DNA from: Desulfoscipio gibsoniae DSM 7213
Lineage (GTDB): Bacteria > Bacillota > Desulfotomaculia > Desulfotomaculales > Desulfallaceae
DNA length: 64,000 nt
Reading direction: 5' to 3'
NCBI RefSeq assembly: GCF_000233715.2
Contig: NC_021184.1
Coordinates: forward strand, 3,558,001 to 3,622,000
Part shown: positions 1 to 64,000 of the stretch, piece after piece
Position numbering within the stretch: the first letter of the stretch is position 1
Layout: the number at the start of each line of letters is the position of its first letter
Program-made: the position numbers and the translations under genes
The notes under the pieces: model-generated
The model's database searches: none
Seen by the model: the letters and a program-made list of their open reading frames with translations, nothing else
What the model was told of the DNA's origin: nothing

Positions 1-613
1 CCGACAGGAGAATGTCACTGCGCTGGAGCGCATCCTGAATCCGGCTGTACAGGGTGATGGTACCCATGCGGAGACTGGCACAGCTTGATCTGTCAAGCCG
101 GAAATCATGAAGTGTGAGAATATCCACCGTGTACCCGCCGATGTCCACCAGCGTGATGCTTCGGTAATCCTTTAGCTGCGAATAATACCTGCACAGCGCC
201 GCATGCCCCTGTGCGAACATCTTGCATTCCGCAATACGGCAGCGGTAGAATGCCCCCTCGAACCGAAACGATATGTTGTCACGCAGGAAATATCGCCTGA
301 AGACTTCCTTCTGTGTGCCATAGCTGTCAATGGGCAGCCCCACGCCAAGAGCGATTTCTGCATTGGTTGTCCCTGCTTTTTTCATAGCGTCTGCGATTGC
401 CGGGAGCGTCAGAATAAACGTATCCGGCTCCCTGGTCTTGTCCTGCTGAAAACGCAGACGACGCTCACCGATGGCGTAATACTTGCCCTCAAAAAAGAGC
501 TGCATCTCCGGCATAATGAATTCTTTGTCACTTGCGGCATATCCGGAGGCATAAATCATCCCCTCCGAGGATTTGGTGTTGTAGTTTCCGTTGTCCACAC
601 CAAGCTTTATCAT
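1..613 (-). CDS. ParM/StbA-like actin-fold ATPase (C-terminus cut by window edge)
   Basis: The frame reads from ATG at 613 to the window edge, about 204 codons. It begins MIKLGVDNGNYNTKSSEG, the phosphate-1 loop of the ParM/Alp7 actin-like family, and later has LVDIGGYTVDILTL, the phosphate-2 motif. Such proteins form filaments that segregate plasmids or stabilise the circular form of integrative elements. An earlier in-frame ATG at 619 sits too close to the AAGGTG ribosome site, so 613 is preferred. The next gene upstream is a small DUF6103-like protein, a possible regulatory or adaptor partner; that pairing is inferred from position only. Confidence 0.85.
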   Translation of the reverse strand, partial: MIKLGVDNGNYNTKSSEGMIYASGYAASDKEFIMPEMQLFFEGKYYAIGERRLRFQQDKTREPDTFILTLPAIADAMKKAGTTNAEIALGVGLPIDSYGTQKEVFRRYFLRDNISFRFEGAFYRCRIAECKMFAQGHAALCRYYSQLKDYRSITLVDIGGYTVDILTLHDFRLDRSSCASLRMGTITLYSRIQDALQRSDILLS

Positions 614-641
614 AATCATCACCTTCTTTCTTTTCTGCGGT

Positions 642-1001
642 TTACATGCGCATGGTCATGCCTTGCGCTTCTTCCTCGGCAGGGGTTTCAGCCTCTGACT
701 GAGCCTCCGGAGCGGAAGGCGCTTCGGTCGCCGCCTGCTCACGCTGGCGACGGGAAGCACGAGGCTGACGCTCCCTCGGAGCAGGAGTCGATTGGGTTTC
801 CGCTGTCTGTTCCTGAGTCGTTTCCAGCTCCAAACGGCTTTCCACATACTCGCGGACATTGAGGGGAACCATCCGTTCATAGGTCTTGTTGAGGTAATCC
901 TTCAGCTCCTGTTCGATGGTTTGATCCTTCTTCTCCATGAAAAAACGAAGGGCATCCAGCCTCTCCGAAGGGAAGGGAATCTTTAATTCGGTTGTACTCA
1001 T
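642..1001 (-). CDS. DUF6103-like small protein with Met-rich C-terminal tail
   Basis: 119 residues. The N-terminal ~58 residues (STTELKIPFPSERLDALRFF and onward) resemble, from memory, a family called DUF6103 found on clostridial mobile elements; it looks helical and could be a ribbon-helix-helix-type adaptor. The rest is low complexity, rich in Glu, Ala, Pro, Gln and Arg, and ends AQGMTMRM. It lies just upstream of the ParM-like gene and is probably co-transcribed with it, so a role in partition control is possible. The last residues match the tail shared by at least eight other proteins of this element. Function not known. Confidence 0.75.
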   Translation of the reverse strand: MSTTELKIPFPSERLDALRFFMEKKDQTIEQELKDYLNKTYERMVPLNVREYVESRLELETTQEQTAETQSTPAPRERQPRASRRQREQAATEAPSAPEAQSEAETPAEEEAQGMTMRM

Positions 1002-1015
1002 TTTTGTTTCCTCCT

Positions 1016-1600
1016 TTATAAATTCATTTGCATCTCAGATGAGAGCTTTTCGCTTTCATCGAGGTTGGAGCAATAGTCAAGATAGAACACCATATCAAAG
1101 CCATCCTCCATCGGTTCGATCTCCGCCATCTCCGGCCTTGCTTCGAGGATTTTCAGGAGCATGGAGCCGACGCCGTTGTTAGGCGAAACGGGAACATGAT
1201 ACCGCTCCTGTAGCTCGTCAAAGTAAATCGACCACGTTCCGTTAGAGGTGCTTTGCGTACCCTCCTTAATGATTTGATCAGCCAGATTGTTAAGGCGTGC
1301 AGCCACGAATTCACGAGCCCCCGGCATATAGCTGGAGTATCTGGCATAGTTATATCCCTCCGCTTCGATCAGGACACCGTCAGAGGAACCCTCGCCCAGC
1401 ACCAGCAGACAGTGGAACACTCCATTTTCGTCCCGGTGCATGAGGTCGGTATTCTCAGCAATAAAGGGCATATCCCGGAGCGGAGCGGATTTGAAATACT
1501 TGTATTCGGCTTCCGGAAGCTCGACGATTTTTTCGATTACGCAGTCCGAGGCGGGGTAATCGCTCGCCTTGCGTTCTAAGATTGCTTGCAGCTTCAGCAT
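1016..1600 (-). CDS. Conserved ICE cargo protein of unknown function (Met-rich tail)
   Basis: 194 residues from ATG 1600, chosen because AGGAGAG stands 9 nt upstream; a longer frame to 1759 would overlap the NlpC/P60 gene in another frame and is not credible. It is acidic and soluble, with no signal or membrane segment. The middle (FHCLLVLGEGSSDGVLIEAE) looks like a compact alpha/beta fold. It begins 6 nt after the NlpC/P60 gene stops, so it is in the same transcript. It ends SSEMQMNL, one of the shared C-terminal tails. I do not recognise a function. Confidence 0.75.
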   Translation of the reverse strand: MLKLQAILERKASDYPASDCVIEKIVELPEAEYKYFKSAPLRDMPFIAENTDLMHRDENGVFHCLLVLGEGSSDGVLIEAEGYNYARYSSYMPGAREFVAARLNNLADQIIKEGTQSTSNGTWSIYFDELQERYHVPVSPNNGVGSMLLKILEARPEMAEIEPMEDGFDMVFYLDYCSNLDESEKLSSEMQMNL

Positions 1601-1605
1601 GATTT

Positions 1606-2787
1606 TCACTCTCCTATGTTGTAGTTGATGTAGGGAATTTCGAGCCACGCCGACCATGAACGGTCGGCGAGCTTGGTTTTTACGACGCCGTATTTGGTTC
1701 CCATGGCTTCGATGACCTTGCCGTTTCCGACATAGATTCCGATATGTCCCGGCTTCCAAACAGCAAGTCCGGGGATATCAGGCATGGTGTTCATCGAACC
1801 GGAAACCGCTGCGTTTCTATACATACTATCCGCACCGATATCCGGCATACCGTTGGTTCCATAATCGATTGCCATCGTGTCAGGGTCGAGCCAGCCATAG
1901 CCTTTGATCAGTCCGACGCAGTCCGTTGTCCTGCCTCCGAGCCAATTGCTTCGGATGAATTCCTTGTAGTTACCCACGCCGTCAGGGTACTGCTCCAGCT
2001 TGTAGTCGAACAGCGAATCCGTGAGGATATCGCCGTATGTACCCCAGACATAGCCCCATCCGGAGTCAAAGGCTTGCTCAGCATAAGCTGCCAGATCCAG
2101 ATTGTTTTTCGTTGATGGATCTGTAAATGATGAGATGTCCAGCACGGTACTTCCTGTACCGCCTCGTTCTATCTCGCCGGTGAACAGCTCGGCGCCGCCG
2201 AAGGCTAACCGCTCATAGATTTTCGATGTGTTGGCTTTGACCTCATTAGTCACCGTCATTCCTGACTGCATCAGCCTTTCATATGCGGTTTCCAAGCTGA
2301 CAGGAACAGCGACTGTATAAGTCGCCTCCACTCCATCAACCGTCTGTGTTCTTTCCTCATAGGTGACGAAGCAATCCACGAAGGCGCGGGCTTCAGCTCC
2401 TGACAAGGACAGATTTTCAGCGCCGAAATTCAGAGAATAAAAAAGGGACTTGATGCGGATGTTGTCCAGCATACCGCCTTCCATCCGGGCTTCGACCTCG
2501 GAAACCGCTCCGTCCAGAACAGCAAGACATTCGCTCATATCGCTGATGTGCGAGGCATATTCGGCAGGCATGGCTGCCGGAATACTGCCGCCGTTAAAGG
2601 ACAAATCAATGGCGGCTTTGTTATGGTCGGAGCCTGCCGAGAGAATGCTGGCTATCATTACGACCATCAGAATGATGGGTGTCAGTATGGATGCGATGAC
2701 TACTCCGACTGCTTTCCATGTCCTTTTGTCAGTGGCAAGAGCTACTGCGGCCTTGACCGCCATGGCAATGGTTGCGGGATCAGCCAA
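1606..2787 (-). CDS. NlpC/P60-family cell-wall hydrolase of the conjugation machinery
   Basis: 393 residues from a TTG start just after GGTGGTGA. A membrane segment at about residues 26-50 anchors the protein; a central region of ~180 residues follows, probably helical and lytic-transglycosylase-like in position. The C-terminal ~150 residues carry NlpC/P60 features: WGYVWGTYG, the catalytic cysteine in TTDCVGLIKGYGW, and the histidine in GHIGIYVGNGKVIEA. Gram-positive ICEs encode such two-domain hydrolases (Tn916 Orf14 / CwlT type) to open peptidoglycan for the secretion channel. It overlaps no neighbour and follows the cyclotransferase gene by 6 nt. Confidence 0.88.
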   Translation of the reverse strand: MADPATIAMAVKAAVALATDKRTWKAVGVVIASILTPIILMVVMIASILSAGSDHNKAAIDLSFNGGSIPAAMPAEYASHISDMSECLAVLDGAVSEVEARMEGGMLDNIRIKSLFYSLNFGAENLSLSGAEARAFVDCFVTYEERTQTVDGVEATYTVAVPVSLETAYERLMQSGMTVTNEVKANTSKIYERLAFGGAELFTGEIERGGTGSTVLDISSFTDPSTKNNLDLAAYAEQAFDSGWGYVWGTYGDILTDSLFDYKLEQYPDGVGNYKEFIRSNWLGGRTTDCVGLIKGYGWLDPDTMAIDYGTNGMPDIGADSMYRNAAVSGSMNTMPDIPGLAVWKPGHIGIYVGNGKVIEAMGTKYGVVKTKLADRSWSAWLEIPYINYNIGE

Positions 2788-2793
2788 GGTATA

Positions 2794-3297
2794 TCACCAC
2801 CATTTCATGTCGAACAGCGTGCCTTGATCCGGCTCCCGTTCCTGCTGCTCTCTTGCCAAGCGGATGGATTTATCCACGGCCTGCTCTAAAAATTCAGTAT
2901 CAAAGCCTGCCGACTGGTATCCCTCCATAATGGTGTTGAGGTAAAAATCCGAGGGTGAACCGAAGGGATGTCCGTCATTCATGATATAAACCATGGCTTG
3001 AATGGGCTTGCCGTTCAGCTCCACAGGGAGTATCTCCTTGCGGTAAAAGGACGGATATCCCTCATAATGGTCGAGAGCCTGAAGGTCACGTTCCTTCAGT
3101 TTCCACAGAAGAACAGGGACGCTGGAGCCTTCAAGCGGTTCGACGGTTGCGACAGCACTTCTTCGTCCGCCTCGGAACAGCAGCTCATAATCCTTGATCT
3201 CGCTTTTTCCTATTACCTTGGCGGTCGGGCAGCGGAAGGCCATCTGCGGCAGATTAAGGTTGCTGCCATAGGCGATGTACAGGGTTTCAGATTTCAT
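2794..3297 (-). CDS. Gamma-glutamylcyclotransferase (AIG2/GGCT-like)
   Basis: 167 residues from ATG 3297, which has AGGAGG at good distance; upstream in-frame codons overlap the amidoligase gene and are rejected. The protein opens with LYIAYGSNLN, the YGSN substrate loop of GGCT/AIG2-like enzymes, and has VEPLEGSSVPVLLWKL and DHYEGYP, both family-typical. These enzymes release 5-oxoproline from gamma-glutamyl amides. The gene directly follows an amidoligase, a pairing described for amidoligase operons, so the two may add and remove an amide- or isopeptide-linked amino acid. It ends PDQGTLFDMKWW, distantly like the shared tails. Confidence 0.85.
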   Translation of the reverse strand: MKSETLYIAYGSNLNLPQMAFRCPTAKVIGKSEIKDYELLFRGGRRSAVATVEPLEGSSVPVLLWKLKERDLQALDHYEGYPSFYRKEILPVELNGKPIQAMVYIMNDGHPFGSPSDFYLNTIMEGYQSAGFDTEFLEQAVDKSIRLAREQQEREPDQGTLFDMKWW

Positions 3298-3314
3298 TTT
3301 TTCATTCCTCCTTG

Positions 3315-4367
3315 CTACATTGACATGGAAAGGCCGGGGCTTTCGTCTGCCACCCCGGTCTGTTCCTGTTCGTTTTCGGTTGTCTGCTCCTGCTGTTCCG
3401 CCGCTGCTTGAGCGACTTCCGCCAGTTCTTTTTCTTTTTTCTGCCTTAATCGTTCCTTTTGCTGGAGTGCCTGCTCTGGATTTTTCCATGCAATACAGCC
3501 ATCCAGATGCTCCAGCAGATGGAGCCGGGCAGTCTTGAATTCATCCCCGATAAGCCCAAGCCGCAGGAGCCAGGTGCGGAAAGTATATTTCTCATTGGTG
3601 CTTTGGGTTTTCTGTCTGCTGGCGCACCGCTGGTTCAGAGCCTGCGCTGATATGGCGAGGCAGAGCTGGATGTACGCCTTGATTTTTCCGGCATGAGTGG
3701 TGGAATTGAAGAGCCGGAACTCTATTGTTCCTTTCTGGAACACGCTGTGCAAATTAAGGCAATGATACCGGCTGCTGTGGTAATGCTCCCGGCGTCCGTC
3801 GCTGCCGTGATACCAGATTCGGCTGACCTCGTCCAGCGTCCGGGGCTTTTTCCGGTTGAGTTCCTCCAGAAAGCTCTGCTCCACCTTTTTGCAATACTGC
3901 CGCTCTCTCGCCACCTCTACCTGCATCGCCTTGTAAATCAGATCCTCCTTGGAGGCCATGATGTTGGTGATGTTCCGCAGGGTATTGGCGTTGTGGGGCG
4001 AGGCATCCATGTGAATATGGATGCCGCAGGATTTGTTTACCCGCATTCCGGCCTCACGCAGCTTGCGCACAAGCTCCTGTATGACCTCGATGTCCTCATA
4101 GCGGCAGATGGGACTGACCAGCTCCACGCTGTAGGTATTATCTGCCGCCACGATGCGCCGCCCTTCTTTTCTTTCTGTTGTTATGCTGCCGTCGCTCATG
4201 ACCTTCCAGCGACGGCCACTGCTGTCCAACACAGAATATTCTCCGTAATAGCCGCCGTCAAAATTGGCAGGCCGTCCGAAATATTCAGACAGAACCTGTG
4301 CGGCATGCTGGCGGGACAGGCCAGTCATCTCGATTTCAATGCCGAAGCGCTGCTCCTTCATGTCCAT
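3315..4367 (-). CDS. Amidoligase-family enzyme
   Basis: 350 residues from ATG 4367 (GGGGTG 7 nt upstream). It begins RFGIEIEMTGLSR, the signature of the amidoligase family (glutamine-synthetase-like carboxylate-amine ligase fold), followed by WKVMSDGSI, VELVSPICRYEDI and KSCGIHIHMDA, the metal- and ATP-binding strands, and EFRLFNSTTHAGKI. These enzymes are predicted to ligate amines or amino acids to carboxylates of peptides. The C-terminal ~70 residues are a Lys/Glu/Gln-rich helix ending SPGLSMSM, the shared tail. It is paired with the downstream cyclotransferase. The substrate is unknown; another ICE protein or a host cell-wall peptide are both possible. Confidence 0.88.
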   Translation of the reverse strand: MDMKEQRFGIEIEMTGLSRQHAAQVLSEYFGRPANFDGGYYGEYSVLDSSGRRWKVMSDGSITTERKEGRRIVAADNTYSVELVSPICRYEDIEVIQELVRKLREAGMRVNKSCGIHIHMDASPHNANTLRNITNIMASKEDLIYKAMQVEVARERQYCKKVEQSFLEELNRKKPRTLDEVSRIWYHGSDGRREHYHSSRYHCLNLHSVFQKGTIEFRLFNSTTHAGKIKAYIQLCLAISAQALNQRCASRQKTQSTNEKYTFRTWLLRLGLIGDEFKTARLHLLEHLDGCIAWKNPEQALQQKERLRQKKEKELAEVAQAAAEQQEQTTENEQEQTGVADESPGLSMSM

Positions 4368-4385
4368 GATTAATCACCCCTTTCC

Positions 4386-6215
4386 TCATCGGCCACCCGC
4401 CTTTCCGAAGAGCGCCGCCTTGTATTCCGGAGCCTGAACCATGAGGTTGTACCTCTCGTTTCCGCATTTATACAGGCACACGCCCCGCTGGGGATACCGG
4501 ATCAGATTGTATTCGCTCTGCTCAAGCTGGAGGGTATCGGTATAGAATTTAACGTCAATCGTACCCGCGTTGAACAGGAATTGATGTGTCGGAATGGAGA
4601 ACAGCGGCTTGGTGTATTCTCTGATTCCCTCGATATTGAAGTCCTCCAGATTCTGCGAGGAAAGGATGACAGCGCTTTCCTTTTTACGAACTCGCTTCAT
4701 GAAATTACGGACATACTCCACAGCGGTCAGGTTGGACAGGAACAGATAAAACTCATCGATGCTGGCGGCTGTATTGCCGGTGGTGAGGAGCTCGTTGCTC
4801 ATATATGACAGTACATTGAACAGCAGAGCGTTTCTTAAGTTTCTGCTTGCCTGCAGAAGCCCCTTGACTCCGAAGGTCACAAACTCGCTGCTCTTGATAT
4901 TGGTGTGTCCGTTAAAGAATTTTGACTCTGCGCCCTTGCACAGGGAATGGAGTCCGAGACAGATTTCCCGCAGGGTATCCGCTGTATAGAGCTGGCGTTT
5001 GCTTTCATCGAATTCCTTATACTCTGACTCGACCAGCTCGTATAGGTCGGACAGGATTGGGTAATCCGAAGGCTTCAGGCGGTCGAAGTTGCTGTGGTCT
5101 GTGATACTCCATTTGTCGTAGAGCTTGCCCAGCATGATTTCAATGGTATCAATCTGGCGGTCATCAAAATCCTTATATGCCCTGAAAAAATCCTTGAGAA
5201 AGCTGATGTGCTGACTGAGCTTGGAGGTCTGCCGGAACGCCTGGGGCGCTTCGGTATCCTTCGGGTCGCCGCTTTCATCCCATGCTTTCGGCTCCAGAAC
5301 ATTGATGATGTACTCGCCGCTCATCAGGTCGATGAAGCAGCCGCCCAGGTTGTTGGTAAGATCCTCAAACTCCATTTCAGGGTCAAGGCAAATGATTCTC
5401 ATGCCGGATTCCCTGAGATTGCACAGGATGAGCTTTAACAGATAGCTCTTGCCCTGGCCGGAATTGCCGAGGATGAGGATATTGGCGTTGGTCTTGTCAT
5501 CGGCTCTCCGGTTGAAGTCCACGAGGATGTTGCTCCCGAATTTGTCCCTGCCGAGGCAGAAGCCGTTGGGGTCTGTCTTGCCGCTGTAGTTGAAGGGATA
5601 AAGATTGGCGACCGAGCTTGCGGGCAGCACCCGTTCAAACTGATCGCCGAACACGTTCCAACCGGAGGGCATGACAGAAATAAAGCCCTGCTGCTGACGA
5701 AGGAGGAGTCTGTCCACGTTGAGCTTACTCCGCACCAGCTCGGTCAGCACCTCGGTCTGCAGGAGCTTCAGCTGGTCAGGGTCATGAGCGGACAGCTCGA
5801 TGTAAACAGCCGCATGAAGGAGAGGCTCCTTGCTACGATGCATCTGAGTTACGATGGTCGCCACATCCTGCAGATTGCTTTCCGCCGTGACCGTCTGCTG
5901 TAAATCCTGGGTGCTGCTTCTCTGCATCCGGTTTTTATTGGCGGCATTTGATATGATTCTCTTTTCCTCCATAGGGGTCACATGCCGGGTGTAAATATGC
6001 AGGGTGACGCCGTCCTTCTCCCCAAGGTAACGCAGGATTGCCTGTTCTTCGGTAGCAGTCGGATATTCTCGCAGCGCCCATACGGAGCGGTAGGTGTTGC
6101 CGCAGATGAAGTGGTCGGTGTTGAATTTAATTACGCTCGGAGCGATCATATCGAGGAATTCCTGAACACGGATATCCTCTGTCTGCGTCGCCTTCGCCTT
6201 GCTTTGATGAGCCAT
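4386..6215 (-). CDS. virB4: VirB4/TraE-type conjugation ATPase
   Basis: 609 residues from ATG 6215 with AAAGGAAG upstream. The C-terminal half is a RecA-like ATPase: Walker A GNSGQGKS at residues 250-257, a Walker-B-like strand in IICLDPEMEFEDL, and the late motif VILSSQNLEDF typical of VirB4/TrsE. The N-terminal half is shorter than in classical VirB4 proteins; the separate upstream gene at 6298-6888 resembles a split-off N-terminal part. The protein powers pilus or channel assembly and substrate transfer at the inner face of the membrane. It sits between the PrgI/VirB3-like genes and the amidoligase gene. Confidence 0.92.
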   Translation of the reverse strand: MAHQSKAKATQTEDIRVQEFLDMIAPSVIKFNTDHFICGNTYRSVWALREYPTATEEQAILRYLGEKDGVTLHIYTRHVTPMEEKRIISNAANKNRMQRSSTQDLQQTVTAESNLQDVATIVTQMHRSKEPLLHAAVYIELSAHDPDQLKLLQTEVLTELVRSKLNVDRLLLRQQQGFISVMPSGWNVFGDQFERVLPASSVANLYPFNYSGKTDPNGFCLGRDKFGSNILVDFNRRADDKTNANILILGNSGQGKSYLLKLILCNLRESGMRIICLDPEMEFEDLTNNLGGCFIDLMSGEYIINVLEPKAWDESGDPKDTEAPQAFRQTSKLSQHISFLKDFFRAYKDFDDRQIDTIEIMLGKLYDKWSITDHSNFDRLKPSDYPILSDLYELVESEYKEFDESKRQLYTADTLREICLGLHSLCKGAESKFFNGHTNIKSSEFVTFGVKGLLQASRNLRNALLFNVLSYMSNELLTTGNTAASIDEFYLFLSNLTAVEYVRNFMKRVRKKESAVILSSQNLEDFNIEGIREYTKPLFSIPTHQFLFNAGTIDVKFYTDTLQLEQSEYNLIRYPQRGVCLYKCGNERYNLMVQAPEYKAALFGKAGGR

Positions 6216-6297
6216 AGCTTCACTTCCTTTTCTTATATGAAATAAAAACAGCCCATCCTTTTTTCAGATGAGCCGTCTGCTGATATCAGTGCTTCAA

Positions 6298-6888
6298 TCA
6301 CTCGTTAAGGATGATCCAGCGTTCTCCGTCGAAGTCCTCGAAGCGCTCCGTCGTGACGTTCTGCTCAAAATATATCGCCAGCATACGTTTTACATCCTCA
6401 CGCTCAGCACGTTTAGCTGAGAAGCCCTGCTCACGCAGAGTCTTTTCGATACGGTTGAGATAGGGGAACACTTCAGATTTCTTTTCCCCCTTTAGCCGGA
6501 TGACCACAAGGAATTCTCTGGCCGTCGCCATCTGTACCTGTATCAGGTCAAGATGGTGGAGGTCATGCTCCAGCAGCCTGCGGACGGCAGGATTACTCTC
6601 CTGATCCATGCGGCTTTTCAGGAACAGCTTATTGTCCTCGAAGTTTTCACGGCTGTTCAGGCACAGTAATTCCAGCTCCGCCATCCCTTTCAGCACCGTC
6701 ATCAGCGCATATATCCGTGCCGATACGCTGGTATCCGACAGGACGGATATGTTGGTCGGCTTAATGATAAAGTACACCAGCTCATCGCCCCGGCAGGTTA
6801 CCAGACTGTGGTCGGTAACAGTCTGCGTATTGATGAGCTGGCGAGTGTACTGCTTTTGCTTTGCCGTCTTTTTTTCTTTTCTGTTCAT
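6298..6888 (-). CDS. Conjugal transfer protein, possibly detached VirB4 N-terminal domain
   Basis: 196 residues from ATG 6888, which overlaps the stop of the upstream membrane gene as ATGA; the longer GTA-side start at 6906 has no ribosome site. The sequence is soluble and charged (MNRKEKKTAKQKQYTRQLIN), then GDELVYFIIKPTNISVLS, which resembles the N-terminal beta-rich region of TraE/VirB4 proteins in Gram-positive ICEs. The ATPase gene follows 83 nt downstream. Translational coupling with the PrgI-like protein suggests all three act together. The identification as a VirB4 N-domain is an inference. Confidence 0.7.
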   Translation of the reverse strand: MNRKEKKTAKQKQYTRQLINTQTVTDHSLVTCRGDELVYFIIKPTNISVLSDTSVSARIYALMTVLKGMAELELLCLNSRENFEDNKLFLKSRMDQESNPAVRRLLEHDLHHLDLIQVQMATAREFLVVIRLKGEKKSEVFPYLNRIEKTLREQGFSAKRAEREDVKRMLAIYFEQNVTTERFEDFDGERWIILNE

Positions 6889-7151
6889 TGCTTTCCATAC
6901 CCCCATTCGAAGGTCTGCTGCTTCGTGATGAAGAAGGCGCAGGCGTATTTTATAAAGTCCAAAATGCTGGTATCGTCAAAGCGGATGGTCAGGAAGGCAT
7001 AGAGAGCCGTGATGACGATGGGCGGCAGGAGCTTCAGCTGCGTCAGCGCAAACACAGAAAGCAAAAGACCGACGCCGATAATGCCGATATCTCTGAGCTG
7101 CCACAGCCACAGCACCGCCTTGGATTTTAGGTTGTCGGGATAGATGTACAT
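6885..7151 (-). CDS. PrgI/VirB3-like small membrane protein
   Basis: 88 residues. Two adjacent hydrophobic segments at about 20-60 (DIGIIGVGLLLSVFAL and LLPPIVITALYAFLTIRF) match the hairpin of PrgI/VirB3-type subunits that sit beside VirB4 in type IV secretion systems of Gram-positive bacteria. The start overlaps the 3' end of the C5 methylase gene by 25 nt, and the stop overlaps the next start as ATGA. The position directly before the VirB4-related genes supports the assignment. Confidence 0.75.
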   Translation of the reverse strand: MYIYPDNLKSKAVLWLWQLRDIGIIGVGLLLSVFALTQLKLLPPIVITALYAFLTIRFDDTSILDFIKYACAFFITKQQTFEWGYGKQ

Positions 7152-9010
7152 TCGGATTCCTCCTGTTCTTCATAGAATTTTTGCAAAAAATATACGATCC
7201 CCCGGAGGACATTCTCCACACAGGGAATCGCAACACTGTTGCCAAGGGCTTTGTATCTCGCACTATCCGAAGCACCGGGAATGTCCGTCCAGTAATCAGG
7301 GAAGCCCTGCAGTCTCTCACATTCCAGTGGAGTCAGCCGTCGAATCAGCTTCTTCGGCTCGGCCACAAGATTTTCACTACCCCCTCCGTGGTCGCCACCT
7401 TGCGCTCGCAGGGTAGAAACTCCTTCGGCATAGTTGGCATATTGCGACTGTCCGAAAACTTTCGGCTCGCAAATCAGGTCGGTAGCATCCTTATACTGTC
7501 GGGCACTTTGCGTACTTACCACATCGTTGGAGACATATTCATCGCTCCGCTGCTGTGAAAATACGCAATGCCGGTCTGCGGTATTGAGCGTATAGCTGAT
7601 GTCCGACTGAAAGCCCATGCCGTTGCCGCCGTTATGATCCTGGCGGTCGATGATGTTTCCGGCGATGCAATAGGTTTCCGCATTTTGAGATATCAGCGGC
7701 AGGTTATTGCCTCCGGTACCGCATCGGGCAGATATGTTCGGAGATACTTCATGGGGTCCTGTATAGCGGGAGTCAATGCCATGATTCTCATACAGCTCCG
7801 GAGGATCACCTAAAACGAGAGGAGGATGTCCGTCCATTTGAGCGCGCAAGGTGGCCGTTATATTTTCTGTTATGTCCATGCGTTCTCCGCCCTGATCATT
7901 CAGGCACAGGATAGACGATGCCATATTGAAGCCGCTTTCCGATGCTTCAGTTTCATTGGGCAGTTGGGCGATGAAGGTCTGCTGCTTCATGCCTGGCTGG
8001 GCTTGAATCGCTCCGGACACATCATGCAGATCCTTTACCTCATCCCGCTGGTTACAGGCAAAGGCAATACTCTCGTTATCGTCAGATTTAAAATTACAAG
8101 CAGCGTGAGAATGTGCCGCCTGCAAGGTAAAGGCAGGGTCGCCGTTTTCTCCGACGCCCAGCTCTGTTCCTTCACCTAATTGATTGCCGCGCATGGCTAT
8201 TTGCGTATTGCTTGGTATGGTTACATTGTTTGTTATTCCTCCTGCTCCTGCATCTCCGGACAGTTTCCCGCCTGCATCTCCAGCGCCTGCTTCAGCATAG
8301 GAGGCAGCTCCTTGCCGCGCTTCTTCGCCCTGCGGAGTATCCCCAAACAGGCTGTCTTGCTTAAATAATATTTGCGGTGCGGTGTGGCCTCCAAAATCTG
8401 CGACAAGGTAGATTCTTTTGCGCCTTTGTGGGACGGACCAGTATTGAGCGTCGTATATCCTCCAAGCAAGTGAGAATTGATCTCCCAATACGGCCCCAGC
8501 AGACTTCCATACCCCTCCCGGAGGTCGAGGTACAGAAACGGAACTGTCAGCAATTCTGCAGGTTTCCTCAAGTACCGCGCGGAAGTCCTCCCCATCTGCG
8601 GAGGAGAAAGCTCCGGGGACATTTTCCCAGACCATATATCTGGGTCTAAGTCGAACAGGCTCATCTGTCCGTTTTGCTCTTGCATCATGCTGTCTCAGCT
8701 CCTTTATAACACGAATCTGCTCCATGAACAGGCCGGAGCGCTCGCCCTGAAGTCCGGCGCGTTTTCCCGCGACTGATAAATCCTGGCATGGCGAACCCCC
8801 GCAGACAATATCCACGGGGGCAAGCTCAGAGCCTTTCAGTTTTGTTATGTCGCCGATATGGAGCATCTCCGGAAACCGTATTTTTGTGACTTCAATGGGA
8901 AACGGCTCGATTTCGCTGGCCCATGCAGGGGTGAAGCCCTGACGGACGCCTGCCAGCGGGAAACCGCCGATCCCGTCAAACAGGCTTCCGAGGGATAGCG
9001 ATATGGTCAC
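7127..9010 (-). CDS. DNA (cytosine-5) methyltransferase, orphan
   Basis: 627 residues from a GTG start that overlaps the preceding stop as GTGA. Motifs in order: I (SLFDGIGGFPLAG), IV with the catalytic cysteine (GGSPCQDLSVAG), VI (ENVPG), VIII (QRRKRIYLVADFGG), IX-X (RLTPLECERLQGFPDYW, KALGNSVAIPCVENVL). Between VIII and IX is a very long, low-complexity ~300-residue target-recognition region with repeated Gly/Asn/Gln modules. No restriction endonuclease gene is adjacent, so it is probably an orphan phage/ICE-type methylase that protects the element from host restriction on entry. A second gene is nested in another frame at 8233-8688. Confidence 0.92.
   Translation of the reverse strand: MTISLSLGSLFDGIGGFPLAGVRQGFTPAWASEIEPFPIEVTKIRFPEMLHIGDITKLKGSELAPVDIVCGGSPCQDLSVAGKRAGLQGERSGLFMEQIRVIKELRQHDARAKRTDEPVRLRPRYMVWENVPGAFSSADGEDFRAVLEETCRIADSSVSVPRPPGGVWKSAGAVLGDQFSLAWRIYDAQYWSVPQRRKRIYLVADFGGHTAPQILFKQDSLFGDTPQGEEARQGAASYAEAGAGDAGGKLSGDAGAGGITNNVTIPSNTQIAMRGNQLGEGTELGVGENGDPAFTLQAAHSHAACNFKSDDNESIAFACNQRDEVKDLHDVSGAIQAQPGMKQQTFIAQLPNETEASESGFNMASSILCLNDQGGERMDITENITATLRAQMDGHPPLVLGDPPELYENHGIDSRYTGPHEVSPNISARCGTGGNNLPLISQNAETYCIAGNIIDRQDHNGGNGMGFQSDISYTLNTADRHCVFSQQRSDEYVSNDVVSTQSARQYKDATDLICEPKVFGQSQYANYAEGVSTLRAQGGDHGGGSENLVAEPKKLIRRLTPLECERLQGFPDYWTDIPGASDSARYKALGNSVAIPCVENVLRGIVYFLQKFYEEQEESECTSIPTT
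8233..8688 (-). CDS. Nested phage-type protein overlapping the C5 methylase in another frame
   Basis: 151 residues, wholly inside the methylase gene on the same strand but in a different frame. It has its own ribosome site, AAGGAG, 11 nt before ATG 8688. It contains MSLFDLDPDIWSGKMSPE and LSQILEATPHRKYYLSKTAC followed by GILRRAKKRGKELPPML, a pattern I recall from many phage and ICE proteins found with such methylases (SQILED-PH-KY-LS and GIL-RA-RGKELP). The overlap spans methylase motifs VI to VIII, so both frames would be under constraint. Function unknown; that it is expressed is an inference. Confidence 0.6.
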   Translation of the reverse strand: MMQEQNGQMSLFDLDPDIWSGKMSPELSPPQMGRTSARYLRKPAELLTVPFLYLDLREGYGSLLGPYWEINSHLLGGYTTLNTGPSHKGAKESTLSQILEATPHRKYYLSKTACLGILRRAKKRGKELPPMLKQALEMQAGNCPEMQEQEE

Positions 9011-9411
9011 AGCAACAGCTTCATGACAGGGGAAGGCGTTTCCTCCGCCATGAGATCTCTTTCCTTAAAATTATATAGCTTCATGTGACATTCTCCTTGT
9101 ATCTGTTCTGCCGACAGGCTTCTGACAGAAATGCCGAGCCTCTCGGCTTCCGCTATTTCACAGCTCATGCCGTGGCTGATACGCGAACCGCATATCCACA
9201 GCTCGTCGCATGAAGCCAGCATACGCAGCCCCATTTGGATACCAAGCTCCCGCTGGGCGGGTATGGCGTCATCCAGTATTTGTGGGTATAGCAGGTGGAC
9301 GGCGACAGGTGCGCAGCCTTGGTTAGAAGCATAAAGGCAGGCGGCTCTGGCGAACTGTACATTGGTTTCGGTATCCCCCGCATAGGGAGAGCAGATATAT
9401 ACCAGTTTCAT
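9007..9411 (-). CDS. DUF4406/nucleoside 2-deoxyribosyltransferase-like protein
   Basis: 134 residues from ATG 9411, overlapping the TrbL-like gene stop as ATGA; the long upstream extension is in the wrong frame for the neighbour and is rejected. It starts KLVYICSPYAGDTETNV, a Rossmann-like strand and loop seen in DUF4406 / nucleoside 2-deoxyribosyltransferase-related proteins (YICSPY-G), and has SCDELWICGSRISHGMSCEI, a matching C-terminal strand. Phage and ICE homologues are thought to act on nucleotides or ADP-ribose-like ligands. It is translationally coupled to the methylase gene that follows. Substrate unknown. Confidence 0.75.
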   Translation of the reverse strand: MKLVYICSPYAGDTETNVQFARAACLYASNQGCAPVAVHLLYPQILDDAIPAQRELGIQMGLRMLASCDELWICGSRISHGMSCEIAEAERLGISVRSLSAEQIQGECHMKLYNFKERDLMAEETPSPVMKLLL

Positions 9412-10304
9412 TTCGCAGCCACCGCCTTTACCACGGTTTTCGTCATGTTGACGGCGGTCTGCGCCGTATAAACAGCACTCATCAAATTCCCCTTGGTGCT
9501 GGTGTCCAGCCCGAAGGCTCCGGCAATTCTCGGCACCTCTCCTGCGGACAGCATCAGCCCAAGCCCCAGCAGGGCATGATCCTTGACCACCATGAGTCCT
9601 GCGATGAGGATGGTGGACTGAAGGAAGGCTGTAAGACACAAGCCGACAATCTGCTTGCACCAGCTGACGAAGCCGTCAAGATAACCGCGGGGAACAGAGA
9701 ACATATACAGGCTGCCGACCGATATCTGTATCAGCAGAATGCCGCCTCTTTTCAAGTTCGCAAAGAACACCTTAATAACTGCGTAGCCCATAAGGATGAT
9801 GATAAAAAGCATCATGATTGGATTAATGCCTGCTCCGAAGCCGAAAACGCTGCCAGCACTTTCGGCACTTCCAGCGGCACTCAGCTCTGCGATGATGTTA
9901 CCGGCAATGGTATCTATACCGTCGCCAAGTCCGGTAATTCCGGCAGTCAGGCTGCTCTGCAGACTGATTGACAGCTTATACAGCTCTACCGGCGCTACTG
10001 AGAAAAGACCGACAGCCATAAAGCCCTTAATGGCATTTAAGGCAGCATCCTTGATACTGCCTCTGCCGTTTTGGTATTCAATTCCGCATTCAAAGGCTGA
10101 TACCACCAGCCCTGTGCCATAGAGCGCCCAAGCCAGATAAACAAAAAACAGGACGATGGACTTCACCCAGGTCATATCAAACAGGTCAGCACCCATGTTG
10201 CCCATCTCGCCGAAGAAGCTGCCGAGAAAGCCGATAGTCTGACCGTAGAACCAGTTGACTATCTGCCCCAGCACGGTTTCGGCTACGAAATCCCATATAA
10301 ACAC
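9408..10304 (-). CDS. TrbL/VirB6-like conjugal transfer membrane protein
   Basis: 298 residues with about six hydrophobic segments (for example IVLFFVYLAWALYGTGLVVSA, IMMLFIIILMGYAVIKVFFA, SVGSLYMFSVP, FLQSTILIAGLMVV), the layout of TrbL/VirB6 polytopic channel subunits in Gram-positive ICEs. It would form part of the inner-membrane translocation channel with VirB4 and the PrgI-like protein. A terminator hairpin at 10,336-10,364 lies just upstream, between it and the preceding gene. Confidence 0.85.
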   Translation of the reverse strand: MFIWDFVAETVLGQIVNWFYGQTIGFLGSFFGEMGNMGADLFDMTWVKSIVLFFVYLAWALYGTGLVVSAFECGIEYQNGRGSIKDAALNAIKGFMAVGLFSVAPVELYKLSISLQSSLTAGITGLGDGIDTIAGNIIAELSAAGSAESAGSVFGFGAGINPIMMLFIIILMGYAVIKVFFANLKRGGILLIQISVGSLYMFSVPRGYLDGFVSWCKQIVGLCLTAFLQSTILIAGLMVVKDHALLGLGLMLSAGEVPRIAGAFGLDTSTKGNLMSAVYTAQTAVNMTKTVVKAVAAK

Positions 10305-10335
10305 AGGCGGTCACCTCCTTTCGGACAAAAAATAT

Positions 10336-10364
10336 GGGAGCCTGTATTATCACAAGCTCCCGAA
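10336..10364 (-). terminator. Inter-cistronic hairpin with U-run
   Basis: On the minus strand GGGAGC pairs with GCTCCC around a 14-nt loop and is followed by ATATTTTTTG (plus strand 10,328-10,335). It lies between the 10,377-10,814 gene and the TrbL-like gene, so it would reduce read-through into the latter. Confidence 0.6.
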
Positions 10365-10376
10365 AAAACTTCCTGT

Positions 10377-10814
10377 CTATATGCCCTGCATGGTCTGACC
10401 GGACTGCTCCTGCTCCAGTCTCGGCTCTCGGTATACGTCAAGGTAATCGTTGATAGCCTCGGAGATCTGGTTGTAATCCGCCTTTGTCGGCGTATATACA
10501 TACCATTCGATTTTGTCCCCATACTTCCATATGTACGGGGATATTCCTTCCCTGAAGTTAGGGTTACTGACTGCTTTTCTTCCAAGCAGGTCAGTGAAGC
10601 GAAGCGTCAGGGCATCCACCTGACCGTCGTTGCGGTTTATAATGGTGGCCTTGAGCGCCTCGTAATGGTCGGCCGTACCCATCGTGACAAAATCCACCCT
10701 GACACGAAGGTTATCGGTGAGCCTTCCGAAGAAAGCCCTTCCGACAAACCTTTTATCAGAGATAGCTGTGTCATTTCCGAACAGCCTTCGCAGCTCTTGT
10801 TCAAAATAATTCAT
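10377..10814 (-). CDS. Conserved ICE protein of unknown function
   Basis: 145 residues from ATG 10,814 (GGAGGT 8 nt upstream). Soluble, mixed alpha/beta: ELRRLFGNDTAISDKRFVGR, then VRVDFVTMGTADHYEALKAT and a C-terminal helix. Homologues appear, from memory, beside DUF3852 genes on clostridial ICEs. It follows the VirB2-like gene by 11 nt and is followed by a terminator. It ends EQEQSGQTMQGI, a variant of the tail shared by other element proteins. Function unknown. Confidence 0.75.
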   Translation of the reverse strand: MNYFEQELRRLFGNDTAISDKRFVGRAFFGRLTDNLRVRVDFVTMGTADHYEALKATIINRNDGQVDALTLRFTDLLGRKAVSNPNFREGISPYIWKYGDKIEWYVYTPTKADYNQISEAINDYLDVYREPRLEQEQSGQTMQGI

Positions 10815-10825
10815 CGTTGTACCTC

Positions 10826-11164
10826 CTACATTCCAAGTATCTGCCAGATATATAGCGGGGCAGTCAGGGTAAACACAAGACAGGCGAACAGGATGGCGGG
10901 TGCCGCCCACTCAAACTGTCCATGCTTGCGGTAGTCAAAGTATGCCGTGCCGAGCTTGGCAAAGAAGAATACCGCCAGAATCAGGTCAATTGCGGGGAAA
11001 ACCACCTTGTTGACCACGGTTTTGATCTGTCCGGAGGCTTCGTTCCAGGTACCTTCGATTGCTCCGGCCACGTCGCCTGTGGGTGCGGCATAGGCAGTCG
11101 TGCAGAGGGCAAGACTCAGCAACAAAACCACGAGGAGAACAGGCAGGATTCGTTTCAGTTTCAT
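10826..11164 (-). CDS. DUF3852-like protein, VirB2/TrbC-type candidate pilin
   Basis: 112 residues from ATG 11,164 (AAGGTGG upstream; a start at 11,182 lacks a site). It has a signal peptide (MKLKRILPVLLVVLLLSLAL, cleavage near AYA-APTG), then two hydrophobic segments (VVFPAIDLILAVFFFAKLG and FACLVFTLTAPLYIW) separated by a short polar loop DYRKHGQFEW. This signal-plus-hairpin plan is that of VirB2/TrbC conjugative pilins and of DUF3852 proteins. The TrbL-like protein is two genes downstream. Confidence 0.75.
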   Translation of the reverse strand: MKLKRILPVLLVVLLLSLALCTTAYAAPTGDVAGAIEGTWNEASGQIKTVVNKVVFPAIDLILAVFFFAKLGTAYFDYRKHGQFEWAAPAILFACLVFTLTAPLYIWQILGM

Positions 11165-11197
11165 AAGAGAACCACCTTTCATTTTAATTTTTGCATA

Positions 11198-11224
11198 GAA
11201 AAAGCCGCAAAGCGTTCTGCGGCT
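11198..11224 (-). terminator. Rho-independent terminator after the Trp-rich secreted protein
   Basis: Minus strand AGCCGCA, 8-nt loop, TGCGGCT, then TTTTTC. It lies 20 nt beyond the stop at 11,244 and before the VirB2-like gene. Confidence 0.75.
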
Positions 11225-11243
11225 CTGTTCCTTTTTTCTGTTG

Positions 11244-12938
11244 TTATGGCTTTACCGGCGCGATGTGCCAGTCATCCCACAGGCTTCCCTGAATATTCAC
11301 CGAGTCGGCGAGGTTCATGGAGAGCATACCAGCCGGAGTCCAGCAGTCGATGAGCCAGGTGTACGGCGTGTAGCTTCCGTCAGGGAACCATATGGGGGTG
11401 AAGTGCGTCCGGCGCTTGTAGGTCGAGTATTGGTTGGATTTAAACTCAAATTTTGAGCTGTACCCATACTGTGTTCGCTCCAACTGCCGCCAATAGGTTT
11501 CGTACCGAAATTCGGGGAAGTATGTCACGGCGGTCTGCGGATCTGTCACAGCAGAGGACTGATTGGTGCTGACATTGGCGGTGACGGTCTGATTGACACC
11601 GTATCCGCTTTTCATGGTCTTTCCGTATCGAGTCGGAGCCTTGGTATCCGGTACGACATTCATGGAGGCCGAAAGGCTGGCGGAATATGAGAGCCAATCA
11701 AACTCCCACCATCCGTGGTCGCACCAATATCCATCCTCATCTGAACCATGCCATACCCAATAGGAATACCACCATGGATGCCAGACTCCCCAGGCTGCCG
11801 AGGTTTTCTGTACCTTATTGGGTACGGAGGCTGCGGAATATGAGTCATTCCGGTCATCAGCCACCGGATTTGGCGGATCATTTTTTGATAAATCCACGAT
11901 CTTGGCAGTGATGTTACTCTGGCTTGCGGAGCCTCCGCCCGATACCGACACATGGATGGTCATGGTTTGCGGGGTGGACGGAGTCCTCCAGCGCACCCAT
12001 ACCAACTGGCTGTCGCCTGCGGGATAATATACGGCGTTCACGGTATAGGTCTGGCCTCCGATTGTAAAGCGAACCGTGACAGGATGGTCGGGATCTGCCT
12101 GTCCGCCCCGAACAGTCACCGATGTGACTACATCAGTATTAACCCTATATTCGTAGTCGGCAGCGGTAACAGCCGGAGGCTCAGGCTCCGCTTCATTAAA
12201 CCACACGATACCAAGGCCGAGAGATGAAATAATATCTGTGTTTGAAGCGGCCGTGGTCGTGGAACCATCCCATGCAGGGTAGCCGAGATCAGGTGTTTCA
12301 AGGAACATCGCCAGTGGCAGGTTCTTATGACTGAGAGACACCATCTTGCTTCGCAGACCGCCGTTCAACTGTTGGTCGTAAAGCGCGGCTTCCGTCGCAG
12401 TCATGGCGTACTTGATTCCCTGAAAGGTCATGTAAGCAATGGGTTCAAGCAGGAGCTTGTATTCTCCGTTGACCAGCACATCATAATTCATGCCTGTGAT
12501 GTCGGCAATGTACCTGATGACCAACTCGTCCGTGAAATAGCTTTTTATCTGATCTATACTGGCCTGTCCGCTGCCAGAACTGATTATGCGGGGCATATTC
12601 ATGCCAGGATTGTTATAGGTATATCCGTTCATGTGCGGAGTCAGGGTTCTACCGCTGTTGTACTGCAGCTTGCTGACTTTTCCGAAATGTGCGGTAGTGC
12701 TTGAAGGAGCCTTATTCGTGAAATCCACCGGAGTGGTGACGGCTATCTTGTCACTGGCTCTCACAACTGTAATTCTTACTCCTTCATCACCGCCATTCCA
12801 GTAATTTTCACTGGTTCCACTGCCCATGCCGCCGCCCCCATTATCTATATTGCCTTCGCCCTCAGCGTAGGCTGTCATAGGTAAAAGCATGGAGAACAGT
12901 AGCAGTAGCACAAGAAAAATGCTGATCTGTCGTTTCAT
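11244..12938 (-). CDS. Secreted Trp-rich protein of the ICE, unknown function
   Basis: 564 residues from ATG 12,938 with CGGAGGT upstream; a longer start at 12,974 lies in the terminator of the previous gene. A signal peptide (MKRQISIFLVLLLLFSMLLP, cleavage after TAYA) precedes a Gly/Asn-rich stretch, then a ~200-residue globular part with a predicted Ig-like segment (YEYRVNTDVVTSVTVRGG) and a C-terminal part extremely rich in Trp and Tyr (WGVWHPWWYSYWVWHG). Aromatic clusters of this kind suit surface binding or pilus-associated adhesion, but I do not recognise the family. It is flanked by terminators on both sides. Confidence 0.8.
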   Translation of the reverse strand: MKRQISIFLVLLLLFSMLLPMTAYAEGEGNIDNGGGGMGSGTSENYWNGGDEGVRITVVRASDKIAVTTPVDFTNKAPSSTTAHFGKVSKLQYNSGRTLTPHMNGYTYNNPGMNMPRIISSGSGQASIDQIKSYFTDELVIRYIADITGMNYDVLVNGEYKLLLEPIAYMTFQGIKYAMTATEAALYDQQLNGGLRSKMVSLSHKNLPLAMFLETPDLGYPAWDGSTTTAASNTDIISSLGLGIVWFNEAEPEPPAVTAADYEYRVNTDVVTSVTVRGGQADPDHPVTVRFTIGGQTYTVNAVYYPAGDSQLVWVRWRTPSTPQTMTIHVSVSGGGSASQSNITAKIVDLSKNDPPNPVADDRNDSYSAASVPNKVQKTSAAWGVWHPWWYSYWVWHGSDEDGYWCDHGWWEFDWLSYSASLSASMNVVPDTKAPTRYGKTMKSGYGVNQTVTANVSTNQSSAVTDPQTAVTYFPEFRYETYWRQLERTQYGYSSKFEFKSNQYSTYKRRTHFTPIWFPDGSYTPYTWLIDCWTPAGMLSMNLADSVNIQGSLWDDWHIAPVKP

Positions 12939-12958
12939 ATGATACCTCCGTGAACAGC

Positions 12959-12984
12959 AAAAAGCACCGAGCATTCGGTGCTTT
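12959..12984 (-). terminator. Rho-independent terminator
   Basis: Minus strand AGCACCGA, loop ATGC, TCGGTGCT, then TTTTTG. It lies just past the DUF6550-like gene and before the secreted Trp-rich protein gene. Confidence 0.75.
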
Positions 12985-13013
12985 TTGCTATCTGTTATTC
13001 TTTTGGCTTAGTT

Positions 13014-13583
13014 CTAATCCATTGAGCCAACCTTATTGCCAGTAAGCTCATCATCATCGTTGCCGACCTTTGTTCCTGTGTTTGCTCCTTCGTCATCTAC
13101 CCATCCGAAACCGGGGAACCATATCTGTCCTTTTTCATTTTTATCCCCAGCTTTGGGCGTATCATTTGACGGAGTGCCTTCCTGCTTTGTAACCTTGTCA
13201 TGCTCCACCGGCTTGACTGTATCCACTTTTTGACCATCCGGTGTTTTGGTGGGGTCGGTCAACATCTCCTTCGGCGGTTCAGTGGGCTTGGTGACCTCCG
13301 CCTGTATACTCTGCTCCGTTCCCTTGGAATCTCCTGTATCAACAGGCTGAACGGGAGCCGCTGTCGGGTCTATCGGCTGTACGATTACCTCCGGAATCTT
13401 GCTTGGTTCTACGGAAGGCATGCTTGGGTCGACCGCCTCCGATACCGTGGACGAGGGCTGGACGGATACTTCCTTGGGAGCCTCCGGCGCAAACCGTGAG
13501 ACGATTAATATAACAAGGGCGACGCACACCACGCCGAGTCCGGCAATGGCGAGGTTCTTTTTTGTTTTTTCTGTCAGTTTCAT
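13014..13583 (-). CDS. Membrane-anchored Pro/Thr-rich protein (DUF6550-like)
   Basis: 189 residues from ATG 13,583 (GGAGGT upstream). One N-terminal membrane segment (NLAIAGLGVVCVALVILIVS) is followed by a long extracellular linker rich in Pro, Thr, Ser, Glu and Val, and near the end by QIWFPGFGWVDDEG, a small conserved module I associate from memory with DUF6550 proteins of clostridial ICEs. The C-terminus is acidic. It lies between the pilus genes and the secreted Trp-rich protein, so a surface role is likely. Function unknown. Confidence 0.75.
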   Translation of the reverse strand: MKLTEKTKKNLAIAGLGVVCVALVILIVSRFAPEAPKEVSVQPSSTVSEAVDPSMPSVEPSKIPEVIVQPIDPTAAPVQPVDTGDSKGTEQSIQAEVTKPTEPPKEMLTDPTKTPDGQKVDTVKPVEHDKVTKQEGTPSNDTPKAGDKNEKGQIWFPGFGWVDDEGANTGTKVGNDDDELTGNKVGSMD

Positions 13584-13680
13584 TTAGGATACCTCCTTTT
13601 CGTAAAAGGTTGATATGTCTTTTCAATGACACACCATACTACAGAAGTTTTCGGAAGTCTATGACCAATCCGAAAACTGA

Positions 13681-14232
13681 TTAAAATATCGGCATATATT
13701 TGGCCTTCACCCTGAGATTTATTGTCATTGGCGGCAGACTTTCCCCTCCAAAGGATACCGGAACCTCCAGTCTTATGACCGCATCAGCCAGCAGACCTTT
13801 GGAATTATCGGGACTTGCAGGAGCCAACGGCATATTGTCAAGGTCGACAGAGAGGCCGGAAAGCCTGAACTCCATGACATCACCGGCATACTTCACATAG
13901 TAGCCGTTTTCCTGCCGGAGCCCCAGCAGCTGATCGAGCCTACCATATATATCGCCATAATCCAGATTTTCTTGAAAATCCGAGGCGCTTGGCTGATACG
14001 CTCCGCTGTAGCCCTCCCGAATACCGTGGTATACGTTGTCGTAGTTGTCGTTGATTGTCGATATAACTGCGGACTGAACGGCATCCCGAACACCTTGAGC
14101 GACAATCATCAGCCGTATGGACTCGGAAATGCCGCAGAATACAAGCACGAGCGCGAGGGTTATGGCGACAACAAGCGGGAAGGACGAGCCTCTTTTGCTT
14201 CTAAGTATATCATAAATTCTGCCAATTTTCAT
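13681..14232 (-). CDS. TadE/TadF-like pseudopilin of the ICE Tad pilus
   Basis: 183 residues from ATG 14,232, which overlaps the upstream stop as ATGA. After a short basic start it has RSKRGSSFPLVVAITLALVL, the polar-then-hydrophobic N-terminus typical of TadE/TadF pseudopilins, then a ~140-residue globular domain. TadE-like proteins are minor subunits that initiate or tip Flp pili. It is translationally coupled to a DUF4320-like pseudopilin and sits at the 3' end of the Tad cluster. Confidence 0.75.
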   Translation of the reverse strand: MKIGRIYDILRSKRGSSFPLVVAITLALVLVFCGISESIRLMIVAQGVRDAVQSAVISTINDNYDNVYHGIREGYSGAYQPSASDFQENLDYGDIYGRLDQLLGLRQENGYYVKYAGDVMEFRLSGLSVDLDNMPLAPASPDNSKGLLADAVIRLEVPVSFGGESLPPMTINLRVKAKYMPIF

Positions 14233-14624
14233 TTCCAATATACCTCGCTCTTTCCGCTGGCCTGTGCTTTCAGAGTGATAGGGAAGCTTCCGAAGCCGCC
14301 GAATATACCGATGTCAGCCTGAACGGCTGCGGTCACGGTGAATTCCTCATTGAGTTGGAGCCGTCCGGTTTTCGACCACGAAACATTTGGGGCAAGACCT
14401 GTCTGTTCGGTGAGCATCTGCGCCCGAAGCGTGGTTTCACTGCCTACTTGTCCGGCAATCTCCGCCTCACGGCAAAGCTCCGCGGCGTAGGTATCCAGCT
14501 TGTTTTTTGTTACGAATACAGGCAGGACGCTCACGGCCAGAGCGATAACCAGCATTACGCACAGTACCAGCACCGCCACGTCAATATACCCCTCGCCGCG
14601 TTTACTTTTGAGCAGCTTCAGCAC
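14229..14624 (-). CDS. DUF4320-like pseudopilin
   Basis: 131 residues from a GTG start overlapping the previous stop. It begins LKLLKSKRGEGYIDVAVLVL, the RGEGYIDV-plus-hydrophobic-helix pattern of DUF4320 proteins, which resemble TadE-type pseudopilins. The globular part (EFTVTAAVQADIGIFGGFG) is beta-rich. The motif KRGEG also appears in the candidate major pilin at 20,334, so both are probably processed by the TadV-like peptidase of this element. Confidence 0.8.
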   Translation of the reverse strand: MLKLLKSKRGEGYIDVAVLVLCVMLVIALAVSVLPVFVTKNKLDTYAAELCREAEIAGQVGSETTLRAQMLTEQTGLAPNVSWSKTGRLQLNEEFTVTAAVQADIGIFGGFGSFPITLKAQASGKSEVYWK

Positions 14625-14992
14625 ATCCGCACCCCCTGTTCAGGTGAGACATAGGCTTCATCCAGCTCATAGTCCTGCTCGGCATCCCGCGTATCTGCAA
14701 TCGTCCAGAGCGCATGTCTCATATCCTCATCATGGACCATTTCCAGGCCGTTTTCCTCAATCCACTTGTCTCGAACCACCTCCAGAGGATTTTTGAATCG
14801 CAGCAGGTATTCCAGATGCTCCAGATCATGCCCGCCGTTTTTCAGTTCTTCGAATACCAGCTTGGCGGCGGCGATTTCCTCTGCCTTTTCGATTATCTGG
14901 AGAGGTTCCAGCTTCAGCCATCCCCGCATCAGGGTGATATAGCCTGTTTCGAGTTTTTCCATAAGCTCCATTTCAATATCTTTTTTCTCCAT
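14618..14992 (-). CDS. DUF3848-like helical protein in the Tad cluster
   Basis: 124 residues, soluble, highly charged and probably all-helical: MELMEKLETGYITLMRGWLK, then EPLQIIEKAEEIAAAKLVFE and LRFKNPLEVVRDKWIEEN. From memory this resembles DUF3848 proteins of clostridial mobile elements. It lies between TadC and the pseudopilin genes with overlapping reading frames, so it is made with the pilus parts. Role unknown; cytoplasmic regulator or chaperone of pseudopilins would fit. Confidence 0.7.
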   Translation of the reverse strand: MEKKDIEMELMEKLETGYITLMRGWLKLEPLQIIEKAEEIAAAKLVFEELKNGGHDLEHLEYLLRFKNPLEVVRDKWIEENGLEMVHDEDMRHALWTIADTRDAEQDYELDEAYVSPEQGVRMC

Positions 14993-15011
14993 TACGCAAT
15001 CGCACCTCCTT

Positions 15012-15881
15012 CTAAAACATTGTGCCGAGTGAGCTTAAAATTTGCATGACGATGATTGCCATGTAGGTCAGCAGGAAGCACATCAGCATAACAAACGAGA
15101 AAATCCTGATCCTCGGCGGGATTTTCTGCGCCTGACCTTTCAGCCGCTGAAGCTCCAGCGCTTTGAAGTCATGAGCCAGCATCCGAAAATACACGGCGCT
15201 GTCATCGCCTCTTAGGACTCCTATGAGTCCTCTGACTATGTCGGAGAGCATAGGCGAATTGAGCCTTGCCTCAAACCTTGTCAGTGCTGCCTCATAAGAA
15301 GATGAGCGCATGTCTGCTGTCAGCACATCCAACTCTCCGGCAAATACGGGACCGGCATTCTTTTTGTAGTTTTCCATCATCGCCAGCACATCACGGCTGG
15401 ACTTAAGGGTCTGTTCAATGGTAGAGACAAACCTCGGAAGCTCTCCCTCAATCTGATCCCGCTTTTCCTTTAGCTGCTCGTCAGCCTTGCGGGTTTCCTT
15501 GAAATATGTCAGGACGGCAAGGATAACCAGCACCGGCGAGAGCAGCGGCAGGACGAACAGGCAGGGTATCTCGCCCAGTAGTATCGCTCCGGCCTTTGTG
15601 ATGGCATAAGCCGAATAAACCTCCGGCGTCATACCGATGCCAGCCGCTTTCAGCACATTTGCCTGTCGGCTTCGCTTATACTCGTCCATCCGGATGTATT
15701 TTGAGAGCTTGACCGCCCCCGACATCAGCCAGACCTCCACCGTTTTGGCTGCCTTTTTGTTATTTCTTCCCGCATTCAGCATGGCTTTCGCTGCACCCAT
15801 GGAGGGCAGCTTCAGGAGACTTGCCAGTATGAAGTACAGACCTGCGGCAAGGAGTATCCCTGTAAAAAATAGTTGTGTCAT
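15012..15881 (-). CDS. tadC: TadC-like pilus platform protein
   Basis: 289 residues from ATG 15,881; the extra upstream codons overlap TadB in another frame. It has four hydrophobic segments, one N-terminal, a pair in the middle (LLGEIPCLFVLPLLSPVLVI), and one at the C-terminus (FSFVMLMCFLLTYMAIIV). The cytoplasmic part contains GELPRFVSTIEQTLKSSRD, typical of the type II secretion F (GspF/TadB/TadC) domain. With TadB it forms the inner-membrane platform on which the TadA ATPase drives Flp pilus assembly. Confidence 0.85.
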   Translation of the reverse strand: MTQLFFTGILLAAGLYFILASLLKLPSMGAAKAMLNAGRNNKKAAKTVEVWLMSGAVKLSKYIRMDEYKRSRQANVLKAAGIGMTPEVYSAYAITKAGAILLGEIPCLFVLPLLSPVLVILAVLTYFKETRKADEQLKEKRDQIEGELPRFVSTIEQTLKSSRDVLAMMENYKKNAGPVFAGELDVLTADMRSSSYEAALTRFEARLNSPMLSDIVRGLIGVLRGDDSAVYFRMLAHDFKALELQRLKGQAQKIPPRIRIFSFVMLMCFLLTYMAIIVMQILSSLGTMF

Positions 15882-15889
15882 CCCTTCCG

Positions 15890-16819
15890 TCACCTCCTGT
15901 ACTCGATTGGCTTGGTCAGCCTGATGACAAAGGCTGTGGAGATAAAAATGGCGGCGGCACATACCGCCAGAATAATCTGCCCCACCGCCGTGTGCATCAG
16001 GGTGTGGTACCAGTCCTTGTTGAGAAAATACATAATCGGCACGTTACCTACCACCAAAAGAGCCATGATAATGAATTCCTTGCGAGGCTCAAACACCAGG
16101 TATTCCAGCTCGGCGTTGACGATACGCATATCCGAGAGCTTTGAAACAATCGGAGTCAGCGTGGTCTTGAGGCTGCGGTCATGCTGGCAGGCGGCGATGG
16201 CGTCGCACCATTCATGGAACACATCGTTGTCTATTTTAGGCTTCATGTCATGGAGTGCCTTGTCCAAATCGGGGTCGATGAGCTTCACTTGTGTCTGAAA
16301 TCCGACGAACACGCTCCGCACAGGCGGGTTCAGATATTGGATGCTTTCCTCCACCGCCGTCAGGATATCCTCACTTCGCAGATATGCCGTGGTGATGATA
16401 GACAGCGCCGTTTCCAGCTCCGCAGCGATGTTTTTTTTGTAATGCGTGGCTGTCAGCCTGATGTACCAAAATGGAATGAACATCATTCCGATTGCCATCA
16501 CAGGCACGAGAAACACATTGCCGATCAGGATGGCAAGGCTGGCGCCTATCGCAAGGGAGGCAAGCGACGCCGCACAGATCATAGAGAAGCGGGAGCTTCG
16601 TCCTGTGATGGCGAGTATCTCCTGCACCTCGGTGATCTCCCTGCGAAGGAAGGACGGCTTCTTCCTGCGGGCGATTTCATTGATTTCAGCCTTTATGCTC
16701 TTGTTTTTACGGGTAAGAAAGCTGAAGAGTCCATTGGTAAACTCCAGCGGGGACAGTCCGAGCAAAAGAAAAGCGCCGATAACAAGACCGGCACAGGCAA
16801 TTAAAAGGATTGTCATCAT
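15890..16819 (-). CDS. tadB: TadB-like pilus platform protein
   Basis: 309 residues from ATG 16,819 in the overlap TGATG with the TadA stop. Membrane segments lie at the N-terminus, at about residues 85-120 (two) and at the C-terminus (two). The cytoplasmic loop IAAELETALSIITTAYLRSED followed by AVEESIQYLNPPV is a GspF-type domain. It is partner of TadC in the Flp pilus platform. Confidence 0.85.
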   Translation of the reverse strand: MMTILLIACAGLVIGAFLLLGLSPLEFTNGLFSFLTRKNKSIKAEINEIARRKKPSFLRREITEVQEILAITGRSSRFSMICAASLASLAIGASLAILIGNVFLVPVMAIGMMFIPFWYIRLTATHYKKNIAAELETALSIITTAYLRSEDILTAVEESIQYLNPPVRSVFVGFQTQVKLIDPDLDKALHDMKPKIDNDVFHEWCDAIAACQHDRSLKTTLTPIVSKLSDMRIVNAELEYLVFEPRKEFIIMALLVVGNVPIMYFLNKDWYHTLMHTAVGQIILAVCAAAIFISTAFVIRLTKPIEYRR

Positions 16820-18243
16820 CAGACAGCACCTCCCGCTAACAGGATTTGCTTCAGGGTATCCTGCGGCATTCCGTTTTCAAGAAAACGCTTTTGAAGACTT
16901 GGGGAGATTCCCTGTACTGCGCTGTGGCAGCCGTTGATTATGAATTTCCCATTCTCTACCCTGTTCTCGGTAATCTGGAACTGGAACAGGCTGCGGAAAT
17001 TCCGGGAGCCGTCCGGCAGGATTTCACATTCCATGATCTCCATCATTCGGCGCTGCTTGTTCTCCAGCTGCTTTGAAAAGACCACGATCGGGAATGCCTC
17101 GGTCACCAAATCCATGAGCGTGTTGTCCGCCATGTCATATTTTCTTTTGCACAAAGTGACCATTCGGCGCCATGTAGCCTCACAGCTGTTGGAGTGGATG
17201 GTGGTCAGCACCGTGTGACCGGTTCTGGCCGACTCCTGGGCGGCATAGGCTTCGGGTCCGCGCATCTCGCCCACACAGATAATTTCGGGATTGAAGCGCA
17301 GTGCCATGTCCAGCAGGATGTCCTGATCGATATTCTGCTTCTCGTTCTCACTCATGCGAGTCAGGGTATGGATAACGCTGTTGCACACCTTGCCGTCCTT
17401 CTGCCTCACCAACGCCAGCTCACGGGAGCCGTTTTCGATGGTGAATATACGCTTGTTGTCGGGGATAGTGGTCAGAAGCCATCCCGCCAGAGTGGTCTTT
17501 CCAGAGCTGGTCGCCCCTGCCACGCAGACAGAAATTCCGTATCTGAGGCACTCCGCCAGAAAGTCCAGCATCGGCTCGGTCGCCGTACCGCCTCTTGTGA
17601 AATCGTCTTTTTTCATGGATTGGGGATTTACAATACGGATAGAAGCGGAAACGCCTACATCCTCGTCCACCAACGGAGTTTTCAGCACGGCGATACGGAT
17701 ATTCTTGGAGAGATGCCCCAAAATGGCGGGACTTGCGTTGTCCAGCACCATGCCGGACACATGGAGCATTCGGCGCACCACGTTGATGGCGTGTTCGGGG
17801 CTGTCAAAGTGTTCGTCTAGCTTTTTGGTGATCCCGCTGCTGTACTGCACCTCAATGTCGTTCCAGGCGTTGACGTCAATTTCTTCAATACCGGCTCCGA
17901 AGATGTATTTTGTCAGGAAGGAAAACTCCGCCATCTCGGTGTACAGGGCATCCACCAACTGCTCCTGTGTCATGCCCGCAACGGTAATACGGTAATCCTG
18001 AACATATTTAGTGATATACCGCTTGATCTGCGCCTTGACTTCCTCCGTGCCGCCATCGGTAATAAGCACGGCATATTTACTGGAGATATACTCCTGCACC
18101 TCATGTAACACAGAGCTGAAATCCCTGGCGGCTTCACCGGATGAAAAAAACAGGCCTTGATTGCCTGTCATGTTGACGCTGTGCGGTCTATCGGTTGTCA
18201 ACGGCGGGATAATCGCAGCTTTTCTATGGTTTTTCCTGCTCAT
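16819..18243 (-). CDS. cpaF: TadA/CpaF-type pilus assembly ATPase
   Basis: 474 residues. The N-terminal domain is followed by the secretion ATPase core with Walker A GATSSGKTT at residues 243-251, the Asp box around IFTIENGSREL, Walker B in IICVGEMRGPEA and the His box GHTVLTTIHSNS. This is the hexameric motor of Tad/Flp pili. A related VirB11-type role in conjugation cannot be excluded, but immediate neighbours are TadB, TadC and TadZ, not T4SS genes. The start overlaps the TadZ stop as ATGA. Confidence 0.92.
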   Translation of the reverse strand: MSRKNHRKAAIIPPLTTDRPHSVNMTGNQGLFFSSGEAARDFSSVLHEVQEYISSKYAVLITDGGTEEVKAQIKRYITKYVQDYRITVAGMTQEQLVDALYTEMAEFSFLTKYIFGAGIEEIDVNAWNDIEVQYSSGITKKLDEHFDSPEHAINVVRRMLHVSGMVLDNASPAILGHLSKNIRIAVLKTPLVDEDVGVSASIRIVNPQSMKKDDFTRGGTATEPMLDFLAECLRYGISVCVAGATSSGKTTLAGWLLTTIPDNKRIFTIENGSRELALVRQKDGKVCNSVIHTLTRMSENEKQNIDQDILLDMALRFNPEIICVGEMRGPEAYAAQESARTGHTVLTTIHSNSCEATWRRMVTLCKRKYDMADNTLMDLVTEAFPIVVFSKQLENKQRRMMEIMECEILPDGSRNFRSLFQFQITENRVENGKFIINGCHSAVQGISPSLQKRFLENGMPQDTLKQILLAGGAV

Positions 18244-19052
18244 ACGGCGAACACCTCCTTTGCGATTGCAGCGATTTCCTTGCGGAAGCTCCGGCTGTCC
18301 TTGAGCGTCAATTCACCCAGCAGATTCCCCGCAAGAGCCAGGTTCTCTAGCTCGTCAGAATGGGGAAGCTTGAAGGCGACACTGCCCAAGACCTGCTCGA
18401 TATGCTCTCCGGCCTGATTGGGCTTGACGTTGGAGGCTACCTTGTACTGCTTGTCAGCGTCCCATTTTTTATCCTTCAGAAGCGGGAGCTGGCTTGACAG
18501 GTAGCTGATGGATTTCAGGTCGCAGTTAACCAGCCGGAGTACCGAATCAGCCTCCAGCAGGGATACCGCCGACAGGATATCGTGAGCGATGGCGCTGCCG
18601 CAGTCGATGATGATGTAGTCCGCTATGTCCCTAAGATGGTCGATAAGCTCTGCCGCCAGCTCCTGGGAATATGGCGGGTAGGTGAACACATTCTCACCCT
18701 TGAGCATACCTATAATGGTCAAGTAGTCCAGCTTCTTATGGGTGACGCAGTTCTGCTTGATGAGCAGGTTCGTCACATGGGTGGCGGCGAGAATACTGCC
18801 GAGAGAGCGCTCACACTCCAGATCGCCGGGCGGACAGATACAGGGCAGCATAGGTGCGGTCATGTCGCACAGCAGTAAAGCTACATTCTTTTTCTGATCT
18901 GCCAGATGCTTGGCGAGGCGAACACTCACGGTTGTCTTGCCGCTTGCGGGACTTCCCCATACCGCCAACACCTGCACGTCCTGCTTCGGCTCATCCGGCA
19001 CAGGCTCGGTCTGCTTGCGGGAGAAGATGCTCCCCTTCATAAAATTAAGCAT
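18240..19052 (-). CDS. TadZ/CpaE-like MinD-family ATPase
   Basis: 270 residues from ATG 19,052, with GGAGG 8 nt upstream; a GTG at 19,061 sits inside that site. A deviant Walker A GSPASGKTTVSVRLA lies near residue 31, LLCDMTAP is switch-like, and ADYIIIDCGSAIAHD is the Walker B strand. CpaE/TadZ proteins localise pilus machines to the cell pole or membrane. The gene lies between CpaB and TadA, the usual Tad order. The N-terminal receiver-like domain of classic CpaE is missing. Confidence 0.85.
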   Translation of the reverse strand: MLNFMKGSIFSRKQTEPVPDEPKQDVQVLAVWGSPASGKTTVSVRLAKHLADQKKNVALLLCDMTAPMLPCICPPGDLECERSLGSILAATHVTNLLIKQNCVTHKKLDYLTIIGMLKGENVFTYPPYSQELAAELIDHLRDIADYIIIDCGSAIAHDILSAVSLLEADSVLRLVNCDLKSISYLSSQLPLLKDKKWDADKQYKVASNVKPNQAGEHIEQVLGSVAFKLPHSDELENLALAGNLLGELTLKDSRSFRKEIAAIAKEVFAV

Positions 19053-19053
19053 C

Positions 19054-19887
19054 CTATTCACCTCCGGCTTCCTGTACAGGTGTTTCCGACACGGTCGGAG
19101 TGACCGAAGCAGTTGGTGCAGCTGGCGCAGTAGACTGTGCCGTCTGTGACGCAGGCTGCGGATGCAAAGCCTTAATCAGCTTGTCCTGCAGCTCGGTAAA
19201 TTTGGCGGCGGCTTCCTTGGAGCCTCTGTATACAAGGGATAGATGAAGCTTACCGTCCGCTTCCAGCTCGGCAAGGATTTTAGTCTGCTCCGGCGAAGCC
19301 AGCAGGGTAACCGTAGCTGGAAGCTGTTTTTCATCCTCATCCTCGCTCTGCTCACCGTTGTCGGTATCGTAGCCTGTACTGGCAGTCACGCCGATGACCT
19401 CCATATATGTCAGCTCCGGAGGGATTACTGTCATGCCCTGCTTTTTATAGTCAGGTGCGATAACTGATACAATGTCGCCGGAAATCAGCTTGCCTGACAA
19501 GCCTCCGGCAAAGTTTTTTATGCTGATGGATATGGCCTGCTTATCACCGTTCAAGTTATAGAGGTAGGCGTTCTCCGACGCCGGAGTGTCTGATAGCTTG
19601 GCTGGGAGAATATAATCGCCGGGCGCGAGATCTGCCACAGCATATTTGCCGAACGCAGCGTCCTGCTGCTTTATTACATCCTCCGGCAGGTTGTAGCCGC
19701 CGACCTCCACGCTCTGGAGCATATCCTTGGTGATTTCGTCGCCAGCTTTTATGTCCTTCACCACACGGATGACAGTCGTTTTTTGAGATACGCTCTGATT
19801 AAAGAGCGGGGTAAGACCAAAGCAGATGATTAATGCCAGCACGATGCAGATTACTCCAAGCATCGTGCGGTTTTTTAGAAAGCTCAT
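19054..19887 (-). CDS. cpaB: CpaB/RcpC-like Flp pilus assembly protein
   Basis: 277 residues. One N-terminal membrane segment (LGVICIVLALIICFGL) is followed by a SAF domain (TVIRVVKDIKAGDEITKDML) and a beta-rich CpaB/RcpC domain (LSGKLISGDIVSVIAPD), then an Ala/Pro/Thr-rich tail. In Tad systems CpaB is periplasmic or extracellular and helps guide or modify the pilus. The downstream TadZ start lies next to its stop. Confidence 0.88.
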   Translation of the reverse strand: MSFLKNRTMLGVICIVLALIICFGLTPLFNQSVSQKTTVIRVVKDIKAGDEITKDMLQSVEVGGYNLPEDVIKQQDAAFGKYAVADLAPGDYILPAKLSDTPASENAYLYNLNGDKQAISISIKNFAGGLSGKLISGDIVSVIAPDYKKQGMTVIPPELTYMEVIGVTASTGYDTDNGEQSEDEDEKQLPATVTLLASPEQTKILAELEADGKLHLSLVYRGSKEAAAKFTELQDKLIKALHPQPASQTAQSTAPAAPTASVTPTVSETPVQEAGGE

Positions 19888-19900
19888 AGGGTGTTCCTCC

Positions 19901-20344
19901 TTAAAATATGAAGTAGGCTGTGAGGCAGCCGAGGGAAAGAAACGGCGCGAGAGGATATGCCTTTTGAGCAGTCCTCCCGCGCAGCTTTTGGATTATATGG
20001 TTGCCTGCATGGAATACCAGCAGGGCGGTTAAGCCAATGAATGTGGCGGCCATGCTTTTGCTAAAACCCAGCACCAGCCCTGCCGCCGCCATGAGCTTGA
20101 TATCCCCGCCGCCCATACCGCCAAAAAGCAGGGCGGTAATTAGGAAAAGCGCGGCGGCTAAAATACCAGCCAGCTTCACCAGTTCAAAGTCGAGCATTCC
20201 GGTCAGAGCGATCCCAAGGCAGATGCTGTCGGGTATGATTTTCTTTCGGATATCTGAGATCGAAGCCGCCAGGAGCAGGGCGGCAAAAAAGCCGCCCTGC
20301 TCATATGGCGCCAGCTGGGACAAAGCGTCCAGATTAGCCCCCAT
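19901..20344 (-). CDS. TadV/CpaA-type prepilin peptidase
   Basis: 147 residues, six hydrophobic segments. The two catalytic aspartates of type IV prepilin peptidases are visible in ASISDIRKKIIPD and GGMGGGDIKLMAA. It lacks the N-terminal methylase domain, as TadV/CpaA proteins do. It should process the adjacent Flp-like pilin, whose gene it overlaps by 11 nt. Confidence 0.9.
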   Translation of the reverse strand: MGANLDALSQLAPYEQGGFFAALLLAASISDIRKKIIPDSICLGIALTGMLDFELVKLAGILAAALFLITALLFGGMGGGDIKLMAAAGLVLGFSKSMAATFIGLTALLVFHAGNHIIQKLRGRTAQKAYPLAPFLSLGCLTAYFIF

Positions 20345-20597
20345 AGTTGAACATATCCTGGATGCGCTGTTTCAGCGTCGGCAGGACAGTTTCACCGAAC
20401 AGGGCGTAGAGACCTCCGAGGACGAGGGCACCGATGACGACGGCCATCAGGATTTTAATGGCGGTGTCTACGAAGCCTTCCCCGCGCTGGGAGCAGAGGA
20501 TAACCCTCGATCTAATGAACATTTCCGTGGCTTTGGCAACTGCCTTGGCGATCATTTCATTTGCCTTGTTGATGATTTTTTTTACGAGCTTTTTCAT
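20334..20597 (-). CDS. Flp-like pilin candidate (DUF6133-like)
   Basis: 87 residues with GGAGGT upstream. A basic helix (KKLVKKIINKANEMIAKAVA) precedes SQRGEGFVDTAIKILMAVVI, a GEGF-type prepilin cleavage motif followed by one hydrophobic helix, and a short tail ending DMFNYGG. This is the plan of Flp pilins, with a longer leader than usual; from memory similar proteins are grouped as DUF6133. It is first in the Tad cluster and overlaps the peptidase gene, which fits the major pilin. Confidence 0.8.
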   Translation of the reverse strand: MKKLVKKIINKANEMIAKAVAKATEMFIRSRVILCSQRGEGFVDTAIKILMAVVIGALVLGGLYALFGETVLPTLKQRIQDMFNYGG

Positions 20598-20665
20598 TGT
20601 GATTTACCTCCAAAATATTTTTTAAGTTTATGGTTGTTATGTGTATCAAAAGGGAAAGGCGGGGC

Positions 20666-21073
20666 TTACATCCCCGCCATCTTAATACCGGAGTCCTGCT
20701 CCGGCTGCTCAAAAGGGGGCGAATCCGCCGCCTTCTGCTGCTGGCTCTGAGTGAGAGACTGGTTATACGCCTCGATGACCGCATTGTTCAGCTGCTCCCT
20801 GAATTCCTTGGTGACAGGGAAGCAGATGTCCTTGTACTCGCCGTTTCCCGCCTTGTAGCTGGGCATGGCGACGAACAGTCCCTTGGTGCTGTCCATAATC
20901 TTCACGTTCCTGATCGCGAAGCAACCGTTGAGATTGACGGATGCATAGGCACGGAGATTGCCCTCTGGATGGATGGAGCTGATTTTAACGTCCACCTTCA
21001 TGGGCATTGGCTGCTCGGCTGCGGTCTGCGCAGCTTCCTGCACGGTATTGACCGCTTTCTGTGTTTTAGGCAT
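20666..21073 (-). CDS. SpoVG-family protein
   Basis: 135 residues from ATG 21,073 (GGAGG upstream). Residues ~25-110 (VDVKISSIHPEGNLRAYASV, FAIRNVKIMDSTKGLFVAMP) match the SpoVG fold, a small nucleic-acid-binding regulator. Mobile-element SpoVG paralogues such as this one carry extra tails; here it is Gln/Glu/Pro-rich and ends DSGIKMAGM, one of the shared C-terminal patterns. It precedes the pilin gene and could regulate the element's transcripts. Confidence 0.88.
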   Translation of the reverse strand: MPKTQKAVNTVQEAAQTAAEQPMPMKVDVKISSIHPEGNLRAYASVNLNGCFAIRNVKIMDSTKGLFVAMPSYKAGNGEYKDICFPVTKEFREQLNNAVIEAYNQSLTQSQQQKAADSPPFEQPEQDSGIKMAGM

Positions 21074-21116
21074 TTATGTTTCCTCCTTCTTAATTATTTT
21101 TGTGACATAAATAAAC

Positions 21117-21135
21117 AGCCTTCCGGCTGCAGGTG
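21117..21135 (-). terminator. Weak hairpin between YodL-like and SpoVG-like genes
   Basis: Minus strand GCAGCC, loop GGAA, GGCTGT followed by TTATTTATG. It is short and the U-run is interrupted, so it is at most a weak terminator. Confidence 0.35.
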
Positions 21136-21141
21136 ATGAGG

Positions 21142-21702
21142 TTACATACTCATTGTCGGGCCTTGGTACAGCTCCTGCTCCGGCGGCTGGAAGGGTATCT
21201 CCTTGAAGCCGAAGCGGTCAACATAGTGGAAGCTGCTGACGGACTTGTCATATAGCTCGATAACATCCGACATAGACAGGCTGTGTCCTTCATAGCCGGT
21301 CGGATGAGCAAGGTTGAATCTGGCGAAGAGCTCGTCCAGATTATTGGTGTCCACCTCGCCGTTGTAAACAGTCCGGTAGTTATCCGGGTCAGGCTCTCCA
21401 AATCGCTCCAGCAACTCGTCATACCCGATGAATTTCATCATGGGATCAACATCAGGTCTGAGCTGCCAGACTCGGCAGCTTTTGAGAAGCGGCGCACCAC
21501 CTGCCGGGTCGATTCTCCTTTCAGTCAGCCCTTCATAAACGCCGCTTCTCCACTCCAGCTCCAGTCCTTCTTTTTCTGTCAGGTAAGACCGAAGCTCATC
21601 CTTCTGGAACAGCGGGTCGACAACAGCCTTGCCGTTGTCGATATAGCCTGCCTTATTGCCGTAGTAAAGGATAAGATCGTTTTTTATCCGTATATTATTC
21701 AT
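21142..21702 (-). CDS. YodL-domain protein (DUF4316-like)
   Basis: 186 residues with GGAGGC 5 nt before ATG. The middle has VWQLRPDVDPMMKFIGYDEL, then RTVYNGEVDTNNLDELFARF and PTGYEGHSLSMSDVIELYD, the YodL-domain pattern seen in many ICE cargo proteins. It is soluble. It ends LYQGPTMSM, the shared tail. The domain's biochemical role is not established. It lies between the giant surface protein and SpoVG. Confidence 0.82.
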   Translation of the reverse strand: MNNIRIKNDLILYYGNKAGYIDNGKAVVDPLFQKDELRSYLTEKEGLELEWRSGVYEGLTERRIDPAGGAPLLKSCRVWQLRPDVDPMMKFIGYDELLERFGEPDPDNYRTVYNGEVDTNNLDELFARFNLAHPTGYEGHSLSMSDVIELYDKSVSSFHYVDRFGFKEIPFQPPEQELYQGPTMSM

Positions 21703-21734
21703 AAAGCCTCCTTTCCCGGCAGTGAGACTGCCGT

Positions 21735-24700
21735 TTACTCAAAATAGAAGCTTACTGAGTAGGTGATATTTGACTTGTTGTACATGCAGTCGTGGTTGGT
21801 GTAGTAGTAGAATTCCAGTTGGCTGTATATGCCTGGCGACAGGCTGCGGCTGAAGGTGATGCCGTTGGTGGTCGTCGCGTAGTTCAGCTGATCCCACTGC
21901 CCTGTCAGCACGTTATACCCTCGCACACGCCCAAAGTCCTGGCCGCTGTGTCCGCTGACAGGCGGCACCGTAAAAGTGTAGTTGGTAATGGTCGCACCCG
22001 CAATACCCTGTTCCAGAATGACAGATTCAGGGCCGGTCAGCGTCATACCACCGCCTCTGTTGGGGTCGGCAATAAAGAACACGATTGCAGCCCAAGGTGA
22101 TTCGGCACCAGTGGAGTCCACAGCCTTCACTCGTACAACATTCTTGCCAAGCGGATATGCTGTACTGGTCTGCGCCGGACGTCCTTCCCATACATAGATG
22201 ATGGCGTCGCCGTCAGCGTCGGTGCTGGAGGCTGTGATGGTGATTGGTACGCCGGGAGCGATGCTGTTGCCGTCAGGGGTACGGGTAATCACCGGCGTCG
22301 TGGGCGCGGAGTTGTTAACAGTGAAGGTAATAGCTTTCCAGTCGGAATACAGTTCCCATGCGTCCTTTGCCCTGACATAAACGGTGTGAGTGCCCACAGG
22401 ATAGTAGCTGTCCGTTGTATTTCCTGAATACTCAAGCGTTACAGCGTCGCCGTCAGGATCGGTAGCCGAAGCTGAGATGTTCACCAGCAGCTTGCCGTTT
22501 TGCGCCGTTCTGGTAACCGTTGCACTGCCAGTAGGTTTGTTCGGTGCGGTATTGGTGATGGTGATGCTCTGCGAATAGGTGAATACTCTGCCTGCGCTGT
22601 CGGTAGTGCTTGCGGTCAGAACATAACTGCCAGGTGCATTAATTGCAATGACGCCGCCGCTGTTTGACAGACTTCCGGAATAGGAAGCCGGGCTTCCGTC
22701 CTTGGTCAGCGACCATGTGAGGGTTCTGCCCTCTAGTCCGGATGCTGTCGGCAGGGACACATTTATATTGCCGCCGATATGCACGGAGGACGGGATGGTG
22801 AACGGGAAGCTGGCAATTGGCTTGACCGTTGCGGTATTGGATGTAAATGTGAATTTTCTGCCGTTTACGTCCGTTGCTTCCGCAATCAGCTTCACGGCAA
22901 TGGTTTTATCCGTGCTGATGGTAAGACTGCCCCCTCCTGTGCCGACAGAGCCTGTGGCATATTGGGTATAGGGCTTGGCTTGACCGCCATCCACAGAGAT
23001 AAGCCAATCGATGCTCGTTCCGTTAAGCTCTGAGCCGGAGGCGGTTACGGCAATGGGGTCGCCGCTGTAGCTGAGTGCCGTGAGTCCGAGGGTCATCTGC
23101 GGTATGGGATAAACGGTAAAGCTCTGGCTTCTGACAAATGTTCGGCCGGTGGCGTCCGTCAGAGTGAGCGTCAGCTCATACTGACCTTTCGCCGGGAAGG
23201 TGATTGTACCGCCTGCTTTAGACAGAGTTCCGTTGACATAAGCTGAATACGGCTTTTCATCGCCGCTGCCCTGACTGATCGTCCAGCTTGCGATGAGGTT
23301 CTCCAAATCCATGCCGCTGACACTTACCGTTCCAGCTTCCCAAACGTACCAGGGCTGTGTGCTGCTGAGAGAAACAGACGGAATGGGATAGACAGTGAAG
23401 CTGCGGCTTTTGGTGAAGGAACGGCCATTAACGTCCGTCATTGTAAGGATCAGCTGATACTGTCCTTTTGACGGGAAGGTAATCGTGCCGCCATCCTTGG
23501 CCAAGTCGCCGGAAGCATAAGCATAATATGGCTTCACATCACCAGTCCCTTGCTTGACTGTCCAGCTTGCAGTGAGGTTTTCCAAATCCGTGCCGCTGAC
23601 TCCGACTGTTCCGGCTTCTCCGGTGTGCCAGGTCTGCGGTATGCTCAAAGTCATCGACGGAATCGGATAGACGGTAAATCTCTGGCTTCTGATAAAGGTG
23701 CGGCCGGTGGGGTCAGTCATCGTAAGGGTCAGCATGTACTGTCCCTTTGCGGGGAAGGTAATTGTGCCGCCCGCTTTTGTGAGCGTGCCGGATGCGTAAT
23801 TTGAATACGGCTCGGCGCCGCCGTCATCCTTTATGACCGTCCAGTCTGCGGTGAGGTTCTCCAGATCCGTGCCGCTGACGCTTATTGTTCCGGATTCGCC
23901 TGCGTACCAGACCTGCGGGGCGCTGAGTGAAATTGAAGGAATCGGATAGACCGAGGTGGACGCGCTGTAGGAGAACACCCTGCCCAGAGCATCCGTCATG
24001 GAGGCGGTGAGAACATAGTCTCCGACCTGCGTAAATTCTATTTTGCCGCCGTAGGCATTCAGGCTTCCCTCCATGAAATCGGAAGGCTCAACCTGCTCGC
24101 CGTCCTTGGTAAGCGTCCACTCAACAGGCAGCACATTGTTGTTGCCGCGTGTTCTCAGGTCGATGATGCGGTCAGTGTGAGTCGCATCGGGAAGCTCGAA
24201 GGAAATATTAAGCACGGGCAGGACTTCGATGGTGCCGCCGTTTTCGAACAGGAACACCCGCCCTGTTTCATCGGTGATACGGGCAATCAGCTCATAGGTT
24301 CCGGCGTGCTTGAAACGGATAGCTCCGCCTGTGTTATCCAGCGTTCCGCTGACATAAGTCTCAAAATCTTGGAATCCGAAGCCGTTCTCCAACAGCCACT
24401 CGACCTTCAGGCTGCCAAGCTCAGAGCTTTCCGGAACTACGTTGACGACGGTGTCGGTATGGGCAGTTTCCGGCAAAGTATATGAAATACTCGGAACAGG
24501 ATAGACCTTAACCGCTGCTGTATAGCTGTAGCTTCTGCCAGCAGGGTCAGTGAAGGAAGCTTTAAGAACATACTCGCCTTTATTTATGAAGCGGATGCTC
24601 CCGCCTGCGTTGGTCAGATCGCCCTCAATCGCATCGTCAAGCTCAACAGCTTCTCCATCCCTGGTCAATGACCACTGGATCGTGGCGTCGCCCAGGTTTT

Positions 24701-26363
24701 CAAAGCTGTTTTCTACCTTTACAGCCTTGTCGGTATGGGTAATCTCCGGCACATAAAAGCCAATGGAACCTACAGGATAGATGGTGATGCTCTGAGAGGC
24801 TTCAAAGGCCCTGCCGATTTCATCGGTCATTCTACCGGTGAGCATATATACGCCCTTGTCCTTGATGCGTAGCGTCCCGCCCTCGTTGGTGAGCGTACCC
24901 TCGACCGCTTCGGCAAGAGCGACGGCCTCACCGTTCTTGGTGAGGCTCCAGTCTACATTCAGACCGTCAGCCTCCTTCAGAGTCGTTACTACATTTAGCG
25001 TGGTGTCGGTATGGGACGCAGCGGGAAGCGAAAAAGCGATTCCCGCCACAGGGTAGACCTTGGAGCTTTCGCTGTGGGTGAACACTCGGCCGGTATCGTC
25101 GGTGATAGTCGCTGACAGCGTATGTTCACCCTTGTTCCTGAACACAAAGGTACCGCCCTCGTTTCCAAGCTCGCCGTCAATAATGTCTGTCGGCTGGGCT
25201 GCTTCGCCGTCCTTTGTCGCCGACCACACGATATCGTGACCGTAGAGCTTGTCCAAGGGGAAGGCAAGCGTTACCGATTTGTCGGTATGAGTGGTATCCG
25301 GCAAGTCAAAGCTCAGGTCGATGACAGGATATATTGTAATCTGTTTGGATAGCACCGTTTCTTTTCCTCTGGAGTTTTTGGCTATAGCGGTCAGAGTGTA
25401 CTGACCATCCTCCTTGAATTGAATAGCGCCGCCCTCCAAACCAAGGAAACCGGTAACGGCGTCCGCCAGCTCTACAGGCTGTTGGGAGCCATCTACGGCA
25501 GTTTTGGTCAGCGTCCAGGTATAACTTTTCATGTACTTCCATACCGGCATTATCTTTATCTCGCTGTCAGTATGAGCCATTTCGGGAAGCTCAAAGCGCA
25601 CCTGTGCGGGAGGATAATATGTCCCGCCGCCACCGCCTGAGCCTCCAGAGCCTCCGCCTGTGTTACCCGGTGTGGGTGCAGGCGTTGGAGAGGGAGTCGG
25701 CTTGTCCGGATCAGGACTTGCCGGAGTCGGTGTGGGCTGCTCGGTGGCTCCTGGAGTCGGACTCGGAGCTGTGGTATCCGGAGTCTGCGCAGGAGCGGTT
25801 GGCTCTGTCGGCTTGGGAGTGATCTTGTCAATCATATCCTCGGCGTCACCCTTGGTAACAGGATCATTAGGACGAATTTTGTTGTCATCAGTATCCCCGA
25901 TGATTCCGTCCTCACGGCCGATGATGACATATCCCTTGTCATCCTCCTTGATGTCCGACTGGTCATCATAACCGCTGTGCCCCTGTGTATTTTTAGCTTC
26001 CTCATCCTTATCCTCCGCTCTCACAAGCATCTTTACAATTTCTGCGCGGGTGATGGGATCGTCAGGATGGAAGCCGTCGGGATAATCGGCAGGATCAATG
26101 ATTCCTGCGTCGATGAGCGACTCAATATACTTCTCCGACCAATGATCATCGATATCGGGGAAGCTGGGCGGCTCCTTTTCCGTGTTTGAGGTGTCCAGCT
26201 GCATGTCCTGTGCCATAATGGCTGCGTACTCACCGCGTGTGATGATTTCATCCTGCCCGATAAAGCTTTCCGGATGCAGGCGGTATGCCGTATAAATGCC
26301 GCCGCATATCAGGAGAAGCAGCGCAAGAGTAATAATGGCAATGCGCTTTCCTTTCTTTTTCAT
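21735..26363 (-). CDS. Giant SLH-anchored adhesin with eleven Ig-like repeats
   Basis: 1,542 residues from ATG 26,363 (a TTG at 26,375 touches the AAAGGA site). Residues ~5-26 are a signal or membrane anchor; ~40-175 contain two S-layer-homology modules (FPDIDDHWSEKYIESLIDAG, then NDPVTKGDAEDMIDK); ~184-250 are a Pro/Thr spacer and a Gly/Ser run. From ~255 to ~1270 eleven ~90-residue Ig-like units each end near YPV or YPI; two PKD/Fn3-like units (ATDPDGDAV, STDADGDAI) and a C-terminal domain follow. It should span the wall and project from the cell. Placed directly upstream of the pilus cluster, it may hold mating cells together. Repeats 7-9 are the most alike. Confidence 0.9.
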   Translation of the reverse strand: MKKKGKRIAIITLALLLLICGGIYTAYRLHPESFIGQDEIITRGEYAAIMAQDMQLDTSNTEKEPPSFPDIDDHWSEKYIESLIDAGIIDPADYPDGFHPDDPITRAEIVKMLVRAEDKDEEAKNTQGHSGYDDQSDIKEDDKGYVIIGREDGIIGDTDDNKIRPNDPVTKGDAEDMIDKITPKPTEPTAPAQTPDTTAPSPTPGATEQPTPTPASPDPDKPTPSPTPAPTPGNTGGGSGGSGGGGGTYYPPAQVRFELPEMAHTDSEIKIMPVWKYMKSYTWTLTKTAVDGSQQPVELADAVTGFLGLEGGAIQFKEDGQYTLTAIAKNSRGKETVLSKQITIYPVIDLSFDLPDTTHTDKSVTLAFPLDKLYGHDIVWSATKDGEAAQPTDIIDGELGNEGGTFVFRNKGEHTLSATITDDTGRVFTHSESSKVYPVAGIAFSLPAASHTDTTLNVVTTLKEADGLNVDWSLTKNGEAVALAEAVEGTLTNEGGTLRIKDKGVYMLTGRMTDEIGRAFEASQSITIYPVGSIGFYVPEITHTDKAVKVENSFENLGDATIQWSLTRDGEAVELDDAIEGDLTNAGGSIRFINKGEYVLKASFTDPAGRSYSYTAAVKVYPVPSISYTLPETAHTDTVVNVVPESSELGSLKVEWLLENGFGFQDFETYVSGTLDNTGGAIRFKHAGTYELIARITDETGRVFLFENGGTIEVLPVLNISFELPDATHTDRIIDLRTRGNNNVLPVEWTLTKDGEQVEPSDFMEGSLNAYGGKIEFTQVGDYVLTASMTDALGRVFSYSASTSVYPIPSISLSAPQVWYAGESGTISVSGTDLENLTADWTVIKDDGGAEPYSNYASGTLTKAGGTITFPAKGQYMLTLTMTDPTGRTFIRSQRFTVYPIPSMTLSIPQTWHTGEAGTVGVSGTDLENLTASWTVKQGTGDVKPYYAYASGDLAKDGGTITFPSKGQYQLILTMTDVNGRSFTKSRSFTVYPIPSVSLSSTQPWYVWEAGTVSVSGMDLENLIASWTISQGSGDEKPYSAYVNGTLSKAGGTITFPAKGQYELTLTLTDATGRTFVRSQSFTVYPIPQMTLGLTALSYSGDPIAVTASGSELNGTSIDWLISVDGGQAKPYTQYATGSVGTGGGSLTISTDKTIAVKLIAEATDVNGRKFTFTSNTATVKPIASFPFTIPSSVHIGGNINVSLPTASGLEGRTLTWSLTKDGSPASYSGSLSNSGGVIAINAPGSYVLTASTTDSAGRVFTYSQSITITNTAPNKPTGSATVTRTAQNGKLLVNISASATDPDGDAVTLEYSGNTTDSYYPVGTHTVYVRAKDAWELYSDWKAITFTVNNSAPTTPVITRTPDGNSIAPGVPITITASSTDADGDAIIYVWEGRPAQTSTAYPLGKNVVRVKAVDSTGAESPWAAIVFFIADPNRGGGMTLTGPESVILEQGIAGATITNYTFTVPPVSGHSGQDFGRVRGYNVLTGQWDQLNYATTTNGITFSRSLSPGIYSQLEFYYYTNHDCMYNKSNITYSVSFYFE
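22548..25601 (-). repeat. Eleven tandem ~275-bp repeats coding Ig-like domains
   Basis: Within the adhesin gene, units share the pattern W-(S/T)-x-T-x-(D/N)-G, then G-(T/S)-L-x-x-x-G-G, then G-x-Y-x-L-x-A-x-x-T-D-x-x-G-R-x-F. Units 2-6 carry HTD near the start; units 7-9 carry SGTDLENL or a close variant and are clearly recent duplications. No direct DNA repeat beyond the coding units is seen. Confidence 0.9.
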
Positions 26364-26399
26364 GGGTTTTCTCAATCCTTTCTTTTAAATTTGACAATG

Positions 26400-26431
26400 A
26401 AAAAGCCGGAACCATTTTTTCTGATTCCGGC
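26400..26431 (-). terminator. Rho-independent terminator
   Basis: Minus strand GCCGGAA, 13-nt loop, TTCCGGC, then TTTTTC. It lies between the 26,450-27,028 gene and the giant adhesin gene, so adhesin expression would depend on read-through or on its own promoter. Confidence 0.75.
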
Positions 26432-26449
26432 CTCAAGTCCTTATTTGGT

Positions 26450-27028
26450 TCACAGCTTCATTTCCATGCCGCCCTGCTCCGGCTGTTCCTTTTGCAAGGC
26501 TTCCGGCAATGGGTGGACAACCTTTCCGTCAAGCATTTCAAATACGCAGAAGTCATCCCTGTCACAGATCATAATCCTGTGCTGGTAGTCCTTCTGCATT
26601 TCGATGTAGTCCTGCACCTCCTTGATGCTGCACAGCCACACGCCGGAGGTATATCTGCCGTCCGGCAAAAAACAATAACCGCTGTACTGCGGTTCATGAC
26701 TTTTAATATCCAAGGCTCCGGCAGGACGGATTTGTGAAAGCTGCAGTCGGGCATGGTCGGATAGGATTTCCGGCTTGGCAACGCCTAGTATGTCGCTCCG
26801 GTTCCACCGAACCTTCTCACCGTCAGCAAGGGAAACGGCAAAGACTGACCGGCCGCTGGGATTTGGATTGCTGCCGAAACCTCCGGTGCAGAAATATAGC
26901 TGATGCTTGGCTTCACGGAATTCCTCCGATAACACGGAAGCCTTGAGGACTATAACCTTGCCGCTTATAGACATTTCATATCCGGTTTGCAGGCAGTCCT
27001 CCTGCGTAAATAATTCCTTTTCGCTCAT
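26450..27028 (-). CDS. Conserved ICE cargo protein of unknown function (Met-rich tail)
   Basis: 192 residues with AAAGGAG upstream. The first ~95 residues contain YFCTGGFGSNPNPSGRSVFA then GEKVRWNRSDILGV, a module I recall in several antirestriction- or LPD-type ICE proteins (CTGGFG, GR-VF, W-R-D). The second half has YCFLPDGRYTSGVW and a helix, then FCVFEMLDGKVVHPLP. It ends QPEQGGMEMKL, the shared tail. The function is not known. It follows the AbrB-like genes in the same transcript. Confidence 0.78.
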   Translation of the reverse strand: MSEKELFTQEDCLQTGYEMSISGKVIVLKASVLSEEFREAKHQLYFCTGGFGSNPNPSGRSVFAVSLADGEKVRWNRSDILGVAKPEILSDHARLQLSQIRPAGALDIKSHEPQYSGYCFLPDGRYTSGVWLCSIKEVQDYIEMQKDYQHRIMICDRDDFCVFEMLDGKVVHPLPEALQKEQPEQGGMEMKL

Positions 27029-27034
27029 AGCGGA

Positions 27035-27316
27035 TTACTCCTTTCGCTTTTCAATGATGTCCAGCAGCCTTGCGGCTAATGATATAAGCGTATTCTCAGG
27101 CATATCACGAACAGCGGCGTGGACGAACGCCTCCACCGCCTCCGGCGACTGGTCGCCGATTTCGATGAGATCAACCTTTTTAGCTGTGATGACGCCCTTC
27201 TGGATACCGAGGCGAACGATATCGCCATGCTCCATTTCAGCGGCGGCGCGTAATGACTTTGGAATCAGGACGCGCCCCTTGTCATCTACTATTTTGTATA
27301 TGGGCTTTGCTTTCAT
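27035..27316 (-). CDS. AbrB/SpoVT-type transition-state regulator
   Basis: 93 residues. The N-terminus YKIVDDKGRVLIPKSLRAAA is a swapped-hairpin AbrB/MazE DNA-binding domain (DKGR-IP-LR); the C-terminal ~40 residues are helical. Its start overlaps the stop of a second AbrB-like gene as ATGA, so the two are coupled and may form a hetero-complex controlling the element's promoters. Confidence 0.88.
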   Translation of the reverse strand: MKAKPIYKIVDDKGRVLIPKSLRAAAEMEHGDIVRLGIQKGVITAKKVDLIEIGDQSPEAVEAFVHAAVRDMPENTLISLAARLLDIIEKRKE

Positions 27317-27741
27317 ACGAAGTAACCCTCCTTTCTCATAACCTCCCGAACCGTGTCGGGGTTGATGCCGAGTGCAGCGAACAGCTCGTGAAGCTCATCC
27401 GGCAGATTATCCAGAATATCCGCTTCCAATATAACGATGGCACCCGGCGCGCAGACAATTTTCAGGGCGCTTGCTTCCGAAATCTCAGCCGCTTCCAGCA
27501 GCAAGTCGGGAAGGGACAGGGAAATCTCCACGCCATCTTCTTCACAGTCACACAACGGCTCATCTGCTTCAGACGCAATGGGGGTAAGGACAATCTGCGG
27601 ACAGGTATTTTCATCAGCATCCACAGCGAGAGTGACATTCACCTCATCGCCGGGCTTCAGCCCTGCGGCATCGAGCGCCCCTGTTTGCAGGGTGATACGA
27701 CCGTGCTTATCCACGGACGTAACCATTTTAAATAGCTTCAT
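27313..27741 (-). CDS. AbrB-like protein with acidic C-terminal domain
   Basis: 142 residues with AGGAGG upstream. The N-terminus VTSVDKHGRITLQTGALDAA is AbrB-like (DK-GRI-L); the rest is acidic with two helical parts (EISLSLPDLLLEAAEISEAS, DNLPDELHELFAALGI). It is coupled to the classical AbrB-like gene that follows. The divergent DNA-binding loop and the acidic C-terminus suggest a regulator or anti-regulator; that is an inference. Confidence 0.75.
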   Translation of the reverse strand: MKLFKMVTSVDKHGRITLQTGALDAAGLKPGDEVNVTLAVDADENTCPQIVLTPIASEADEPLCDCEEDGVEISLSLPDLLLEAAEISEASALKIVCAPGAIVILEADILDNLPDELHELFAALGINPDTVREVMRKEGYFV

Positions 27742-27777
27742 AATGTAAATCCTCCTGAAAAATATGATTTGATTTTG

Positions 27778-28710
27778 TTATGGCATGCCGAAAAGACCGC
27801 CGACGTCGAATAAGCCCATTTGAGTAGGCATATCCCGCATGCGTTCGCCGGTATCGTAGTTTGAGATCAGCACCTCGGCATATTCACTGCCGTTGTCATA
27901 ACGCTGCGCGAGGTTGTTGATTCGGCTGACCGCTTCGATATTGTAGTCTTTATACAACTCCCGGATGAATTCGCAGTCGTTGTAGCTGACCAGCCATTTA
28001 CCCAGACAGGATGCCAGGGTATCTCGCAGGCGGTAGTGATCCTCTTTTCTGAACACCACCTCGTAGTGTCCCTCCGTTTGATAATATGGGGGGTCGCAGT
28101 AAATGAAAGCGTGTTCTCGGTCATACTGCTTTATCAGAGCTTCAAAATCCTTGTTCTCAATGACTGTGTCCTTGAGCCTCCGGCTTGCCTGCCAAATGAG
28201 GTCAAAGGTTTTGCGGATATCGAAGGGCTGACATCCATAACTGGTGCAGCCGCTTCCGTAGCTTAATCGGATGAGCTTGTAAAAGGCTGCGGCACGTTTC
28301 ACATCGTTCATCTGCGCCTTTTCTAAAAGGATGAGCTTGATTTCCTCATACTGAAGCTCGGTAAGATGCTTTTGCGCTATCTCCAGTTCCTCATGCAGAT
28401 ACTCGTTTGTGAATTCCTCCTTCTCCAGAAATTTTTTCAGGACATTGAATTCGTCCCGCCCATTAAGAGGAAGAAAGCCAAGCTCTTTTAGCAAAGCCAT
28501 GGGCCTGTCACGGATACAGGTGAACATATTGGCAAGGTCGGAGTTAAAATCGTTATATACCTCCATGACGGTGCTTGGCCTTCGGCCGAATAACACCCAG
28601 CCGCCTCCACCAAATACCTCGATGTACCTGCCGAATTCCTTCGGCAGCCTCTGATAAATCAGATCCCGCAGAGACTTTTTACCGCCCACCCAGCTGATGG
28701 GACTGTTCAT
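27778..28710 (-). CDS. Dam-type adenine-N6 DNA methyltransferase (D12 class), orphan
   Basis: 310 residues from ATG 28,710 (GGAGGTGATGCA upstream). It opens MNSPISWVGGKKSLRDLIYQ with the SAM loop, followed by YIEVFGGGGWVLFGR, and has the catalytic DPPYY in FIYCDPPYYQTEG. This is the MT-A70-unrelated D12 class that methylates adenine, often GATC. No endonuclease gene is adjacent. With the C5 methylase it gives the element two base-modification activities, probably to escape restriction. Its end (GLFDVGGLFGMP) departs from the shared tail. Confidence 0.92.
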   Translation of the reverse strand: MNSPISWVGGKKSLRDLIYQRLPKEFGRYIEVFGGGGWVLFGRRPSTVMEVYNDFNSDLANMFTCIRDRPMALLKELGFLPLNGRDEFNVLKKFLEKEEFTNEYLHEELEIAQKHLTELQYEEIKLILLEKAQMNDVKRAAAFYKLIRLSYGSGCTSYGCQPFDIRKTFDLIWQASRRLKDTVIENKDFEALIKQYDREHAFIYCDPPYYQTEGHYEVVFRKEDHYRLRDTLASCLGKWLVSYNDCEFIRELYKDYNIEAVSRINNLAQRYDNGSEYAEVLISNYDTGERMRDMPTQMGLFDVGGLFGMP

Positions 28711-28714
28711 TGCA

Positions 28715-28918
28715 TCACCTCCCTCGGCTGCGGGAGCTAATTCTTTCAACCTTGGTTCTCAGACAGGAGCCGTCAGAACTCCAGCAGATGAAGCCGACGC
28801 CGGGATATGGGCAGCCATTACATCGGGTGGTATCTTTGGGCGGGGGGACGGTAAACCTTTTAGGCGGACCGGTTTCTCCCGCATTTGTTTTTGCTTCTGT
28901 GCTTAAATCATTGTTCAT
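28715..28918 (-). CDS. Small four-cysteine protein upstream of Dam
   Basis: 67 residues with AAAGGAG upstream; the stop is 4 nt before the Dam start, so they are co-translated. The core TRCNGCPYPGVGFICWSSDG followed by SCLRTKVERI has C-x2-C-x9-C-x6-C, enough to bind zinc or an Fe-S cluster. I recall similar short proteins beside ICE methylase genes. Function unknown. Confidence 0.7.
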   Translation of the reverse strand: MNNDLSTEAKTNAGETGPPKRFTVPPPKDTTRCNGCPYPGVGFICWSSDGSCLRTKVERISSRSRGR

Positions 28919-28943
28919 GGTTCAGCTCCTTTCTCGGAAAAAC

Positions 28944-28964
28944 AAAAAAGGCGCTGCCTTTTTT
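28944..28964 (-). terminator. Compact terminator hairpin
   Basis: Minus strand AAAAAAGGC, loop AGC, GCCTTTTTT. It lies between the 29,070 gene and the four-cysteine gene. Confidence 0.7.
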
Positions 28965-29021
28965 GTAAAGACAACGCCCTCTCATTCATTTATTTAGTTG
29001 CTTGGTTCACAGCTTCGGAAA

Positions 29022-29072
29022 TAAAAATAGCGCTCTTCAGCTTCACTGTTCAAGAGAACCTAAAGAGCGCTA
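29022..29072 (-). terminator. Terminator overlapping a stop codon
   Basis: Minus strand TAGCGCTCTT ... AAGAGCGCTA followed by TTTTTATTT. The first TAG is the stop codon of the 29,070-29,396 gene, so the hairpin begins at the end of the coding region. Confidence 0.75.
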
Positions 29073-29396
29073 CATATTCATCTGCATTCCCTGGTCGGAG
29101 TATAGGATGGCGAAGCTTTTCGTCTGGAGATGAATGACCGCCTCGGTCAACAGGAATTCGTGATTGGCCTTTAGCCAATTAAGATCCTCGGCTGTGGCGT
29201 CCTCCGGCTTACCCCCGCCATAATAGTAGGATTTGACCGTCGCCGTTATATATTCTGATCCGCCGCAGTCCTCGATCAGCTCCTTGTATAGCTGCGACTT
29301 TTGAACATCCTCCGTTTCAGGGATACCGCTCATGAGTCCGACTGCACTGATGCCGTTGTTGGTTTCCAGACCTATGATGGAGAATACCTTGCTCAT
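29070..29396 (-). CDS. Small conserved ICE cargo protein (Met-rich tail)
   Basis: 108 residues; GGGAGG before ATG overlaps the 3' end of the upstream gene, giving coupled translation. Soluble: MSKVFSIIGLETNNGISAVG, then EYITATVKSYYYGGGKPEDA, then a helix. It ends YSDQGMQMNM, the shared tail. Terminated by a hairpin that starts at its own stop. Family not recognised. Confidence 0.72.
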   Translation of the reverse strand: MSKVFSIIGLETNNGISAVGLMSGIPETEDVQKSQLYKELIEDCGGSEYITATVKSYYYGGGKPEDATAEDLNWLKANHEFLLTEAVIHLQTKSFAILYSDQGMQMNM

Positions 29397-29397
29397 T

Positions 29398-29907
29398 TTA
29401 CATTCCTCCCATCACAGGGCCGCCGTATCCTGCTTCGGGAGAGCTGTTTTTCATCTCCTTCTCTAGCTTCATCGAGTAATCACCGCTGTCCCAAAAGCTG
29501 ACATAGATTTCTCCGTCCGGCGTTTTGATGGGACGCTGCTCAAAGCCTTCTCCATACCCGTCAGAGTTCTGACCGCATACATAATCCATAAGTGCAGCGG
29601 TTTCTTCTCCGGAGAGAGCCTCCTTCAATTCTGCCGTCATGACTCCCCACAGCTCGCCATCGACGATTTCGACTGACGGGTATAGGCTATACACTTTTTC
29701 CTTGAGCGCTTCGTCGTGAATGTACTCGGCAAGACCTCGATCATTTTCGAAGTGCCGATTCTCTTTTGCAATGGCAGCGAGGATTTGATCCTCATAAGCC
29801 ACCGCATCCCTGGACGAAATATCCTCCCGCTCATCCTCCGAGCAGTCATACTGAGGATAGCTGAAAATCTTCAGAGGGAAAAAGATTCGCATTGTTTCGT
29901 TTGCCAT
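29398..29907 (-). CDS. ICE cargo protein of unknown function (Met-rich tail)
   Basis: 169 residues from ATG 29,907 (GGAGG upstream). Acidic: MRIFFPLKIFSYPQYDCSED, then HDEALKEKVYSLYPSVEIVD and GELWGVMTAELKEALSGEET, features similar to DUF6329/DUF4316-type ICE proteins but not identifiable here. It ends GYGGPVMGGM, a variant of the shared tail. It is the last ICE gene before the IS4 insertion and may have lost its original upstream promoter to it. Confidence 0.72.
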   Translation of the reverse strand: MANETMRIFFPLKIFSYPQYDCSEDEREDISSRDAVAYEDQILAAIAKENRHFENDRGLAEYIHDEALKEKVYSLYPSVEIVDGELWGVMTAELKEALSGEETAALMDYVCGQNSDGYGEGFEQRPIKTPDGEIYVSFWDSGDYSMKLEKEMKNSSPEAGYGGPVMGGM

Positions 29908-29948
29908 TTTGATTTCCTCCATTCTTTTTTATATGAGTCCCTAAAAAA

Positions 29949-31603
29949 CAATGTCATTAAGTTAAGCTTATAAGAAACCCCAGCAGTAGAAAAGTGATAC
30001 CGCTGGGGTTATCGCATACAAGGAATAACATAGAAAACGCAGGTGTTTTTGAATTTTGAGCAACACAAAAGCAGATGCCCGAAAAGCATCTGTAAAAATC
30101 TCTGATGCATGTTAAATCTCAAATAATTCTGTACTGGAACCCTACTGCTGAAATCGGATTTTGATATCTAGGAAATTTTCTGCCAGGGCGTATTGGGGAA
30201 AGGTGCTTACCTATCAGTTTAAGAACTTGGACCGCTGGAATTAACTCTCTCAAAAATTGACGGCATATATTTAAAGCCACTGGAAAATTTACTCGCAAAT
30301 CTTCCGGAATACTGATGTGGTGCATGATAATGGAAGAGTAATTGTATAGAATTAGTCTGGCAAAAATCTCTTGCAATATAAAATCCTTCTTTTTGCTGTG
30401 CAGACTCGCCAAACCCACAGCATATTTTAGCTCCTTAAAAGATGTCTCAATTCCCCAGCGCAGATTATAGAGCTGTTTTATTTTCTCCGGCGGAAAATCT
30501 TCGGCATTGAGATTTGTATAAACCGTTTCATACACACCATCAGCAATAGCGAAGCGAACGGCACGAAAATGTAAATCATAAAACTTGGAATCTTTCGGTT
30601 TAATGAAGTCAAATGTCGTATGTGGCTGTATCCATCGATACCGATGGGGGTATGCTTTTAGAAGCGGTAACGTTTCTTTGGTTTGGCGCCGGGTGAGGGT
30701 TAACGTGATTTCTTCATCGTATTCCGAGCAATTTGGTAGAGAAAGCCTTGATATAATCCCATAGGATTCTTTCGCCCGGATGATATAGTACCATGATTTC
30801 TCCTGAAAATGAGCGATATTGTTGAATGACTCATATCCCCGATCCATGATTGCAATTACATTTCCGCTGATTTCAGACTGGTCTACCATGGATACTAAGG
30901 CTTTATGCTCATTCATGCCTTTCTTGGATTGCACGGATGCATCGACATAAACCTTGCCCATCAGGTCATACATAGCGTCTAAATGCACAAGATTGTAATT
31001 TTTGCTATCTTCGCTGTTCCTGATGGAGGAGAATCCATCATTTGAATTTGACGGAAGTCTCAAATCCGAACCGTCAACAGCGAGCAGCCTGTAGTCTTGC
31101 AATGAATTCTTTGGTACTGCTAATCTTGTAAATTCGTGAAACAGTAGTTTCAGTGCTTCTGGACGAATTTTGTCTCTCTGTTGGACAAATGCTGAAGCGG
31201 TTGCAGTTTCTGACGAATAGCCCAGCCAATCATATAATTCTTTTGAAAGGCTATTGCCTCCCATGCCTACAAGCATAAGCAGCATAGTATGCAGTGATAA
31301 TTTGCGTTCGCGTGAAAAATCTTGCCCTGGTCGTTTCACGCAAGCCGGTAAATCTGCTGTGATTGAGCTTATCGCTTGGTGCAGCGCAGTTCGTACCTGC
31401 TCTGGATATGCTTTCTTTATCATTTTTGAAGGCCTCCTTAAAAAAATGTCCTCATTTTCAAGGCGAAGCCTTCGATTTTTATTTATTTGTCAAGTGTTTT
31501 TTTACAATTGATAAATTTTATATGCCCACCTGTATGTATAAGAAAAACACAACCATCTTAATCTGGATGGTTGTGTTTTTTAGGCCTTAACTTAATGACA
31601 TTG
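29949..31603 (-). mobile_element. IS4-family insertion sequence, intact, 1,655 bp
   Basis: The ends are perfect 18-bp inverted repeats, CAATGTCATTAAGTTAAG at 29,949-29,966 and its complement at 31,586-31,603. Outside them the 10-bp sequence CCCTAAAAAA is directly repeated at 29,939-29,948 and 31,604-31,613, a target duplication of the length normal for IS4-family elements. The single transposase gene is intact. The perfect repeats indicate a recent insertion into the ICE. Confidence 0.95.
30119..31423 (-). CDS. IS4-family DDE transposase
   Basis: 434 residues. The DDE triad is visible in LLAVDGSDLRL, VIAIMDRGYESF and the family's Y(2)R(3)E(6)K signature in YNLRWGIETSFKELKYAVG. The N-terminal helical domain (residues 1-100) is of DUF4372/IS4 type. 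The length is normal and no frameshift is present, so the element is probably active. Confidence 0.95.
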   Translation of the reverse strand: MIKKAYPEQVRTALHQAISSITADLPACVKRPGQDFSRERKLSLHTMLLMLVGMGGNSLSKELYDWLGYSSETATASAFVQQRDKIRPEALKLLFHEFTRLAVPKNSLQDYRLLAVDGSDLRLPSNSNDGFSSIRNSEDSKNYNLVHLDAMYDLMGKVYVDASVQSKKGMNEHKALVSMVDQSEISGNVIAIMDRGYESFNNIAHFQEKSWYYIIRAKESYGIISRLSLPNCSEYDEEITLTLTRRQTKETLPLLKAYPHRYRWIQPHTTFDFIKPKDSKFYDLHFRAVRFAIADGVYETVYTNLNAEDFPPEKIKQLYNLRWGIETSFKELKYAVGLASLHSKKKDFILQEIFARLILYNYSSIIMHHISIPEDLRVNFPVALNICRQFLRELIPAVQVLKLIGKHLSPIRPGRKFPRYQNPISAVGFQYRII

Positions 31604-31613
31604 CCCTAAAAAA

Positions 31614-31657
31614 GGGCATAAAAAAAGCGGGGTATCTTCGTTAGAAAATACTCCCGC
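31614..31657 (-). terminator. Terminator of the GNAT fusion gene
   Basis: Minus strand GCGGGAGTATTTTC, loop TAAC, GAAGATACCCCGC (two mismatches), then TTTTTTT. It lies 44 nt after the stop at 31,701. Confidence 0.75.
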
Positions 31658-31700
31658 AAATTTTCAGGAATCAGTTATATTCAATTAAATAAATTAGAAG

Positions 31701-32423
31701 TTATCGCTCCCATTTCAGATAAACCATATCAACCAGTTGTTTTCCATCTTCAAACATTGGGTGGTCGTAGTTATCTATAAAAAAGTTTTTTATTCGATGT
31801 GATTCTGTAAAACCACATTTTTTATAAAAAGTAAGTGCAGAGGGAACATCCCCTGTCCCAACAATCATAGTGTTGCAATCAGTGTAAGAGGAAAACAGGA
31901 ACTCTATCAGGCTTTTTCCATAGCCTTTTCGTTGATAATCAGGTAAAACAGCAATGTTTTTAAGCTCATAAACACCATCACCTTCTTGTGTAATCACACA
32001 TTCAGCTTTTATGCCATTATCATCCAAAACGAACATTTCACCACGCTCAAGATACTTATCTATCATATCTTCTTGCTCGTCGGCCAGCAATAGTAAGTCT
32101 ATATATTCCTTTTTGTTGTCTGTAATTTTTCTTATATTCATAATATCAGAATGTACTTCGGCATGGGTCGCATCATAATCTTTAATCCCTTGAATCAATT
32201 CTTGCTTAGCCAATTCCATCTCTGTATTCGACTCAGCTTTTTTATCAGATAAATATTTATATGCTTTTTGAACAACTACAGTAGTCGCAACTCCAACCGC
32301 AGCCGCTACTCCTAGCCACGGAAACATTTTTCTTTTTCCTGAATTAATAAGTAAGTCTACCAATTTTTCAGGACCACCATTTGCTTTTGCCATCTTTGAT
32401 AATTCTGCATAATCCCATGCCAT
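31701..32423 (-). CDS. GNAT acetyltransferase fused to a small membrane module
   Basis: 240 residues from ATG 32,423 (GGAGGAAT 5 nt upstream; the start at 32,474 lacks a site). Residues 1-65 (MAWDYAELSKMAKANGGPEK, then KMFPWLGVAAAVGVATTVVV) resemble a stand-alone clostridial small membrane protein; a helical linker follows. From ~100 on it is a complete GNAT domain with the acetyl-CoA loop VLPDYQRKGYGKSLIEFLF and ALTFYKKCGFTES. The fusion would tether the acetyltransferase to the membrane. It lies at the extreme end of the ICE, nearest the attachment site, the usual place for variable cargo. Confidence 0.85.
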   Translation of the reverse strand: MAWDYAELSKMAKANGGPEKLVDLLINSGKRKMFPWLGVAAAVGVATTVVVQKAYKYLSDKKAESNTEMELAKQELIQGIKDYDATHAEVHSDIMNIRKITDNKKEYIDLLLLADEQEDMIDKYLERGEMFVLDDNGIKAECVITQEGDGVYELKNIAVLPDYQRKGYGKSLIEFLFSSYTDCNTMIVGTGDVPSALTFYKKCGFTESHRIKNFFIDNYDHPMFEDGKQLVDMVYLKWER

Positions 32424-32521
32424 TTTATATTCCTCCGCAAATTCCTGTTTGTTTATATGTTCTATATTTAACATTTTATTGTCCAGCTATGGGAAATTCA
32501 AGCATGGACTCTGAAATACCG

Positions 32522-32679
32522 AATGTCATCTATGAAACGCCCCAAAAAACAGGGTCAAAAATCGCAGTTTTTCGCCTCAATTTTTGCCCGTTTTTTGCTC
32601 CAAAACCACTACATATAGTGGTTGGCCCGCCTTATTTGCCCTTAAAACCACTATACGTCATCATTATTACGCACTCAAC
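32522..32679. repeat. ICE terminal repeat / att junction, copy A
   Basis: About 158 bp aligning with 50,156-50,313: shared blocks include GGGGCGTTT near one end, the perfect hairpin AACCACTA-TATG-TAGTGGTT, GGGCAAATAAGGC and TGATGACG, then the hexamer GTTGAG (minus strand) at 32,674-32,679. The right part encodes the last residues of the rlmD-type protein. This is the expected layout of an ICE end recombined into the 3' end of that gene. Confidence 0.8.
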
Positions 32680-34008
32680 GTGTCCCGTATGGGGAAACAT
32701 GTCAACGGGTTGCACTTCTTGCAGCATGAAACCCAACCGGTGCAAATACCCCACGTCCCTGGCCAGAGTGGCCGGGTCACAGGAAACATAGACCACCCGC
32801 CTGGCACCGCTTTGGGCCAGGGCATCCAACACCTCGGGGTGACATCCGCTGCGGGGCGGGTCCAGCACCACCACCTCCGGGTGGTAACCCTTGTCCACAT
32901 GTTCCATCAGAACTCGTTCCACAGCACCGGCAAAGAAACGGGCGTTTTTTATACCGTTAAGCGCAGCGTTGGCTTCGGCGTCTCGCACCGCCCCCGGCAC
33001 CACCTCGTAACCCCGCACCGTTTTTGCGTACCGAGCCACGTATAGGGCAATGGTGCCCACTCCGCAGTACGCATCGGCTACCTCTTCATGCCCCTGCAAA
33101 GAACAGTAATCCAGTGCCTTCCTATATAGCACAGCAGTTTGAGATGGGTTCACTTGGTAAAAGGAGGCGGCAGAAATACGAAATCGCAATCCGTCTATTT
33201 CATCTTCGATATAGCCCCGGCCGGCCAAAGTTTGATACCGGCCGACTGTTTTTTTACCGGTGGCCCGGGCATAGCCCACCACCGTTACCACTCCAGGAAT
33301 GGCTGTTATTTCACCGGTCAGCCCGGCCGGGGTCTCCCCGCTTTGAGCGCCTGCGGGTTTGCCGATCAATAATATTACCATCACTTCACCGGTGCTGCCC
33401 CGGCGCAGCATAATTTCCTCCGGCAATGTTACACCTGTCGGGTTATCCTCCAGCACCGTCTGCACCGCTTCAGCCACCCGGATTAAATCCCAGTGAGCCA
33501 GCAGGCACGAAGTCCCGGAAGCGCCATTGACGCCCGCAACCAGTTGGTGCGATTCCGCAGCGAAAAACCCCAGCGTCACTTTCCCGTCTTTCCACCGTAC
33601 TTTAAAACGCACATTGTTACGGTAATGCCAGGGGTCCGGCATACCGATGATATCCCGTACCATTCCCCCGTCAACTCCGCCTATGCGAGCTATATTTTGC
33701 CTGACCAGGGCGGACTTCCACCGCAGCTGCTCGTCGTAGGCAATATGCTGCAGATTACAGCCACCACAGCGTTCAGCCAGGTCACAGGACGGCATCACAC
33801 GGTGTTTTGAAGGTTTAACGGTTTTCAACAGCGTCCCCCGAGCATATCTCTTACGCAGTTCTTCAATGCACACCGTAACCTGCTCCCCGATCACCGCGCC
33901 GGGCACAAAAACCACCATACCCTCATCCGCTCGCCCGATGCCCTCACCGTAGCGATTGATATCCGTTATTTGCAGTGTTACTTTCTGTCCTTCCTGCAAG
34001 TGGTTCAC
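32632..34008 (-). CDS. rlmD: 23S rRNA (uracil-5-)-methyltransferase, RlmD/RumA family
   Basis: 458 residues. An N-terminal TRAM domain (QKVTLQITDINRYGEGIGRA) is followed by the Fe-S cysteines in CDLAERCGGCNLQH, the SAM-binding core ADAYCGVGTIALYVA, then VVVLDPPRSG and the catalytic cysteine in VYVSCDPATLARD. It methylates U in 23S rRNA at C5. The start may be TTG 33,999, which has GGAG 8 nt upstream, rather than GTG 34,008. After HVECVIMM the last residues TYSGFKGK are encoded by the ICE end, so the host gene's original C-terminus has been replaced. Confidence 0.92.
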   Translation of the reverse strand: MNHLQEGQKVTLQITDINRYGEGIGRADEGMVVFVPGAVIGEQVTVCIEELRKRYARGTLLKTVKPSKHRVMPSCDLAERCGGCNLQHIAYDEQLRWKSALVRQNIARIGGVDGGMVRDIIGMPDPWHYRNNVRFKVRWKDGKVTLGFFAAESHQLVAGVNGASGTSCLLAHWDLIRVAEAVQTVLEDNPTGVTLPEEIMLRRGSTGEVMVILLIGKPAGAQSGETPAGLTGEITAIPGVVTVVGYARATGKKTVGRYQTLAGRGYIEDEIDGLRFRISAASFYQVNPSQTAVLYRKALDYCSLQGHEEVADAYCGVGTIALYVARYAKTVRGYEVVPGAVRDAEANAALNGIKNARFFAGAVERVLMEHVDKGYHPEVVVLDPPRSGCHPEVLDALAQSGARRVVYVSCDPATLARDVGYLHRLGFMLQEVQPVDMFPHTGHVECVIMMTYSGFKGK

Positions 34009-34048
34009 TCCGTTCTCGTAGCACGTTATTATAAAAATTGATCACCAG

Positions 34049-34792
34049 TTATTCTAAATAAGAGTCTACCTGGGTCTCAAGGGACTTGATCTCATATTCA
34101 TTTAGTTCACGGCCGAGAAAGCTCTGTAGAGCTTTTATAGATGCCCCCAAAGCCACCCGCCGCACATCTACCCCGGCGTTCTTTGTGACCACGGGACGGA
34201 CGCTGGTTTCATATTTGGACGATGGAAGACCGGGTCCCTGGTTCGTCGATTCAATATCAAAATGCATGTTATAGTCCAAGGAACGGTCATCTTCTTCCCA
34301 CATTACCGGTTCCTCAATAAATTTCTCGCCCGAGGCTGGTTTACCGGTGTAACCCCTTCCCTTAGATAATCTAGGTTCATTTACAATGTCAAATGGTACC
34401 GCCTCTACCGAAAGATGAGCTTGCAGGTCTTCCACAGGCTGTTCTTCCACAAACTGTTTACCGGCCTCCTCACTAACCGGCGATGCTTTATCCTCCTTTA
34501 GCGACTGTTTTTTCATTAACCGCCGTTCCCTGGCCTTTTCCTTTTTCTTTACATAGCTTGAAAAAGCACCGGCTATCTCCTCTTCCACTTGTAGTACTTC
34601 CACCCTGTGCTGCTCAATAAGGACAGGGTTTTTAGCCACCTTGTCCTCCAGCATCTCTATCAAATCAATCTGGTTGGCAATTAACGCCTGCAGTGACGGC
34701 GAAACCTTTACCGCCACTTTCATTAAGTCCCTGTCCACTTGGTGGCCGGACGGTGTGAACATATTTTCCTGCTGCTTGCTTTTCTTGGGCAA
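34049..34792 (-). CDS. Hypothetical charged protein upstream of rlmD
   Basis: 247 residues from a TTG start with AGGAGTG upstream. It is hydrophilic: a helical first third (LMKVAVKVSPSLQALIANQI, then KKKEKARERRLMKKQSL), a low-complexity middle and a C-terminal helix (VALGASIKALQSFLGRELNE). No signal peptide or membrane segment. It is 40 nt upstream of rlmD and may be co-transcribed. I do not recognise a family. Confidence 0.65.
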   Translation of the reverse strand: MPKKSKQQENMFTPSGHQVDRDLMKVAVKVSPSLQALIANQIDLIEMLEDKVAKNPVLIEQHRVEVLQVEEEIAGAFSSYVKKKEKARERRLMKKQSLKEDKASPVSEEAGKQFVEEQPVEDLQAHLSVEAVPFDIVNEPRLSKGRGYTGKPASGEKFIEEPVMWEEDDRSLDYNMHFDIESTNQGPGLPSSKYETSVRPVVTKNAGVDVRRVALGASIKALQSFLGRELNEYEIKSLETQVDSYLE

Positions 34793-35246
34793 CGTTTACA
34801 CTCCTATCAAATAATGATCTCCTTATATAAAAAGCGCCACTGGATGGCGGTGCTAATAGGTCCAGGTGAGCACACTGGTTAGATTTATCATAGTGCTACT
34901 GTACTAATATAGTCAATGGTACTATTTTATTAGCTATAAAAAAACGAGGTTGCTCAGTACAGCTTTTATTTAACGGTCGCAAATTTTTGCAGGGCTAACC
35001 AGGGTAATATGTCTGTCAAGATATGACCACCAATTTTGGGTGCCGATTTAAAAATGTAGTAATATAGAATATATGCAATTTGGTACGGCATTAAAAATCC
35101 ACTATTATTTGGCCTTTACTCTTAACTTTTTTGGAGTACAATAGACCAGTGGCGTTTCCCATGGAGGATATTAAAATTTATGCCGGTTTTGCCCATATAC
35201 AGCTAATGATATTTCTGTAATAACAAAAGAACAAGGAGGGTTTTTC
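34793..35246. other. Intergenic region between divergent genes
   Basis: 454 bp, AT-rich. It contains an imperfect hairpin (GCGCCACTGGATGGCGG near 34,831) and, close to the aminopeptidase gene, TACAAT at about 35,137 as a possible -10 with only a poor -35. No convincing gene or RNA is seen. Confidence 0.5.
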
Positions 35247-36362
35247 ATGGTTGACTCGCGGATTACTACGTTGGCTCAAAACCTTATCCACTATTCATGC
35301 GCATTACAATGCGGAGAAAAGATCTTAATAGAAAACACGGGATTTGAATCACCACTGGTAAAAGAGCTACTAAAAGAGGTCTATCGCGTTGGCGGTCTGC
35401 CCTTTGTTTCATTAAAGGACAGCTCCATTGAAAGGGCCTGGCTGCTGGGCGCGGGGGAAGAGCAGGTAAAAATGCGGGCTCAATACGAAGCGGCCAGGAT
35501 GAATGAAATGGATGCCTACATCGGTATTCGATCGGGAGATAATAGTGCCGAGTTATCGGATGTGCCCTCGGATAAAATGGATTTATACAATAAATATTTT
35601 TGGAAAGTGGTGCACGAAAATATTCGGGTAGCTAAAACGAAGTGGGTTGTTTTAAGATACCCGTCACCGTCCATGGCCCAACAGGCCGCTACCAGCACTG
35701 AGGCTTTCGAAGACTATTATTTTAATGTATGCAACCTGGATTATGCTAAAATGTCCCGGGCCATGGACCCGCTGGTTGAATTAATGAACCGGACCGATAG
35801 GGTTAAAATTGTGGGGCGCGATACTGATTTGACTTTCTCTATTAAGGGTCTGCCGGCCATCAAATGTGCAGGAAAAAGAAACATCCCGGACGGTGAGGTT
35901 TACTCGGCACCGGTTAGGGATTCAGTAAACGGTTATATAACTTATAATACCCCATCCCAGTTCCAGGGGTTTGTTTATGAGCAAATCAGACTGGAATTTT
36001 GCAACGGAAAAATTGTCAAAGCTACGGCTAATGACCAGGAGCGAATTAATAAAATCCTGGATACTGATGAAGGGGCCAGGTATATCGGTGAATTTGCCCT
36101 GGGTGTCAACCCATACATTACCACCCCCATGAAAGATACCTTGTTTGATGAAAAAATTTCCGGTTCCTTTCATTTCACTCCGGGCAGTGCATATGATAGA
36201 TGCTTCAATGGAAACAAATCCGCCATTCACTGGGATCTGGTATGCATCCAAACACCGGAGTACGGCGGCGGGGAAATTTATTTTGACGATGTACTGGTAA
36301 GAAAAGACGGCAGATTTATAATAAAACAACTTGAAGGTTTAAATCCTGAAAACTTACAGTGA
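35247..36362 (+). CDS. M29-family aminopeptidase (AmpS/PepS-like)
   Basis: 371 residues with AAGGAGGG upstream. Family features: LIHYSCALQCGEKILIENTG at the N-terminus, DLTFSIKGLPAIKCAGKRNI and PDGEVYSAPVRDSVNGYITY with the metal-binding glutamate, and AIHWDLVCIQTPEYGGGEIY at the C-terminus with H and D ligands. M29 enzymes are cytoplasmic metallo-aminopeptidases with broad specificity. It stands alone, 100 bp upstream of the sensor kinase gene. Confidence 0.88.
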   Translation: MVDSRITTLAQNLIHYSCALQCGEKILIENTGFESPLVKELLKEVYRVGGLPFVSLKDSSIERAWLLGAGEEQVKMRAQYEAARMNEMDAYIGIRSGDNSAELSDVPSDKMDLYNKYFWKVVHENIRVAKTKWVVLRYPSPSMAQQAATSTEAFEDYYFNVCNLDYAKMSRAMDPLVELMNRTDRVKIVGRDTDLTFSIKGLPAIKCAGKRNIPDGEVYSAPVRDSVNGYITYNTPSQFQGFVYEQIRLEFCNGKIVKATANDQERINKILDTDEGARYIGEFALGVNPYITTPMKDTLFDEKISGSFHFTPGSAYDRCFNGNKSAIHWDLVCIQTPEYGGGEIYFDDVLVRKDGRFIIKQLEGLNPENLQ

Positions 36363-36464
36363 TAAGGTTATTTTCATGTAAATAGACTTAATTTTCATTC
36401 TCTTGACTATTTGTTATAATTAATGTGATAAAATTAGCTTATAACCTCATAGGAGGAGATATTA

Positions 36465-38063
36465 ATGAGTTTTACCCGCCAACCGGCTGAAGGCAGCTGT
36501 GTTTTGGAATTGACCAAGCAAAACACCCGGCTGGCTATAATCAATCAAATAGCAAAAAGCATTAATGTTCAGATGAGCTATGAAGATATTATTGATCACA
36601 TGTCAATTCCTCTTCGCAGCGTTATATCCTATGACCTGTTAAGCTTTTGCTTACTGGAAAACGGTAACCTAATTATTAAATCAAGCGCGCCCAAAGACCA
36701 GAAATTATTGGGTGTGGGTAGTGTTTTGCATAATTATAATTCAGCTCCCTGGCAGGCTATTCTTTCCAAGCAATGTTTTTTAAGGCAGGACATATGGAAT
36801 GATACACACAAATACCAGGAAGATGATGATTTGGTTGCTATTGGTATAAAATCGGCCATAATGTCTCCGCTGCTGGTTAACAACGAAGTCATCGGCGCGG
36901 TTAATCTGGGCAGTAAAAGACCTTACGCCTTTTCAAAGGATGATTCTTTATTTGTTCAACAACTGGCGGATCAAATGGCAGTATGTATTCAAAACATGCT
37001 CCTTTATAATGAGGTATTCAAGGCCAAGAGAGAATGGGAACAAACATTTAAAGCCGTGCTGGGACAGATTTACCTTATTGACTCAAAATACAACATTTTA
37101 CGTGTGAATAATGAGATAAACGGAGTACCCCCCAGCGATATTGTAGGGAAAAAGTGTCACGAAGTGTTCCCTTTTTGCAACCGTACCTGTCATGAATGTC
37201 CCGTTGAAACAGCGTTCCGCATGAAACAAAGTATTTTTAGGGAAATAAATATTTCCCACTTAAACAAAATTTTAAATATTAACGTTTACCCAGTTTTCAA
37301 CGAAAATAATGAACCCTACAGCATAGTAGTTTATATCAGAGATGTTACCACCAAGAGGCGGATACAAGCCCAATTGTTTCATTCCGCTAAACTGGCGGCA
37401 ATAGGAGAAATGGCTGCAGGAGTTGCCCACGAATTAAACAATCCCCTTACGGCGATTATAGGTAATGCCAGTGTTTTATTAAGAATAACTAACCCCGGGG
37501 AAAAAACATTTAAGCTACTGGAAGATGTCAAAAATTGCGGGCAAAGATGTAAAAGAATAATACAAAATTTATTAACTTTTGCCCGGCAGGACAACTATTC
37601 CCTTGAACCATTAGATATCAACCAGGTGGTAACTAACAGCCTTTCCCTGGTAGCCTACCAAATTCAGAAAAGTAATATTTCCATAAAAGTAAACCCTGGT
37701 AAAAATCTACCTCCTATTATGGGTAATAAACAACAGCTTGAACAGATAATTATTAATTTTTTGTTGAATGCCAGAGATGCTCTAGATAATACAAAAGATC
37801 GTAAAATTATCATTACTACCCTGGCAATAGAGCACGAAAATAAAGCGGCCATTGAAGTAGCTGTTTTTGATAACGGTGAGGGAATTGAAGCTAAAAACCT
37901 GGAACATATTTTTAATCCTTTTTTTACTACTAAAAGCAGCACCAAGGGCACCGGTCTGGGCCTTTCAGTCAGCCTTGGCATAGCAGAAACCCATAGGGGA
38001 ACCATTAAGGTTAAAAGCAAGCCGGGAAATGGTAGTACATTTTCACTAATCCTGCCTTTGTAA
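36465..38063 (+). CDS. Cytoplasmic GAF-PAS sensor histidine kinase
   Basis: 532 residues with AGGAGGAG upstream. Residues ~15-180 form a GAF domain (SVISYDLLSFCLLENGNLII, MSPLLVNNEVIGAVNLGSKR); ~195-295 a PAS domain with four clustered cysteines (C231, C238, C242, C245); ~305-365 HisKA with phospho-acceptor H322 in GVAHELNNPLTAIIG; then HATPase with N, G1 and G2 boxes (IINFLLNARDAL, DNGEGIE, GTGLGLSVS). There are no membrane segments, so it senses a cytoplasmic cue. The NtrC-type regulator gene follows 27 nt later, so they form one two-component pair. Confidence 0.93.
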   Translation: MSFTRQPAEGSCVLELTKQNTRLAIINQIAKSINVQMSYEDIIDHMSIPLRSVISYDLLSFCLLENGNLIIKSSAPKDQKLLGVGSVLHNYNSAPWQAILSKQCFLRQDIWNDTHKYQEDDDLVAIGIKSAIMSPLLVNNEVIGAVNLGSKRPYAFSKDDSLFVQQLADQMAVCIQNMLLYNEVFKAKREWEQTFKAVLGQIYLIDSKYNILRVNNEINGVPPSDIVGKKCHEVFPFCNRTCHECPVETAFRMKQSIFREINISHLNKILNINVYPVFNENNEPYSIVVYIRDVTTKRRIQAQLFHSAKLAAIGEMAAGVAHELNNPLTAIIGNASVLLRITNPGEKTFKLLEDVKNCGQRCKRIIQNLLTFARQDNYSLEPLDINQVVTNSLSLVAYQIQKSNISIKVNPGKNLPPIMGNKQQLEQIIINFLLNARDALDNTKDRKIIITTLAIEHENKAAIEVAVFDNGEGIEAKNLEHIFNPFFTTKSSTKGTGLGLSVSLGIAETHRGTIKVKSKPGNGSTFSLILPL

Positions 38064-38090
38064 TAATTCTAATGTATTAGGGGCGTAAAA

Positions 38091-39533
38091 ATGAAACCGC
38101 AAATTTTAGTTATAGACGATGAAGTTGAAGTCGGCACTTTCTTTGCTTTTTTTCTGGAAGAACAAAAAAATTGCCAAGTAACTGTGGCTAACTCAGGTAG
38201 TGAAGCGCTAAAAGCAATCAGCAACTCATCCTTTCACCTGGCGCTGGTAGATCTCAAGCTGCCTGACAATGACGGTATAAGTTTACTTAAAGAGATAAAA
38301 AATCGTCAACCTTTTTGCCCGGTTATCATCATGACCGGTTATAGTACCGTAAAATCTGCCGTCCAAGCGGTTAAGCTGGGAGCTTTCGATTATATTGAAA
38401 AACCTTTTGATGAACTGGATCAACTGGAAGCGAGTATCGACAGGGCTTTGGGAAAATACCAAATCCACAAAGATATTATCGATTCCGAGCTGCTTCAAGA
38501 AGCCCGAAACCTGGGAATTATTACAAACCCGGATAGCCCTTTGTTTCGCATACTATCGTTGGCTCAAAAAATAGCTCCTAAAAACATTACCGTACTGCTA
38601 AGCGGGGAAACAGGTACTGGAAAGGAAGTCTTAGCCAGGTTTACACATTTTAACAGCTCACGGGCGAACAAGCCTTTTTTAGGCGTTAACTGCGGTGCTT
38701 TTACCGAAACCCTTTTAGAGAGCGAGCTTTTTGGCCATGAAAAGGGATCTTTTACAGGTGCACATGGAACTCGCAAAGGCATATTCGAGATAGCCGACGG
38801 AGGAACTCTCTTTTTAGATGAGATAGGTGAAGCAAGCCCCACTATCCAGGTAAAGCTGCTGCGCGTACTGGAAACCGGAGAATTTATTCGTGTAGGCGGC
38901 GAAACAACCCGTAAAACAAATACCCGCATAGTTGCAGCAACCAATATTAATTTAAGAGATGCCGTTAGTAAAGGAAAATTTCGCCAAGACCTTTTTTATC
39001 GTCTGGATGTAGTAAGTTTAAACTTGCCACCTTTACGGGAGCGTGTTTGTGATATACCCCTTTTAGTTGAACATTTCATTGCCAAAAACACTGAAGAAAA
39101 AATTAGATGCACTCCGGAAACACTTGAGCTTCTAAAAGCCTATTCATGGCCGGGTAATGTAAGAGAGTTGTCAAACGTAATAACCAGAGCAATTGCGTTT
39201 AGTAGTTCTGATTATATAGGAGTTGAATCACTGCCGGAAAAGATTACCGGCATAAAATTAAGTTCCTACCCTCCTATCAACAACAAAGCGATGATCGATT
39301 TGGAATGTTTGATAAACTGGTGGGGCGGTTTACTACCTCCCTTGCTGGTTCAGCTACCCAACCTCGACCTGGAAAGAGTACGAAACTCTATTAAAGATGT
39401 AGAGGCGGGAATTACCAGGAAAGTTATAGAACATTTTTTACAAGAACCTGGCAGTACATACTCCGGGATAGCGCAAAAGCTAGGAATTACCCCAAGAGTG
39501 CTGCGTTATTTAATAAAGGAAAAAGGCAAGTGA
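38091..39533 (+). CDS. Sigma-54-dependent NtrC-family response regulator
   Basis: 480 residues. The receiver has acceptor D54 in LALVDLKLPDND. The AAA+ domain has Walker A GETGTGKEV, the sigma-54 contact loop as GSFTGA (usual form GAFTGA) in FGHEKGSFTGAH, and Walker B GTLFLDEIGEA. A Fis-type helix-turn-helix closes the protein (YSGIAQKLGITPRVLRYLIK). A stretch of ~70 residues between AAA+ and HTH (INWWGGLLPPLL) is unusual. A -24/-12 promoter lies 192 bp downstream, before the molybdenum hydroxylase operon, its probable target. Confidence 0.93.
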   Translation: MKPQILVIDDEVEVGTFFAFFLEEQKNCQVTVANSGSEALKAISNSSFHLALVDLKLPDNDGISLLKEIKNRQPFCPVIIMTGYSTVKSAVQAVKLGAFDYIEKPFDELDQLEASIDRALGKYQIHKDIIDSELLQEARNLGIITNPDSPLFRILSLAQKIAPKNITVLLSGETGTGKEVLARFTHFNSSRANKPFLGVNCGAFTETLLESELFGHEKGSFTGAHGTRKGIFEIADGGTLFLDEIGEASPTIQVKLLRVLETGEFIRVGGETTRKTNTRIVAATNINLRDAVSKGKFRQDLFYRLDVVSLNLPPLRERVCDIPLLVEHFIAKNTEEKIRCTPETLELLKAYSWPGNVRELSNVITRAIAFSSSDYIGVESLPEKITGIKLSSYPPINNKAMIDLECLINWWGGLLPPLLVQLPNLDLERVRNSIKDVEAGITRKVIEHFLQEPGSTYSGIAQKLGITPRVLRYLIKEKGK

Positions 39534-39578
39534 ACCTCCTCCGGGACAAGCCCGTAGTTTTTCAGAGGCAGTTTTCTA

Positions 39579-39612
39579 TAAAAACCGGTACTTATACAGT
39601 GCCGGTTTTTTA
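39579..39612 (+). terminator. Terminator of the two-component operon
   Basis: AAAACCGGTAC, loop TTATACA, GTGCCGGTTTTTTATTT. One T-G wobble in the stem. It separates the regulator gene from the hydroxylase promoter. Confidence 0.85.
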
Positions 39613-39708
39613 TTTGCCGTTTTTTTGCTTATTTATTATTGGAAAATGACAAAAAATCGGCACAAAAAACGATATTACTATAATGATTTGCCTTTAAAAT
39701 CGCTATTA

Positions 39709-39740
39709 TTTGAATTATTTCAAATGGCATGCTATTTGCT
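39709..39740 (+). promoter_or_regulatory. Sigma-54 (-24/-12) promoter with adjacent palindrome
   Basis: TGGCATGCTATTTGCT at 39,725-39,740 has GG and GC separated by exactly 10 nt, the hallmark of sigma-54 promoters, 39 bp before the FAD-subunit gene. Just upstream is the palindrome TTTGAATTATTTCAAA (39,709-39,724). Upstream AT-rich imperfect repeats (CGATATTACTATAATGATTT, CGCTATTATTTGAATTATTT) could be enhancer sites for the NtrC-type regulator. Confidence 0.85.
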
Positions 39741-39778
39741 TTAATTAAATAGTGATTTTTTATAAAGGAGGTTAGAGC

Positions 39779-40645
39779 ATGTATATAGACTACTTAACAC
39801 CGGAATCGGTAACTGATGCACTGCAAATTTTGCAGCAGCAAAAAGGAAAAGCCCGTATTATTGCCGGTGGAACCGACCTGTTACTGGACATAGAATCAAA
39901 GAAACATAATCCCGAAATACTGGTGGATATCACTCGGATACCAGAAATTAAAGGAATCCGAACAGAAGGGAACTTCTTGATTATCGGGGCGGGGGTTACG
40001 CATAATGAAGCAGCCAAATCACCATTGGTAAATGAAAAAGCACAGGTCCTGGCCGAGGCCAGCAGAAGCGTAGGTTCATTACAAATTAGGAATACCGCCA
40101 CTGTGGTAGGTAACGTGGTAAATGCACAGCCGGCCGCTGATTCCGCCGTTGCTCTGGTAGCCCTCGGGGCAACTGCTGTAATAGCATCATCCGATTCCAC
40201 CAGGGAGGTACCGGTAGAAGAACTGTACGCCGGAGTAGGCAAAACCAAAGTGAACAGCAACAACGAAATAGTAACCAACATAATAATACCGGCCCTGCAA
40301 CCAGGTGAAGGTTCCGCCTTTACCCGGTTGGCCCAACGCAAAGCACTGGCGCTTCCCATGTTAAATGTAGCAGTAGTGGTATCTATTGCCGAAGATAAAT
40401 TTCAACAGGCCAGAATAGTCATGGCCCCGGTAGGCCCGCAACCTGTGCGGGCAAGCGACAGTGAAGAATTACTTAAAGGCGCGGCAATAAATGAGGAAAC
40501 AATTCAAAAGGCAGCAGAGGCCGCCCTGAATCACGCTAATCCCCGGAACAGCACTCTGCGTGGGTCTGCGGAATACCGCTGCGCAACATTAAAAGTCTTG
40601 GTTAAACGTGCCCTCGAAACGGCTGTAGCTCGTGCTCGTAATTAA
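39779..40645 (+). CDS. Molybdenum hydroxylase FAD subunit (CoxM/XdhB-like)
   Basis: 288 residues with AAAGGAGG upstream. It has the two FAD-binding motifs of the family, RIIAGGTDLLLDIE near residue 29 and TATVVGNVVNAQPAADS near 112, and the C-terminal CO-dehydrogenase flavoprotein domain. It transfers electrons from the Fe-S subunit to an acceptor. First gene of a three-gene operon behind a sigma-54 promoter. Confidence 0.93.
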   Translation: MYIDYLTPESVTDALQILQQQKGKARIIAGGTDLLLDIESKKHNPEILVDITRIPEIKGIRTEGNFLIIGAGVTHNEAAKSPLVNEKAQVLAEASRSVGSLQIRNTATVVGNVVNAQPAADSAVALVALGATAVIASSDSTREVPVEELYAGVGKTKVNSNNEIVTNIIIPALQPGEGSAFTRLAQRKALALPMLNVAVVVSIAEDKFQQARIVMAPVGPQPVRASDSEELLKGAAINEETIQKAAEAALNHANPRNSTLRGSAEYRCATLKVLVKRALETAVARARN

Positions 40646-40674
40646 TGACAATTATTTAACAAGGGGGGATTGGT

Positions 40675-41160
40675 ATGAATAAAAAAAATGTTAAATTCAC
40701 ACTTAACGGCAAACCTGTAACATTAACAGTTTCACCTTCCGCTACATTATTAGATATAATTCGTGACGAATTAAAACTTACAGGAACCAAAAAGGGTTGC
40801 GGCAAAGGTGAATGCGGCGCCTGCACAGTTATTATGGACGGAATTGCAGTGAATTCCTGTCTGGTCCCTATAATGAAAGTTGCAGGCTGCCATGTTGAAA
40901 CCATTGAAGGTATCGGTAACAAAGAAAAGCCGCACCCGGTACAGGAAGCATTTATGGACCTGGGGGCTATTCAATGCGGCTTTTGCACTCCGGGGATGAT
41001 TATGTCTTCCAAAGCCCTGTTGGACAAGACGCCGGATCCCAATCGCGAACAAATTAGAGAAGCTATATCAGGCAATATCTGCCGCTGTACGGGATATGTC
41101 AAAATTGAAGCAGCTGTTCAAGCTGCAGCCGACAAAGTCAAGGAGGAAAATTCCAAGTAG
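40675..41160 (+). CDS. Molybdenum hydroxylase 2Fe-2S subunit (CoxS/XdhC-like)
   Basis: 161 residues. Plant-type ferredoxin cluster in KGCGKGECGACTVIMDG and a second, helical cluster domain with CGFCTPGMIM and GNICRCTGYVKI. The full set of eight cysteines is present. It links the molybdenum and FAD subunits. Confidence 0.95.
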   Translation: MNKKNVKFTLNGKPVTLTVSPSATLLDIIRDELKLTGTKKGCGKGECGACTVIMDGIAVNSCLVPIMKVAGCHVETIEGIGNKEKPHPVQEAFMDLGAIQCGFCTPGMIMSSKALLDKTPDPNREQIREAISGNICRCTGYVKIEAAVQAAADKVKEENSK

Positions 41161-41176
41161 AGGAGGGGATAACGAT

Positions 41177-43447
41177 ATGAAAGAATACAAAGTTATAGGA
41201 AAAAGCATCCGCCGGCTTGATGCCTGGGAAAAATCAGCTGGAACGGGAACTTTTACGACTGACATTTACTTGCCTGGCATGCTGTTCGGTAAAGTGCTTC
41301 GGAGTCCATACCCCCATGCCAGAATAAAAAAAATTGATACTACCAAAGCTGAACAGTTGCCGGGGGTAGAAGCCGTTTTATGCTATAAAAATTCTACCAG
41401 GGTAATATTCAATACTTCAGCCACCATGACGACAACTGTTCCGCCCATGAAACCGGTTTTGGACCAGTACATTTTTGACAATGTAGTGCGGTATGTCGGG
41501 GACGAAGTGGCTGCAGTGGCTGCTGTCAATGAAAAAATAGCTGTCCAAGCCCTTGAATTAATCGAAGTGGAATACGAACCACTGTCTGCAGTGTACGATG
41601 CTAAACAAGCCATGACCTCAGACGCTCTTGAGATCCACAGCGACTGTCCGGCCGGTAAGAATATACCGGGAGAAATAATTCACCTGGAAATGGGCAATCT
41701 GGAGCAGGGTTTTAATGAAAGTGATCTGATTTTTGAAGAAGAATTTAAGCTGCCCATTGTTAAACAGGTTCAAATGGAAACTCAAGCAGCCGTAGCACAA
41801 GTGTCTATTGACGGCAGTATTACCGTTTACTCCACTACCCAAACTCCGCACCCATCCGCCCAAATACTGGCACACATTTTTCAACTGCCGGTAAGCAAAG
41901 TGCGAGTATTAAATCCTCCATACCTAGGGGGCGGTTTCGGAGTTCGTATCGGCCTTAGCGGTAAGGCTGAAGCTATTGCGACAGAACTGGCCATGAAAAC
42001 AGGAAAACCCGTAAAAGTAGTTTACGACCGCAAAGAAGACTTTATCGCCTCTGATACCAGACATGGCGGTTACGTTACAGTAAAACTGGGGTTAAAAAAT
42101 GACGGCGTTTTCCACGCTTTAGAATTAAAAGCAAATCTTAACACCGGAGCGTATTGCAGCTTTGGCGTAGAGGCTGCCGGCGTACTTGGAGCAATGGGAC
42201 TCTCAGTTTACAGAATACCTCATCAGGTCTACCACGGCCACAGTACCTACACAAACTGCACTCCAGCCGGAGCTATGCGCGGTTTCGGCAACCCCCAGGC
42301 AATGTTCCCCATAGAATCCGTGGTTGACATGGCCGCCGAACGTCTGGGTATGGATGCAAAAGAATTACGGCTTAAAAATATAATCAAGCCCGGAGATAAA
42401 TGGGTATTGCCTTACCCATGCAAAAGCAGCGGATTACCCGAATGCATTGAAAAGGGCGCCCGGGAAATAGGCTGGAATAACAGAGGAAAACTAAACAAGC
42501 CCGGAGATAAAATCCGCAGAGGAATAGGTATGGGTGTGGGTACACACGTAAGCAACTCCTGGCCCTTCTGTGTTGATTTCTCCAACGCCCTGGTAACCAT
42601 AAAGAGCGATGGAACTATTAAGGTTGCATCAGGTGTGGTGGATATGGGAACCGGGACCAAAACAAGTCTTGCTCAGATTGCAGCGGAAACCGTTGGTGTA
42701 TATGATATGAGCAAAGTATCGGTAACCCTTGCAGACACCGAATCAACACCCTTTGAAATCGGCAGCCACGCCAGTCGTTCATGCTACACCGCCGGGCAAG
42801 CTGTCTATCTTGCCGCACAGGATGCTCGCTCCCAGGTACTGGAATACGCAGCAGATTATTTAAAAGAGCGTATGGAATACCTTGACATTAAAGATGGGGT
42901 GATTTATAGCGGCAACGAGGCAAGAATATCCCTGGCCGAGTTAACTGAATACGCTCACCTGCATAATAAACAGTTTCTAGGAGTAGGCAAAGTTGTTCCG
43001 TCCAACGCCCCCCCGTGGGAAGCGCACTTTGCTGAAGTAGAAGTCGATACTGAAACAGGTCAAGTCCGGGTAATTAAACTGGTAGCAGCACACGACGTTG
43101 GGAAGGCCATACATCCTGTTATCGTAGAAGGGCAACTGGAGGGAGGTCTGGTCCAGGGTATGGGGTACGCCCTGAGCGAAGAGATTCGTTATAACGACAA
43201 GGGTAAACAATTACATGATGGTATCCATAAATATATGCTTCCCACCGCTGAAGATATTCCGGAAATTAAGGTAATTCTTGTAGAGCCGCATGACCCCAGC
43301 GGACCCTACGGCGCAAAAGGAGTGGGTGAAACCAGCCTGGTACCCACCGCCCCGGCCATTACCAATGCCATTTACGACGCAATCGGTATCCGCTTTAAGG
43401 AAATACCAGTGACTGAAGAAAAAGTTTTTAAAGCTTTGTATAAGTGA
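41177..43447 (+). CDS. Molybdenum hydroxylase large, molybdopterin-binding subunit
   Basis: 756 residues from ATG 41,177, preceded by AGGAGGGG at 41,161; in-frame codons upstream overlap the Fe-S gene. Family motifs: SIRRLDAWEKSAGTGTFTTD, PYLGGGFGVR, CTPAGAMRGFGNPQ, and the catalytic glutamate in GAKGVGETSLVPTAP. The loop reads MRGFGNPQ and not the cysteine-bearing loop of true aerobic CO dehydrogenase, so it is a hydroxylase of an aromatic, heterocyclic or purine-like substrate. The exact substrate cannot be told. No cofactor maturation genes are adjacent. Confidence 0.93.
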   Translation: MKEYKVIGKSIRRLDAWEKSAGTGTFTTDIYLPGMLFGKVLRSPYPHARIKKIDTTKAEQLPGVEAVLCYKNSTRVIFNTSATMTTTVPPMKPVLDQYIFDNVVRYVGDEVAAVAAVNEKIAVQALELIEVEYEPLSAVYDAKQAMTSDALEIHSDCPAGKNIPGEIIHLEMGNLEQGFNESDLIFEEEFKLPIVKQVQMETQAAVAQVSIDGSITVYSTTQTPHPSAQILAHIFQLPVSKVRVLNPPYLGGGFGVRIGLSGKAEAIATELAMKTGKPVKVVYDRKEDFIASDTRHGGYVTVKLGLKNDGVFHALELKANLNTGAYCSFGVEAAGVLGAMGLSVYRIPHQVYHGHSTYTNCTPAGAMRGFGNPQAMFPIESVVDMAAERLGMDAKELRLKNIIKPGDKWVLPYPCKSSGLPECIEKGAREIGWNNRGKLNKPGDKIRRGIGMGVGTHVSNSWPFCVDFSNALVTIKSDGTIKVASGVVDMGTGTKTSLAQIAAETVGVYDMSKVSVTLADTESTPFEIGSHASRSCYTAGQAVYLAAQDARSQVLEYAADYLKERMEYLDIKDGVIYSGNEARISLAELTEYAHLHNKQFLGVGKVVPSNAPPWEAHFAEVEVDTETGQVRVIKLVAAHDVGKAIHPVIVEGQLEGGLVQGMGYALSEEIRYNDKGKQLHDGIHKYMLPTAEDIPEIKVILVEPHDPSGPYGAKGVGETSLVPTAPAITNAIYDAIGIRFKEIPVTEEKVFKALYK

Positions 43448-43498
43448 CCTCACTCTCGAAATTATTAAAATTACCACTGCTCCCGCTATAAATGTTAA

Positions 43499-43543
43499 TT
43501 CCCTGCACCTGCAAGTGCAAGTGCAGGGAACTTTTTATTTTTT
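43499..43543 (+). terminator. Terminator of the hydroxylase operon
   Basis: TTCCCTGCAC, 12-nt loop, GTGCAGGGAA, then CTTTTTATTTTTT. Strong stem. Confidence 0.9.
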
Positions 43544-43874
43544 AATTTTTTCCAAAACCACACACAGGATAACGACAGACGAACGGTATCACTACAGCAA
43601 GGAACGAAAGCATAAACAATATGTTGGCCCAAAGATAGTACTTCCACCTGGTCAAAGCGTTTTCAACAAGCATAAAATTACCTTGAACTCTGGCCATCTC
43701 CATAATACCGTTACATAGGTTATACACCATAAACAGGTTAAGGACGGTTGTTACCAAACCAATTAATAGAAAAATGCCATTGGGTAAATCAATGTTGATT
43801 CCGGGCCGTTGAACCTGATAAATATCAAGTAAAGATAAAAAGATATCTATGCTTATGCTATGTCCGAGTTGCAA
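43542..43874 (-). pseudogene. Remnant of a membrane protein gene next to IS256
   Basis: The frame is open from a stop near 43,926 but has no ATG and no ribosome site near its only candidate start (TTG 43,874), so it is probably 5'-truncated. Two hydrophobic segments are visible: GIFLLIGLVTTVLNLFMVYN and ANILFMLSFLAVVIPFV. It reads convergently into the hydroxylase terminator. Family not recognised. Confidence 0.45.
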
Positions 43875-44083
43875 GGAAGAAAAGATAATCTCGAATACTA
43901 TTTCATAAGCACGGGATTTATTGATCTTTTACCATTGGCCTGTGAGCTTGCTGAAAGATTGGATTAGTAAAAGCGAAAATGATTGAGGCCATATGCAAAG
44001 TCGCTGACAAATAGGGAATGTGAAATATTACGTGTAAATGGTTTTTCCTCTTAACACAAAACTATCTTAGTTAGAATCAACTA

Positions 44084-44206
44084 GGTAGCCCTTTATATGG
44101 AGAGGGGCCTGTGTTAGCCTGTTGCGGCGGGAGACCAAAGCGTAGCGTGGACTCCCCGGTGGGCTCCCAGAAACACAGGCCCAGAGGCTCCATGTCAAGG
44201 GCTACC
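44084..44206. repeat. Long interrupted hairpin inside the IS256 element
   Basis: GGTAGCCCTT (44,084) pairs with AAGGGCTACC (44,197-44,206), ATGGAG with CTCCAT, and GGGCCTGTGTT with AACACAGGCCC. The ~55-nt interior (44,116-44,171) can form further GGGAG/CTCCC stems. It could be an RNA structure, a strong bidirectional terminator, or a shield against transcription into the element. Confidence 0.75.
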
Positions 44207-44231
44207 GGTCGGTTTGTTGGCCGGCTAACTT

Positions 44232-45449
44232 TTATATGGCCATCTCTGATTCTATCCTATCACCAAAGTATATGACAAATTGGGAGATGCAATTTTTCCA
44301 ATCTTTAACTGGCATAGTCCATTTTTTTGCTGCTTCAACGGTGGCCAGGTAAATAATTTTCTTCAGTGCATCGTCTGTTGGATAGGCAGTTTTAGTTTTG
44401 GTTACTTTCCGTAGTTGCCGGTGGTAACCCTCGATGATATTAGTAGTATAAATCATTTTACGGATTTCATATGGGTATTTAAAATAAGCTGTTAACTCAA
44501 GCCAATTCTTTTCCCAGGAACGAATTATAATGGGATGTCTTTTACCCCAGTTTTCTTTGAATATTTCAAAGGCTAACTCAGCCTCTTCCAGGGTTAATGC
44601 CTGGTACACTTGCTTAAGATCAGCCATCAACTCCTTTTGTTCTTTGTATGGCACATACTTCAGGGAATTACGGATTTGATGGATTATGCAAAGCTGAATT
44701 TCGGTATGGGGGAAAACAGTGTTTATGGCCTCAGAAAACCCGGAAAGCCCGTCTTTACAGGTAATCAGGATATCTTGCACCCCCCTGTTTTTGAGGTCAT
44801 TACATACACCAAGCCAAAAGCTGGCACTTTCATTTTCCCCAATCCAGATGCCAAGTATTTCTTTTTGGCCTGCCATATTTAGGGCCAACACACTGTAGGC
44901 CGCCTTGTTTATTATCCGGTTATCTTTACGTACCTTGAAATGGATAGCATCAAGGAAAACAATAGGGTATATACGGTCAAGTGTCCGGGACTGCCACTCT
45001 GCAATCAGTGGTAGTATTTTGTCTGTTATCTTGCTGACCATGGTAGGGGATACGTCGATACCGTAGATATCCCTCATGTGGTCCTCAATATCACGTGTAG
45101 ACATACCCTTGGCGTACATGGCTATAATTTGGTCTTCAAGCTGGTTGGATGTCTTTTCATATTTACCGATAAGCCTTGGTTCAAATTCACCATTACGATC
45201 CCGTGGGATTTCCACTTCTGTCTTGCCGAACTTAGTCTGGATAGTTTTCTTATTGTAACCGTTGCGACTGTTGCCAGTATTATTGCCTTCAATGCTGTGT
45301 TTTTTATACCCGAGGTGCTCTTCAATTTCAGCCTCGAATATCTGCTGCAAGGTGTCCTTGAATAGATTCTTGAGCATCTCATGTACGTCTTCTACGGTGC
45401 GGCAATCCTTTGCTAATTCCTTGATCGTTTTGTCTTGCATGGCTTGCAT
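44232..45449 (-). CDS. IS256-family mutator-type transposase
   Basis: 405 residues. DDE residues appear in PIVFLDAIHFKVRKD, DILITCKDGLSGFSEAI and TTNIIEGYHRQLRKVTK; CIIHQIRNSLKYV is the family C-x2-H motif. Full length for the family, no frameshift. Confidence 0.96.
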   Translation of the reverse strand: MQAMQDKTIKELAKDCRTVEDVHEMLKNLFKDTLQQIFEAEIEEHLGYKKHSIEGNNTGNSRNGYNKKTIQTKFGKTEVEIPRDRNGEFEPRLIGKYEKTSNQLEDQIIAMYAKGMSTRDIEDHMRDIYGIDVSPTMVSKITDKILPLIAEWQSRTLDRIYPIVFLDAIHFKVRKDNRIINKAAYSVLALNMAGQKEILGIWIGENESASFWLGVCNDLKNRGVQDILITCKDGLSGFSEAINTVFPHTEIQLCIIHQIRNSLKYVPYKEQKELMADLKQVYQALTLEEAELAFEIFKENWGKRHPIIIRSWEKNWLELTAYFKYPYEIRKMIYTTNIIEGYHRQLRKVTKTKTAYPTDDALKKIIYLATVEAAKKWTMPVKDWKNCISQFVIYFGDRIESEMAI

Positions 45450-45490
45450 AAATGGTCATCTCCTTTATTGGTAGTTATAACCATTTACAC

Positions 45491-45782
45491 TAAAGTAATT
45501 ACGTTCTCGACAAATACAAGATTTATCCACCGACCATAAACAGGAGTGCATGGTTAATCATCATCATCCCATTTCTGTTCTATCAATAGGTTGACAAAAC
45601 TAGTTCCAGTTCAAAATATTAAACCCTCTCAAATTACTAATATCAATTTCAAACTCGGCATGGTCTCCTGCCACATGGGCTACCGGCATACTAATTCCAA
45701 GTGCATCTTTCGTTACATATGCATAAATACCATTTAAACCTGGTTTCTGAAACCTATACATACCTGATTTATATAAAATAAT
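45491..45782. other. Scar region between IS256 and IS607 elements
   Basis: About 290 bp with no intact gene. The only coding trace is the 53-codon minus-strand fragment at 45,600-45,761. Both flanks are insertion elements, so this is probably what remains of a larger deleted region. Confidence 0.5.
45600..45761 (-). pseudogene. C-terminal gene fragment, unknown
   Basis: 53 codons (MYRFQKPGLNGIYAYVTKDA ... NILNWN, stop TAG) open at the 5' side only to a stop near the IS607 end. No ribosome site is present. The codon pattern is protein-like (VAGDHAEFEIDISNLRGF), so it is probably the 3' end of a gene destroyed by the insertions. Confidence 0.4.
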
Positions 45783-46030
45783 CCAGATTTATTAAGGTTT
45801 CTCTTCCGCCGACTAATAGCCACAAGGGCCACAGGCGGAAGGCAGTGTCACAGGATTCAACTGCTAGGCCATAGACTCTCGCCCATGTTCCGGGTGGGTT
45901 ACCCCGCCGCTTCCTAAAGAGTGCGTACTGCCCGGAGAAGGTGTTACCTCCGCCTGGGTGCTCACTTGTGGCAACGGCCTTTCGCAACGTGTACCGTGCC
46001 ACCCTCAAAATTTATAGCAAAGGTGTTAAC
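45783..46030 (-). ncRNA. Probable omega (right-end) RNA of the IS607 TnpB
   Basis: Non-coding but highly structured on the minus strand directly after tnpB: GTGGCACGG with CCGTTGCCAC, GGGTG with CACCC, GGAGG/CCTTCTCC, GGGTAACCC, and an outer stem CTTCCGCC ... GGCGGAAG near the element end. TnpB proteins use RNAs from exactly this position as guides, with the guide copied from flanking DNA. A 79-codon open frame here is not considered a gene. Confidence 0.6.
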
Positions 46031-47480
46031 CTATACCTAACACGTTTTTACGGTGAACCTGCCAAGAAGCCAGGCTTTTCACCTTCCTTTTTGTTAGTTT
46101 TTTAATTCTGGCTAGTACAGCTTTTTTAACTGCCGACCACTTCTTCCAACCTGTCATTTGCTTAAATGCAGGTTTCTTCTTAACCAGTTTGTCCAGTAAT
46201 AGCTTAGGTACTTTATCATCGTTAAAGCCTAAAGACCGTCTTGCTATCACATAACCCGCCGATTCATGACTGGATATACCGTACATGTGCTGGTACTTTA
46301 GGATACCTGTAACTGATGTGAAGGCCGGTTTTACCTTTATTACTGGCACCCCTTCCCGGGCGGCGCACCTATCAATGTGTTCCAGAAACTTAGACCAGAC
46401 AAACCCGTGGGCCATGCGGTTAAACTTGGCGGTTACGGATTTGTCGTTTTTAAATTGTAAATCTTCCACTGCCAGGGCGTAGCCTGTTTCTTTGGCCAGG
46501 GTGACTACTTGTTTGGCTTTTTCTCCGATAAGGTTGGTTCTTCGGGTACTACTGGCGTATGTCCACTCACCTTCACCCAACCACCGGCTGCCCCGATATT
46601 GTCCCAGGTAGTCTACTATGGCTATTCCCAGTCCGTCCGGGTTGGTGTCTATGCCTATGGCACCGTAGGGCTTAAGTGGTACCGGGGTTTCTTCTTCAAT
46701 GCTAACGTGGATGTAATATTTACCGCCCTGGCGGAGGATTTCTACCTGGTAGGCATCGCCTGTTTTCAGGTAGTCCAGTATCATTTGCCGGTAGTTAATT
46801 CCGTTTATCTTGCCGGTTTTTTTAGAGGGCTTCCGGGCCAGGTAGATAGGTACGGTGATGCGGTTATATCTTATTGATTTTCCTGTCTGAACCGGATCTG
46901 CGGCTATGTCAAGGTAGATTTGGTTATCTATTTGGCATAGGCGGGTATTTAGGTTGCCGCCTTTGGTTTTATCGCCCCGAGATAAATAGCGACTGGTTCT
47001 TGCTTCCCGCCATGTTTCCTTGGTGATATTGCCTTTGCAGCGTTCTTGAAAGAGTTTGTTACCTCCAAAAACCACCGGTGGAAAGGTGTTGGTTTCATGG
47101 TAATAATGCCATTTGGCTAGCTTACGCTGTTCTTTGTCCAGCCGCTTTTGTAACTTTGTGATCTTTTCGGGCGATTTGGCTTTAGTTATACGCTTTTCGG
47201 TAAACTCGACCTTTGCTTTGGTGTTCTCGTAGTGTAGTTTGACAAGTTCATGCTGGCTTTTGATGGTGCTTTGGGCGTCGTATACTGCGTCGTTGGCTTG
47301 TCGGGAGTTGAGGTTAAATCTCCCCTGGACGGCAATTCTTATGGCCTGAGTTTTCCAGCCTTCCAATAGTCTTTTAAATGACCAGCGCACGGCGGCACAG
47401 TAGCGTTCCATGAGGTTATCAATGTAATCTTTTTGTTCAGGGGTTAGTTCCAGGATTATGCCCATTGCTGTCGTTTTCAC
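46026..47480 (-). CDS. tnpB: Divergent TnpB-family protein (RNA-guided nuclease relative)
   Basis: 484 residues from GTG 47,480 (GGAGGTGA upstream), overlapping tnpA by 44 nt. The RuvC fold is recognisable: D278 in GAIGIDTNPDGLGIAIVD and E339 in ALAVEDLQFKN. The third acidic position, normally D in D-x-NAA-NI, is replaced by ISSHESAGYVIARRSLGF, and the two CxxC zinc-ribbon pairs normally between motifs II and III are absent. This places it in a TnpB subgroup with altered active site; whether it cuts DNA cannot be told from the sequence. Confidence 0.88.
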   Translation of the reverse strand: MKTTAMGIILELTPEQKDYIDNLMERYCAAVRWSFKRLLEGWKTQAIRIAVQGRFNLNSRQANDAVYDAQSTIKSQHELVKLHYENTKAKVEFTEKRITKAKSPEKITKLQKRLDKEQRKLAKWHYYHETNTFPPVVFGGNKLFQERCKGNITKETWREARTSRYLSRGDKTKGGNLNTRLCQIDNQIYLDIAADPVQTGKSIRYNRITVPIYLARKPSKKTGKINGINYRQMILDYLKTGDAYQVEILRQGGKYYIHVSIEEETPVPLKPYGAIGIDTNPDGLGIAIVDYLGQYRGSRWLGEGEWTYASSTRRTNLIGEKAKQVVTLAKETGYALAVEDLQFKNDKSVTAKFNRMAHGFVWSKFLEHIDRCAAREGVPVIKVKPAFTSVTGILKYQHMYGISSHESAGYVIARRSLGFNDDKVPKLLLDKLVKKKPAFKQMTGWKKWSAVKKAVLARIKKLTKRKVKSLASWQVHRKNVLGIG

Positions 47481-48114
47481 CGGTAGTCACCTCCTGCCTA
47501 ATTGTTTCCATTAGCTTTTTTGCTACTCTTCCGCCACGTTTGCCATATATTCTGGCAGAAAAGCTGGTGACTATGGCTATCATGTCGTTAACTAGTTCCT
47601 CCCGGGGTGATTTTTCTTCGTTTGTTTCTATAACTTCTATAGCTACTTTGTGTGACAAGAAGTATTGTTCCAGATATTTATAGCCAAACCTGGCCAGGCG
47701 ATCTTTGTATTCAATGATAATGATGTCTATATTGCCTTTATGCGCTTCTTTAAGTAGCTTTGTTAATTCCCGGCGGTTTTCGTTAAGCCCGGATGCTATT
47801 TCCGTGTAGATTGAGGTCACTTGGTAACCCTTTTCTACGGCATAAGTTGTAAGCCGCTCTTTTTGGCGTTGCAGATTACCGGCATCGGCTTGTTTAGCTG
47901 TGGATACTCTGGCATAGATGATGCATTTTTTACTTGTGCTGTTTATACCTTGGTCTTCTCCAAGTAGTTTTTTAATCTGAGATTCCTTGTATCTTCTGTG
48001 ACCGCCGGGTGTACGTAATGGTTTTAATTTCCCTTCTTTTTCCCATCGTCGTAGCGTTTCAGGCCAAACGTTTAATAATTTTGCTACTTGATGGGAAGTT
48101 AATAGTTTTTCCAT
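47437..48114 (-). CDS. tnpA: IS607-family serine transposase with MerR-type HTH
   Basis: 225 residues from ATG 48,114 (AGGAG 9 nt upstream). N-terminal excisionase/MerR helix-turn-helix (LTSHQVAKLLNVWPETLRRW then TPGGHRRYKESQI), then a resolvase domain with nucleophile serine in IIYARVSTAKQ and IIIIEYKDRLARFG. Standard for IS607 TnpA. The gene has its own sigma-A promoter. Confidence 0.95.
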   Translation of the reverse strand: MEKLLTSHQVAKLLNVWPETLRRWEKEGKLKPLRTPGGHRRYKESQIKKLLGEDQGINSTSKKCIIYARVSTAKQADAGNLQRQKERLTTYAVEKGYQVTSIYTEIASGLNENRRELTKLLKEAHKGNIDIIIIEYKDRLARFGYKYLEQYFLSHKVAIEVIETNEEKSPREELVNDMIAIVTSFSARIYGKRGGRVAKKLMETIRQEVTTGENDSNGHNPGTNP

Positions 48115-48134
48115 TGACACCATCTCCTGTTATT

Positions 48135-48163
48135 ATTATAGTAGAATGTATGTTTGGCGTCAA
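48135..48163 (-). promoter_or_regulatory. Sigma-A promoter of the IS607 element
   Basis: Minus strand TTGACG (48,163-48,158), 17-bp spacer, TATAAT (48,140-48,135), 21 bp before the tnpA start. Near-consensus. Confidence 0.85.
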
Positions 48164-48196
48164 TGATTTTATTATCTTATATATAGTTATATCTAG

Positions 48197-48478
48197 TTAT
48201 TTTGTAGCTGTTTTAACATCCTTGCCGTAGGCGGTGATGGTGTAGTAGAAATAGGTGTGGAACCGCTCGGTGATCTCATGGATACGACCAAGAACGGGCG
48301 CATAATTTTTCGAACCAAAGATAATGCAGTCGATTTTGTCCGGCGTCAGCTCGTAGCGCCGGACCGAGTTTGGAAACAGGGAGTTCCGCGAGAGGGCATA
48401 ACCTTCCTCAAACCGCCTGAAAAGCCAGCCTGAGTAGTGATTGACGATGTCGGTTCGTCCGCTGATGTTAAGAATCAT
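48197..48478 (-). pseudogene. DUF1848 gene truncated by the IS607 element
   Basis: The first ~85 residues (MILNISGRTDIVNHYSGWLF ... TITAYGKD) match the N-terminus of DUF1848 proteins, which are normally about 300 residues and occur with DNA-repair genes. After YGKD the family sequence stops at the insertion point; the last codons (VKTATK) come from the element. The lost part is not found on the other side, so a deletion accompanied or followed insertion. The start overlaps the preceding stop as ATGA. Confidence 0.8.
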
Positions 48479-48759
48479 GTATTTGCAGCTCCTTTCTTAT
48501 GTTCTTTTTTCCAGACGGCATATTTTTTGAGTATGCACACCGCACAGGGGCGGTATCCGGCAGCAATTGCTGTTTCCTCATCCGCAAAAAACACGCGGTA
48601 TTTCACATACTGCCCTTTTGCAATTGCGTGCAGGGCGGCCGGGCAATCCATCCGGCCGTAAATTTTGTTTTTTCGGTGCCCGCCAAACTTACCCTTCTGT
48701 TTACTGAAATAGGGCTTGCCGTCCGCACCGGTCAGGGTGTACTGCTTTTGCAGCTCCAT
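48475..48759 (-). CDS. Ada-type metal-binding domain protein
   Basis: 94 residues: KQKGKFGGHRKNKIYGRMDC, then FFADEETAIAAGYRPCAVCI. The cysteine pattern (MDC, then C-x2-C) and the phrase AGYRPC are those of the Ada N-terminal zinc domain, which in Ada accepts methyl groups from DNA phosphotriesters. Here the domain stands alone with three cysteines visible. It lies in a run of alkylation-repair genes (DUF1848, this, AlkA-like, Ogt). Confidence 0.8.
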   Translation of the reverse strand: MELQKQYTLTGADGKPYFSKQKGKFGGHRKNKIYGRMDCPAALHAIAKGQYVKYRVFFADEETAIAAGYRPCAVCILKKYAVWKKEHKKGAANT

Positions 48760-48781
48760 TTTCTCATACTCCCATCAGGCC

Positions 48782-49399
48782 CTATAAAAAGGAAAGCTTC
48801 CATAAATAAATGGAAGCTACCGAGCCATAGGGCGAATATCGCTTTTTATATGATTCGAATTGCTTCTTTGTCAGCTTTGGAATGCCGTAGAGCTTTTCCA
48901 TTCCACGACGAATTGCAATGTCTTCCCAACTGACTATATCGGGACGCTCCATACAGTTGATGAGTAGCATCTCTGCAGTCCAGCGCCCGATTCCGCGGAT
49001 GGCTGTCAAGTGGCGGATGATCTCACTGTCGGGAAGCTCCCGTAGATTATTCAGACAAAGGTTTCCCTGCACGATCTCTTTTGACAGATCGCAGATACAG
49101 ACAGCTTTTTTCATGGTCATGCCACATTGCCGGACGTCGTCTGGGGTAAAACCGGACAGATTTTCCGGGGTGATTTCACCAATGCTTTCCTGTATTCGTT
49201 CCCATACAGTTTTTGCGGAGTGGACGGAGACCAGTTGTCCAATGATGGCATATACCAGCGCTGCAAACAGGTCGGGAATCACCTCACGTTCCACTCGTCC
49301 AAGCCGTGCCATCGCTTCGCCAAGTATCGGATCTGCCACGGCGAGGTATTCCGTTTCTTTCCTGCCGTAATCAAAAAACTTGGTTTTAACGGCTGACAT
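48782..49399 (-). CDS. AlkA-like DNA-3-methyladenine glycosylase
   Basis: 205 residues. HhH-GPD features: AALVYAIIGQLVSVHSAKTV, helix-hairpin-helix in LTAIRGIGRWTAEMLLINC, and the catalytic aspartate in DIVSWEDIAIRRGMEKLYG. It lacks the N-terminal domain of E. coli AlkA, as short Firmicute forms do. It removes alkylated purines. It overlaps ogt by 14 nt. Confidence 0.92.
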   Translation of the reverse strand: MSAVKTKFFDYGRKETEYLAVADPILGEAMARLGRVEREVIPDLFAALVYAIIGQLVSVHSAKTVWERIQESIGEITPENLSGFTPDDVRQCGMTMKKAVCICDLSKEIVQGNLCLNNLRELPDSEIIRHLTAIRGIGRWTAEMLLINCMERPDIVSWEDIAIRRGMEKLYGIPKLTKKQFESYKKRYSPYGSVASIYLWKLSFL

Positions 49400-49856
49400 G
49401 ACTTTTTTCCAATTTCAACAGTTCTTTCTTTATATCCAGACCGGCCGCATACCCCACTAATTTACCATCCGAGCCGAGTACACGGTGGCAGGGAGTCAGA
49501 ATAAGGATCGGGTTTTTGTTGTTGGCCATACCCACCGCGCGGGAAGCATCCGGCTGACCGATTATTTCCGCAACCTGTTTATAGCTGCGGGTTTCTCCAT
49601 ACGGAATACTGCGCAAAGCTTCCCAAACTGTTTTCTGGAACTCCGTTCCTTCGGCAGCAAGCGGCAAGTCAAACATTTTGCGGGTTCCCGCCAGATATCC
49701 TAAAAGCTGCTTTTCGGCTTCTTTCAATAAGGGCGTTGCCTGACCACCAACACTGTCCTGTGCATCCTTTGCAAAGAAAAGCTCCGTAATAGCTCCGTCT
49801 TGCTCTGATATTCCAACCGGACCCAAGAGGGTCTGGAAAATGACTGTGTTTTGCAT
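49386..49856 (-). CDS. ogt: Methylated-DNA--protein-cysteine methyltransferase
   Basis: 156 residues with AGGAGG upstream. Active-site LTPCHRVLGSDGKLVGYAAG with acceptor cysteine in PCHRV, and the helix-turn-helix region FQKTVWEALRSIPYGETRSY. Directly reverses O6-alkylguanine. First gene of the four-gene alkylation-repair operon. Confidence 0.95.
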   Translation of the reverse strand: MQNTVIFQTLLGPVGISEQDGAITELFFAKDAQDSVGGQATPLLKEAEKQLLGYLAGTRKMFDLPLAAEGTEFQKTVWEALRSIPYGETRSYKQVAEIIGQPDASRAVGMANNKNPILILTPCHRVLGSDGKLVGYAAGLDIKKELLKLEKSHVSR

Positions 49857-50155
49857 AAGGTTAACCTCCTCTGTTCTTATATGTTCAGTTTACTCTATTT
49901 TTTTCGGCATATCTTCCGATTTTGCACCATGTAATTTTTATGGAAACCACATCTGCTTCAAAAGACGAATTCCCTCTCGTTTCTGCCACTCATGTTTCGC
50001 AAAAAAGAAAACATAGCCTCTTGTGGTTCTTCCTGACAGCAGCTTTGTTAAATTGTGTTGAATATAAAAGTAAAGGCATCAAAATTTTAGATCCGATGCC
50101 TTTAGCTATCATCTATGAAATTAATGTATTTTGGATGTCATCTTCAAAAAACCCT
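49857..50155. other. Intergenic region upstream of ogt
   Basis: About 300 bp without a gene. It holds three spaced copies of (G)TCATCT (near 50,110, 50,138 and 50,160), the last one inside the att-like repeat. No clear promoter or RNA. Confidence 0.4.
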
Positions 50156-50313
50156 AATGTCATCTATAAAACGCCCCAAAAAACAGGGCCAAAAAATGCA
50201 CTTTTCGAGCCCAATTTTTGCCCTTTTTTTGCTCCAAAACCACTACATATAGTGGTTGACCTGCCTTATTTGCCCCTCAAACCACTATTCGTCATCAGAA
50301 CTATACTCTCAAC
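50156..50313. repeat. ICE terminal repeat / att junction, copy B (attP-like)
   Basis: Aligned copy of 32,522-32,679, sharing the same hairpin AACCACTA-TATG-TAGTGGTT, GGGCAAATAAGGC, TGATGACG and GTTGAG. Here GTTGAG (50,308-50,313, minus strand) overlaps the stop codon of a serine recombinase. Recombinase end joined directly to the opposite ICE arm is the layout of attP in the excised circle. Confidence 0.78.
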
Positions 50314-50782
50314 ATGTGTCGGCCGAGGTAAAGGAAGGCAAATCTACCACATCATTTTGCCGTCTCTTTTTTTTAATCTGCTTATGCATTTTGCTTTGCA
50401 CAGCATTAAAATATCCGGTCTTATATACGAAAGTCAGCTTATATGGATTATTATTCCCATCCTCATCTACTTCTCCGATAATAACCTTTTCCACAATACT
50501 TTCAAACACACATCGGTCGAAAGCCGTTAAAACTTCATTCTTCTCAAGCACCTTGCGGAAGTGTTCTATCCGCTTTGCCAGGTCAATTTCTTCTTGAGAG
50601 GATTGCTGCAACCGCTCTTTTTCGCTAAGAAGATCACCTAATATTAATTCGAATTCTCCGTACTTTTTCTCGTAAGCTGCTTTGTCTATTGTTTCTTCCA
50701 AACGCATATCAATCAACCTATTGCGCTTCTGCTCAATAGAATGTAGCCTTTTCAAAGACTTCTTCACTTACAATAGGCTCAC
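50309..50782 (-). pseudogene. Decayed large serine recombinase (C-terminal part)
   Basis: About 150 codons of coiled-coil C-terminal region: RLHSIEQKRNRLIDMRLEET, then KYGEFELILGDLLSEKERLQ and CVFESIVEKVIIGEVDEDGN. Just upstream, in another frame, EPIVSEEVFEK is read, the typical recombinase phrase preceding the zinc ribbon. So the zinc-ribbon segment has been deleted with a frame change, and the catalytic domain is missing. The remnant begins right after the paaK stop codon. Its 3' end runs into the att-like repeat. Confidence 0.85.
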
Positions 50783-52062
50783 TATTCCCTTAAATCAAAG
50801 ACACGTTTACTTTTCTTTTCAGATCTTGGCAAGCTGCCATAGTCTACAACCTCTACATCACATTTGATACCAATGCGGGATTTTATATTTTTAGAGCATT
50901 CTTCCTGTATCTTTAACGGTTCACAGCCCTCTTGTTTTTCCACCTTTATTAAAATACGATCCCTACCATTTACACGGGTAAGAATAATCTGATATTCACT
51001 TGCTGCTCCCTCTGTAATCTTTAAAACATGATCAATTTGGCCAGGGTAGATGTTCACCCCTTTTATTTTGATCATATCATCAGTTCTACCAAGTACCCGG
51101 TCAATCATGGGAAAGGGAGATCCGCAGGAGCAATACTTTAGACGAAGTCTGGTAATATCATGGGTGCGATACCGTAATAAAGGCATCCCTTCCTTGGTTA
51201 ATGTAGTAATCACCAGTTCCCCTTGTTGGCCGGGGGGAAGTTGTTCACCGGTTGCAGGGTCAATAATTTCAAACAACAAATGATCTGACCAATAGTGTAA
51301 ACCGTCATGGTTTTTACAATCAATAGCAATTCCTGGACCGTAAATCTCCGTTAATCCATAGATATCATAGGTTTCAATTCCTAAAATATCTTCTATATAT
51401 TTACGCATTTTATCTCCCCAGCGTTCACTACCAATAATTCCTTTACGCAGGGCCAGCTTATTTTTGATACCATGTTTATTAATTTCTTCCGCCAGAAGTA
51501 ACCCATAGGAAGATGTCGAAGCAAATACGGTGGTTTGTAAATCCTCCATCATCTCAAGTTGCTTTTCAGTATTGCCCGGTCCTGTAGGAATGGCCATTGC
51601 CCCTAATTTTTCCACTCCAGCTTGGAACCCAATTCCCGCAGTCCACAGCCCATACCCCGGAGTTACTTGTACTCGATCCCTATTTGAAACACCTGCATAG
51701 GAAAAGCAACGAGCCATCATTTCTGCCCAGGTATTAACATCCTCCACAGTATAGGGTACAATAATTGGTTTACCTGTTGTGCCGGAGGATGAATGAATCC
51801 GTACCACTTGCTCTTCGGGAACTGCCTGAAGTCCAAGGGGATAACCCATTCTTAATTCCGCCTTGGTAGTAAAGGGTACCTTATTCAAATCTTGAATGGT
51901 TTGAATTTGCTCCGGCTTTATACCTGCTTCATCCAACTTATGGCGATAAAAAGGCGAGCATTTGTAGATCCGCTGCACCATTTTGCGTAACTGCTTTGCC
52001 TGAGCCTCAAAAAGCTGGTCATAGTTAAAGTAAATTTCCTCCAGGTTCAGTACGGTAGACAT
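50782..52062 (-). CDS. paaK: Phenylacetate/indoleacetate--CoA ligase (PaaK-type)
   Basis: 426 residues. ANL-superfamily motifs: AMP-binding loop IHSSSGTTGKPIIVPYT, YDIYGLTEIYGPGIAIDC, RLRYRTHDITRL, and the C-terminal lid GRTDDMIKIKGVNIYP. It joins aryl acetates to CoA with ATP. Last gene of an operon with IorAB and an ECF transporter, which points to indoleacetate or phenylacetate. It follows iorB by 2 nt. Confidence 0.93.
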   Translation of the reverse strand: MSTVLNLEEIYFNYDQLFEAQAKQLRKMVQRIYKCSPFYRHKLDEAGIKPEQIQTIQDLNKVPFTTKAELRMGYPLGLQAVPEEQVVRIHSSSGTTGKPIIVPYTVEDVNTWAEMMARCFSYAGVSNRDRVQVTPGYGLWTAGIGFQAGVEKLGAMAIPTGPGNTEKQLEMMEDLQTTVFASTSSYGLLLAEEINKHGIKNKLALRKGIIGSERWGDKMRKYIEDILGIETYDIYGLTEIYGPGIAIDCKNHDGLHYWSDHLLFEIIDPATGEQLPPGQQGELVITTLTKEGMPLLRYRTHDITRLRLKYCSCGSPFPMIDRVLGRTDDMIKIKGVNIYPGQIDHVLKITEGAASEYQIILTRVNGRDRILIKVEKQEGCEPLKIQEECSKNIKSRIGIKCDVEVVDYGSLPRSEKKSKRVFDLRE

Positions 52063-52064
52063 CC

Positions 52065-52655
52065 TTAGGCACCCCCTACAGCTTGCTGACCTAACTCAAA
52101 GGCCTTGAGATTTATTTCATGTAGTTTTTGGGGAATCATGTTCAACATAACTTCTTTAAGGTGATCCCCACCGTATGGCAGTAATTTTAGTGCTTCTAAA
52201 GCCCCCAGCATAACAATATTTGTTGCTTTAACAGTACCAGCCTGACTGGCTAAAGCAGTAGCATCGAATAAGTATAAAGATTGGGTGTTCTTTTTTAAAT
52301 AATCGACCAGTCCTACCGGATCATACTGTGAAATTCCCAAAGAAACAGAGACCGGGTAGATCGTATAAGAATTAGCGATAACCACTCCATCATTTTTTAT
52401 TTTATCAAGTCCACGAATGGTTTCCGCCAGCTCAAAGCCCAGGAGCACATCGGCTCCGCCATTTGGTATGAGGGAACCATAGTTACCCGCCCCCATCCGA
52501 ACATGACTCATGACCACTCCTTCTCTTTGCGCCATGCCAATAGCCTCGGATGTTTGAACCGGTAGTTCATATTCCATTGCCGCCCTGGCCAATATTCGGG
52601 AAGCCAGCACATTGCCCTGACCACCGACTCCAGCTATAACGATATCACATCTCAT
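52065..52655 (-). CDS. iorB: Indolepyruvate:ferredoxin oxidoreductase, beta subunit
   Basis: 196 residues from ATG 52,655, overlapping the iorA stop as ATGA. It opens MRCDIVIAGVGGQGNVLASR, the GVGGQG motif of 2-oxoacid:ferredoxin oxidoreductase gamma-type subunits, and contains SEAIGMAQREGVVMSHVRMG. With IorA it interconverts aryl pyruvates and aryl-acetyl-CoA using ferredoxin. Confidence 0.95.
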   Translation of the reverse strand: MRCDIVIAGVGGQGNVLASRILARAAMEYELPVQTSEAIGMAQREGVVMSHVRMGAGNYGSLIPNGGADVLLGFELAETIRGLDKIKNDGVVIANSYTIYPVSVSLGISQYDPVGLVDYLKKNTQSLYLFDATALASQAGTVKATNIVMLGALEALKLLPYGGDHLKEVMLNMIPQKLHEINLKAFELGQQAVGGA

Positions 52656-54451
52656 CGAACTACACCCCGCTCTACAATAGCTTCTGCCGGACATATCTGG
52701 CCGCAAAGATTGCAGCCATTGCAGGTTTCCTCAATAACCGGCGTCTCTCCTCTACGGGAAATGGCCGGGCACCCCAGCTCTTCCACACAAAAGCCACAAC
52801 CAATGCATTTCTCTTCATCGATAACCATTGATTTCCGGTTACCTTTTATTAGAGCAATGCATTCCCTTTTCATGACAACTACTGAGACCCCTTCAAATTT
52901 CAAAGCTTCCCGGGCAACTTCCACGGCAGCCACATAATCATAGGGATCTACTTCCTTAATATACCGAACCCCACAAGCCTTTGCCAGTTCTACAATATTT
53001 AACGCTATTGTAGAATCCCCTGTGGCAGTTCGATTAAGTCCGGGGTGACTTTGGTGGCCTGTCATCGCAGTAGTCCGGTTATCCAGTACCACCACTGTTA
53101 TATTGGAATTGTTATGTACAGCATTGATTAGGCCTGTAATACCCGAATGAAAGAATGTAGAATCCCCTATAAAAGCAATGACTTCACGCTGTTTTTCCGC
53201 CCGTTGTAAACCTGCACCCAAAGAGATGCCGGCTCCCATACAAAGGCAAGTATCCACCGCATCTAACGGCGCCATGTTACCCAGCGTGTAACACCCGATA
53301 TCCCCTGTAAAGATAGCTTCTTTATCTGCAGCTTGTTTAAAGGCATAAAAGGATGCTCTATGGGGACAGCCGGCACATAACACAGGTGGCCGAATGGGTA
53401 GCTGTAAGGAACCGGCTTCTTTGGTCTGAGCAGTACTTATTTCCAGAACCTGTGACAAAATGGCCACTACCTTATTAACATTCAGTTCCCCTTCTCTCGG
53501 CACCAAACGGTCGTGTTTCCCCCTTACATGAGGAAACTTGTTTTGCTGCAAGATAAGTTTAATAATTTGATCTTCCAGTACAGGTTCTTGCTCCTCAATA
53601 ACCAGAACCTGATCCAGTGGTTCTATAAACTCTAATACTTTATTGGTAGGCATTGGGTGAGGTGTACCAATTTTACACACTGGTAATTCGAGGCCCAATG
53701 CTTCAAGGGCTTCTCTGACGTATCGGTAGGAAACTCCACCAGTTATAATCCCCAGACTGCCAGACCCCGGAATAATCGTATTAAAGGAGCTGTCCTCAAA
53801 AATCTTCCTCATTACCTCTTGCTGCTGGTTTAGCCATATATGTTGTTTGGCAGCCAGGTTTGGGACAATAACCCATTTGGGATTTTTTTCAAAGCCAATG
53901 GGTATTATGGATCGAGAAATCTCTTCTGTCACTTCTACTTCCTGACAACCATGACAGGTTCGAGTAGTTGGTCGTAAAATAACCGGTAAACCAAGTTGTT
54001 CGGAAAGCTCAAAGGCTGCTTTGACCATTTCTTTTGCCTCCCGTGGATCGGAGGGATCCAATACGGGAAGCTTGGCAAACCGGGCAAAAAAACGGGTATC
54101 TTGCTCATTTTGGGAACTATGGGGACCAGGGTCATCGGCCACTACCAATACCAGCCCCCCCTTAACTCCAATATAGGCCAATGTCATCAGGGGATCTGAT
54201 GCTACATTCAGTCCCACCTGTTTCATCGTAACCATTGCTCTGGCCCCGGAGTAAGCTGCTCCCGCAGCTACTTCCAGTGCTACTTTCTCGTTAACTGACC
54301 ATTCTGCATAAATGCCCTTCTCTTTGGCCATTTGAGCAAGCGTCATTAAAACCTCGGATGAAGGGGTACCGGGATACCCGGTAACCACCTGAACTCCTGC
54401 TTCCATTGCTCCGTAGGCAATGGCTTCGTTTCCCATTAACAATTTCTTCAT
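52652..54451 (-). CDS. iorA: Indolepyruvate:ferredoxin oxidoreductase, alpha subunit
   Basis: 599 residues with GGAGG upstream. Pyrimidine-binding N-terminal domain (GNEAIAYGAMEAGVQVVTGY), TPP-binding domain with CAGCPHRASF and GDIGCYTLGNMAPLDAVDTC, and two C-terminal 4Fe-4S motifs (CIGCGFCVEELGCP, CNGCNLCGQICP). Complete; acts on indolepyruvate or phenylpyruvate. Confidence 0.95.
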   Translation of the reverse strand: MKKLLMGNEAIAYGAMEAGVQVVTGYPGTPSSEVLMTLAQMAKEKGIYAEWSVNEKVALEVAAGAAYSGARAMVTMKQVGLNVASDPLMTLAYIGVKGGLVLVVADDPGPHSSQNEQDTRFFARFAKLPVLDPSDPREAKEMVKAAFELSEQLGLPVILRPTTRTCHGCQEVEVTEEISRSIIPIGFEKNPKWVIVPNLAAKQHIWLNQQQEVMRKIFEDSSFNTIIPGSGSLGIITGGVSYRYVREALEALGLELPVCKIGTPHPMPTNKVLEFIEPLDQVLVIEEQEPVLEDQIIKLILQQNKFPHVRGKHDRLVPREGELNVNKVVAILSQVLEISTAQTKEAGSLQLPIRPPVLCAGCPHRASFYAFKQAADKEAIFTGDIGCYTLGNMAPLDAVDTCLCMGAGISLGAGLQRAEKQREVIAFIGDSTFFHSGITGLINAVHNNSNITVVVLDNRTTAMTGHQSHPGLNRTATGDSTIALNIVELAKACGVRYIKEVDPYDYVAAVEVAREALKFEGVSVVVMKRECIALIKGNRKSMVIDEEKCIGCGFCVEELGCPAISRRGETPVIEETCNGCNLCGQICPAEAIVERGVVR

Positions 54452-54466
54452 ATAAAAAGACCTCCA

Positions 54467-55261
54467 TTAATAATGAACAATCCCATATCCTTGCAAGCGG
54501 AAAGTAATAGCAAGTATCACAGTAGCAATGACCATAACCATAACAAGAGTATCCAGTTTGGTTAGAACCGGCTCTTGATAGTACGTGCGCTTGCCACAGC
54601 CAAAGCCCCTTGTTTCCATGGCAATTGCCAATCTCTCCGCCTTTTTAAGCGAAACTAAAACCAGGGGCAAAGCAACCGCCTGATATGCCTTTAGCTTCTG
54701 CCACGGATTCCCACTATCAACAGGACAACCCCGCACTTGCTGAGCATATCGCACTTGAACTGCTTCGTCAAGAAAGGTAGGCACAAAACGCAGGGCTGTC
54801 ATGAACATAAACACATAATCATAAGGCAAGCGAAGCTTCTCTGTAAGAACCAATAGGATGTCCTTAAACTGGGTGGTCGACAAGAAGATCAGAAAACTCA
54901 ATACCACGGTAATCATTCTTAAACCCATGGCTAGTCCTAACAGTAAAGCCTCCTTGGTGACCGGGAGATGCTGATCAGGTAAAAGATAAAATAAAACCAT
55001 ATTTCCCTGAAGGAAAAAAATTTGTAAGAGGACTAGTATACTTGCAAAAATTAATAAGCCTTTTAATACAAAGGCTAGATTTAATAATACCCTTGCCATA
55101 AGACCAGTCAAAATAACCAATACTAAAAGAGCTAATAAATAAAACACATTATTAAATGATAAGGCAAGAATCATGACCCCCAGTGCCCAAAACAACTTAC
55201 TTAATGGATTTAATCTGTGAATAAAAGAATTACAGTCAATATACTCTGTAACTCGTGCCAT
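54467..55261 (-). CDS. ecfT: ECF transporter transmembrane component EcfT
   Basis: 264 residues, ATG 55,261 overlapping the upstream ATPase stop (TGATG). Five to six membrane segments and the coupling-helix motifs AMETRGFGCG and QVRGCPVD. It carries energy from the ATPases to the S component. Confidence 0.92.
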   Translation of the reverse strand: MARVTEYIDCNSFIHRLNPLSKLFWALGVMILALSFNNVFYLLALLVLVILTGLMARVLLNLAFVLKGLLIFASILVLLQIFFLQGNMVLFYLLPDQHLPVTKEALLLGLAMGLRMITVVLSFLIFLSTTQFKDILLVLTEKLRLPYDYVFMFMTALRFVPTFLDEAVQVRYAQQVRGCPVDSGNPWQKLKAYQAVALPLVLVSLKKAERLAIAMETRGFGCGKRTYYQEPVLTKLDTLVMVMVIATVILAITFRLQGYGIVHY

Positions 55262-56100
55262 CACGCCCCGCCCTCCATCATTGCTTGTAAGTTGGAGTAC
55301 ATTTCTTCTACTGTTAATACAGTTGTTGCACCAGGTCTGTTTAATGTTTCATTTAATCGATTCGATAGTAAAGTTATTTGAGGCGGTTTGAGAAATGACT
55401 TGGCCAACTGTTCCGGTTTAGCCAATGCATCTTGTGTGGAATTATCCAGAATAATTTCCCCCTGACAAAGAACAACCACCCTTTTAGCATACCTTGCTAC
55501 TAAAGACATATCGTGGGTGATAAAAATTACCGTATGTCCTCGTTTATTTAAATCTGCAACTAAATTCATAATCTGTATTTTCTCCCACTGGTCTTGCCCT
55601 GTGGTCGGTTCATCTAAAACAATGACTTCCGGTTTCATAGCTAATACACAGGCCAATGCCAATCTCTGCCGCTGGCCCCTGCTTAAACTTAACGGATATT
55701 GGCCTGCCAGCAATTCCAGCCCAACTTCCTTGAGGGCAGTGGTTACCCGTTGCTTCATTTCATCCTCTGGCAAACCAAGATTCCTTAACCCAAAGGCAAC
55801 CTCTTGATTTACTGTTTGATGAAAAATTTGGTGATCCGGGTTCTGGAAAACGAAACCAACCTGTTTCGCCATTTTTGAAACCGGAGTGGCTGCTACGTCA
55901 TTTCCACAAACAATCACCTGATCGGGCGGGGGTTTAAGAATTCCAATGATATGTTTAGCCAAGGTCGTTTTACCTGCACCGTTTTGCCCCACCAGCGCAA
56001 CGATTTCTCCGGGGTAAATATTTAAGTCAATATCCCGCAAGGCTCTTTGGCCACCTTCATATCGGTATGAAAGTCCCTTGATTTCAAGAATAGGTTTCAT
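55261..56100 (-). CDS. ecfA: ECF transporter ATPase
   Basis: 279 residues with GGAGGT upstream. ABC motifs: Walker A LVGQNGAGKTTLAKHI, Q-loop FVFQNPDHQIF, signature LSRGQRQRLALA (variant of LSGGQ), Walker B VIVLDEPTTGQD, His switch FITHD. Typical EcfA; pairs with the next ATPase. Confidence 0.93.
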   Translation of the reverse strand: MKPILEIKGLSYRYEGGQRALRDIDLNIYPGEIVALVGQNGAGKTTLAKHIIGILKPPPDQVIVCGNDVAATPVSKMAKQVGFVFQNPDHQIFHQTVNQEVAFGLRNLGLPEDEMKQRVTTALKEVGLELLAGQYPLSLSRGQRQRLALACVLAMKPEVIVLDEPTTGQDQWEKIQIMNLVADLNKRGHTVIFITHDMSLVARYAKRVVVLCQGEIILDNSTQDALAKPEQLAKSFLKPPQITLLSNRLNETLNRPGATTVLTVEEMYSNLQAMMEGGA

Positions 56101-56103
56101 AAT

Positions 56104-56958
56104 TTACCTCCGCTGATTTAGGAGGGTCTGGCAATATTGAACCCCCTCCTCCAAAGTTATGGGCATATCTATATCCAAATTATCAAATTGATGCGCTAAT
56201 TCCGTTACCTGTGGTATGGCGACCCCAAGTTGGAGAATGTTTTTATCCTTAAAGACTTCGCCGGGAGAACCATCCAAAAGTATACTGCCTTGATTTAGCA
56301 CCACCAATCTATGACAGCAAGAGGCCAGTAAATCCGTTTTTTGCTCTGTTACCAGAACAGTAATTCCCTGTTCTATATTTAGTCGCCTCAAAACCTTGAA
56401 TACTTCCTCACTACCTAGAGGATCCAGTTCCGAGGTTGGTTCATCCAAAATTAGAATCTCTGGTTGTATAACCAGAGCTGCTGCAATGGCAAGCCGTTGT
56501 TTTTCGCCTCCGGAAAGAGAATGGGTGGATCTACCCCGCAGGTGAGCGATACCTACACTGGATAAGGCAGTCACCATCCGCTGCTCCATTTCCGATGGAT
56601 CAATTCCGAAGTTTTCCATACCAAAAGCCAATTCCTGCTCTACATCCAGACAAATAACCTGGGCTTCCGGATCATCCAATACTGTCCCCACCACTCTACT
56701 AATTTGGGGTAAGGACATGTCTCGAACAGGTCTACCTTTAATGTAAACACTTCCACCTACTGCACCCCCTTCAAAATAGGGGATAATTCCATTTATCGAT
56801 TTTAACAAGGTGGTTTTACCAGCTCCTGCAGGACCGGTAAAACCAACAAAAGAACCTTTTTTGATTTTCAACTCTACGTTGTTTAATGCGCTATGCTGGG
56901 AATTTGGGTAACAGTACGTAAATTGTTCAAACTGAATGATGGTCTCTGCTGCTGTCAT
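56104..56958 (-). CDS. ecfA: ECF transporter ATPase
   Basis: 284 residues with GGAGGA upstream. Walker A FTGPAGAGKTTLLKSI, Q-loop TVLDDPEAQVICLDVEQELA, signature HSLSGGEKQRLAIA, Walker B ILILDEPTSELD; the switch position reads VTEQK and not the usual TH-D, a variation seen in one of the two ECF ATPases. Follows the S component by 20 nt. Confidence 0.93.
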   Translation of the reverse strand: MTAAETIIQFEQFTYCYPNSQHSALNNVELKIKKGSFVGFTGPAGAGKTTLLKSINGIIPYFEGGAVGGSVYIKGRPVRDMSLPQISRVVGTVLDDPEAQVICLDVEQELAFGMENFGIDPSEMEQRMVTALSSVGIAHLRGRSTHSLSGGEKQRLAIAAALVIQPEILILDEPTSELDPLGSEEVFKVLRRLNIEQGITVLVTEQKTDLLASCCHRLVVLNQGSILLDGSPGEVFKDKNILQLGVAIPQVTELAHQFDNLDIDMPITLEEGVQYCQTLLNQRR

Positions 56959-56978
56959 TGTACTTCCTCCCGTGCTTA

Positions 56979-57527
56979 TTATCGAAAGAGGTACTTTCTT
57001 ATTGGTGCATATAAGGCCTGGGCCATGACCATATTTATCAGAGCCACGGGAATGACTACACCGATAAAGGCAGCTTTCATAGCAGCCGGCGGTAGGTGAA
57101 GGGCCAGTTGAAAGTTTAATATGATATATAAACCGCCACTTACAAGGGTGCCCAAAAACGTTGCTAAACAGGGCTTAAATGAATATTTTTTAATCGAGAA
57201 TTCCGGTAAGTAGTAGGTTAGCAGGGCACACATAAGTGCTCCTGCCGGTTCACTAAACAAGTTAAGATAAGGAATCGGGGATTTAGAAAAAATCATACTG
57301 ATTGCTCCCGCAACAATACCGATACCCAAAGCAGCCCCCAGCTTGGGACGAAGCAGCAAAATGGAAATGCAATACATGGCTATAATAAAATTAGGGGTAA
57401 TACCTAAAATAGCAGGGGAAAACATACGTAAAACTGCACCAATGGCAATTAAAAAGGCAACTACGGCAATTTCTTTTGACCGGGTCATTCCCGTAGAGGT
57501 AACTTGCTCAACGACTGGATTATTCAT
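56979..57527 (-). CDS. trpP: TrpP-like ECF substrate-binding (S) component, probably tryptophan
   Basis: 182 residues from ATG 57,527, with GAGGAG 8 nt upstream; ATG 57,533 is too close to it. Five to six membrane segments. The N-terminal region FLIAIGAVLRMFSPAILGIT followed by PNFIIAMYCISILLL resembles TrpP (IGAVLR ... KPDF), and the protein lies with ATPase and T genes, so it is an S component. The operon context (IorAB, PaaK) and the TRAP-type leader both point to tryptophan. The assignment of substrate is an inference. Confidence 0.75.
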   Translation of the reverse strand: MNNPVVEQVTSTGMTRSKEIAVVAFLIAIGAVLRMFSPAILGITPNFIIAMYCISILLLRPKLGAALGIGIVAGAISMIFSKSPIPYLNLFSEPAGALMCALLTYYLPEFSIKKYSFKPCLATFLGTLVSGGLYIILNFQLALHLPPAAMKAAFIGVVIPVALINMVMAQALYAPIRKYLFR

Positions 57528-57528
57528 T

Positions 57529-57546
57529 CTCATCTCTCCTCATCTC
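57529..57546 (-). promoter_or_regulatory. GAG cluster over the trpP ribosome binding site
   Basis: Minus strand GAGATGAGGAGAGATGAG: four GAG triplets each separated by 2 nt, ending one nucleotide before the trpP ATG and including the Shine-Dalgarno sequence. TRAP bound here would block ribosome entry, as known for B. subtilis trpP. Confidence 0.75.
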
Positions 57547-57549
57547 AAA

Positions 57550-57580
57550 AATAAAAAACCAGACTTCTAAAGCCTGGTTT
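57550..57580 (-). terminator. Leader terminator (attenuator) of the trpP operon
   Basis: Minus strand AAACCAG, 11-nt loop, CTGGTTT then TTTATTTTT. It lies between the triplet array and the first gene, so it must be bypassed for expression. Confidence 0.85.
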
Positions 57581-57593
57581 AAGACACGGTTAA

Positions 57594-57647
57594 CTCAGCT
57601 CAGCCGTACTCTTCCTGGGCTCATCTCTTCTCAACTCACCTCCGCTA
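57594..57647 (-). promoter_or_regulatory. TRAP (MtrB) binding array of 11 triplets
   Basis: Minus strand, 54 nt: TAG, GAG x5, CAG, GAG, CGG, GAG, GAG, with spacers CG, GT, TT, AA, AT, CC, GAA, TA, CT, CT. Nine positions fit (G/U)AG exactly; the two exceptions (CAG, CGG) keep register. Eleven triplets with 2-3 nt spacing is the exact footprint of the 11-subunit TRAP ring. Confidence 0.88.
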
Positions 57648-57664
57648 TAAAATTGTCAACTCTC

Positions 57665-57698
57665 AGCTAAGACTGTTTTCACAGCCAACTCTTTAGCT
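57665..57698 (-). promoter_or_regulatory. 5' stem-loop of the trpP leader RNA
   Basis: Minus strand AGCTAAAGA pairs with TCTTAGCT (one bulge), and above it GGCTGT pairs with ACAGTC around a GAAA tetraloop. A 5' stem-loop preceding the triplet array also exists in the B. subtilis trp leader, where it aids TRAP binding. Confidence 0.75.
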
Positions 57699-57707
57699 AT
57701 CGAAATT

Positions 57708-57736
57708 ATTCTACCACAACTTGCAACCACTGTCAT
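57708..57736 (-). promoter_or_regulatory. Promoter of the trpP-ecf-ior-paaK operon
   Basis: Minus strand ATGACA (57,736-57,731), 17-bp spacer, TAGAAT (57,713-57,708). Each hexamer matches five of six consensus positions. Predicted start near 57,700, directly at the 5' stem-loop. Confidence 0.75.
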
Positions 57737-58221
57737 CAACTAATTATGGCTTGTCGGACTTTTAAAAGAAAATAAACATTTCCCGGCAGTTCCTATACTC
57801 TTGCCGATTTATACGGTATTTATTTTAAAGTTGTTTAATTTTAAATCTTTATTTTATACTTTCATATGTTTATTAATTCACAATCTAGTAACTTAATATT
57901 ATAAAATAATTCACACTTATTCTTAGAGAGAAAAAATTCATCATTAAAATAATTAATTTGCATAGTTTAGTTAATGGGCCTTGTTAGCCAAATCTTAATT
58001 ATAAACATAATTTCATTACTATTATGATTTATTAAATTTTAAAAAGGCAACAAATAATACAATAAATTAATATACAAATTTTAACTTTTATGTGCTATAA
58101 TGGTTTTTGTCTTTAATAAGTGCAGGTTAAATGGATAAGATACCATTTTTTATTAATAGCATAATTTTTAAATTATCTATTTAAACAAAAATCACTTAAG
58201 AAATCAAGGAGGAGCGAGATT
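57737..58221. other. AT-rich divergent intergenic region
   Basis: 485 bp between the trpP operon and the PHA cluster, very AT-rich, without a gene. On the plus strand TGCTATAAT (58,093-58,101) is a good extended -10 for the PHA genes; AAGGAGG at 58,207 is the ribosome site of the first one. Nothing else is evident. Confidence 0.55.
58093..58101 (+). promoter_or_regulatory. Extended -10 promoter of the PHA cluster
   Basis: TG-C-TATAAT with no good -35, 120 bp before the phasin-like gene. Confidence 0.45.
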
Positions 58222-58584
58222 TTGCCAATAAATAAAAACATTGCAACAATGATGGAAATGTCTTCGTATACTTATGATAAGCTATGGGATTTAATTTTTG
58301 CTACATTAAGTAACTTTTCCTGGACTCAGGAGCAAGCAGAAAAAATGGCACAGACTTATATTGAACAAAGAAAAATTAACCGTGATGAAGCAACTAAGAT
58401 AATGAAAGAAATTTTAACCCAGACAAGAAACAATCAACAAAAAATCAAGGAAATTGTAGAAGAGGGGATTAATTCAGTATTTTCGGATAGCTTATTTGTG
58501 GAATACTTCAAACCTAATCATATTTCAAAAAAATTAGATGAATTAGAAAAAAAGATCGAAGGTATTAAGGAATTTAAGCAATAG
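58222..58584 (+). CDS. Phasin-like PHA granule protein
   Basis: 120 residues from TTG 58,222 with AAGGAGG 8 nt upstream. Helical: YDKLWDLIFATLSNFSWTQE, EKMAQTYIEQRKINRDEATK and a C-terminal coiled coil ISKKLDELEKKIEGIKE. This pattern, EQAE-(L/M)-x-(Q/E)-x(6)-G/K-x-(I/N)-x-RDEA, is that of small phasin-family / PHA-synthesis regulator proteins. It would coat or nucleate storage granules. First gene of the cluster. Confidence 0.75.
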   Translation: MPINKNIATMMEMSSYTYDKLWDLIFATLSNFSWTQEQAEKMAQTYIEQRKINRDEATKIMKEILTQTRNNQQKIKEIVEEGINSVFSDSLFVEYFKPNHISKKLDELEKKIEGIKEFKQ

Positions 58585-58750
58585 CTTAATATTCACAAAA
58601 TTACTTACACGCTTATATTCTGATCATTTAACCAATTATTCAGATATCTTACCATTTAACCTGTCAATTTAGCAACAAGAATCACCTCGTCCGGCCTTAA
58701 TATCACTCCGGCAGAGGTTTTATACAAATGCAATATAGGGAGTGAAAAAT

Positions 58751-59356
58751 GTGGGCAATACCAACGGGAAAATAAATCAGCACACGTATAATGGGCAAAG
58801 CGAGTTTCCAAACCCGCTAGAAATATGGAAGCAAATGTATTACCTCACTGAAAAGAGCTGGAGTAAAACGGTAAACTCAATAATATCCACTGATAGTGCC
58901 TCTAAAAGTTTGGTGCAGTTTATGAATCTTTATCTTGATTATGAAAAAATTTTTCGTAAAGGAATGGACCAATATTTTGAGGCAGCTCCAGTCCCCTCCA
59001 AAAAAGATATAGCCCGGGTGGCCAAATTAGTTATCGGAGTGGAAGATAAAGTTGATGATTTGGAATCAAATATAGAAAAAAATATGACTAGATTAGTAAG
59101 TAACCTTGCTTTATTGGTCGATAACTTAGAACTAAAACAAGATCGTAATACGGTTAAAGAACTAGAGCTGGAACAAATCAGAGAAGCTATAGAATCTATA
59201 AACCAAAAGTTAAGTGGACTAACTGAAAAAATGGATGGATTATCGGTAGTTCAAAATGATTCTACCAATCGTACCCAGGGTAAGCCGGGAAAAAAACTAA
59301 AGGGCGGGGCTACATTGGCTGAAGAAAAAGTAAATGATTTTTCTCAAGAACAATAA
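58751..59356 (+). CDS. phaE: PHA synthase accessory subunit (PhaE/PhaR-like)
   Basis: 201 residues from GTG 58,751, which has AGGGAG 8 nt upstream (GTG 58,742 is too close). The segment PVPSKKDIARVAKLVIGVED followed by KVDDLESNIEKN is the C-terminal signature shared by PhaE and PhaR subunits. The rest is helical with a charged tail. It forms the active class III/IV synthase with PhaC. Confidence 0.82.
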   Translation: MGNTNGKINQHTYNGQSEFPNPLEIWKQMYYLTEKSWSKTVNSIISTDSASKSLVQFMNLYLDYEKIFRKGMDQYFEAAPVPSKKDIARVAKLVIGVEDKVDDLESNIEKNMTRLVSNLALLVDNLELKQDRNTVKELELEQIREAIESINQKLSGLTEKMDGLSVVQNDSTNRTQGKPGKKLKGGATLAEEKVNDFSQEQ

Positions 59357-59385
59357 TCCAAACAAGACTGAGCGGAGGAAGATAA

Positions 59386-59808
59386 ATGCAGGGTAAAACC
59401 ATAAACGAAATTCAAATCGGTGATAAAGCCTATTTTTCTAAAACCATCTCCGAAAGTGATATATATATGTATGCCGGCATAACCGGGGATTTCAGCGAAA
59501 TCCATGTTAATCAACAGGAAGCGGAAAAAACTATATTTAAGGGACGAATTGCACATGGTATGTTAACGGCTGGGTATATTTCCACTGTTATTGGTACAAA
59601 ACTTCCCGGGTCGGGTACCATTTACCTCCAGCAACAGATAAATTTCTTAAAACCGGTTAAGATTCAGGATACCATAAGAGCAGAAATTAAAGTTTTAGAA
59701 ATTTTCCCAGAAAAAAATAGGGTTAAATTAAAAACTTGTTGTTTTAATCAGCGTAATGAATTGGTATTGGACGGTGAAGCTCTGGTCATGCCGCCTAAAA
59801 CTTCCTGA
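59386..59808 (+). CDS. phaJ: (R)-specific enoyl-CoA hydratase, MaoC/PhaJ type
   Basis: 140 residues with GGAGGA upstream. Hot-dog fold with the hydratase dyad in AGITGDFSEIHVNQQEAEKT (D and H) and FKGRIAHGMLTAGYIS. It supplies (R)-3-hydroxyacyl-CoA from beta-oxidation intermediates to the synthase. Located between phaE and phaC. Confidence 0.92.
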   Translation: MQGKTINEIQIGDKAYFSKTISESDIYMYAGITGDFSEIHVNQQEAEKTIFKGRIAHGMLTAGYISTVIGTKLPGSGTIYLQQQINFLKPVKIQDTIRAEIKVLEIFPEKNRVKLKTCCFNQRNELVLDGEALVMPPKTS

Positions 59809-59907
59809 AATAAAAACATACTCAGGTTTATTGTTAGTGGAAAGCGGACACACCTCTTCGAGGAATGTCCCCCCATATAGACGTTATACGAGGAGGTAGT
59901 TACGAAA

Positions 59908-61005
59908 ATGTCATCATATTTTAGCAATCCCTCAGAACAAATGGCAAAACAATTTCAACAAGGCTGGGAAAAGGCTACGGAAACCACCCAAAAATGGTTT
60001 GAAATTATAAAGTCCACTCCCAGCCCTCAAGTAGGTCTTACTCCCAAAGATATTATATGGAGAAAAAATAAGGCTCAACTTTATCACTACCAAACAACAA
60101 CTCCTAAAATACACAGGATTCCGATATTAATAATCTATGCCCTGATTAATAAACCATATATCCTGGATATTGCGCCTGAAACCAGCCTGGTAAAATACTT
60201 AGTAGATAACGGCTTTGATGTTTTCATGATTGATTGGGGCACTCCGGATTTGGAAGATCAGGATCTGTCATTTAATGAGCTAGTTCTAGACTATATTCCC
60301 AAAGCCGTAGCCAAAATTGTACAGACATCGTGCAGCAACGAAATTACCATATTGGGTTACTGCATGGGCGGTACCATAGCCAGTATGTATACTGCCCTAC
60401 ACCCCCAGCCTCGAATAAAAAACATGTTGTTTATTGCTACTCCCATAGATTTCGAAGAAGCCGGGCTTTCCAGTGTCTATATCAAACAAGAGGAATATAA
60501 TGTCGACAAAATAGTTGACACTTTTGGAATTGTACCAAAAAGTTTTATTAATACCAGTGTATTTATGCTAAATCCTGTAAACAATTATTGGGGCACCTAT
60601 TCCCGGCTTTGGAAAATGCTTCACGATGATCTATCCCCTCATTCCTGGATGCTCCTTAACAAATGGATCAACGATCCGCTTCCGTTCGCCGGTGAAGCCT
60701 ACAGGCAATGGTTGGGTTTATATAAAACTAATAAGCTGGTTAAAAAGGAATTTGAGTTACGTGGACGAATAGTGGATCTTGCGAACATAAATAGTTCTAT
60801 TTTAATCCTGGGGGGAACGTCAGACCATATAGTACTGCCTGAACAGGCGAGAGCCCTTTTAGATCATGTTTCCAGTCAGGATAAAACATACCTTGAGTTT
60901 CCTGTGGGACACGGGGGGCTGGTTTTTGGCAGTCAGGCGGTGAAGAAAGTATATCCGGCCATAAAAGAATGGTTAGAAAAGAGGTCCGGTGGTGACATCG
61001 CATAA
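59908..61005 (+). CDS. phaC: Class III-type PHA synthase catalytic subunit
   Basis: 365 residues with GAGGAGGT upstream. The lipase-like box ILGYCMGGTIASM has catalytic C152; D306 in GGTSDHIVLPEQ and H335 in VGHGGLVFG complete the triad. The length (~365) fits class III/IV synthases, which need a second subunit, here the PhaE-like protein. Its 3' end overlaps the hydrolase gene by 17 nt. Confidence 0.95.
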   Translation: MSSYFSNPSEQMAKQFQQGWEKATETTQKWFEIIKSTPSPQVGLTPKDIIWRKNKAQLYHYQTTTPKIHRIPILIIYALINKPYILDIAPETSLVKYLVDNGFDVFMIDWGTPDLEDQDLSFNELVLDYIPKAVAKIVQTSCSNEITILGYCMGGTIASMYTALHPQPRIKNMLFIATPIDFEEAGLSSVYIKQEEYNVDKIVDTFGIVPKSFINTSVFMLNPVNNYWGTYSRLWKMLHDDLSPHSWMLLNKWINDPLPFAGEAYRQWLGLYKTNKLVKKEFELRGRIVDLANINSSILILGGTSDHIVLPEQARALLDHVSSQDKTYLEFPVGHGGLVFGSQAVKKVYPAIKEWLEKRSGGDIA

Positions 61006-62203
61006 TGTCTTTGAATTGTTTTTAAGACAATTATTAAAAGAATCCGATCAGTTCCAAAACCCGGGATCGGAATTTTTCCGGTTTCCTACCAACCCGTTCT
61101 TTAGAAATCCTTTCTTGAAATCTTCCGACTACTGGAAAGTTATTACCTGCTTTAGCATTACCAAGCCTGGGATCATGGATGAACCATTTTGCGATTATAA
61201 TGAACACCTGGATCCGGACATAGTGCAAGCTTTCGGGGGGCCTCGCCCCCCGGCAAATTTATTTTTGCTGCATCAAGCCAAGGAGAATAATTTAAAAAGC
61301 CGGTGCACTCCAGTTTTATTGGTGCACGGTGCCGGACACAATGCCAATATCTGGGCGGACCCTTTCCTGAGCGGCGGCCCCGGCCTTATGCATTTTCTGG
61401 TTGCTAACAACTACCCTGTATTTGCCATCACCTTTTCCCATCCTCACGGTGACAACTATATTCAAGCAGAGCAACTGGCAGAGGCCATACAACAAATAAA
61501 AAATATAACATGTCAACCTCAAGTAGATATAGTGGCACATAGTAAAGGGGGAATTCCCGCCCGCATGTACTTGTCCAATGTAAAAAAACAATGGGGTACG
61601 CCTTATCGTGGCGATGTAAGACGCCTCATCATGCTGGGTGTTCCCAACCTGGGTTTGGATTACTCTTTCCGTAAGCCATTAGTAAATTATCTTATTTATA
61701 CCACCAAGGCCAACGGAGCCATTTCCTGGGACAGGATGCTTTATTTGGGGCAGGTTATAGATACCAATTGTTATTCAATTTATAAAAAGGGAACTTTCCC
61801 GGGACAATGTCAGTTACTTTATCGCTGGGACACAAAATATCCCCTGGAAATTTTACAACCGGACTGGTGGACTACTTATTATGGAGGGGAAGGAGTATTA
61901 AGTCACTCATTTGGTATAGATGAGGCTATTGCCCAAGGAGGATTCTTAATAGAGCAGTTAGAAGACACGGGCATTGATAAAAGCGTAGAAATAGCCGTCC
62001 TGGCCGGAAATAAGAGTAACATTACGCTATTCGACGTTATATCCGGCCCATCCGATGGGATTATTTTTGTTGATAGTGCTCTCAATACAGCTGCTTTAAC
62101 CCAAAGAGGGGCACGATTACTGGATAAAGTAGAAATGCCAATCAATCACCTGGAGCTTATCACCCTGCCTATGGTTTGGAACTGGATCCAATCCCAAATG
62201 TAG
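60989..62203 (+). CDS. Alpha/beta hydrolase, lipase-like, coupled to phaC
   Basis: 404 residues; start GTG 60,989 or, better spaced from GAGG, GTG 60,992. Oxyanion segment TPVLLVHGAGHNANIW; nucleophile S185 in IVAHSKGGIPARMYL, where the first glycine of G-x-S-x-G is alanine as in Bacillus-type lipases; a late histidine in MPINHLELITLPM. No signal peptide. Translational overlap with phaC suggests intracellular PHA turnover (depolymerase) or lipid release that feeds it. The exact substrate is unknown. Confidence 0.8.
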   Translation: MVTSHNVFELFLRQLLKESDQFQNPGSEFFRFPTNPFFRNPFLKSSDYWKVITCFSITKPGIMDEPFCDYNEHLDPDIVQAFGGPRPPANLFLLHQAKENNLKSRCTPVLLVHGAGHNANIWADPFLSGGPGLMHFLVANNYPVFAITFSHPHGDNYIQAEQLAEAIQQIKNITCQPQVDIVAHSKGGIPARMYLSNVKKQWGTPYRGDVRRLIMLGVPNLGLDYSFRKPLVNYLIYTTKANGAISWDRMLYLGQVIDTNCYSIYKKGTFPGQCQLLYRWDTKYPLEILQPDWWTTYYGGEGVLSHSFGIDEAIAQGGFLIEQLEDTGIDKSVEIAVLAGNKSNITLFDVISGPSDGIIFVDSALNTAALTQRGARLLDKVEMPINHLELITLPMVWNWIQSQM

Positions 62204-62293
62204 GAGTAGGAATGTTTTTTTATTTCAACAGGCGAATGAGTTACAGTCCAACATCCAATGCCTAAGTAACTATAAGATATTACGAGCTTTCCC

Positions 62294-62326
62294 CCCCCGG
62301 CGGTTATTACCGCCGGGGGTTTTTTA
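62294..62326 (+). terminator. Terminator of the PHA cluster
   Basis: CCCCCGGCGG, TTATTA loop, CCGCCGGGGG then TTTTTT. Very strong. Confidence 0.95.
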
Positions 62327-62425
62327 TTGTTTAAATTACCAAATGATTTTATGCAACAAATTATATAAAAATTCGTCTAATATTTATATAGAGTGGACAA
62401 ATTTTCCGGGGAAGGAAGTAAGATC

Positions 62426-63451
62426 ATGCCATCCTTATCTTTACGCATTACGGCCGGGGTAATATTGTTACTTGGTATTTGTTTTTGTTTTTTTTGTTTT
62501 TACCCCATTCATGCCAATGCTCCATCCAGCTTGGCCGACGATGAAACCGGTTCGAAAGTAAGCCAGCGGTCCGATACGCCGCATGAAGCCACCGCTGCAA
62601 TTGACCAGGTGAAAAATGAACCCAACAAACCACAACCACAACCCATTGACAAAAACGACGCATCAATACAGTTACCCACCACCGGGCAGAGTGCGGCTGC
62701 TACCGAAGATGAGCCCCAACAGGTCGACCAAACAAGTCCGGAAGAAGTAACCGGTTCCAATGAAGGATTAACCCCATCACCGCCTGCATCAGCAGAACCA
62801 ATCCCAGACTCAACCAACCAGTTGATTAAGCGAGTGGAGGGTATCCATAACATGGTGGGCATTACCTTTGATGACGGACCTGTTCCCCAAATGACTGAGC
62901 AATATCTGGCTGTGTTGGACAAGCTTAATGTCCGGGCTACTTTTTTCATGATCGGTCAACGTATTAAATACTATCCTGAACTGGCCCGACAGGTAGTGGA
63001 ACAAGGCAGTGAAATCGGCAGCCATTCCTGGCAACACGACCGGCTCGATCAAACAACAGCAGATACTATCGCTAAAGATCTGCTCAGTGTTGCCAACCAG
63101 GTACAGGCCGATGTTGGCCGGTCATTGAGCCTGTTTCGCCCCCCATACGGCAGACGCAGCGATACTCTGCTGACGGTCGCAGAGCAACTGAGCTTTAAGG
63201 TAATCATATGGGATGTCGACCCCCGGGACTGGGAGGACCCTCCTCCGGAAAAAATTGTAGCTAGTATACTGGAGCAGGTCAAACCAGGCTCCATCATTGT
63301 AATGCACGAAGGTCACCCGAACACGCTTAAGGCCCTGCCCGATATAATCCAAAAACTCCGGGAGCGCGGCCTCGAGCCGGTGCCTGTCTCTGAAATGCTA
63401 AACCACAACCAGGCGCAACTAGACAGTAATTCAACCATCGGTGGCAATTAA
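62426..63451 (+). CDS. Secreted polysaccharide deacetylase (NodB family)
   Basis: 341 residues from ATG 62,426 (GGAAGGAAG upstream; GTG 62,393 lacks a site). Signal or anchor segment at ~8-28, a Pro/Thr/Gln-rich linker to ~135, then the NodB domain: GITFDDGPVPQMT (general base D and metal D), IGSHSWQHDRL (metal H-x3-H), FRPPYGRRS, WDVDPRDWEDP and IIVMHEGH. Removes acetyl groups from peptidoglycan or another polysaccharide. Monocistronic. Confidence 0.93.
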   Translation: MPSLSLRITAGVILLLGICFCFFCFYPIHANAPSSLADDETGSKVSQRSDTPHEATAAIDQVKNEPNKPQPQPIDKNDASIQLPTTGQSAAATEDEPQQVDQTSPEEVTGSNEGLTPSPPASAEPIPDSTNQLIKRVEGIHNMVGITFDDGPVPQMTEQYLAVLDKLNVRATFFMIGQRIKYYPELARQVVEQGSEIGSHSWQHDRLDQTTADTIAKDLLSVANQVQADVGRSLSLFRPPYGRRSDTLLTVAEQLSFKVIIWDVDPRDWEDPPPEKIVASILEQVKPGSIIVMHEGHPNTLKALPDIIQKLRERGLEPVPVSEMLNHNQAQLDSNSTIGGN

Positions 63452-63468
63452 AACAATATAAATATAAA

Positions 63469-63513
63469 CCGGGCGATTAAGGAATAACTTTTGGGTTTAT
63501 CCCTTACGCCCGG
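63469..63513. terminator. Bidirectional hairpin between deacetylase and ileS
   Basis: CCGGGCGATTAAGGAATAA pairs with TTTATCCCTTACGCCCGG with one mismatch around a short loop. T-rich sequence flanks it on both sides, so it can end both convergent transcripts. Confidence 0.8.
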
Positions 63514-63558
63514 CTTATTGTGTGCTCATTTATTACTTTATTTTATGCTCTGCTTTAA

Positions 63559-64000
63559 TTAACACCCAGCACCACCTGTTTGTTCCAGCACTGTGGCGCA
63601 GCGGGGGCAGGTTTCAGGATGCGTGGTATTTTGACCCACATCCTCGTGATACATCCAACAGCGAGAGCATTTGACACCGGCAGCCCGAGATACACCTACG
63701 GCCAGGCCGGGTATTTCATCAACCTCCATTGCAGCGGCAGTTTTTTCGGCCAATGCATGCATAGTAACTCCGGATACGATGAACAGCACGGCCAGATCCT
63801 GGTAGTACGGCTTAATAAGGTCGGTCATTTGGTCATCAGCGTACAGGTGTACCCTGGCTTCCAGGGAGTTACCGATGACCTTTTCCTGGCGGGCTTTTTC
63901 CAGCGCCCGGGTAACCAGGCCGCGTATTTTCATCAGCCGGCCCCATTTTTCTTCCAGGGCCGCATCTACATAACGGTCATCCGGCTCGGGCATGTCGGTA
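63559..64000 (-). CDS. ileS: Isoleucyl-tRNA synthetase, C-terminal part (cut by window edge)
   Basis: About 147 codons to the window edge. RGLVTRALEKARQEKVIGNS is the anticodon-binding helix region of IleRS, and the last ~45 residues hold the zinc finger KCSRCWMYHEDVG ... CPRCATVLEQ (two CxxC pairs), typical of bacterial IleRS. The frame continues past position 64,000. Confidence 0.95.
   Translation of the reverse strand, partial: TDMPEPDDRYVDAALEEKWGRLMKIRGLVTRALEKARQEKVIGNSLEARVHLYADDQMTDLIKPYYQDLAVLFIVSGVTMHALAEKTAAAMEVDEIPGLAVGVSRAAGVKCSRCWMYHEDVGQNTTHPETCPRCATVLEQTGGAGC

Follow-up and report, generated by a model that had tools for sequence, protein, structure and literature searches.

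A predicted TRAP attenuator in the leader of a probable tryptophan-acquisition operon of Desulfoscipio gibsoniae

Introduction

The trpP gene of the anaerobe Desulfoscipio gibsoniae DSM 7213, which encodes an ECF S component for tryptophan (Trp), is preceded by a leader rich in closely spaced GAG triplets. This raises the question of whether the leader is a switch operated by the Trp-dependent TRAP protein (MtrB), and what the genes behind it would do for the cell. The analysis was based on a 64,000-nt stretch of contig NC_021184.1 (positions 3,558,001 to 3,622,000, hereafter the window), on the complete 4.86-Mb genome, on 113 genomes of the class Desulfotomaculia, and on trpP loci from outside the class. 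An original prediction, made from the letters alone, had proposed a full TRAP attenuator with a second TRAP site in front of a complete ECF transporter operon. Judged from sequence, the leader is read here as a TRAP (MtrB) attenuator that would bind TRAP, terminate transcription in vivo and thereby switch off a Trp-acquisition operon, with a probability of roughly 0.93.

Architecture of the leader and the proposed switch

Every element that had been predicted for the leader was recovered, namely the promoter, the GAAA-capped 5' stem-loop, a 54-nt array of 11 triplets with nine (G/U)AG, the terminator, and four further GAGs at 2-nt spacing over the ribosome site (Table 1). The best chain of registers in the array reads TAG GAG GAG GAG GAG GAG AGG GAG CGG GAG GAG, with spacers of 2 nt throughout except for a single one of 3 nt, and the terminator is composed of AAACCAGGCTT-TAG-AAGTCTGGTTT followed by TTTATTTTT. 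The second site ends 2 nt 5' of the likely trpP start codon (57527), and the ATG chosen by the ORF caller (57533) lies inside GAGatGAGgaGAGatGAG.

Table 1. Features of the trpP leader and of the genes behind it, in window coordinates
Feature	Position	Strand	Remarks
Leader region described	57736-57525	minus	
Sigma-A type promoter, ATGACA-17-TAGAAT	57708..57736	minus	TGACA...TATAAT-like arrangement also 5' of most orthologous leaders
5' stem-loop, GAAA loop, internal loop	57664..57699	minus	-12.5 kcal/mol; begins at expected transcription start
GACAATTTTATA element (also written GACAAnTnCATA)	57646..57657	minus	conserved; between 5' hairpin and array
TRAP-binding array (predicted)	57594..57647	minus	11 registers, nine (G/U)AG, 54 nt
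Antiterminator (predicted)	57568..57622	minus	register 6 GAGCC with GGCTT of terminator 5' arm; helper hairpin enclosed
Intrinsic terminator	57546..57580	minus	11-bp stem, U-rich tail
Second TRAP-like site, GAGatGAGgaGAGatGAG	57529..57546	minus	over trpP Shine-Dalgarno; four GAGs, exact 2-nt spacing
trpP, ECF S component for tryptophan	56979..57527	minus	PF17099, E 4e-15; start ATG 57527 likely, listed ORF 57533
ecfA1, ECF ATPase	56104..56958	minus	
ecfA2, ECF ATPase	55261..56100	minus	
ecfT, ECF transmembrane T component	54467..55264	minus	PF02361, EcfT/CbiQ family
iorA, indolepyruvate:ferredoxin oxidoreductase alpha	52652..54451	minus	TIGR03336 above cut-off, 830 bits
iorB, indolepyruvate oxidoreductase beta	52065..52706	minus	
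paaK-type AMP-forming arylacetate-CoA ligase	50782..52062	minus	

In predicted folds, the antiterminator forms when the 3' arm of the terminator is absent or forbidden, and it is lost once the array is held single-stranded. For the full leader with a free array, RNAfold already preferred the terminator, so antitermination must be kinetic. In the proposed mechanism, Trp-loaded TRAP would wrap around the (G/U)AG array during its emergence from RNA polymerase. Register 6 could then no longer pair with the 5' arm of the terminator to give the antiterminator, the terminator would form instead, and trpP-ecfA1-ecfA2-ecfT-iorA-iorB-paaK would not be transcribed while Trp is plentiful. On transcripts that escape, TRAP bound to the four-GAG site over the Shine-Dalgarno might lower trpP translation, which is the less certain step. 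When Trp is scarce, the operon would make a self-contained ECF uptake system, and indole-acetate would most likely be converted to indoleacetyl-CoA by PaaK, by reductive carboxylation through IOR to indolepyruvate, and then to Trp.

Specificity of the array and presence of the regulator

The array is a real feature of the leader and not a product of chance. When the leader was shuffled 3000 times with dinucleotides preserved, the array's score of nine registers was never reached and a score of eight was reached 12 times, and on the plus strand of the window the score never exceeded five. Genome-wide pattern searches placed exact GAGNNGAGNNGAGNNGAG at four sites only, all at trp genes: two belong to trpP (one in its leader, one over its ribosome site), one covers the ribosome site of trpD, and one lies in a leader between trpE and trpG. 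Likewise, five (G/T)AG triplets at 2-nt spacing were found at trp loci only. A reversed-pattern control is uninformative for GAG repeats, which read identically in both directions, and shuffles, hit locations and control ribosome sites were used instead. No Rfam family scored above its gathering threshold anywhere in the window. Low-complexity GAG arrays do occur in the class (at L099 and L125), as would be expected if the D. gibsoniae array were a chance purine repeat or the site of another RNA-binding protein; such an origin is highly improbable, given the shuffles and genome-wide tests, the retention of the array through diverged sequence, and the co-occurrence of arrays with mtrB described below.

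The regulator gene, whose absence had been named as a reason to abandon the prediction, was found as a single copy in the genome (G000:C1:2477206-2477406; PF02081, 139 bits), and mtrB was present in 105 of the 113 genomes of the class. Solved TRAP structures align with almost the entire MtrB protein, and the core of MtrB (HHSEKLDKG...) is intact. Residues known from B. subtilis TRAP are kept, namely E36, K37, K40, K56 and R58 for RNA, and T25, T30, Q47 and T49 around Trp. A companion search for anti-TRAP (rtpA) returned no credible match in the genome; the class gave five weak matches, four of which are frames of 373-393 aa that are DnaJ-like by length.

Similar arrays were also expected upstream of trp genes, and were found there. 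Two TRAP-like arrays, each followed by a terminator, precede trpE (L060, 11265-11195, minus strand) and occupy the gap between trpE and trpG (L059, 1525-1430, minus strand), and a five-GAG array covers the ribosome site of trpD. The two arrays with terminators imply that Trp synthesis in this organism is very probably regulated by TRAP as well.

Orthologous leaders and T-box alternatives

TrpP (PF17099) was identified in 24 of the 113 genomes, and each of the 24 upstream regions contains many (G/U)AG triplets at close spacing. Among leaders delimited by script, most hold 8-12 (G/U)AG within 42-76 nt. A terminator hairpin with a U-run was detected by strict criteria in 18 of the 24, several others having a shorter U-run, and a CA(A/G)nTnnATA motif, to which the GACAATTTTATA element of D. 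gibsoniae belongs, adjoins the array in 17 of the 24. Hairpins of unrelated sequence occur at the same 5' place in several orthologues, such as GTGAAAGG..CCTTTCAC. When the folds were truncated, the array was paired with four or more bases from the 5' arm of the terminator in most testable leaders, a predicted pairing that follows the antiterminator design of B. subtilis. The expectation that orthologous leaders keep the triplet spacing was borne out for the arrays themselves (24 of 24) but not for exact spacing everywhere: the strict 11-register score ranged from 5 to 11, with several leaders limited to 5-8 registers when spacers are held strictly to 2-3 nt, so that the spacing is irregular in some.

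Outside the class, 78 further trpP loci were taken, and 65 leaders from genomes searched for mtrB were compared (17 from genomes with mtrB and 48 without). Array scores were higher where mtrB was present (Mann-Whitney P 3e-6, a value that relatedness makes only indicative), and a score of at least 6 was reached by 8 of the 17 leaders with mtrB versus 1 of the 48 without. The clear cases that combine mtrB with an array come from Thermoclostridium- and Ruminiclostridium-type genomes. A T-box motif was seen instead in 27 of the 48 leaders from genomes lacking mtrB; the 11 related loci submitted to Rfam gave no T-box hit at its gathering threshold, and the motif GGTGG(T/C)ACCGC is nonetheless visible in many. 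In Clostridia and Coriobacteria, trpP-ecf(-ior-paaK) operons orthologous to that of D. gibsoniae are likewise preceded by an RNA element of a kind linked to amino-acid starvation, but with a T-box motif in the place of the TRAP array. Synergistes-type genomes (L164, L175, L184, L185 and L197) possess mtrB, yet show a T-box motif before trpP; at L185, GAG triplets also lie near the start, and double T-box and TRAP control is possible there.

The second site at the trpP ribosome site

Known TRAP sites have 9-11 repeats (PMC4347634). The second site holds four, is called only TRAP-like for this reason, and may exert a weak effect. Such a low number would also suit a reading in which TRAP attenuates the operon while the GAGs at the ribosome site are simply a purine-rich Shine-Dalgarno sequence without a TRAP role, and orthologues in families f16, f9, f10 and f14 indeed have an ordinary GGAGGT with no GAG cluster. 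However, four GAGN2 repeats are confined to trp genes in the genome, and 4-5 registers were counted in nine trpP ribosome-site regions of families f1, f6 and f8 (eight directly, and L048 if a later ATG is the start) versus none of 50 control regions of neighbouring genes scoring at least 4. Moreover, the ribosome sites of trpD or trpB carry five-GAG arrays in D. gibsoniae and in several other genomes. The Shine-Dalgarno reading is therefore somewhat unlikely, and these sequence comparisons make it fairly probable that the four-GAG site has a genuine TRAP role.

Operon content and the direction of IOR and PaaK

The predicted ECF module was confirmed, with TrpP, two ABC ATPases and an EcfT/CbiQ family protein encoded in one operon, but the predicted extent of the operon was too short, since it continues into iorA-iorB-paaK. 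No large gap separates the seven genes, which are presumably co-transcribed, and the substrate transported is probably Trp. The seven-gene order is kept in 15 of 19 class genomes examined at greater length (at L069, iorB was unmatched). The same operon occurs in many Clostridia and some Spirochaetes, also in genomes without mtrB, indicating that its link to Trp is independent of TRAP. A search for TrpP gave no match in the remaining genomes of the D. gibsoniae family. The operon proteins share 59-79% identity with their counterparts in family f8 (Desulforamulus and relatives), while TrpE/G/D share only 52-64% with f8. Horizontal transfer of the operon together with its leader (window 50782-57736) is possible on this basis.

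When the class was scanned for runs of five GAGs spaced by 2 nt, most matches fell at trpE, trpG, trpD, trpB and trpP. Two genomes in which TrpP was not matched also have TRAP-type arrays with terminators directly 5' of iorA, and in two more genomes TRAP-type arrays precede paaK. These positions suggest that TRAP targets iorAB and paaK independently of the trpP leader.

IOR is classically an enzyme of amino acid fermentation. This background, together with the occurrence of the operon in Clostridia and Spirochaetes, would fit a degradative role of iorAB-paaK, in which Trp is converted to indole-acetate with reduction of ferredoxin and TRAP control is a by-product of the operon. Against such a role, repression by Trp would stop degradation while its substrate is present, and four genomes have TRAP-type arrays immediately at iorA or paaK. 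Furthermore, iorAB adjoins the gene for an AMP-forming arylacetate-CoA ligase, and a study of Bacteroides reads this same enzyme pair as biosynthetic, because the ligase favours formation of the CoA ester (PMC13285125). A precedent for IOR-dependent synthesis from aryl acids exists in methanogens (PMC4162585, PMC3462420). In the available text of these sources, neither TRAP nor a Trp transporter is linked with the route from arylacetates to aromatic amino acids in methanogens and Bacteroides. Degradation is thus an unlikely function. Given that TRAP would repress at high Trp and that the AMP-forming ligase favours the CoA ester, the operon most likely serves Trp acquisition, by uptake and by rebuilding from indole-acetate, with IOR running in the synthetic direction. 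Other IOR-alpha paralogues are present in the genome, so the substrate of the IOR in the operon is not proven, and these paralogues could serve degradation. One of them (G000:C1:1981133-1982869, L230) is reported with one in-frame TGA.

Further TRAP-type arrays in the class

Elsewhere in the Desulfotomaculia, TRAP-type arrays were observed before genes for several kinds of transporter, including a PF04392 ABC substrate-binding protein with a permease (TrpXYZ-like; L090), AA_permease (L100, L122 and L123) and a binding protein of DctP tripartite transporters (L108-L112). Most of these arrays have terminators, and the proteins are candidate transporters of Trp or indole acids. Two targets were unexpected: a ferredoxin with an aldehyde:ferredoxin oxidoreductase (L127, G090), and an iron alcohol dehydrogenase with an aldehyde dehydrogenase (L129 and L130, G097), which are possibly involved in indole-aldehyde metabolism. 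The low-complexity GAG tracts at L099 and L125 were left out as TRAP targets, as was L117, which is without a clear target gene. Whether the TRAP regulon of the Desulfotomaculia comprises all of Trp acquisition (ECF, ABC, APC and tripartite transporters, as well as IOR and PaaK), with the trpP operon hit twice, in transcription and at the ribosome site, is judged to be an even question.

Relation to known TRAP systems and implications

The leader shares with that of B. subtilis trpEDCFBA the 11 (G/U)AG registers, 2-3 nt spacers, 5' stem-loop and overlapping antiterminator and terminator, but the latter controls biosynthesis genes whereas that of D. gibsoniae precedes a transporter operon. In B. 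subtilis, the trpE ribosome site is masked via RNA structure; in D. gibsoniae, the ribosome site of the transporter gene bears a short GAG cluster of its own. The trpP gene of B. subtilis (yhaG) belongs to the same S-component family and is a TRAP target with a TRAP site over its ribosome site, but it is a lone gene under translational control only and shares the general EcfA1A2T, whereas the trpP of D. gibsoniae is preceded by a predicted attenuator acting on a complete dedicated ECF module plus iorAB-paaK. The translational control of B. subtilis trpP by TRAP has been documented (PMC13170310), and its product has been treated as an ECF S protein (PMC11487621).

Joint control of transcription and translation, which the original prediction had regarded as unusual, is already established for TRAP and the trp genes of B. 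subtilis (PMC3913778, PMC4027176, PMC13170310). Its claim of novelty has to be narrowed in the same way: TrpP, an ECF S component, is a known TRAP target, while TRAP control of a complete ECF module was not found described. No description of TRAP attenuation of a complete ECF operon or of ior/paaK was found in the open literature, which is a weak negative. The switch is known, and it is the set of target genes that appears to be undescribed.

These findings extend predicted TRAP attenuation beyond Bacillus to a whole transporter operon, and they depict one conserved Trp operon whose upstream RNA control is of the TRAP or the T-box kind depending on the lineage. If the wider reading of the TRAP regulon is true, TRAP control would show that IOR-PaaK operons make Trp. 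The findings also provide a regulatory argument for the direction of operons that combine IOR with an AMP-forming ligase in anaerobes.
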